A stretch of DNA of 32,538 nucleotides from NCBI GenBank assembly GCA_019310125.1, contig JAFDEW010000016.1, positions 1 through 32,538 on the forward strand, in the 5' to 3' direction. The notes under the pieces were generated by a model, which had not been told where the DNA came from, made no database searches, and was given only the letters and a program-made list of their open reading frames with translations. The position numbers and the translations under genes are program-made. Positions 1-32,538 of the stretch are shown piece by piece (the stretch's first letter is position 1; each line of letters begins with the position of its first letter). The stretch comes from Deltaproteobacteria bacterium (GTDB lineage Bacteria; Desulfobacterota; Desulfobacteria; Desulfobacterales; UBA11574).

Positions 1-1
1 T

Positions 2-898
2 GCCGCGGATTACAACGTCAACCGAGGGTGCGCTTATATGGGGTTAGGCCGGTATCAACGAGGGATTGAAGATTTTGACAACGCAATTAAATTTAATCCA
101 AAACATGCCAACGCCTTGGGCAATCGAGGGATTGCCTACTTAAATTTAGGCCGGTACCAACAAGCGATAAAGGATTTTGATAAGGCCATTCATCTTGAAT
201 CGAATAATATTGCAGCTTTTATCACCGGCCGAGGGGCTGCATACGGTAATTTAGGCCAGCATCAGCGAGCGATAGAGAATTACAACCAGGCAATTAAACT
301 TGATCCAACGTATGCTTGGGCTTACAAAAACCGTGGGCTTTCCTACAACAAGTTAGGACAGTCTGATCGTGCGTGTGTTGATTTTTGGAAAGCTTGCTAT
401 TTGGGAGAATGTAATTCTTTAGGACTTGAACAGAAAAAAGGGAGTTGTAAAGATCCTTCAGGAACTTTTTTTATTGATACGGATGAGGACAGAATTTATA
501 TCTCTACGGATGAGTATGGAAAATTTATAATCACCTCAAAAAAGGTTGCCGCCTCCGTAAAACCTGGTACCCAAGGAATATATTTTATCAAGCAAAATAA
601 TAAAGGAACTTATATTCGCACGGACAGATACGGAGATTTTTATCTGGAACCGGAAAAATTATCAAAAGAGGAGGCCCGTGAACGCGCTCGTCAAAAAGCT
701 GAATGGGATGAAATGTTTAGAGAGTCGGTGGTGCGAGATAAAGCAGCAACAAGAGCCAACGAAATTAGAGAGTGGCCGGATAAGGTGTTGAAAGCACAAA
801 AGGAGGCTGAAGCAGCCCAAAGGAAGCATGAGATAAAAAAAGCAAAAGCGTCAGTTCCTATAATTGTTGTCCCTCCACCGATCTGTGTTTGTTGGTAA
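2..898 (+). CDS. TPR-repeat protein, 5' truncated by window start; C-terminal aromatic/Gly repeat region and charged helix
   Basis: Frame is open upstream of the first ATG (AADYNVNRGCAYMGLGRYQ...). Consecutive TPR units (ALGNRGIAYLNLGRYQQAIKDFDKAI; AFITGRGAAYGNLGQHQRAIENYNQAIKLDP). Stop TAA at 896-898. Confidence 0.85.
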   Translation, partial: AADYNVNRGCAYMGLGRYQRGIEDFDNAIKFNPKHANALGNRGIAYLNLGRYQQAIKDFDKAIHLESNNIAAFITGRGAAYGNLGQHQRAIENYNQAIKLDPTYAWAYKNRGLSYNKLGQSDRACVDFWKACYLGECNSLGLEQKKGSCKDPSGTFFIDTDEDRIYISTDEYGKFIITSKKVAASVKPGTQGIYFIKQNNKGTYIRTDRYGDFYLEPEKLSKEEARERARQKAEWDEMFRESVVRDKAATRANEIREWPDKVLKAQKEAEAAQRKHEIKKAKASVPIIVVPPPICVCW

Positions 899-1001
899 AT
901 TAAAAATTTTTCTATATCTCAATGACGGCTATCAAGTTCTGGAATCACGCTTGGAAGAAGAACAAAGATCTTCTGAAACTAACTTATACCGGAGGCAATT
1001 T

Positions 1002-1625
1002 ATGGTTGGCTCATCAGATATTTTCGAAAAAAATTATCAGGAATATTGTGCTCAACTGGCAAAAATCGATTTCGGATCAATTAGGGATCGACTTGGGCTT
1101 GTAACTGATGGGGATAGGATGTTTATTCCTTTTTTCAACAGGAGGTATTTGGTTTCAAATAATGGAATTGTGGATACATCCGGCAATAGACCCGACTATA
1201 TGGTTTGTGTCATCCTTGCTAAGTATATCCTCTTATGTCCCGATCAACCGAATGATGATACAGAATGGGTCTCTTTCAAGGATTTCAAAAGAGTTTCACA
1301 CTTTACGAATGTGAACTATTTTTCCAGTGATACCGAAAGAGCCATTGAGAAACATTTTTCAGGTAAACTTAATGAGCTTAAAAGCGCTTGCCAAGAATTA
1401 GAAGGGTTTCACCACGCGATGGAAATATCATACGATCTGTCTATGCAGTTTAACGCGCTTCCCCGTATTTCTCTTTTGTTACTTTTCAATGATGGTGACG
1501 AAGAATTTCCTGCTAAATGTACCGTCCTTTTTCAGAAACATGCAGAATATTATCTTGACCCTGAATCCTTGGCCATGACCAGCGCCCTTCTTACCAGGAG
1601 TCTAAAACGACAGACCTTACCATAA
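1002..1625 (+). CDS. DUF3786-like protein
   Basis: ATG at 1002 preceded by GGAGG at 991-995; protein MVGSSDIFEKNYQEYCAQLAKIDFGSIRDRLGL...FIPFFNRRYLVS...WVSFKDFK resembles the DUF3786 pattern as I recall it. Confidence 0.6.
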   Translation: MVGSSDIFEKNYQEYCAQLAKIDFGSIRDRLGLVTDGDRMFIPFFNRRYLVSNNGIVDTSGNRPDYMVCVILAKYILLCPDQPNDDTEWVSFKDFKRVSHFTNVNYFSSDTERAIEKHFSGKLNELKSACQELEGFHHAMEISYDLSMQFNALPRISLLLLFNDGDEEFPAKCTVLFQKHAEYYLDPESLAMTSALLTRSLKRQTLP

Positions 1626-1882
1626 CGGCTTCACAAGGGTTCGGGGACTTCCGGGACACCCTCAAATAATAAGATCCTCTGATAGATTAGTGGAAACTTA
1701 TATTATAGGATATCCCGCTGATTTCCTTTGGTTGATCCATTTGATTTTTTAAGTCATTATTTCATTTGGCTCGGGCTAACGCGTGCTAAAGCCCTTCAAA
1801 CAGTCAGTCGGTTTCCAAGAGAAACACGCCGTCGCTACGCTGCACCGAAATCAAATGCCTTTACCCTGGATCAACTTTCTTC

Positions 1883-1913
1883 TTGACTTGACAGGCAAAT
1901 AGAATCCTATAAT
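1883..1913 (+). promoter_or_regulatory. possible sigma70-type promoter upstream of the S41-caspase gene
   Basis: TTGACT at 1883-1888 (overlapping TTGACA at 1888-1893) and exact TATAAT at 1908-1913. Spacers are 19 or 14 nt, so neither is ideal. Confidence 0.4.
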
Positions 1914-2074
1914 AAATAAAAATTTTCCGTGAAGGGGCCTTTATTTTACTTTTACCAAGAAAGGAAACACAATGCATTCCTGGAGTAAACGCCATGCCTA
2001 ACAGCAATCTCTTTTCCCAATACCATTTCACCTCCGGCTTGATGAATGAAAATTTCTGTTTTTTGCGGAGGCGG

Positions 2075-4399
2075 ATGACAAACTATCTTAAAATTATCAA
2101 TATAACGGCTCTGGTACTTGTACTTGCATTCACCGGCTGTACAGTAGCCCAACAGAATGTTCAGCAGCGACAGGTTTCTGATCCGGTTGCCGAAGGTCGA
2201 CAGATGGTAGAAAGGGTCTATACCGCCATCCAGACAAAATATGTCGAACCGGTTCATCCCTACCGCTTGCTCGTCAGTGCCGCACAGGGAATCGAGAAGG
2301 AATTCAAGGACGTTGCTTTGCTACATGAGATTTCAGGAGACATCAGGGTCCTGTCACCTGTAACCCGGAAAGCATATTCCATGGATATCTCGGAAACCGA
2401 TGCCAGGATCGCGTTAAATGAGATGTACGCTTACGGCGTGAACACCTATGGCAGAAGTCAACCGTTGAAAATTGCCTATGTAATGACAAACCGGATGTCT
2501 GAGAATCTTGATCCGCACAGCAGTGTGCTGACGCCGGAAGCGTTGAAAGAGCTTAAAATAGGTGCCAGCGGCAAGTTATCAGGAATCGGGATAAGCATTA
2601 CCGTGCGGGAGAAAAAGGTAACGGTCGTTACCCCTATTGAAGGATCGCCGGCATACCGGGCCGGCATCCAATCCGGAGATGTGATCTTGAAGGTTGACGG
2701 GGTGCCTGTTTACGATTTGCAAACGGCTGTGAGGGCCATGCGCGGAACGGCCGGCACCGCCGTTGTGGTAACCATTTCTCGAACCGGATTGCCGCATCCT
2801 TATGAGCTTCGACTGTTGCGGGAAACCATAACCGTCAAATCCGTCAAAACAGTGGCTTTTGATGCGGGTATCCACTACATACGGGTAGCCGATTTCAGCA
2901 ATGGAACGGCCAAAGATATCGAAGCGATTTTACGATGCCCAAAGCAATTTGGCATGCCCATGAAGGGTTTGATCATCGATCTTCGCAACAATCCCGGTGG
3001 CTTTTTGGGCCAGGCATTGAAATCAGCGGATTACTTTATCAGGGATGGACAATTGCTGATCGTCAGAGGACATACCACGGAAAGTACCCAGAAATTTTCC
3101 GCTACCATAGACGATACAGAGGGGGATTTTCCTGTTGTTGTGCTGATTAATAACGGCAGTGCCAGTGGCGCTGAAATTATGGCCGGCGCCCTAAGGGGTC
3201 TGGGGCGTGCTCTGCTCATCGGCGATGTAACTTTCGGCAAGGGATCGGTTCAGACGATCATGGATCTTCCAGGAGGATACGGACTGAAATTAACCATGGG
3301 GCTCTATGAGTTGCCCGGCGGTCGGAGAATTGACAGAATAGGAATTCAACCGGATATTCTACTTAGCACTGATGCCGAGGCTCTTCGGGAAAAGGACCTC
3401 TATGGTTCGGCGGCGGCTAAGAAAGGATCCGGTAGAACGGACAATGGAGACAAAGCTTTCAGGCAGTCAAGATACAACAAGCTGGAAGCTGGCCGTCTCA
3501 TGGAAGATCCGGCCATTGATCGCGCAGTGCAAATAGTGAAGCGGACACGATCCCCACTTTTAAAGGATATGCTTGCAGCCGACCTGTCAATCCAAACCGC
3601 GGCCGCATCGCCTGTTCGGCCGGCACTTCAAACCTCATCATCGGTTTCGGCGGGTATCCGGCCAAGGCTTTTTGTCCTAACCATAGGGGTCAGTCGTTAC
3701 AAGGAGGCACGTCTTTCCCTGGCATATGCTGAAAAGGATGCCCAGGCAATGGCTGCTGCCTTAGGGGCTCAGAACACCTCTTTGTTCAGGGAGGTTCGAA
3801 CAAAAGTACTGGTGGATGAGGCGGTATCGCGCGATAGCATACTAGAATCCATGAATAGCTTTCTGGGCCAGGCCGTATCCTCAGACGTCGTGCTGATCTT
3901 TGTAGCCGGCCATGGGATCAAGCGCTCGGCCACCGACACTTTTTATTTTCTCCCCCATGAAGCCAATTCTCAGAACATGACCACAAAAGGGCTCCGATGG
4001 TCGGATTTTGAAGAAGAGGCCGCAGCTCTCGGTGCGCGCGTGAAGAACGTCATCCTGATGCTGGACACCTGCCATTCCGGGGCACTGCAGATCGGTATGC
4101 GAGGAATTGAGGTCACCCCCGATCTGTCATCCGCTTTTCAACGAAAGGGAACCTATGTGCTCGCAGCGGCCAGTGCAGATGAGGCGGCTGTCGAGGCCGA
4201 TACATGGGGACACGGAGCATTTACTCATGCGATTCTTTCCGGGTTAAAGGGTGATGCAGACTATAATAGTGACCGAATCGTCGATGTTTTAGAACTATTT
4301 CACTATGTGGAAGCCAGGGTTGCCGACATGACCAGGGGACAGCAGCATCCGCGATTCCAGATGGGTGGAGGAGCTCTACCGTTGTGTGCATCGCATTAG
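2075..4399 (+). CDS. lipoprotein with PDZ/S41 C-terminal-processing peptidase fused to C14 caspase-like domain
   Basis: Lipobox LVLAFTGC; PDZ (GIGISITVREKKVTVVTPIEGSPAYRAGIQSGDVILKVDG); S41 core (GLIIDLRNNPGG, NNGSASGAEIMAGAL, FGKGSVQT); caspase core (VLIFVAGHG and VILMLDTCHSGAL). ORF opens at 1994; internal ATG 2075 with upstream GGAGG gives the better signal peptide. Confidence 0.88.
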   Translation: MTNYLKIINITALVLVLAFTGCTVAQQNVQQRQVSDPVAEGRQMVERVYTAIQTKYVEPVHPYRLLVSAAQGIEKEFKDVALLHEISGDIRVLSPVTRKAYSMDISETDARIALNEMYAYGVNTYGRSQPLKIAYVMTNRMSENLDPHSSVLTPEALKELKIGASGKLSGIGISITVREKKVTVVTPIEGSPAYRAGIQSGDVILKVDGVPVYDLQTAVRAMRGTAGTAVVVTISRTGLPHPYELRLLRETITVKSVKTVAFDAGIHYIRVADFSNGTAKDIEAILRCPKQFGMPMKGLIIDLRNNPGGFLGQALKSADYFIRDGQLLIVRGHTTESTQKFSATIDDTEGDFPVVVLINNGSASGAEIMAGALRGLGRALLIGDVTFGKGSVQTIMDLPGGYGLKLTMGLYELPGGRRIDRIGIQPDILLSTDAEALREKDLYGSAAAKKGSGRTDNGDKAFRQSRYNKLEAGRLMEDPAIDRAVQIVKRTRSPLLKDMLAADLSIQTAAASPVRPALQTSSSVSAGIRPRLFVLTIGVSRYKEARLSLAYAEKDAQAMAAALGAQNTSLFREVRTKVLVDEAVSRDSILESMNSFLGQAVSSDVVLIFVAGHGIKRSATDTFYFLPHEANSQNMTTKGLRWSDFEEEAAALGARVKNVILMLDTCHSGALQIGMRGIEVTPDLSSAFQRKGTYVLAAASADEAAVEADTWGHGAFTHAILSGLKGDADYNSDRIVDVLELFHYVEARVADMTRGQQHPRFQMGGGALPLCASH

Positions 4400-4538
4400 G
4401 TCAACATCACAGGGAATGATGTCAAATCTTAAACAGTGAAATAAAATAATTTCAATTATGATATCAGTTAGTTATTATCTCAACAAAACCTTTATTTGTG
4501 GTTATATTCAGATTCATAAAAAGAAGGAATGAGAATTC

Positions 4539-4868
4539 ATGGGAGAAAAACACACTCTGGAAAACGGGATGGAGTTGTTAAAAGAGCAACTACCCAATGT
4601 GGCGAATGCTTTCGGACTCCTTCGTGACGAAGCGACCAAAGACGGCGTATTGAGTGCCAGAACGAAGCGACTGATATTGGTGGCGGTTTCAGTAGCGCTG
4701 CGCTGCGAACCTTGCATCCGAACACATGTAAAGGCGGCTGTTGAAATGGGGGTGTCCCGCAAAGAAATCCTGGAAGCAACGGGAATCTCTATTCTGATGG
4801 CGGGAGGTCCTGCCATTGCTTATACTTCAACGATTGTTTTGAAAGTCCTCGATGAAATGGCCGTTTGA
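4539..4868 (+). CDS. carboxymuconolactone decarboxylase (CMD)/AhpD-like family protein
   Basis: SARTKRLILVAVSVALRCEPCIRTHVKAAVEMGVSRKEILEATGISILMAGGPAIAY; CxxC followed by H three residues later is typical of the family. Confidence 0.82.
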   Translation: MGEKHTLENGMELLKEQLPNVANAFGLLRDEATKDGVLSARTKRLILVAVSVALRCEPCIRTHVKAAVEMGVSRKEILEATGISILMAGGPAIAYTSTIVLKVLDEMAV

Positions 4869-5038
4869 AGGAAACAGAAGATCGAAAAGGCAAAAAAAGT
4901 CGTTCAAGACGATTTCAGAACCTGCTTTATCCTGATTTACATTGGACTTGTGGGGTATAGCATGGGGTATGATATTGTTGGTTAAATAAAACGGACCCAG
5001 AAAAATACTATAAAACTCTAATATTACATATAAAATTA

Positions 5039-6145
5039 CTATATCTTATTCAACTCATAACTTCGGCTTCCAAGTCCAAGGCGTTGGGCATAATCGAGCT
5101 GAATGGTCCAGTCCACGTTAGGATAAATCCCCTTAAATTTATCCTCACCTTTTTCCCTGTTCGTTGTAAGGCATGATTCCGGAAGCGCCTGTTCACTGTT
5201 CACAAGATCCACGGAAGCCTGGTCAATGGCAACCGGGTCGGTGGACGCAACGATGCCGATGTTCCTTACGATAGGAGCATCATTATGACCGTAACAATCA
5301 CATGCCGGGGATATATCGGTAATGAAATTTACGAACAATGTTTTGCCTGCTTTATTTTTTAAAACCCCCATGGTGTATTCCACCATATTTTCCAGAAAAA
5401 CAGGTATGTCTTGATCCCACTGGATCTGTATGGCATCGTTGGGGCAGATAATAATGCATTCCCCGCAGCCGATGCACTTTTTTGCGTCCAGCACCGCCTT
5501 TTCTTCTTCCAATGACAGGGCGTTTTGTGAACAGTGATCCGTACAGTCTCCGCATCCCACACATTTTTCCTCTATCACTAAGGGGGCTAAGGTTGAATGC
5601 TGTGCCAGTTTTCCCCGGCGGGAAGCGCATCCCATTCCCACATTTTTTATGGTTCCGCCAAAACCCGAAAGTTCATGTCCTTTGAAATGGGCAACGGATA
5701 TCAGCGCATCGGCCTCCATAATGTCCGACCCGATGTACACTTTTTTAAAATTCTTCTGATTAACGGTTACCGATGTTTCGCTTTTACCTCTTAATCCGTC
5801 GGCAATGACAATCGGGGCATCCACAACAGCATAGGCAAAACCGTTTTGAATCGCGGTTAACAGATGATGGGGAGAATCGCTTCGTGTTCCGGCATAGAGG
5901 GTGTTGGCATCGGTCAAAAACGGAACCGCGCCGATATTTTTGATGGATTCCACAATCTTGCGTATAAATACCGGGCGGATAAACGCGGTATTTCCCTGCT
6001 CTCCGAAATGGAGTTTGACCGCAACAAGATCCCTTTGTTTGATTGTTTGGGAAAGACCGGCAGTATCCAAAAGCCTTGCAAGCTTTGCAACAAGATTTTC
6101 CTTGGCTGTGGCTCTTAAATCGATAAAATAGACGTTGCTTTTCAT
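5039..6145 (-). CDS. DUF362 domain protein with two 4Fe-4S ferredoxin motifs
   Basis: VAVKLHFGEQGNTAFIRPVFIRKIVE N-terminus; CVGCGDCTDHC and CIGCGECIIICP clusters. Confidence 0.87.
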   Translation of the reverse strand: MKSNVYFIDLRATAKENLVAKLARLLDTAGLSQTIKQRDLVAVKLHFGEQGNTAFIRPVFIRKIVESIKNIGAVPFLTDANTLYAGTRSDSPHHLLTAIQNGFAYAVVDAPIVIADGLRGKSETSVTVNQKNFKKVYIGSDIMEADALISVAHFKGHELSGFGGTIKNVGMGCASRRGKLAQHSTLAPLVIEEKCVGCGDCTDHCSQNALSLEEEKAVLDAKKCIGCGECIIICPNDAIQIQWDQDIPVFLENMVEYTMGVLKNKAGKTLFVNFITDISPACDCYGHNDAPIVRNIGIVASTDPVAIDQASVDLVNSEQALPESCLTTNREKGEDKFKGIYPNVDWTIQLDYAQRLGLGSRSYELNKI

Positions 6146-6241
6146 GGCATCCTCCCGTTAAAATTGTCTAAATAAAAAAATTACTGTTTGTTTCTATCAA
6201 AGTCAAGGTGTTTGGAAAAAGAATTTGCCAAGGAAAAATAA

Positions 6242-6922
6242 ATGGATTTGAATTCAAAGATAGCGGTTTTAAATCAGATTTACAGCGTGTATGACGAGTT
6301 CCTCCACACGCTGCATATGGCCTGCAAAAAATATTGTGCCGAGTGCTGTACCCGTAACGTGACCCTGACGACTCTTGAAGGATATCTTATCGCAACCCAG
6401 ATGATTTCATCCGGGAAATCGGGTTTGCTTGAAAATATTGAGAGCGCACTGCCCAAGAAACGATTTCAACCCCTGACAACCACAAACAGACTTGCGGATC
6501 TTTGCATGAAAGGGGGAGATCCTCCGGAAGAAAAACACCATGATTCAAATGAACGCTGCCCGCTTTTAAAAGACAACCTGTGTCCGATTTATCCGGTAAG
6601 GCCCTTCGCGTGCCGGTGTTTTGTTTCAAAAAAAGATTGCCGGAAACAAGGATATGCCGAAGTTGATCCGTTTGTTTTGAGCGTTAACAATCTGTTTTTG
6701 CAGGTTATCGAGCATGTGGATTCTCAGGGGTTCTCGGGAAATCTCATCGATGTGCTAAAATTCATGGCCTCAAAAAACAATCGCCACAACTACAAAAAGA
6801 ACACTATGGACCATCCGGATGCCGGTTTGATCCCCAATCTAAAGATTACGGTTTTGATGATACCGCCGGAACACCGGGTTGAAATAAACCCCATACTTAA
6901 GGCACTTCAAAACATAACCTAA
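6242..6922 (+). CDS. YkgJ-family cysteine cluster protein
   Basis: Cys pattern KKYCAECCTRNVTLT ... CPLLKDNLCPIYPVRPFACRCF. Confidence 0.8.
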   Translation: MDLNSKIAVLNQIYSVYDEFLHTLHMACKKYCAECCTRNVTLTTLEGYLIATQMISSGKSGLLENIESALPKKRFQPLTTTNRLADLCMKGGDPPEEKHHDSNERCPLLKDNLCPIYPVRPFACRCFVSKKDCRKQGYAEVDPFVLSVNNLFLQVIEHVDSQGFSGNLIDVLKFMASKNNRHNYKKNTMDHPDAGLIPNLKITVLMIPPEHRVEINPILKALQNIT

Positions 6923-6957
6923 GATGAGCGTTTCAAATTTTAAAAGGGGATTAAACA

Positions 6958-7698
6958 TCAAGGAATCGTATCCACTGATGCAAATTCCGGTTCGTGAAGC
7001 GGCAGCAGTATATCCGCCATATGTTTAACCTTCAGCATAATATCATAAGCCTTATAGGCATTTACAACAGTTCCGGGAGGAATTACCTCCATTTCCATGG
7101 CTTTTATTTGAATCGGCGGATAAAAATTTTCTTTAATTACACAAAAACCGGTTATGGCGGCCTGACCGGAAGGTGTATCAATGAATACGGTGAGGCCCCC
7201 TTCCGTATGAACCGGTGTATGAACCACACGAATCCCCGGCAGAATTTCCCTGTCACCGGTAATCATTCGGATCTGCCCGTTTTCCTCCACATCCTCTATG
7301 TAATCCTCAAGATAGCGATAATCCAGCGGGTGAGGATTGTGAATTCTTTCTATTTCTTTTTCGTGGACATAAATTTCAGCGTTTTCACATTTGTAATCGT
7401 TTTCACAGTGGTCGTTATGCAGATGAGTGTGGATAACCATGTCGATGTCCGCCGGTGACAGACCCCATCGGGATAGCCCTTGCTCGAACGTATAAATTTT
7501 TCCACCGATGGACGCTTCCCTGTCCGGGGATTGGATCGGACTCATTTCACCGGTATCCACCAGGATTTTCCGGTCTCCGCCTTCTATATACCAGCAGTAA
7601 ATAGGGATGGTATATTCCTGGCCGTTTCCGTACTGATACGTCATCATGCTTTTGTCAAAAATTTTGGTTCCCACAACAATGGGATGGATCTTGAACAT
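6958..7698 (-). CDS. MBL-fold metallo-hydrolase (N-acyl homoserine lactonase-like subfamily)
   Basis: HTHLHNDHCEND metal motif, ILVDTGEMSP, HTPVHTEGGLTVFIDT. Confidence 0.8.
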   Translation of the reverse strand: MFKIHPIVVGTKIFDKSMMTYQYGNGQEYTIPIYCWYIEGGDRKILVDTGEMSPIQSPDREASIGGKIYTFEQGLSRWGLSPADIDMVIHTHLHNDHCENDYKCENAEIYVHEKEIERIHNPHPLDYRYLEDYIEDVEENGQIRMITGDREILPGIRVVHTPVHTEGGLTVFIDTPSGQAAITGFCVIKENFYPPIQIKAMEMEVIPPGTVVNAYKAYDIMLKVKHMADILLPLHEPEFASVDTIP

Positions 7699-7864
7699 AA
7701 TCAGACTCTCCTTTGAATATAACAGCGCATTAAAAAGAACTCAGTAGTCGTGGTGTTTTTCTTATAAGGCTCAGCAAATAGCGGAGTGTACGATGCCGTT
7801 GCGGATCATTCATGGAGCTATTTTATCAAAATAACTTTCCGACTCCTCAAATAGCCTAACAATA

Positions 7865-8500
7865 TTATATTACAATCACTTTACCTGCGCCACCTTCAAG
7901 AGTTTTATCGGGGTAAAGATCTTTGATTTCCCGAATAAATTGGGTGCAATGAGTGGGGCAGACGGTTTCCAGATTATCGATGAGATTAAACTCGTTGAAT
8001 CCATGAAGCCCGCCGATAAGCGTTCTAACTTTCCCTACTTCTGATGCGGCGTGCAAAATTTCCCGGACACCCGGATGGGAACATCCGGCAATCACCGTTA
8101 CACCGGTAGGTTCTCTTATTATCAGGGAATGCTCGATATTCTTTAATTCACCTGTGGAATATATATTATCATGCAGTTTACGTTTTTCGGTAACTCGTAT
8201 CGCAGTTACGGTATCATCTGATACCGCAAGGGAACAGGGGATATAAACCTTCACCGGATTTAAATTGAGGAACCAGGAAAGCCCGCCGGTATGATCCGAG
8301 TGGGAATGAGAAATAAAAACCTCGTCAATCTGCATGGGATCAATTCTCAATTGTCTCATATTATAATCGAGAATATCCGCTTTCGCCCCGGTATCAAAGA
8401 GTATATTTTTTCCAAAAACTTCTACCAAACATGAAAATCCCCAGTCAGATTTTAAATTCTTATCCCATGCTGTGTTGTCATATATTATGGTTACCTTCAC
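7865..8500 (-). CDS. MBL-fold metallo-hydrolase (dihydropterin-6-yl-methyl... synthase-like clan)
   Basis: FISHSHSDHTGGLSWFL, LIGGLHGFNEF, VCPTHCT. ORF opens at 8551 (TTG); GTG at 8500 gives the family-like start VKVTIIYDNTAW. Confidence 0.75.
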   Translation of the reverse strand: MKVTIIYDNTAWDKNLKSDWGFSCLVEVFGKNILFDTGAKADILDYNMRQLRIDPMQIDEVFISHSHSDHTGGLSWFLNLNPVKVYIPCSLAVSDDTVTAIRVTEKRKLHDNIYSTGELKNIEHSLIIREPTGVTVIAGCSHPGVREILHAASEVGKVRTLIGGLHGFNEFNLIDNLETVCPTHCTQFIREIKDLYPDKTLEGGAGKVIVI

Positions 8501-8605
8501 TTCAGACCTCAGTATTTCGTTAAAAATTTCGCCGGCGTCAGAACTGTCCAATTTTCATGGAATGGGTCTGAACTTTTAGCAAATTTATTCGCCTTCGCCG
8601 GAATA

Positions 8606-8625
8606 CCCTGCAGCTTGCTGCAGGG
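8606..8625. repeat. 20-bp perfect hairpin CCCTGCAGC-TT-GCTGCAGGG
   Basis: Read directly; 9-bp arms, TT loop. Confidence 0.85.
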
Positions 8626-8730
8626 ATGAACGGCAAGGTGAACCGCGCCGAAGCTCATCAGAGCGAAGGCTGGTTAATTTTGCTATATCATTTTACGTTG
8701 GAATGGCTACGGCGCAATTCCGCTTTGATA

Positions 8731-8750
8731 CCCCGCAGCAAGCTGCGGGG
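8731..8750. repeat. 20-bp perfect hairpin CCCCGCAGC-AA-GCTGCGGGG, related to the one at 8606
   Basis: Read directly; same core GCAGC/GCTGC, C/G-rich ends. Confidence 0.85.
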
Positions 8751-8759
8751 AGCTTCATT

Positions 8760-8978
8760 TTACCGTCTATTGCAACGGCCTTTTCCGGAACCGCGACCTT
8801 GTCCGAAACCACGGCCTGAATTCCGGTCGGAGCCTCTGTCCTGCCCCGATCCTCTGCCTGCGTTCCGTCCTCCCTGCTCATTATCTCGGAAAGTCCCTCG
8901 GTCAGGGTTGCAGGCCCCTCGACCTCTTCCGGTCATTTGGCCGTTACCCGTTGGACCTGTTCCATCTTTTTTTGGCAT
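8760..8978 (-). CDS. DUF5320-like small RG/Gly-rich protein
   Basis: MPKKDGTGPTGNGQMTGRGRGACN start is the DUF5320-type N-terminus; minus-strand RBS (GGAGGTG) upstream of ATG at 8978. The track ORF extends upstream to 9083 but overlaps DUF134. Confidence 0.75.
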   Translation of the reverse strand: MPKKDGTGPTGNGQMTGRGRGACNPDRGTFRDNEQGGRNAGRGSGQDRGSDRNSGRGFGQGRGSGKGRCNRR

Positions 8979-9012
8979 AACACTCACCTCCTTAATAGTA
9001 TTCCAAAAAAAC

Positions 9013-9342
9013 TTAAAATTCCCTGCCGCCTCTTCTGCGGCGTTTTCTGTGTCTTCCGCGCATTTCATAGGACCCCCCCTCAATTATTAGCGCCTTTCCC
9101 GTTACCAGGGCTTCTGAAACAATTCCACGGGCTTCGGATAAAATTCTACCGTATGTCTGGCGAGATACCTCCATCATTTTTGCGGCGGTCTCCTGGTCAA
9201 GATGTTCGAAATCGCTTAATCTTATTGCTTCAAATCCTTCCAGTGAAAGCGTAATCTCACCGGTTTGAAACATTCCCCGGGGCACGAAAGCGGTGATCGT
9301 CGGATATCTTGATACAAATCTCGGCTTTTTAATTCTTGGCAT
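9013..9342 (-). CDS. DUF134 family HTH protein
   Basis: MPRIKKPRFVSRYPTITAFVPRG...ITLSLEGFEAIRLSDFEHLDQETAAKMMEVSRQTYGRILSEARGIVSEALVTGKALIIEGG matches the DUF134 pattern. Confidence 0.88.
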   Translation of the reverse strand: MPRIKKPRFVSRYPTITAFVPRGMFQTGEITLSLEGFEAIRLSDFEHLDQETAAKMMEVSRQTYGRILSEARGIVSEALVTGKALIIEGGSYEMRGRHRKRRRRGGREF

Positions 9343-9360
9343 AATAAAATTACCTTTATT

Positions 9361-9430
9361 AAATGATCATTTGATTAAAACATAACCAATATAATACATT
9401 ATGTCAAACAGTATTTTGGTCGTATGACCA
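9361..9430. promoter_or_regulatory. palindromic candidate operators upstream of DUF134
   Basis: AAATGATCATTT (9361-9372), a perfect 12-bp palindrome; TGGTC-GTAT-GACCA (9417-9430), a 5-bp inverted repeat. Confidence 0.4.
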
Positions 9431-9650
9431 TTATATTTTAATCGATGTTCCGGAAAAATATAAAATTTTATCAGAATTTTTATTTCAGTGAATTCTTAGT
9501 TATTACGGTGTTAAATTGTTGAGTGGTTGGCCAATAATACAAAAAACAGCTTGACCATCCGGCCAATAGGACTTAATTTATTCTTTTTGAGTTTATACTC
9601 ATAACTGAGGGTTCGGTAAAAAGTCAAGAAAACGTCTATTTATTAATGCT

Positions 9651-10502
9651 ATGAAAACAACTTATGACTGTATACCCTGTTTTATCCGTCAGGCTCTTAA
9701 CGCGGTAAGGTTGGCGACTTCCGATGAAAAAATTCATGAGCAGGTACTTCGCGGTGTTCTTGCCGCAGCAAGCAAAATGAACCTGGACCAATCTCCTCCG
9801 GTGATGGGTCAGTATATCCACAAATTAATCAGAGAACTTTCCGGACACGATGATCCATACAAAGAAATAAAGAAACAGTTCAACAATTTTGTCCTCAAAC
9901 TTTATCCGGACTTAAAACAAAGAATCCAACGTTCTTCCAATCCCATGGATACCGCCGTTCGAATGGCCATTGCCGGAAATATTATCGATTTGGGTGTAAA
10001 TGCAGAAATAAACCGGTCTATTATCTTTAATACGATTGAAGAGGCACTGTCGGCGCAACTATTTGGGAATATAGAAGTTTTGTTCGATTCAATAGATTCG
10101 GCGAAAGATATCCTTTATTTGGGGGATAATTGCGGAGAAATTGTTTTCGATCGCTTACTCATAGAACAATTGCCTGCGGATAAGGTAACATTTGTCGTAA
10201 GGGGCGGCCCGATCATAAATGATGTGACAATGGCAGATGCACGTGAAACCGGTATGACCGAACTTGTCGATGTTATGGACAATGGTTCGAACGTTCCCGG
10301 AACGGTTTTAGAAAAATGTTCAAAAGAATTCAGGGAATGCTTTGCACATGCCGATCTGATTATTGCCAAGGGTCAGGGTAATTACGAAACGTTGAGCGGT
10401 TCTAAAAAGAATATATTTTTTCTGTTAAAGGCAAAATGCCCGGTGATATCCGGTCATATGGGGTGCGAACCGGGAAGTTTTATTGTTAAAAGGAGTAGTT
10501 GA
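9651..10502 (+). CDS. DUF89/ARMT1-like (damage-control phosphatase-type) protein
   Basis: MKTTYDCIPCFIRQALNAVRLAT...ILYLGDNCGEIVFDRLLIEQL...VVRGGPIINDVT...ADLIIAKGQGNYETLSG. Confidence 0.85.
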   Translation: MKTTYDCIPCFIRQALNAVRLATSDEKIHEQVLRGVLAAASKMNLDQSPPVMGQYIHKLIRELSGHDDPYKEIKKQFNNFVLKLYPDLKQRIQRSSNPMDTAVRMAIAGNIIDLGVNAEINRSIIFNTIEEALSAQLFGNIEVLFDSIDSAKDILYLGDNCGEIVFDRLLIEQLPADKVTFVVRGGPIINDVTMADARETGMTELVDVMDNGSNVPGTVLEKCSKEFRECFAHADLIIAKGQGNYETLSGSKKNIFFLLKAKCPVISGHMGCEPGSFIVKRSS

Positions 10503-10507
10503 ACCCA

Positions 10508-10735
10508 ATGAGTGAATCAAAAGAAACCCTTACGGTTAATGTCAATGTGGAAATGACCGCGGCTTCTCTTCAAGCAATTGTCCAGAATGCCAAGAAGGTT
10601 GAAGGCCGCAATGAAAAAGGTGTTTATCGTATAGATACTGCTGACAAGGTGAGTGAAATGATTTCAAATTTCATTCTGGAAAACGACTTTGAAAGTTATG
10701 TGAAAAATATCGAGAATTATCCGCGCGGGTCATAA
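10508..10735 (+). CDS. small conserved-looking hypothetical protein (~75 aa)
   Basis: ATG at 10508, 5 nt after the DUF89 stop; upstream AAGGAG; protein MSESKETLTVNVNVEMTAASLQAIVQNAKK... Confidence 0.65.
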   Translation: MSESKETLTVNVNVEMTAASLQAIVQNAKKVEGRNEKGVYRIDTADKVSEMISNFILENDFESYVKNIENYPRGS

Positions 10736-10804
10736 CTCAGAACACTTTGCGGCGCAATTGGAATACGAAAATATTAACCGGCAATGGAGCTAAGGAGAAT
10801 AGCC

Positions 10805-11059
10805 ATGCCCCTTTTTGATTTTTTGTGTATGGACTGCGGAGAAACCAGTGAACTTCTTATTGCAGGTTCGGATGAGAGTCCCAGATGCAAAACCTGCGGC
10901 GGCCATAACCTGAAAAAACTTGTTTCCGCCCACTCTTCCTTATCCGGTCCCAATAAAAACCGAATGCCCGGACCCGGAGATACCGCATGCTGTGGATTGT
11001 CTCCCGGCCAGGCCGACTGCGCCGGACCGGGGAGTTGCTGTGGAAAACGACCCATATAA
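10805..11059 (+). CDS. FmdB-type zinc-ribbon protein with Cys-rich C-terminal tail
   Basis: MPLFDFLCMDCGETSELLIAGSDESPRCKTCGG; RBS AAGGAG before ATG 10805; tail CCGLSPGQADCAGPGSCCG. Confidence 0.82.
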   Translation: MPLFDFLCMDCGETSELLIAGSDESPRCKTCGGHNLKKLVSAHSSLSGPNKNRMPGPGDTACCGLSPGQADCAGPGSCCGKRPI

Positions 11060-11113
11060 CTCAGTCGCTTCATTGCGGATTTTATGCATGTTGTGGCAAA
11101 AAACCTTGATCAC

Positions 11114-11182
11114 ACCACGAAGTACACGAAGAGCACGAAGGTTATATATTTTATTCTTCTTTTCCTTCGTGATCTTCGTGGT
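11114..11182. repeat. inverted arrays of 9-nt nCACGAAGn units
   Basis: Left: CCACGAAGT-ACACGAAGA-GCACGAAGG (11115-11141); right arm 11164-11182 is CCTTCGTGATCTTCGTGGT. Confidence 0.75.
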
Positions 11183-11309
11183 AAAAATAAAACCGATCTT
11201 TTTTGGTTCCGGCCTGTCCGCCTTACTCCGCTTGGCAGGAGGGAGGGCTTGTCCGGGTTAGGTCATATGAAAACAGTTACATAATTAATATATGAAAGGA
11301 AACTAAATT

Positions 11310-11822
11310 ATGAAAATAGCCATAAGTTCGTCCGGTAAGGATCTTAATTCACAGGTCGACCCACGGTTTGGCCGGTGTGCTTATTTTTTAATCGTCGATA
11401 CAGACGATATGAGTTATGAGATTTTTGATAATGAAAGCGGAGCCTTAGGTAGCGGGGCCGGAATTCAGTCGGCTCAATTTGTTGCTTCCAAAGGGGCCAA
11501 AGCTGTAATAACCGGTAATTGTGGGCCCAATGCCGTGAGTACCCTTGATGCGGCCGGAATCCAAATGTTTCTCGGAAACACGGGAACCGTTAAGGAAGTT
11601 CTGGAAAACTACAAAAACGGAAATTTGACACCCGCAAAAGCAGCGAACGTTACGGATCATAACGGGCTATCCGCCGATACTGCCGGCAACCGCATCATGG
11701 GAATGGGCGGTGGAAGAGGTATGGGCGGCGGCGGTAGGGGTCGTGGTGGAAGAGGTATGGGCGGCGGCCGCGGCATGGGTATGGGCGGCGGTGGTATGGG
11801 CCGTGGAAAGAATAGATCATAA
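11310..11822 (+). CDS. dinitrogenase iron-molybdenum cofactor (NifX/NifB C-terminal-like) family protein with Gly/Arg/Met-rich tail
   Basis: MKIAISSSGKDLNSQVDPRFGRCAYFLIVDTD...GAGIQSAQFVASKGAKAVITGNCGPNAVSTLDAAGIQMFLG; tail GMGGGRGMGGGGRGRGGRGMGGGRGMGMGGGGMGRGKNRS. Confidence 0.88.
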   Translation: MKIAISSSGKDLNSQVDPRFGRCAYFLIVDTDDMSYEIFDNESGALGSGAGIQSAQFVASKGAKAVITGNCGPNAVSTLDAAGIQMFLGNTGTVKEVLENYKNGNLTPAKAANVTDHNGLSADTAGNRIMGMGGGRGMGGGGRGRGGRGMGGGRGMGMGGGGMGRGKNRS

Positions 11823-11843
11823 AGAATTAGAAAGGAGGACAAA

Positions 11844-12188
11844 ATGAAGAAAGTTGCTATCGTAGGATGTGGCGCTTACATGGACAGTGGTTACGGTTGT
11901 GCCGGAGAATGGCGTTGTCTTAAAGCTGCAGCGCTCGGAGAAGGTAAATTTGATGAGCCTTGCCAGGTCGTCGGCTTTGTTAAATGCGAATGCCCGGGCC
12001 GATCCTTGATCCCCAACATGGGGATGGCCATAAAAATGTCGGAAATAAAACCGGACAAGATATACTTAAGTTCTTGTTTTGCAAATGCAAAACCTGGTTG
12101 TCCTTATAACGATCCCGAGGAAATAGCTAAAATGCTGGAGAACAAGACCGGTATCGAGGTGGTTTTGGGTACACATGATTATCATTAA
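11844..12188 (+). CDS. CGGC domain-containing protein
   Basis: MKKVAIVGCGAYMDSGYGCAGEWRCLKAA...GFVKCECPGRSLIPNMGMAIK; RBS AAAGGAGG upstream. Confidence 0.82.
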   Translation: MKKVAIVGCGAYMDSGYGCAGEWRCLKAAALGEGKFDEPCQVVGFVKCECPGRSLIPNMGMAIKMSEIKPDKIYLSSCFANAKPGCPYNDPEEIAKMLENKTGIEVVLGTHDYH

Positions 12189-12221
12189 CCCGATGTGGAT
12201 TATTTTTGTTTAGCAATTTTT

Positions 12222-12384
12222 AACCTGAGTTGAGCGATTTTTTGCGAAGAGATGTGCAGAGATATTGATGCATAAGGGTTCGCGAAAACCCCAGGCATAC
12301 CCGTGGATATGTCGAGGATTTTCGCGGATCCTTGATGCGCAAGAGATCGGTGCAGATCGAGTAAAAAATCGCTTAATTTAGGTT
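12222..12384. repeat. palindromic intergenic element, family B copy 1
   Basis: Termini AACCTGAGTTGAGCGATTTTTTGC and (reverse complement of right end) AACCTAAATTAAGCGATTTTTTAC; internal inverted repeat around TTCGCGAAAACC / GGATTTTCGCGGA. Confidence 0.75.
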
Positions 12385-12510
12385 TAAGTTAATCGTTTCT
12401 CTTGCTTCTCTCTTACCTCCGGTGGAAAAGGGGGGTATGGTTGATTTGGCTGCTCCGAAACTTTAATTTTTCACCGGGGGTGAGAACATCGGTGATATGT
12501 TTGGGACGTT

Positions 12511-12673
12511 ATATATGACGGTCTCGTAAAAAGTCCAACTTCTGCGTTGTGCTTCATTTCGCAATCATTCAACGTACGAAAAGTACGCCTCATGATTACA
12601 AAATTTGCACGCCTTGAATTTGAACTTTTTACGAGACCGTCTAAATCGGACTTTTTACGAGTTCATCATATAT
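12511..12673 (+). repeat. palindromic MITE/REP-like element, family A copy 1
   Basis: GACGGTCTCGTAAAAAGTCC ... GAACTTTTTACGAGACCGTC terminal inverted repeat plus an outer GGACTTTTTACGAGTTCATCATATAT; internal GTAC..GTAC stem. Confidence 0.88.
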
Positions 12674-12700
12674 GAATTACTGAAGAAATTTTTGGAAAGA

Positions 12701-13189
12701 ATGAAAATTAAAATCTATACGGTGGGCGGGACCATCGACAAAGTATATTTTGACCGCAAAAGCAAATTTGAGGTTGGAGAACCCAAGATCGGAGAAATAT
12801 TACAAGAAGCGAATGTGAGTTTCGAGTACGAAATATCATCCGTGTTGTATAAAGACAGTCTCAGTATGACGGACCAAGATCGCCAAATGATCTTCGATAC
12901 AATTGCCTCCGATAAGCATTCCTTCATTGTTATAACCCATGGCACTGACACCATGATCCAGACCGCTCAAAAATTGAAAACCATACCCGGTAAGGTGATC
13001 GTTTTGACCGGCGCCATGGAACCGGCTCGGTTTAAATCCAGCGATGCATCATTTAATATCGGCTGTGCAGTTGCCGCTGTGCAAACATTGACGCCCGGAG
13101 TTTATATTGCCATGAACGGACGTATTTTCGACCCGGACAGGGTCAGGAAAAATCCGGATAAGAATTGGTTTGAAATCATAAAGGAGTAG
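12701..13189 (+). CDS. short asparaginase N-terminal-domain protein
   Basis: MKIKIYTVGGTIDKVYFD ... IVITHGTDTMIQTA ... VLTGAMEPARF. The track start 12605 lies inside the family A repeat; ATG 12701 fits the family start. Confidence 0.82.
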   Translation: MKIKIYTVGGTIDKVYFDRKSKFEVGEPKIGEILQEANVSFEYEISSVLYKDSLSMTDQDRQMIFDTIASDKHSFIVITHGTDTMIQTAQKLKTIPGKVIVLTGAMEPARFKSSDASFNIGCAVAAVQTLTPGVYIAMNGRIFDPDRVRKNPDKNWFEIIKE

Positions 13190-13191
13190 CC

Positions 13192-13671
13192 ATGCCCGAT
13201 AGTTCAGATACCAGCGTCCGGAAAGTGGAAAAGGCACTCAAGTCCCACGGTCTTGAATGTCAGGTGCTGAATATGAAAGAAACCACCCGCAGTGCCCAAG
13301 ACGCAGCCAACTCTTTGGGGTGTCGGGTGGAACAGATTGTCAAATCTTTGGTTTTTGTGACGAAAAAGACTAAGAAACCGATTCTGGTTCTTGCCAGCGG
13401 CGCAAATCGGGTCAATACGAAAAAAATCCGAAATTTCCTTTCCGAACCCATAACGATGGCAGCCCCCGATCTTGTCCGTGAGAAAACCGGTTTTGTGGTT
13501 GGCGGTGTTCCGCCTCTGGGTCATTCCAGCCCCCTGGAAACATTTATCGATGAAGATCTTCTCAAATACCCGGAGATCTGGGCGGCTGCCGGATCCTCCA
13601 ATACAATGTTCAAGCTTTCGCCGGATGATCTTCAAAAAATAACCCGGGGACAGGTCATCTCTGTCACGTAA
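13192..13671 (+). CDS. YbaK/EbsC-type aminoacyl-tRNA deacylase
   Basis: TRSAQDAANSLGCRVEQIVKSLVFVTKKTKKPILVLASGANRVNTKKI...VGGVPPLGHSSPLETFIDEDLL. Confidence 0.87.
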   Translation: MPDSSDTSVRKVEKALKSHGLECQVLNMKETTRSAQDAANSLGCRVEQIVKSLVFVTKKTKKPILVLASGANRVNTKKIRNFLSEPITMAAPDLVREKTGFVVGGVPPLGHSSPLETFIDEDLLKYPEIWAAAGSSNTMFKLSPDDLQKITRGQVISVT

Positions 13672-13679
13672 GGCGAGAC

Positions 13680-14087
13680 CTAAAATTCCTTGTATATTCT
13701 TGCCAGCGGGTGACCCGGAGCTTTTATGGACAGATCCAAAAAATATCCGTACGGAGTCTGAATCACCGAGTACCCTGCGTTTTCCAGGCGCTTTTGCGCC
13801 CGGCCTAACAGGGCCTGAGCTTGGTCAGGGTCGGCCTTTTCTTGTCCCAGGTGGGTAAAAGAGTGAAGAACAATCCGGGTAATATTCCATTTTCTGGCCA
13901 GCCACTTGGCATTTTTAATCAGCTTGGTCTCCGTTGAACTTCCATCTTCAACGTCCCCGGGCTCGATATGAACAAACGCCACCACGGCATTTCGGTTTTC
14001 GGCGGGCTCGGCTTCCGGAACATCCTCCAAAGTTTTAACGGCAGGCACCCAATCGAACCCGTCACAGTACCAGAGTAATACACGCAT
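13680..14087 (-). CDS. free-standing archaeal-type threonyl-tRNA synthetase editing domain protein
   Basis: MRVLLWYCDGFDWVP...VVAFVHIEPGD...IVLHSFTHLGQEKADPDQAQALLGRAQKRLENAGYSVIQTPYGYFLDLSIKAPGHPLARIYKEF. Confidence 0.8.
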   Translation of the reverse strand: MRVLLWYCDGFDWVPAVKTLEDVPEAEPAENRNAVVAFVHIEPGDVEDGSSTETKLIKNAKWLARKWNITRIVLHSFTHLGQEKADPDQAQALLGRAQKRLENAGYSVIQTPYGYFLDLSIKAPGHPLARIYKEF

Positions 14088-14108
14088 GGCTTTATAATTC
14101 CTTTATGA

Positions 14109-16112
14109 TCAGCCCATAAACACAGCCAGTACGTTTTTTTTTGCATTGACATGCTGTATGGTTATCTGAATCAGGTCTTCGGGCTTCAAATCTATGCCGC
14201 TGGATACGGGCAGGTCGCATTCTATCATGTATTCGGGTATGACGATATGGTAGGTGTTTCTCTTTTTGTACAGCACAATAGCCTCTTCTTTTTGCCCGAT
14301 TCTTTTTTCAAGGTACTTCAAGAGCCAGTACCTGTGGCGGTTGAATTGAAGCTTTGATACGCAGCTCATCGGCGCTTCAAGCATCTGTATGATATTATCT
14401 ATTTCTTTGACAGTATAAGGCACTTCCAGGCCGAGAACTGCCCGTATCTGCCGCTGAGTGGCCAGATCAAAATATTTCCGGATGGGTGACGTTGCGGTAA
14501 CATAGGCATCCAGACCCAATCCCGAATGATGTTCAGGCTTCGGGTTTAGCACAAAACGGCTTAACAGCCTTCGCTGCTTACAGTTCTGGAATAAAGAGGC
14601 TTCAGTTCCCTTGTAGAGTCGTTCACGGGGTGCGATTTGAGACCTGTATATTGCCGGAGCGTTATGTTGGGCCAGGAATTTGGCCATGAGCCAGTTTGCC
14701 ATGATCATTATTTCCGAAACCAGCATCCTTCCGGGACTTTCCCTGTTCACTTTGTTTACGGTAACTTCGTTATTTTCATCGATCCATACATTAATATCCG
14801 GCAACGTGATCTGAACGGCTCCTGCAGCCATCCGGTTCTGACGGAATTGTTCCGCGATATCATGGAGTATGATAATTTCCTTGCTGTCTTGAGCAATCAT
14901 ATTAACATCGTAATAAGTGAGCTGGTGCTGTACCCGGATCAGGCTCGGAATTATTTCATAGTCGATGATTTCGCAGAATTTGGTTAACTTCACCATAATG
15001 CTGATGGCCGGGCGTAATTGTCCGGCTTTCAGGCTGCAAAGATTTTCGGCAAGACAGGGCGGAATCATCGATATTTTCTGATCGGGCATGTAAATTGAGC
15101 TGCCACGAACCAACGCCTCTTGATCGATACGGTCTCCTTTTTTAATAAAATGCCCCACATCGACAATATGAATTCCAAGATAATAATAATCACCATGATC
15201 TTCTATACTGATGGCATCATCGAAATCTAAAGTTGCCTGGCCGTCGATGGTCATCAACGAAAGCCCGGTCAAATCTTTGCGCATGCGGTCATCCGAAAAC
15301 CCCTGCTGTGAATCGGCCAGTTCCGTTGCGCTTTGCATGATATCGCCGGGGAAAGATGTTGAGATGTTATATTTATAAAGATCCGTATTTTCGTTTTTAT
15401 CAAAAACGCCCAGCTTAACCAAAACCTGAAAGATTTCTTCTTCAGGATCCATGCCGGCCTTTGCAAGCATTGCTTTGCCAAGGGTATAGGTTGTGCTTTC
15501 CTTTTGGAAAAGATAACATGATTTCAGGATGTTTATAATTTGGGTTTGGTTTTGGGGCGGGGAAGAGGGGGTATCATTCAAAACGTTTTTAAGCCATTCT
15601 CCGCCCTCTTCGATCATCCGATTTCTCCGCGCGGTTTCTTTTTCCTGATCGATTTTTTGTTCAACCTGATCTTGTGTACTGGGGAAAAAGCGATCACGGT
15701 TAAATTTAAAATAAAGTCTGTCTGAAAAAAATGCCCTGACAACCGCAGACTCGTGATCGCAACTCGGACTTTCCGGGAAACATAATCTGGTCATTGTGTC
15801 CAGATCGATCCATTCTTGTTCCGTGTTTACAACTTCCCATAATTCCTTGATATTTATATGAGCTATCAATGCGTTACGCCGGCTTGCTATCTCCTTTAAG
15901 GTATGGACCATGGTACTTCTTAAAATGGAAGGATCCAGACGCGTTTCGCACTTATGTGACAGACGACTTGCCGAAAGGTTGACCTCCCGGTTGGTTTCGG
16001 TCAAAAGTCTAAGCCTTTGATTTTTGACTTCAAGAACGACCGCACAAATAATTTTTTTACTGTCGATATATTCAACTACATTTCCTGATTCCATAGCTGG
16101 GTACCATACCAA
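14109..16112 (-). CDS. RNB-domain exoribonuclease (RNase II/R family)
   Basis: RNB core SLMTIDGQATLDFDDAISIEDHGDYYYLGIHIVDVGHFIKKGDRIDQEALVRGSSIYMPDQKISMIPP; YVTATSPIRKYFDLATQRQIRAVLG. Start may be the internal Met at 16094. Confidence 0.85.
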   Translation of the reverse strand: MVWYPAMESGNVVEYIDSKKIICAVVLEVKNQRLRLLTETNREVNLSASRLSHKCETRLDPSILRSTMVHTLKEIASRRNALIAHINIKELWEVVNTEQEWIDLDTMTRLCFPESPSCDHESAVVRAFFSDRLYFKFNRDRFFPSTQDQVEQKIDQEKETARRNRMIEEGGEWLKNVLNDTPSSPPQNQTQIINILKSCYLFQKESTTYTLGKAMLAKAGMDPEEEIFQVLVKLGVFDKNENTDLYKYNISTSFPGDIMQSATELADSQQGFSDDRMRKDLTGLSLMTIDGQATLDFDDAISIEDHGDYYYLGIHIVDVGHFIKKGDRIDQEALVRGSSIYMPDQKISMIPPCLAENLCSLKAGQLRPAISIMVKLTKFCEIIDYEIIPSLIRVQHQLTYYDVNMIAQDSKEIIILHDIAEQFRQNRMAAGAVQITLPDINVWIDENNEVTVNKVNRESPGRMLVSEIMIMANWLMAKFLAQHNAPAIYRSQIAPRERLYKGTEASLFQNCKQRRLLSRFVLNPKPEHHSGLGLDAYVTATSPIRKYFDLATQRQIRAVLGLEVPYTVKEIDNIIQMLEAPMSCVSKLQFNRHRYWLLKYLEKRIGQKEEAIVLYKKRNTYHIVIPEYMIECDLPVSSGIDLKPEDLIQITIQHVNAKKNVLAVFMG

Positions 16113-16279
16113 TCACTGCTGTGAAAGTCAATGTAAGGTGAAGCGTCAAAATCCGATGTAATCTCGAAGGATTTATTATTTTCAGTCGCCCTGACTCAAA
16201 AAAAGAATTTGACTTTATTTTAAGTTCTGGTTATCAAAAAGGTTTTCGATAACAAACTTTTCAAAGGATATATATTTTA

Positions 16280-16657
16280 ATGATTACACTCGATTTTAAA
16301 AAGATGGGCGGATTGATACCGGCCATTGCTCAGGATTATGAAACCGGTGAAGTTTTAATGCTGGCGTTTATGAATCAAGACGCATGGGAAGCAACCCTTG
16401 CCACCGGAAATGCCACTTATTACAGCCGCACCAGACAAACGCTTTGGATAAAAGGAAAAACGTCCGGAAATATGCAACTCGTAAAAGAAATTAGGATCGA
16501 TTGTGATGATGATACAATATTGCTCAAAGTTGAACAGGTAGGAGGCGCGTCCTGTCACTTAGGTTATAGAAGCTGTTTTTTTAAAAAGGTCGAAAATGGA
16601 TCAATCCGGATTATCGGTGAACCGGTATTTAATCCTGAGGAGGTATATAATAAATGA
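16280..16657 (+). CDS. hisI: phosphoribosyl-AMP cyclohydrolase
   Basis: [54 protein letters not shown]...[28 protein letters not shown]. Confidence 0.95.
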
Positions 16658-17529
16658 CAACCCTGTTAAAATTGGGGATTCCCAAGGGAAGCCTGCAAAA
16701 CGCAACTATAGACCTGTTCAAGCGTTCCGGATGGAAGATTAATGTCAACGGCAGAAGCTATTTCCCCGACATAAATGATGATACCATCGAATGCACCCTG
16801 TGCAGGGCTCAGGAAATGTCCCGTCATGTTGAAAACGGCACCCTGGATGCCGGACTTACGGGTAAGGACTGGATCGCTGAAAACAAATCTGATGTCCACG
16901 TGATCACCGATCTTGTCTACTCCAAAACAAGTGCCAGGCCTGCCCGATGGGTGCTGGCGGTTGCCCCGGATTCTTCCATTAAAAAACTAGAAGATCTTGA
17001 AGGAAAAAAAATATCCACCGAACTGGTTGAATATACCAAAAACTATTTTTCCGAACGTAACATTAATGTCACCGTTGAATTTTCCTGGGGGGCTACGGAA
17101 GCAAAAGTGGTTTCCGGTCTTGCCGATGCCATTGTGGAAGTCACTGAGACGGAAAGCACCATTAAGGCTCACGGGCTGAAAATTATCCATGAATTTATGC
17201 AGACCTATACTCAACTCATCGTTAACCACAATTCATGGAAGGATCCCCAAAAAAAAGAAAAACTTGAACAAATCGCGCTGTTACTCAAAGGTGCGCTCGT
17301 GGCTGAAAAGCTTGTGGGGATTAAAATGAATGTTTCGGATACTCGCCTTGAAAAGATTGTATCCCTGCTCCCCAGCCTCAACGCACCAACAGTTGCACCG
17401 CTTTACAACTCAAACTGGTTTTCTGTGGAAACGGTGGTGGATACCAGTATTGTCAGAGACCTTATCCCAAAGCTTTTGAAACACGGCGCTGAGGGCATTA
17501 TAGAATACCCTCTGAACAAGGTTGTTTAA
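16654..17529 (+). CDS. hisG: ATP phosphoribosyltransferase (long-form HisG)
   Basis: [23 protein letters not shown]...[13 protein letters not shown]; 291 aa with C-terminal regulatory domain; ATGA overlap with hisI stop. Confidence 0.93.
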
Positions 17530-17538
17530 GGAACAGAA

Positions 17539-18699
17539 ATGATATCCAATCGAACCAAAGAAATGACCCCTTTCATCGTAATGGACGTTCTGGAGAGGGC
17601 CAACGAAATGGAACGTCAGGGGATTCATGTGATCCACCTGGAAGTGGGCGAACCTGATTTTGATACCCCTCAATGCATTAAGGATGCTGCCTGCAAGGCA
17701 CTGGACAACGGCCATACCCATTATACGCACAGCCTGGGTATGATAGAGCTCAGAGAAGCCATCAGTGAGCATTATTTAAAGACATACGGCGTGTCGGTGG
17801 ATCCCGATCAGATCGTAATATCATCAGGCACTTCTCCGGCCATGTTTGTCATGTTCTCCGCCCTTCTGGAAAAAGGAGACCAGGTCATTGTCTCGGATCC
17901 TCATTATGCCTGCTACCCTAATTTTATAAAATTCGTTCAGGGCGAGCCCGTATTCATCCCCGTGTACGAAGAAGACGGCTTTCAATACCGACCCGAAGCC
18001 ATTGAACAAAAGATCACCCGGAGGACAAAAGGAATATTTATCAACTCCCCGTCCAATCCAACCGGAAATTTACTTTCCAAAGACCGAATGAAGGCAATTG
18101 CCGCCCTGTCTTTAAAACCGGACTCACCGTATATTATCTCGGATGAAATCTATCATGGCCTGGTTTACGAGGGAAAAGAACACTCGATACTGGAATTTAC
18201 GAAAAAGGCATTTGTTTTCAACGGGTTTTCAAAACTTTATGCCATGACCGGATTGCGGCTCGGTTACATGATCGCACCCAAACACTTCATTCGCTCCATA
18301 CAAAAGCTTCAACAAAACTTTTTTATTTCGGCCAATGCCATGGTTCAAGTCGCTGGAATCGCGGCTTTTAAAGAGGCCGGAGAAGATATTTTACGCATGA
18401 AGCGAATTTATAATGAACGAAGGCAATACATGATCCGCCGCCTTAAAGATATGGGTCTCGGGATTACCGTGGAGCCCACAGGGGCTTTTTATGTGTTTGC
18501 CAATGCAAAACACATTTCCGGTGACTCGTATAAACTGGCTTTTGATATTCTTGAAAAAGCCCATGTGGGTGTGGCGCCCGGCATCGATTTCGGAAAAAAC
18601 GGCGAAGGATACCTTCGATTTTCATATGCAACCTCCATGGAAAACATCGCCCAGGGCATGGACCGGTTGGAAAATTACTTTCATAAAAGGGAGTCGTAA
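17539..18699 (+). CDS. PLP-dependent class I/II aminotransferase
   Basis: VIHLEVGEPDFDTP, SPSNPTGNLLS, IISDEIYHGLVYEG, FSKLYAMTGLRLGY. Confidence 0.93.
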   Translation: MISNRTKEMTPFIVMDVLERANEMERQGIHVIHLEVGEPDFDTPQCIKDAACKALDNGHTHYTHSLGMIELREAISEHYLKTYGVSVDPDQIVISSGTSPAMFVMFSALLEKGDQVIVSDPHYACYPNFIKFVQGEPVFIPVYEEDGFQYRPEAIEQKITRRTKGIFINSPSNPTGNLLSKDRMKAIAALSLKPDSPYIISDEIYHGLVYEGKEHSILEFTKKAFVFNGFSKLYAMTGLRLGYMIAPKHFIRSIQKLQQNFFISANAMVQVAGIAAFKEAGEDILRMKRIYNERRQYMIRRLKDMGLGITVEPTGAFYVFANAKHISGDSYKLAFDILEKAHVGVAPGIDFGKNGEGYLRFSYATSMENIAQGMDRLENYFHKRES

Positions 18700-18794
18700 T
18701 CAGGACATACTTGCAATTCACACAGCCTCTTATTATAATATCTAATCGTTATCATGGACCGACCCCGACATTGAGACATTCTAAAACTAACACT

Positions 18795-18932
18795 TGATGA
18801 ACTCGTAAAAAGTCCGACTTAGACGGTTTCGTAAAAAGTTCAAATTCAAGGCGTGCAAATTTTGTAATCATGAGGCGTACTTTTCGTACGTTGAATGATT
18901 ACGAAATGCAGCACAACGCAGAAGTTGGACTT
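18795..18932 (-). repeat. palindromic MITE/REP-like element, family A copy 2 (inverted, truncated at the engB side)
   Basis: Reverse complement matches 12531-12668 with about 4 mismatches over 138 nt by hand alignment. Confidence 0.9.
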
Positions 18933-18940
18933 ATCTACCT

Positions 18941-19525
18941 ATGATCATAAAATCGGCTGAATTTGTTAAAAGTGCTGTCAAACCGGCTCAGTATCCTGAT
19001 GCAGTTTTGCCGGAGTTCGCTTTTACCGGGCGTTCCAATGTGGGCAAATCTTCTCTGATCAATACCCTGGTAAACCGAAAACGGCTGGTAAAGACCAGCG
19101 CCACCCCCGGACGCACCCAGCTGATCAATTTTTTTCTCATAAACAAGATGTTTTCGTTTGTGGACCTTCCGGGATTCGGATATGCAAAGGTTCCGGCTTC
19201 CGTGAGGAAAAAATGGGGTCCCATGATTGAGACATACCTTTCAACCCGAAAGACGCTGAAAGGGGTGGCCCTTATCATGGATGTTCGGCGCATCCCCGGC
19301 ATACAGGACCTTAATTTTATCGAATGGTTGTATTATTACAACATTCCCGGTATCTTGATACTGACAAAAGCGGATAAGCTCTCCAAAACAAAACGGTTGA
19401 CACAGCAGGCCACCATAGCCAAAGCTTTAAGTGTGGATAAAAATGACCTGGTCCTGTTTTCAGCCAAATCCCGTCTGGGAAAAGATGTGGTATGGGATGC
19501 TATTGAAGGGTTGATCGGTTATTAA
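18941..19525 (+). CDS. engB: ribosome biogenesis GTP-binding protein YihA/YsxC
   Basis: FTGRSNVGKSSLINTLVNRKRLVKTSATPGRTQLINFFLIN...FVDLPGFGYAKVP...LTKADKLSK. Confidence 0.95.
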   Translation: MIIKSAEFVKSAVKPAQYPDAVLPEFAFTGRSNVGKSSLINTLVNRKRLVKTSATPGRTQLINFFLINKMFSFVDLPGFGYAKVPASVRKKWGPMIETYLSTRKTLKGVALIMDVRRIPGIQDLNFIEWLYYYNIPGILILTKADKLSKTKRLTQQATIAKALSVDKNDLVLFSAKSRLGKDVVWDAIEGLIGY

Positions 19526-19529
19526 CCAT

Positions 19530-19680
19530 GACGGCTTCGTAAAAAGTCCAACTTCTGCGTTGCGCTGCATTCCTCGTCACTGAGACGTACTATAAGTACG
19601 TCTCATTCCTTGGAATTTGCGCGCCTTGAATTTGGAGCTTTTTACTTTGCCGTCGGATTTTGACTTTTTACGAGACTGTC
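19530..19680 (+). repeat. palindromic MITE/REP-like element, family A copy 3 (diverged)
   Basis: GACGGCTTCGTAAAAAGTCCAACTTCTGCGTTGCGCTGCATT ... GCGCGCCTTGAATTTGGAGCTTTTTAC...; central perfect hairpin GAGACGTACT-ATA-AGTACGTCTC. Confidence 0.85.
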
Positions 19681-19766
19681 AACCATAATGTAGTAACATC
19701 TATAATCTGTTTCCAATTTACAGAAAGAATTCAGGATGTTTTGAAAATTTCATTTGAAAAATAATT

Positions 19767-20552
19767 ATGACCATACCATTACTTAAAAGGCATTTTTCTG
19801 TAATGTGCAAATTTCTTGTTTGTTGCAGTGTGCCGGCATTTCTTTTTTATGGGTGTACAACCGTAACGCCCCCCGTAACGCCCCCCGCAACACCTCCGGG
19901 GCATCCCAAACCTTATAAGATCGGAAAAAACTGGTACAAACCGCTGCCCCACGCACGAGGGTTCAGCCAGCGCGGAAAGGCGTCCTGGTACGGCAGAAAA
20001 TTTCACGGCAGAAAGACGGCCAACGGCGAAATTTACGACATGTATGCCATGACAGCTGCTCACAAAACTCTCCCCTTTGGAATTTATCTCAGCGTATGCA
20101 ATATAGAAAACAACAGGAAGATCGAAGTCAGAGTCAACGACCGGGGTCCTTTTGTCCGGGGCAGGATCCTCGACCTTTCTTACACTGCCGCAAAAAAGCT
20201 TGGAATGGTCGGTCCGGGTACGGCTGAAGTTGAAATCGTGGCTCTCGGTGCCATTGCTCAGCCAAAACAGCCCGGCAGTACCGGTCGATCCTATATTCCA
20301 GGGAACTATTATCAAGGGAATTTTACCGTTCAGATTGGTGCATTCAGCGAATTGGAAAACGCTCAAAGACTGAAACAAGAACTTGGCCGATCATACGGAA
20401 ATGCTTATATAACTATATCTTACAATGGAAAAGGTACGTTATACCGGGTGCGGGTGGGCAGATTTTCTACTTTGGAACAGGCAAATAAACATGAAGAATA
20501 TATGATTCAAAACGGGTTTAAGGGCGCCCTTGCAATTGCAGAAGACAATTAA
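19767..20552 (+). CDS. RlpA-like double-psi beta-barrel lipoprotein with SPOR domain
   Basis: FLFYGCTT lipobox; GKASWYGRKFHGRKTANGEIYDMYAMTAAHKTLPFG...VRVNDRGPFVRGRILDLSYTAAKKLG; SPOR NFTVQIGAFSELENAQRLKQEL. Confidence 0.92.
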   Translation: MTIPLLKRHFSVMCKFLVCCSVPAFLFYGCTTVTPPVTPPATPPGHPKPYKIGKNWYKPLPHARGFSQRGKASWYGRKFHGRKTANGEIYDMYAMTAAHKTLPFGIYLSVCNIENNRKIEVRVNDRGPFVRGRILDLSYTAAKKLGMVGPGTAEVEIVALGAIAQPKQPGSTGRSYIPGNYYQGNFTVQIGAFSELENAQRLKQELGRSYGNAYITISYNGKGTLYRVRVGRFSTLEQANKHEEYMIQNGFKGALAIAEDN

Positions 20553-21129
20553 AAAAGAAAATCTCCGAAAAGTTGTTTTTCTGGACCGGGACGGCGTTAT
20601 TAACCGGGATTCTCCGGATTACATCAAAAGCTGGTCTGAATTTGAGTTTCTACCTGGAAGTTTAGAGGCGATAAGACTGCTGACTTTAAATGAATTTGCC
20701 GTTATTGTTATCACAAACCAATCGGTTATCAATCGAAAGATGGTATCCGGAAAAGGGCTTGACGACCTGCACACCCTGATTAAAAAAGCCGTCACCTCCA
20801 ATGGCGGTCAAATAAAAGATATATTTTATTGTCCGCATGTACCGGAAGACCGTTGTAGTTGCCGGAAGCCAAATCCCGGACTGATTTTTAAGGCCAAAGA
20901 GAAATACCGGATTCATATTGCAACCTCGGTCATGGTTGGCGATAGTGCAAAGGATATCGAATGTGCCCGGAATGCCGGGTGCGGTCACGCTGTTCTGGTA
21001 AAAACAGGTAACGGAGAAGAAGCTGAAAAAATTCTGAAAGAAAAATCAATCTTTCCCGACTTTATCGCCCGGGACCTTTTAGAAGCGGTCGGCTGGATCC
21101 TTGCCCACAATAATTATGACCTAAGTTGA
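20530..21129 (+). CDS. HAD-family D,D-heptose 1,7-bisphosphate phosphatase-like (GmhB-like)
   Basis: VVFLDRDGVINRDSPDYIKSW...CPHVPEDRCSCRKPNPGLIFKA...VGDSAKDIECARNAGC. TTG start overlaps rlpA-like end. Confidence 0.85.
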   Translation: MQLQKTIKKENLRKVVFLDRDGVINRDSPDYIKSWSEFEFLPGSLEAIRLLTLNEFAVIVITNQSVINRKMVSGKGLDDLHTLIKKAVTSNGGQIKDIFYCPHVPEDRCSCRKPNPGLIFKAKEKYRIHIATSVMVGDSAKDIECARNAGCGHAVLVKTGNGEEAEKILKEKSIFPDFIARDLLEAVGWILAHNNYDLS

Positions 21130-21319
21130 GCGATTTTCAAGTTTGCCGCAGATACAAGGAAGATGTTGTTTCGCTATAGTCGTCTATGCGGAACGGCATC
21201 TGACGCAGTAGATGCGGTGAAATTGGAAATCCTCAAATTATTGAAATTCAAAATGTCAGAATACCTTAAAAATATTGTTAAATTAATCATTTCAAAAATT
21301 TGAAACGCTCAATTTAGGT
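21119..21319. repeat. palindromic intergenic element, family B copy 2
   Basis: Left end ACCTAAGTTGAGCGATTT; reverse complement of right end ACCTAAATTGAGCGTTTC; same terminal motif as 12222-12384. Confidence 0.72.
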
Positions 21320-23506
21320 ATGAATAAATCCCTTCCCACAAATACCCTTGAAGGATGTCTGGAAAGAATCACCTTTTTTAACGCTGAAAACCATTATACC
21401 ATTGCAAAATTAAAGACCAGCAAGACCCATAATATGGTCACCATCGTGGGCACAATGGCGGCGGTCAATCCGGGCCAGACCCTTAAAATTGAAGGGACCT
21501 GGGAAACCCATCCCAGATATGGCCAGCAGTTTAAAATTATATCCTATGAAGTTGTTTTGCCGGCAACCATCGATGGGATCAAAAAATATCTGGAATCCGG
21601 CATTATCAAGGGAATCGGGCCTTCCATGGCCAAGCGGATCGTCAGCTGTTTCGGAGCGGACACTTTTGAAATAATAGAACAACACCCTGAGAAACTGCTG
21701 GAGGTTAAAGCGATCGGACAGGCAAAGGCCGCATTAATATGCAATGCCTGGAAAGACCATCATGTTGCAAGAAGTTTAATGCAGTTTCTCCAGCGTATGG
21801 GTGTCCAAACCGGTTATTGTGCAAAAATACTCAAAGCATACGGCCCGGATTCCGTCAACATCATCCGCAAAGACCCGTTTCGTTTGACAACGGATATCCC
21901 CGGCATCGGATTCTATTTCGCCGATACCGTGGCCCGGAAGATGGGAATTGAAAAAGACCAGCCTCGGCGAGTGAGGGCGTGCATTATCCATGTAATGGAA
22001 CAAGTTGCAAATCAAGGAGATGTTTTTGTATATAAAGATCAACTGGTTGATCGTTGTAAAATTTTTTTTCAGATCAATCCCGATGCAACCCTGGATGAAA
22101 TCGACAGGCTCTGTGACGCCCGAGAACTGGTTGTTGAAAATGCACCGGAAGATCCGGACAACAAAATTGTTTATCTGAAAGAAATTCATCAGGCGGAAAC
22201 CGGTATTGCAGACAGACTCAAAGCCCTGTTATCTGTTCCCGTGGCGTCGCCCGGTATCGACACGGAACTTATTGCAAAAGAAGTTCAAAAAAAACTGGCC
22301 ATAACCCTGGCTTTGGAACAGCTTGCCGCCCTTGAAAAAATACTTATCCACAGAGCGGTTATCATAACCGGAGGACCAGGGACCGGAAAGACAACGCTCA
22401 TTCGATCGATTAATGCCGTGTTTTCAGCCCTCGGGAAACGGGTTCTTCTTGCGGCGCCTACCGGACGGGCAGCCCGGCGGCTGTCCGAGGTTACCCGGAG
22501 CAAGGCGAAAACCATTCATAAATTGCTGGGATTTAATTTCAAAGAGAATCTGTTCGAAAAAAACCCGGATAACCCCCTTGATACGGATGCAATGATTATT
22601 GATGAAGCTTCCATGGTGGATACCCTTTTAATGTATCACCTGATAAAGGCGCTTCCAATGACCTCTGTATTGATACTGGTCGGGGATATTTTTCAGCTGC
22701 CGTCCGTTGGCCCGGGCAACGTGCTTTCCGATATGATCACATCGAAGCTCATACCGGTTTTTTATCTGAAAAAAATATTCAGGCAGGCCCAGGAAAGCCC
22801 TATTGTCTTGAATGCTCACCGGGTTCGCCGGGGGGAATCTCCGGTTCTGAAATCTATAGGTGATTCGGACGGTGTTTCCGAGTTTTATTTTATGGAACAA
22901 CAGAATCAAAATAAGGTGGTGTCAACGATTGTTGAATTATGCACCCGAACCATCCCTGAACGTTTCGAGCTTGATCCCATGGATGAGGTCCAGGTTCTCA
23001 CCCCGATGCACAAAGGTCTGATCGGTACGACCAACCTCAACCAGGTGCTTCAAAAGGCCTTGAATCCAAACCCGGCTATGATTGAAGCCATGGGCGGTGC
23101 TTTCAAAATCGGCGACAAAATTATGCACCTGAAAAATAATTATCAAAAAGAGGTTTTCAACGGAGATATCGGAATCATAAGCTCTGTTAATAAAAAAGAA
23201 AAGCAGCTCTCGGTGGACTACTACGGCAGGATTGTACCTTACGATTTTACCGAAACAGATGAAATATCCCTGGCATATGCCATATCGGTTCACAAGTCAC
23301 AAGGATCGGAATACCCTGCCGTGATATTGCCGATAATGACCCAGCATTATGTTCTTTTGCAGCGGAACCTGTTATACACTGCAATGACAAGGGGGAAAAA
23401 TCTGGTAATTCTTGTGGGGACAAAAAAAGCCCTGAATATTGCCCTTAAAAACAACAAGCCCACAGAGCGCCGTTCCGGTCTTGCTTTTCGGCTGATGGAT
23501 AATTAA
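21320..23506 (+). CDS. recD2: SF1B DNA helicase RecD2
   Basis: LEGCLERITFFNAENHYTIAKLK N-terminus; Walker A ITGGPGTGKTTLIRSI; LAAPTGRAARRLSE; DEASMVDTLLMYHLIKALP; SVHKSQGSEYPAVILP. Confidence 0.93.
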   Translation: MNKSLPTNTLEGCLERITFFNAENHYTIAKLKTSKTHNMVTIVGTMAAVNPGQTLKIEGTWETHPRYGQQFKIISYEVVLPATIDGIKKYLESGIIKGIGPSMAKRIVSCFGADTFEIIEQHPEKLLEVKAIGQAKAALICNAWKDHHVARSLMQFLQRMGVQTGYCAKILKAYGPDSVNIIRKDPFRLTTDIPGIGFYFADTVARKMGIEKDQPRRVRACIIHVMEQVANQGDVFVYKDQLVDRCKIFFQINPDATLDEIDRLCDARELVVENAPEDPDNKIVYLKEIHQAETGIADRLKALLSVPVASPGIDTELIAKEVQKKLAITLALEQLAALEKILIHRAVIITGGPGTGKTTLIRSINAVFSALGKRVLLAAPTGRAARRLSEVTRSKAKTIHKLLGFNFKENLFEKNPDNPLDTDAMIIDEASMVDTLLMYHLIKALPMTSVLILVGDIFQLPSVGPGNVLSDMITSKLIPVFYLKKIFRQAQESPIVLNAHRVRRGESPVLKSIGDSDGVSEFYFMEQQNQNKVVSTIVELCTRTIPERFELDPMDEVQVLTPMHKGLIGTTNLNQVLQKALNPNPAMIEAMGGAFKIGDKIMHLKNNYQKEVFNGDIGIISSVNKKEKQLSVDYYGRIVPYDFTETDEISLAYAISVHKSQGSEYPAVILPIMTQHYVLLQRNLLYTAMTRGKNLVILVGTKKALNIALKNNKPTERRSGLAFRLMDN

Positions 23507-23589
23507 CCGGTTAACTTTTCAGCAATTTATGGCGACTGCACATGATAAAATGTAAAAGATCTTGACAATAGTTATTATTTCACTTAGTT

Positions 23590-23732
23590 AGTTTCCATCC
23601 AGAAATGGCCCTTTTCCGCAATCTCTGCGTCAATCTGCGGAATACCTTGTGCGGCGTACCACTTGTACGCCTCCGCGGTATTCCTTGATTTCCTTGACAT
23701 TGCGAAAAATTGCTCATTTCTGCATTGGAAAC
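23590..23732. repeat. palindromic intergenic element, family C
   Basis: AGTTTCCATCCAGAAATGGCCCTTTTCCGCAAT vs reverse complement of right end AGTTTCCAATGCAGAAATGAGCAATTTTTCGCAAT; inner GGAATACC/GGTATTCC and GGCGTAC/GTACGCC stems. Confidence 0.8.
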
Positions 23733-23845
23733 TTAATTTATGTCCAATATAGATTTATGGATAGGCACTAATTAAGCTTCAGTCTTGAAACAGGAGAATG
23801 ATTTGAAAATAATTTTTTAAAAAATAATTGTCTAAAGGAGCACTT

Positions 23846-24022
23846 ATGGCGGTACCAAAACGAAAAAAATCAAAATCAAGGCGGGATAAAAGAAGGACGC
23901 ATCAGAAAATTACGGGCCCTAACCTGACGAGCTGCCCCCAGTGCGGGGATGCCCGGCTTCCGCATCATGCTTGCCCCGGTTGCGGCACTTACAAAGGCCG
24001 CACGGTTATTGAAACCGAATAA
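23846..24022 (+). CDS. rpmF: 50S ribosomal protein L32
   Basis: MAVPKRKKSKSRRDKRRTHQKITGPNLTSCPQCGDARLPHHACPGCGTYKGRTVIE; RBS AAAGGAG. Confidence 0.96.
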   Translation: MAVPKRKKSKSRRDKRRTHQKITGPNLTSCPQCGDARLPHHACPGCGTYKGRTVIETE

Positions 24023-24043
24023 TTTTATTGCCAGGATAAAACA

Positions 24044-24523
24044 ATGCCGGAAAAGAAACCACCTGTTATCATCGGCAGCGACCATGCGGCTTATGATTTG
24101 AAGGAAAAAATCAAAGCATTCCTCATTGAAAGAGGTATTGATGTTGAAGATGTGGGCTGCCATAGTGAAGCCTCGGTTGATTATCCGGATTTTGGAATCA
24201 AAGTTGCCTCCATGGTTTCAGCGGGTAAGTTTGACCGAGGGATACTCTTGTGCGGTACCGGAATCGGTATGTCAATGGTTGCCAACAAATTTCCTCATGT
24301 CAGAGCGGCTCTGTGTACGGGTCTTTTTTCCTCTATTATGAGCAAACGTCATAACAATTCGAATATACTGGTTTTAGGCGCTCGCGTTGTGGGAGACATT
24401 CTTGCCATTGAGATAGTGAAAGCCTGGCTTGAAACACCCTTTGAAGGCGGACGGCACCAGCGTCGATTGGATAAGTTTGATCGGATAGACACCGCAATCA
24501 CGGATTCAAATTCTGATATCTAA
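24044..24523 (+). CDS. rpiB: ribose 5-phosphate isomerase B
   Basis: IIGSDHAAYDLKEKIKAFL...GILLCGTGIGMSMVANKFPHVRAALC...ARVVGDILAIEIVKAWLETPFEGGRHQRRLDK. Confidence 0.95.
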   Translation: MPEKKPPVIIGSDHAAYDLKEKIKAFLIERGIDVEDVGCHSEASVDYPDFGIKVASMVSAGKFDRGILLCGTGIGMSMVANKFPHVRAALCTGLFSSIMSKRHNNSNILVLGARVVGDILAIEIVKAWLETPFEGGRHQRRLDKFDRIDTAITDSNSDI

Positions 24524-24722
24524 CCCCGATCTCTCACGACTCTGACTCGTTCATTTGCAAGATAAAAATCCAGATAAATTTTTCATGAGAAATTCGGGCT
24601 AAAGGATTGGACATCTGTAGTCTCTTTTTGTATAAAGAAGACACGGTTCATATTCAGAGCCAACATGTGAATTTTCAGTTTAACGAAATCTGAAAGCACA
24701 ATCATTAAAAAAGGAACACTGT

Positions 24723-25985
24723 TTGGACTTAAAAGTTATTGAGAATGTAGATCATGAGATTGCCGGTGCAATCACCATGGAAATTGACAGGCAGAAAAAC
24801 ACCTTGGAGCTTATTGCATCGGAAAATATCGCCAGCCTGGCAGTTATGGCCGTTCAGGGGAGTGTTTTCACCAATAAATATGCTGAAGGTTATCCGGATA
24901 AACGTTATTATGGTGGGTGTGAATATGTTGATATTGCAGAGAAACTGGCCGTAAGTCGAGCCAAAAAATTATTCAATGCGCCCTATGCCAATGTCCAGCC
25001 TCACTCCGGATCACAGGCAAATATGGCGGTATATTTTGCACTCTTAGAGCCGGGAGACACGGTTATTGGAATGAATTTGTCCCATGGGGGACACCTTACA
25101 CACGGAAGTCCGGTTAGTTTTTCAGGAAAGCTGTACAATTTTTTCCACTACGGCGTTAACCGGGATACCGAAACCATTGACTACAACGCATTGGCGGTGC
25201 TGGCGGAAAAACATCGGCCAAAACTGATTATTGCCGGTGCAAGCGCTTACCCGCGTATCATAGATTTTGAAGCATTTGCCCAAATTGCCGAATCGGTAAA
25301 CGCTTATTTGATGGTGGATATGGCCCACATTGCCGGGCTGGTGGCGGCCGGGCTTCATCCGTCTCCCATCCCTTTTGCGGATGTCACAACTTCAACAACT
25401 CACAAAACATTAAGAGGCCCTCGCGGTGGCTTGATTCTGGCGAGAACCGACTATAGCGCCAAACTGAATAGCGCAATATTCCCCGGAATTCAGGGGGGAC
25501 CGCTGATGCATGTGATTGCCGCTAAAGCGGTTGCTTTCAAGGAAGCGTTGAGCGATTCGTTTGTGGTTTATCAGAAAAATGTGGTTAACAATGCAAAGGC
25601 TCTTGCAAACTGTCTGATGGACCATGGTATAAAACTGGTTTCGGGCGGCACCGATAACCACATGATGATTATCGATTTAAGGAATCTTAACATCACCGGA
25701 AAGGACGCCGAAGACGCACTGGGCCATGCCGGGATGACCGTCAACAAGAACTCCATACCATTTGAAACGCTCAGCCCGTCCGTAACCAGCGGTATTCGTA
25801 TCGGAACGCCTGCAGTTACCACAAGAGGCATGAAAACGCCGGAGATGCAAATAATTGCAGACCTTATTGTCGATGTGCTCCAAAATTACGACAATGACGG
25901 TCTTATTATGAATACCAAGACAAAAGTCCGCGAACTTTGCGGGGATTTTCCTCTTTATGGCAATGAATTTAAGGCAGCAGGATAA
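24723..25985 (+). CDS. glyA: serine hydroxymethyltransferase (TTG start)
   Basis: [43 protein letters not shown]...[20 protein letters not shown]. Confidence 0.97.
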
Positions 25986-25988
25986 AAA

Positions 25989-26450
25989 GTGTCTGGAAAA
26001 AGCAATCGCCCTTCGTGGCCTACCTATTTTATGGATATTACGTTTCTTGTGGCCAAACGTTCTACATGTCTCCGGCGGGCTGTGGGTGCTTTGATTGTAA
26101 AGGACAAAAGAATTCTGTCTACCGGCTATAACGGCGCCCCGACCGGCCTTAAACACTGTCTTGAAATCGGATGCCTGCGTGAAAAATTGAACGTGCCCTC
26201 GGGTGAGAGACATGAACTGTGCCGGGGTATACATGCTGAACAGAATGCGATTATTCAGGCCGCCTATCACGGTGTTTCCATAAAGGATGCAACGCTTTTC
26301 TGTACGAACATGCCGTGTTCCATATGTGCTAAAATGATCATCAATGCCGGAATAAAACAGATTTACTATCATTCCGGGTATGCAGATGCCATGTCAAAAG
26401 AAATGCTTACGGAGGCAGGTATTGACTTAATTCAATTTGATGCCGGTTAG
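25989..26450 (+). CDS. dCMP/cytidine deaminase family protein (GTG start)
   Basis: [30 protein letters not shown]...[13 protein letters not shown]...[18 protein letters not shown]. Confidence 0.92.
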
Positions 26451-26463
26451 CGGGGAGGAATTC

Positions 26464-26928
26464 ATGAAATGTCCATTTTGTGCAGAAATTAACAACAAAG
26501 TTATCGACTCTAGATTGAGCAAGGATGGGAATGTCATTCGCAGGCGCAGAGAATGTATTGTATGCAGTAGGCGATTTACAACCTACGAGCATATTGAGGA
26601 AATCCCTGTTATGATCATCAAAAAGGATGGGCGTCGAGAAGTCTTTTCCATTGATAAATTACGTTCGGGTATCCAAAAAGCATGTCAGAAGCGAAATATA
26701 AGTGTTAATAGTATTGAAGAATTTCTTGATGAGCTGGAACGTGATCTCAGAGAATCCGGCGAAAAGGAGATACCTTCCCATAAAATCGGCGAAAAAGTCA
26801 TGGCCAAACTTTATGAAATAGACGATGTTGCATACGTGAGGTTTGCATCAGTGTATAGAGAATTCAAAGATGTAAACGATTTTGTTTCTGAACTAAAAAG
26901 CCTTTTGAACGAACATAAACCCGAATAG
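26464..26928 (+). CDS. nrdR: transcriptional repressor NrdR
   Basis: MKCPFCAEINNKVIDSRLSKDGNVIRRRRECIVCSRRFTTYEHIE plus ATP-cone domain. Confidence 0.96.
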   Translation: MKCPFCAEINNKVIDSRLSKDGNVIRRRRECIVCSRRFTTYEHIEEIPVMIIKKDGRREVFSIDKLRSGIQKACQKRNISVNSIEEFLDELERDLRESGEKEIPSHKIGEKVMAKLYEIDDVAYVRFASVYREFKDVNDFVSELKSLLNEHKPE

Positions 26929-26938
26929 ACGGGACATA

Positions 26939-28048
26939 ATGCACGACGAGTATTTCATGAAAATGGCACTTGATCTTGCGAAAAAGGGAGAGGGCTTTAC
27001 TTCCCCCAACCCCATGGTCGGTGCCATAATTGTTAAAGAGGGAAAGGTCGTAGGGAAAGGATACCATCATGCTGCGGGCAAAGCTCATGCCGAAGTTAAT
27101 GCCATAGATGATGCCGGAGCTTTGGCCCGGGGAGCAACCCTTTATGTTACCCTTGAGCCGTGCAATCATACGGGACGAACGCCTCCCTGCACGGAAAAGA
27201 TACTTTCAGCCGGCATCAAACGGGTCGTTGTTGCGATGCATGACCCGAATCCGGATGTTAAGGGAGGGGGTATAGATTATTTAAAGCGACGGGGGATTAT
27301 TGTTAAAACCGGTATTTGTGAGGAACAAGCGGAAAGACTGAATGAAATTTTTATAAAATACGTTAAGACAAATCGTCCATTTACGATCATCAAATGTGCG
27401 GCCACGTTGGACGGGAGGATTGCAACAAGAACCGGGGATTCCCGGTGGGTTACCGGTGAAGAATCAAGAAAATTCGTTCACCGTCTAAGGCATTCTGTGG
27501 ACGCTATTATGGTGGGCATTAATACGGTAGAAAAAGATGACCCCAGTCTAACAACCCGGATGGAAAATAGTATAGGAGGCCTAAAGGGCCTTGATCCGGT
27601 GAGGATTGTTCTTGATACCCATCTTAAAATTATTGAAGACGCTAAGCTGTTTCGGCTCGATTCCGATTCTGATACCATCATTATAACCGGTCAATCGGTT
27701 TCAGAGGACAAAAAGGAAAGAATTGAACAACTGGGTGCAAAGATTATTGAGTCACCTGTCAAGGACGGTCTGATCGATCTTGATAACCTCATGGACCGCT
27801 TAGGAGAATTGGGTATAACCAGTCTTCTGATCGAAGGGGGCAGCCGGGTTATTGCATCAGCCCTGTCAGCCGGAATTGTTGAAAAAATTTTCTTTTTCTT
27901 CGCACCCAAAATCCTTGGTGGAGATGATGGTGTGCCTATCTGTAAAGGACAGGGAGCGGATTTGATGGAAAATTGTATACCGGTAAAAGACATTACTGTC
28001 AGACAATTCGGCAACGATGTTATGATTCAAGGATATATCGCCAAATGA
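26939..28048 (+). CDS. ribD: bifunctional riboflavin deaminase/reductase RibD
   Basis: SPNPMVGAIIVKEGKVVGKGYHHAAGKAHAEVNAI...TLEPCNHTGRTPPCTEKI...ATLDGRIATRTGDSRWVTGEESR. Confidence 0.96.
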   Translation: MHDEYFMKMALDLAKKGEGFTSPNPMVGAIIVKEGKVVGKGYHHAAGKAHAEVNAIDDAGALARGATLYVTLEPCNHTGRTPPCTEKILSAGIKRVVVAMHDPNPDVKGGGIDYLKRRGIIVKTGICEEQAERLNEIFIKYVKTNRPFTIIKCAATLDGRIATRTGDSRWVTGEESRKFVHRLRHSVDAIMVGINTVEKDDPSLTTRMENSIGGLKGLDPVRIVLDTHLKIIEDAKLFRLDSDSDTIIITGQSVSEDKKERIEQLGAKIIESPVKDGLIDLDNLMDRLGELGITSLLIEGGSRVIASALSAGIVEKIFFFFAPKILGGDDGVPICKGQGADLMENCIPVKDITVRQFGNDVMIQGYIAK

Positions 28049-28164
28049 TCTAACTTGAAGTCTGTATTAATTTTTTTTGAAAGAAATAATTCGAGATGTT
28101 TACAACACGGTAGAGAGACATTATATTTAGTGTTTATATACCCAAATCACCTATTTTTTAAGTT

Positions 28165-28827
28165 ATGTTTACCGGAATCATAGAAGGTCTGGGAACCATT
28201 ATTGAGATACGGTCTCAAGGCCAGGGAAAACGATTTTCTTTTAACGCGGATTTTGTTCCCGAGAAGACCAAGATCGGAGACAGTATTTCCGTGAGCGGCG
28301 TCTGTTTGACAGTGGTTGCGATCCATGGCAAACGGTTTCAAGTTGATGTGTCACCTGAAACTCTTGCAAGGACAATTTTTGGCAGGGCGAAGATCGGAGA
28401 TCGTGTGAACCTTGAGCGTGCCCTTCAACTTTCCGGACGTATAGACGGGCATCTTGTTTCAGGACATATCGACGGCATGGGAACCATAAAGCAAAAACAA
28501 AACACAGGCAATGCCGTCATTGTTGGTATCGGAGTGCCCGAATCCTTTTCACGTTATATGATAAAAAAAGGTTCGATCGCAGTGGACGGCATCAGTCTTA
28601 CGATCAACAACTGTGATCGCGGTAGTTTTGACGTCAGTATAATCCCGCATACTGCAAAATTGACAACGATGGCGATCAGCAGGGTCGGGGATTCGGTTAA
28701 TATTGAAACGGATATGATCGGAAAATATGTTGAACGCTTTGTCACAAAAATACAAGACCATGGTAAAAAAGATCAAACCGGGCGGTCTATGGATATGCAA
28801 TTTCTGGCCAAAACCGGTTTTATTTAA
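28165..28827 (+). CDS. ribE: riboflavin synthase alpha subunit
   Basis: MFTGIIEGLGTIIEI...GDSISVSGVCLTVV...SGHIDGMGTI...VDGISLTIN. Confidence 0.96.
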   Translation: MFTGIIEGLGTIIEIRSQGQGKRFSFNADFVPEKTKIGDSISVSGVCLTVVAIHGKRFQVDVSPETLARTIFGRAKIGDRVNLERALQLSGRIDGHLVSGHIDGMGTIKQKQNTGNAVIVGIGVPESFSRYMIKKGSIAVDGISLTINNCDRGSFDVSIIPHTAKLTTMAISRVGDSVNIETDMIGKYVERFVTKIQDHGKKDQTGRSMDMQFLAKTGFI

Positions 28828-28867
28828 ATCCATTGCCTAATTTTTATTAAGGAGAAAATAATTAATA

Positions 28868-30082
28868 ATGTCACTGATAAGCATTGAAGATGCCATTAAA
28901 GAAATAAGGGACGGACGTATGGTCATTCTCGTTGATGATGAAGACCGAGAGAATGAGGGCGACCTTACAATGGCTGCCCAAGCGGTTACACCTGAAGCCA
29001 TTAATTTCATGGCAAAATACGGTCGAGGACTTATCTGCCTCTCCATGACCGCAGAGAAAATAGATGCTCTGAATCTTCCCCTGATGGTTGACAACAACAC
29101 ATCACAGTTTCAGACTGGTTTTACTGTATCCATCGAAGCCCGATGCGGCGTAACAACCGGTATTTCTGCCGCGGACCGTGCCACCACTATCCTTGCGGCT
29201 GTGGCAGATAATGCCAAGCCGACGGATCTTGTGCGGCCCGGACATGTATTCCCCTTGAGAGGCAAAGATGGCGGAGTGATTGTGCGTGCCGGTCAGACTG
29301 AGGGATCTATAGATCTGGCGCGTCTTGCGGGTTTAAAGCCTGCCGGCGTAATTTGTGAAATCATGGATGAAGACGGTACCATGGCCAGAATGCCGGCTCT
29401 GGAAAATTTTAGCAAAGAACATGATATAAAAATATGTACCATTGCCGATCTCATTGAATACCGGATGCGCACCGAATTGTTTGTGAAAAGAGCAGCGGAA
29501 ACGGTTGTCCCCACTTCAATGGCCGGAGAATTCAAAGCCATTGTTTACGAAAATGCTGTGGATGATTTACTTCATATCGCCATGGTGAAGGGTGACATCG
29601 ATTCCGATAAGCCTGTACTTGTTCGGGTTCATTCGGAATGTCTGACAGGAGATATTTTCAGTTCACTCCGCTGTGACTGTGGAGAACAACTGCATAAGGC
29701 CATGAAAATGATTGACAAGGAAGGTGCCGGAATATTGCTTTATATCCGCCAGGAGGGGAGAGGGATCGGCCTTGTTAATAAATTAAAAGCATATGCACTC
29801 CAGGATCAGGGCCTTGACACGGTTGAGGCAAACCTAGAACTCGGATTCAAGCCTGATTTGAGAAATTACGGCATCGGTGCACAAATTCTTGTTGATTTGG
29901 GAGTTAGAAAGATGAGACTTCTTACAAACAATCCCAAGAAAGTTGTCGGGCTTGACGGATATGGACTCAGTATCGTGGAGCAGACAAAGATTGAAATAGA
30001 GCCCAATGAATATAACCGGTGTTATCTGGAGTGCAAGAAGGCTAAGATGGGACATCTGTTAAATATTGATACCGTACCCTAA
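28868..30082 (+). CDS. ribBA: bifunctional DHBP synthase / GTP cyclohydrolase II
   Basis: [16 protein letters not shown] (RibB); [24 protein letters not shown] and [15 protein letters not shown] (RibA). Confidence 0.96.
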
Positions 30083-30117
30083 ACCGGATAAATCGGGACA
30101 AACCGGGAGGAATGTAA

Positions 30118-30591
30118 ATGCCAAAAATTTTAGAAGCCAACCTGCTGGCAGAGGGCAAAAAATTTGCACTTGTGGTAAGCCGTTTTAATGATTTTATCAC
30201 CGACAGGCTTAAAGAGGGCGCCCTTGACGGACTGTTACGCTCCGGCGCCCGGGACGAAGACATAGAAATTGTGAAGGTTCCCGGTGCATTTGAAATACCG
30301 TTGATGGCGAAAAAAATGGCGGAAACGGGTCGATATCATGCCGTTGTTTGTCTGGGTGCGGTCATTCGGGGGGCAACGCCACATTTTGATTATGTCAGTG
30401 CCGAGGTCTCCAAAGGGATCGCCATGGTCAGTCTGGATTCCGGAATTCCGGTTATTTTTGGCATTGTGACAACCGACACCATTGAGCAGGCCATCGAGCG
30501 TGCCGGAACAAAAGCCGGCAATAAAGGATGGGATGCTGCAATAAGCGCTGTTGAGATGGCAAATTTGATTGAGGTTGTCGACCGGGCATAA
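30118..30591 (+). CDS. ribH: 6,7-dimethyl-8-ribityllumazine synthase
   Basis: [25 protein letters not shown]...[17 protein letters not shown]...[14 protein letters not shown]. Confidence 0.96.
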
Positions 30592-30593
30592 CC

Positions 30594-31031
30594 ATGGGAA
30601 ACCGACGTAAGTCACGAGAACTTGCCATGCAGGCGCTCTTTTATATGGATATGAGTCAGGATGACTCAAATGAGATGCTGGAAAGGTTCTGTGACAATTT
30701 TTCTCCCCCGGAAAAAATGCTCCCCTTTTTTCTTAATCTTGTAAAGGGGGTTATTCGGGAAAAAGGTGAAATTGATTCGATTCTTAAACGGTTTTCCGAC
30801 CACTGGAAGCTCAACCGCATGTCCTGTGTTGACAGAAACACAATGAGAGTTGCCATATATGAACTGCTTTACTGCCATGATATTCCACATAAAGTATCCA
30901 TAAATGAGGCGATTGACATGGGAAAGAAGTTCGGTTCCAAGGAATCAGGCGCCTTTATCAATGGAATTCTGGACAGCATTCGCATTGCAATTGAAAAAAA
31001 AGAGATTCATGTAAAGGATACAATTCAATAA
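30594..31031 (+). CDS. nusB: transcription antitermination factor NusB
   Basis: MGNRRKSRELAMQALFYMDMS...ELLYCHDIPHKVSINEAIDMGKKFGSKESGAFINGILD. Confidence 0.94.
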   Translation: MGNRRKSRELAMQALFYMDMSQDDSNEMLERFCDNFSPPEKMLPFFLNLVKGVIREKGEIDSILKRFSDHWKLNRMSCVDRNTMRVAIYELLYCHDIPHKVSINEAIDMGKKFGSKESGAFINGILDSIRIAIEKKEIHVKDTIQ

Positions 31032-31051
31032 AACCAAACCCCAAGGAGGCT

Positions 31052-31681
31052 GTGTTGATTATTAAAGAACTTGTTGTTGGGCCGCTTATGGCAAATTGTT
31101 TTATTTTCGGATGTAAAGAAACAAAGGAAGCTGTTGTCATCGATCCCGGGGGGGATGCCGACAGAATTATGTTCTCGCTTGCAGATTCCGAGTTAAAAGT
31201 AAAATATATCATCAATACACATGGTCATTTTGACCATGTCGCTGCAAATGGAAAAATAAAAGATGCAACCGGCGCAGACATCCTGATCCATCCCCTTGAT
31301 GCTTCCATGCTGGGTTCGATTTCAACCAATGCCGCTCTTTTTGGAATTTCAGTAGAAAATTCGCCGCCATGTGATCAAACCATTGAAGAAGGCGACACCG
31401 TCTCTTTTGGAAAAATTACGTTAAAGGTTATTCATACGCCGGGGCATACGCCGGGGGGCATTTCACTGTATACGGATAAAATCGTTTTTGTGGGAGATAC
31501 GCTTTTTGCCGGTTCCATCGGGCGCACCGATTTTCCCGGCGGAGATTTTAACACCCTTATATCGAGCGTTCGTACAAAGCTTTTCAAAATGGACGATGAT
31601 GTAAGAGTTCTTTCAGGACATGGCCCGGAAACAAGCATCGGCAGTGAAAAGCGCTTTAATCCATTTGTGGGCCTATTTTAA
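31052..31681 (+). CDS. MBL-fold hydrolase, glyoxalase II-like (YcbL type)
   Basis: NTHGHFDHVAANGKIKDATGADILIHPLDA...VIHTPGHTPGGISLYTDKIVFVGDTLFAGSIGRTDFPGGD...LSGHGPETSIGSEK. Confidence 0.92.
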   Translation: MLIIKELVVGPLMANCFIFGCKETKEAVVIDPGGDADRIMFSLADSELKVKYIINTHGHFDHVAANGKIKDATGADILIHPLDASMLGSISTNAALFGISVENSPPCDQTIEEGDTVSFGKITLKVIHTPGHTPGGISLYTDKIVFVGDTLFAGSIGRTDFPGGDFNTLISSVRTKLFKMDDDVRVLSGHGPETSIGSEKRFNPFVGLF

Positions 31682-31751
31682 AAGGTATCGGATCGTTTCG
31701 ATTAGTTTAGCGCACAATCCCTTGAACGTTGCGAGTATTCCGGAGTCCTCC

Positions 31752-32469
31752 CTATGTGCTATCCGCTTGGCGCCCGGCGCTTAATGCCAGCAGCATTTCC
31801 TCTCTCTCGGCTCGCACCTGATCCTTAATCCTTTTGACATGGCCTCGGCCCAACCCCTTGACCTCACAGCCAAGTTCGAAATAGCGCTTGATTTGAGTGT
31901 CATCCAATATACCGAAGCAGTCGATGACTGCCAGCGGAGAGCCGGCGGTCTCCACTACTTTATCGGGGTCCAGATCTAAATAATGCTTGTGTCTGACGGC
32001 GAAAATAACCGCATCGGAACCACATAACGCCTGTGACAAGTCTTGCTCAACGTGCAGGTCGGTAAGTTTGCCCTGGCTGCGAAAGAACCTTTTCAGGCTA
32101 TGCGTCGGGGAAGGGTACTCGTCTTGCTTTTCAAATTCCCACCAATGCTGTACATAGGGGTCGTGCACCCTGAGTTCAGCTCCCATTTCGGTGAGTCTGC
32201 GAACGATCAACTCAGATCCGCTGTATCGAGTGTCTCCAACATCCTCGCGATAAGAGGCTCCAAGGAGCAGGATTTCGGCGGCCGCCAGCGGACGGCTCAT
32301 ATTGCGAAGTGCATCACGGGTAAGCTGGGCAACCCAGGGGGGTAATCTTGAAAATGTCGTCTTCAAACCCATGGATGTGTCGGTATGCCCACATACCCAG
32401 CCCACCGTCTTTGGGCAGGCAGTAGCCGCCAATGCCGGGTCCTGGAAAGATGATGTTGCTGTGGGTGGG
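31752..32469 (-). pseudogene. nucleotide-sugar dehydrogenase, C-terminal part, frame-disrupted near 32337-32342 and truncated at contig end
   Basis: C-terminal frame: VAQLTRDALRNMSRPLAAAEILLLGASYREDVGDTRYSGSELIVRRL...GCEVKGLGRGHVKRIKDQ. Upstream in another frame: SNIIFPGPGIGGYCLPKDGGLGMWAYRHIHGFEDDIFKITP. Could be assembly damage rather than a true pseudogene. Confidence 0.8.
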
Positions 32470-32481
32470 TTTTTTTTTTTT

Positions 32482-32510
32482 AATGATACGGCGACCACCG
32501 AGATCTACAC
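32482..32510 (+). other. Illumina P5 adapter sequence (contamination), preceded by a 12-T run at 32470-32481
   Basis: AATGATACGGCGACCACCGAGATCTACAC, exact 29-nt match to the P5 oligo. Confidence 0.98.
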
Positions 32511-32538
32511 CGTTTCGTTCGGCGAACAGGCTCCACTC

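Follow-up and report, generated by a model that had tools for sequence, protein, structure and literature searches.

The window, i.e., the whole stretch of 32,538 nucleotides that was analysed, ends in a sequencing artefact and not in biology. It is likely that this artefact is of Illumina origin and that a surface oligo, composed of ten T and P5 (T10-P5), misprimed on the flow cell and overwrote genomic sequence in place. The observed parts are an exact P5 sequence, gene sequence on both sides of it, a replacement of equal length, a match at the 3' end of P5, a run of about ten A/T, and recurrence in unrelated records, including recurrence of the P7 counterpart.

P5 sequence at the contig end

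As stated in the initial annotation, the 29-base P5 sequence (AATGATACGGCGACCACCGAGATCTACAC) is present without a mismatch at 32482-32510 of the plus strand. It occurs once in the window, in none of 100 dinucleotide shuffles, and as a single copy in the whole assembly (3,786,520 bases, 535 contigs), which contains neither the TruSeq core nor the Nextera mosaic end nor P7. Twelve T (32470-32481, plus strand) directly precede it, while 28 bases (CGTTTCGTTCGGCGAACAGGCTCCACTC, 32511-32538) follow it to the contig end; as had been remarked before, these are not the canonical TruSeq continuation, and in fact match neither TruSeq nor Nextera. The P5 sequence faces outward, its 5' side being directed towards the contig body, and no read-1 primer lies between it and the insert. 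The 28 terminal bases returned no exact match in viral contigs, and BLAST searches of the 69-base end against phages, plasmids and E. coli returned nothing beyond parts of P5 and weak matches due to chance.

Collinearity with a nucleotide-sugar dehydrogenase gene

When the six other genomes of the genus were searched at the DNA level, three matched the body of the region at 87-88% identity, and in two of these three congeners the outermost 35 bases matched separately, at a spacing identical to that of the window. The gene concerned encodes a nucleotide-sugar dehydrogenase, which is intact in L004 (561 aa) and there yields TIGR03026 and the domain order PF03721-PF00984-PF03720 (three UDPG_MGDP_dh domains), all above cut-offs; PF03720 is the only one of these three domains found in the ORF called in the window. 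The alignment with the congeners (L003, L004 and L005) spans the adapter block ungapped, so that the replaced length equals the block length, and at the protein level ten residues are swapped for ten (EWSLFAERNGVDL-GGRRIIKKKK-PTHSNIIF in the window versus EWSLFAERNGVDL-IKVLEAIRVR-PTHSNIIF in L004). The features of the contig end are listed in Table 1.

Table 1. Features of the contig end, from the outermost base inwards.
Positions	Strand	Assignment	Evidence
32511-32538	minus	Genomic, dehydrogenase codons EWSLFAERN, beyond the adapter block	24-25/28 versus L003, L004 and L005, ungapped, zero offset
32500-32510	plus	Presumed priming site, 3' 11 bases of P5 (GAGATCTACAC)	7-8/11 as in relatives; minus-strand GVDL unchanged
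32482-32499	plus	Foreign, 5' 18 bases of P5 (AATGATACGGCGACCACC)	1/18 match versus L004
32472-32481	plus	Foreign, T10, best read as the spacer at the 5' end of the grafted surface oligo; seen as A10 when read on the minus strand	2/10 versus L004
32471	plus	A single additional T, probably carried over by phasing	G on the minus strand in relatives; extra A also in Marfa
32334-32470	minus	Genomic, dehydrogenase central domain, true frame PTHSNIIFPGPGIGGYCLPKDGG...KITPL	Congener alignment
32333-32334	minus	Junction of a 32-base deletion versus all three congeners	Shifts the frame; N-terminus of the called ORF mistranslated
31752-32333	minus	Genomic, C-terminal UDP-binding domain of the dehydrogenase	PF03720, E 8e-18

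In minus-strand orientation, reverse-complemented P5 (rcP5) opens with the 11 bases GTGTAGATCTC, i.e., the stretch that agrees with the relatives at 7-8 of 11 positions and in its encoded residues. Beyond the ten A, 19 of the 20 following bases are identical to L004. The run of twelve A on the minus strand, which had been taken as the usual sign of a read running off its insert, is indeed present; its eleventh A corresponds to G in all relatives and its twelfth to A, and the whole run is best explained by the flow-cell oligo's T10 spacer plus one extra A and one genomic A. By this comparison the stretch that is demonstrably foreign is, strictly, approximately 32471-32499, while 32500-32510 is indistinguishable from native sequence; for masking, 32471-32510 is advised.

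Ordinary adapter contamination, i.e., short-insert read-through in which the run-off was kept at the contig end and the 28 bases represent an index and a degraded arm, was the explanation first offered for this locus. P5 is often met at contig ends, and most of the P5 matches listed from public contigs continue into TruSeq or Nextera sequence. Read-through contamination of reads has been discussed by Kircher et al. 2011 (PMC3163567), and the contig end resembles it in that a synthetic P5 was kept in the assembly and in that an A run follows rcP5. Unlike in read-through, however, the sequencing-primer part is lacking, the adapter overwrites the contig sequence and does not extend it, and native sequence lies on both sides. 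P5 is adjoined neither by the read-1 primer nor by an index with a Nextera arm, and the outermost sequence is not foreign, since 28 native bases lie outside P5. The supposed index and Nextera arm is gene sequence in three congeners, the earlier verdict that the last ~69 bp are non-genomic therefore fails for its outer 28 bases, which are collinear with the dehydrogenase gene, and a run-off is contradicted by the outward orientation, the missing primer and the return of genomic sequence in register. Contamination of this ordinary kind is thus very improbable.

The view that the P5 stretch is synthetic has held, as it is the exact oligo and the three congeners lack it at this position. A real genomic insertion, or a natural sequence, has only its presence in the contig in its favour, while an exact 29-base synthetic oligo that replaces conserved codons without a change in length reduces the probability of such an origin to a negligible level.

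The start of the called ORF, MVAVSLKKK, derives from the adapter and the A run, as had been proposed for its N-terminus; that proposal was incomplete, as the mistranslation reaches well past the adapter. The residues that follow, to about ...SRLPP, are encoded by native DNA that is read out of frame, since 32 bases present in the three congeners are lacking from the window at 32333/32334. This deletion sits ~140 bases from the adapter block on the minus strand, and may represent either a real mutation or another end-of-contig error. A search of the assembly for the remainder of the dehydrogenase gene showed that its N-terminal half is missing; sequence lying immediately upstream of the gene is present on contig C116. 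Elsewhere in the window, positions 1994-4399 (plus strand) encode a single 801-aa chain that combines a PDZ domain and an S41 peptidase domain with a caspase (C14) domain at its C-terminus.

Recurrence of P5 blocks in other public contigs

P5 was searched for in bacterial/archaeal and viral contigs, the bacterial/archaeal counts applying among the matches listed. Most of these lie at a contig end and are followed by TruSeq or Nextera sequence, while a minority are joined straight to non-adapter sequence, several of them deep inside contigs. In matches where the contig end does not truncate it, the run of T ahead of P5 has its peak at 10-12 among those listed (10-13 when the runs before P5 and P7 are taken together), with modes of 10-11 outside the window. 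Usable relatives were available for four unrelated cases of the direct P5 kind (L137 versus L257, L213 versus L352, L150 versus L350, and L156 versus L270), and in all four the offset over the block is zero, which indicates replacement and not insertion. The clearest are L137, whose relative has GTGTTGATCTTGGTG under GTGTAGATCTCGGTG, and L213, whose relative L352 itself reads GGTGTAGATC and in which a run of 13 A consists of A10 and three native A. The relatives of L150 and L156 are distant (4/11 and 6/11 at the P5 3' end), and the two cases therefore back collinearity more than priming.

When the five independent P5 cases, including the window, are pooled, the 3' 11 bases agree with the relatives at 36 of 55 positions (p about 3e-10, with 25% taken as chance, one relative used per case, and the value uncorrected for a choice of the 11-base boundary made once the window was known), as compared to 29/90 for the other 18 P5 bases and 12/50 for A10. 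Nonzero offsets were obtained with distant relatives: a local alignment of L156 with phage PAU (L268), which is too distant, is offset by one residue while three closer relatives give zero, and two distant relatives of L137 have nonzero ungapped anchors while two close ones give zero. No usable relative across the P5 site was found for L131 and L113, and phage BLAST for L150, L159, L363 and L356 returned adapter parts only. Frame continuity over the block was dropped as a test, as insertion and replacement both keep the frame because T10 and P5 together comprise 39 bases, a multiple of three.

P7 counterpart in phage genomes

If surface oligos misprime, P7 should show the same pattern as P5. 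A scan of viral contigs found the direct class, i.e., P7 joined to non-adapter sequence, for P7 too. In Klebsiella phage Marfa (L475, MN044033, NC_048798), rcP7 and eleven A lie over the portal gene at 99162-99195. The junction sequence in its relatives HMGUkp2 and Biddle_MM4 is ATCTCGTATGCCG, which matches the P7 3' end exactly at 13/13 bases. Past this block the Marfa sequence resumes with zero offset versus the relatives; the block introduces a stop codon into the portal gene, for which the annotation of the examined stretch contains no CDS. The offset is accordingly zero in all six cases for which a relative could be used (five P5 cases including the window, and the P7 case of Marfa), which come from different datasets.

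Several further phage records carry P7. In Proteus phage Saba (L477) and Vibrio phage D173 (L482), P7 preceded by ten or eleven T directly abuts coding sequence within annotated proteins, and eleven Vibrio D-series records have a P7 match at the same place. Escherichia phage G4507 (L476, 76684-76717) was considered as a case of overwriting and rejected, as it carries an ordinary adapter insertion in which P7, an index and a Nextera arm form part of a 177-base insertion; its annotation splits the baseplate hub/tail lysozyme gene into two CDSs, as compared to one in the relative G10400. In Klebsiella phage EI (L479, 64562-64595), T10, P7, an index and a partial TruSeq arm ending in GCTCTT are joined to phage sequence, a structure that a misprimed library primer would be expected to give.

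Proposed mechanism

The sequence comparisons suggest the following course of events. The insert would contain a site like GTGTAGATCTC, with which the 3' end of P5 can pair. During bridge amplification the surface-grafted T10-P5 oligo would anneal to this site and be extended, with the result that truncated strands (T10-P5-insert...P7) would share a cluster with full-length strands. A read from the P7 side would then report gene sequence, rcP5 and A10 off the short strands, which would be in the majority; where these end, the full-length strands would be called again, and genomic sequence would return at exactly the right cycle. Such a read would finally enter a low-coverage contig end uncorrected.

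In support of this course of events, the edge of the block coincides with the 3' end of the surface oligos, with about ten T on the 5' side and neither index nor read primer. The grafted Illumina oligo is presumably a T10 spacer followed by P5 ending in CTACAC. T10-P5 surface primers have also been described for a laboratory-made surface (PMC11123353). The 3'-end match points to priming. The simplest explanation for the return of genomic sequence in register is that the cluster was mixed and that its truncated strands were more numerous than the full-length ones up to the point at which they ended. We infer the flow-cell setting, the mixed cluster behind the resumption and the low coverage. 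As assembly in mid-contig needs reads with the junction between A10 and the genome, the resumption should already lie within the reads in the mid-contig cases.

The main rival is mispriming during library PCR by a primer ending in P5, where the truncated molecule was joined in register by the assembler or by a consensus step. It would produce the same 3'-end match and, after flow-cell seeding, the same T10, and phage EI represents a related library-primer case (P7, index and partial TruSeq). The contig end likewise resembles chimeras from PCR or adapter mispriming in that a foreign oligo is joined at an insert site resembling the 3' end of that oligo, but it differs from them in its exact surface-oligo ends, including the T10 spacer, and in the collinear resumption past the oligo. 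Library PCR primers usually extend past ACAC and GAGAT into the index and the read primer. Furthermore, zero offset does not follow naturally from this rival, because a cluster seeded by a truncated molecule has no full-length strands to restore the register, yet it is seen in every case with a usable relative. Library-PCR mispriming is for these reasons considered unlikely, if clearly less so than contamination, and mispriming of the surface oligo on the flow cell is preferred.

Implications

In biological terms the locus is a damaged copy of a common gene and holds no biological feature. More generally, we think it somewhat more probable than otherwise that the cases described here form a recurrent and apparently undescribed class of artefact, in which surface P5 and P7 oligos misprime during clustering and mixed-cluster base calling writes the oligo and A10 in place; a literature search found no paper describing surface-oligo mispriming with in-place overwriting. 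If so, trimmers that seek only TruSeq or Nextera cores would miss this class, which would get into the interior of finished genomes. As codons are replaced without a change in length, the artefact can pass length and frame checks, and overwritten genes give rise to chimeric peptides such as VDLGGRRIIKKK and FFFNDTATTEIYT. The RefSeq-listed phage Marfa, with a stop codon in its portal gene, is an example of a public genome with gene damage, and screening of contig interiors for T10-P5 and T10-P7 would reveal such cases.
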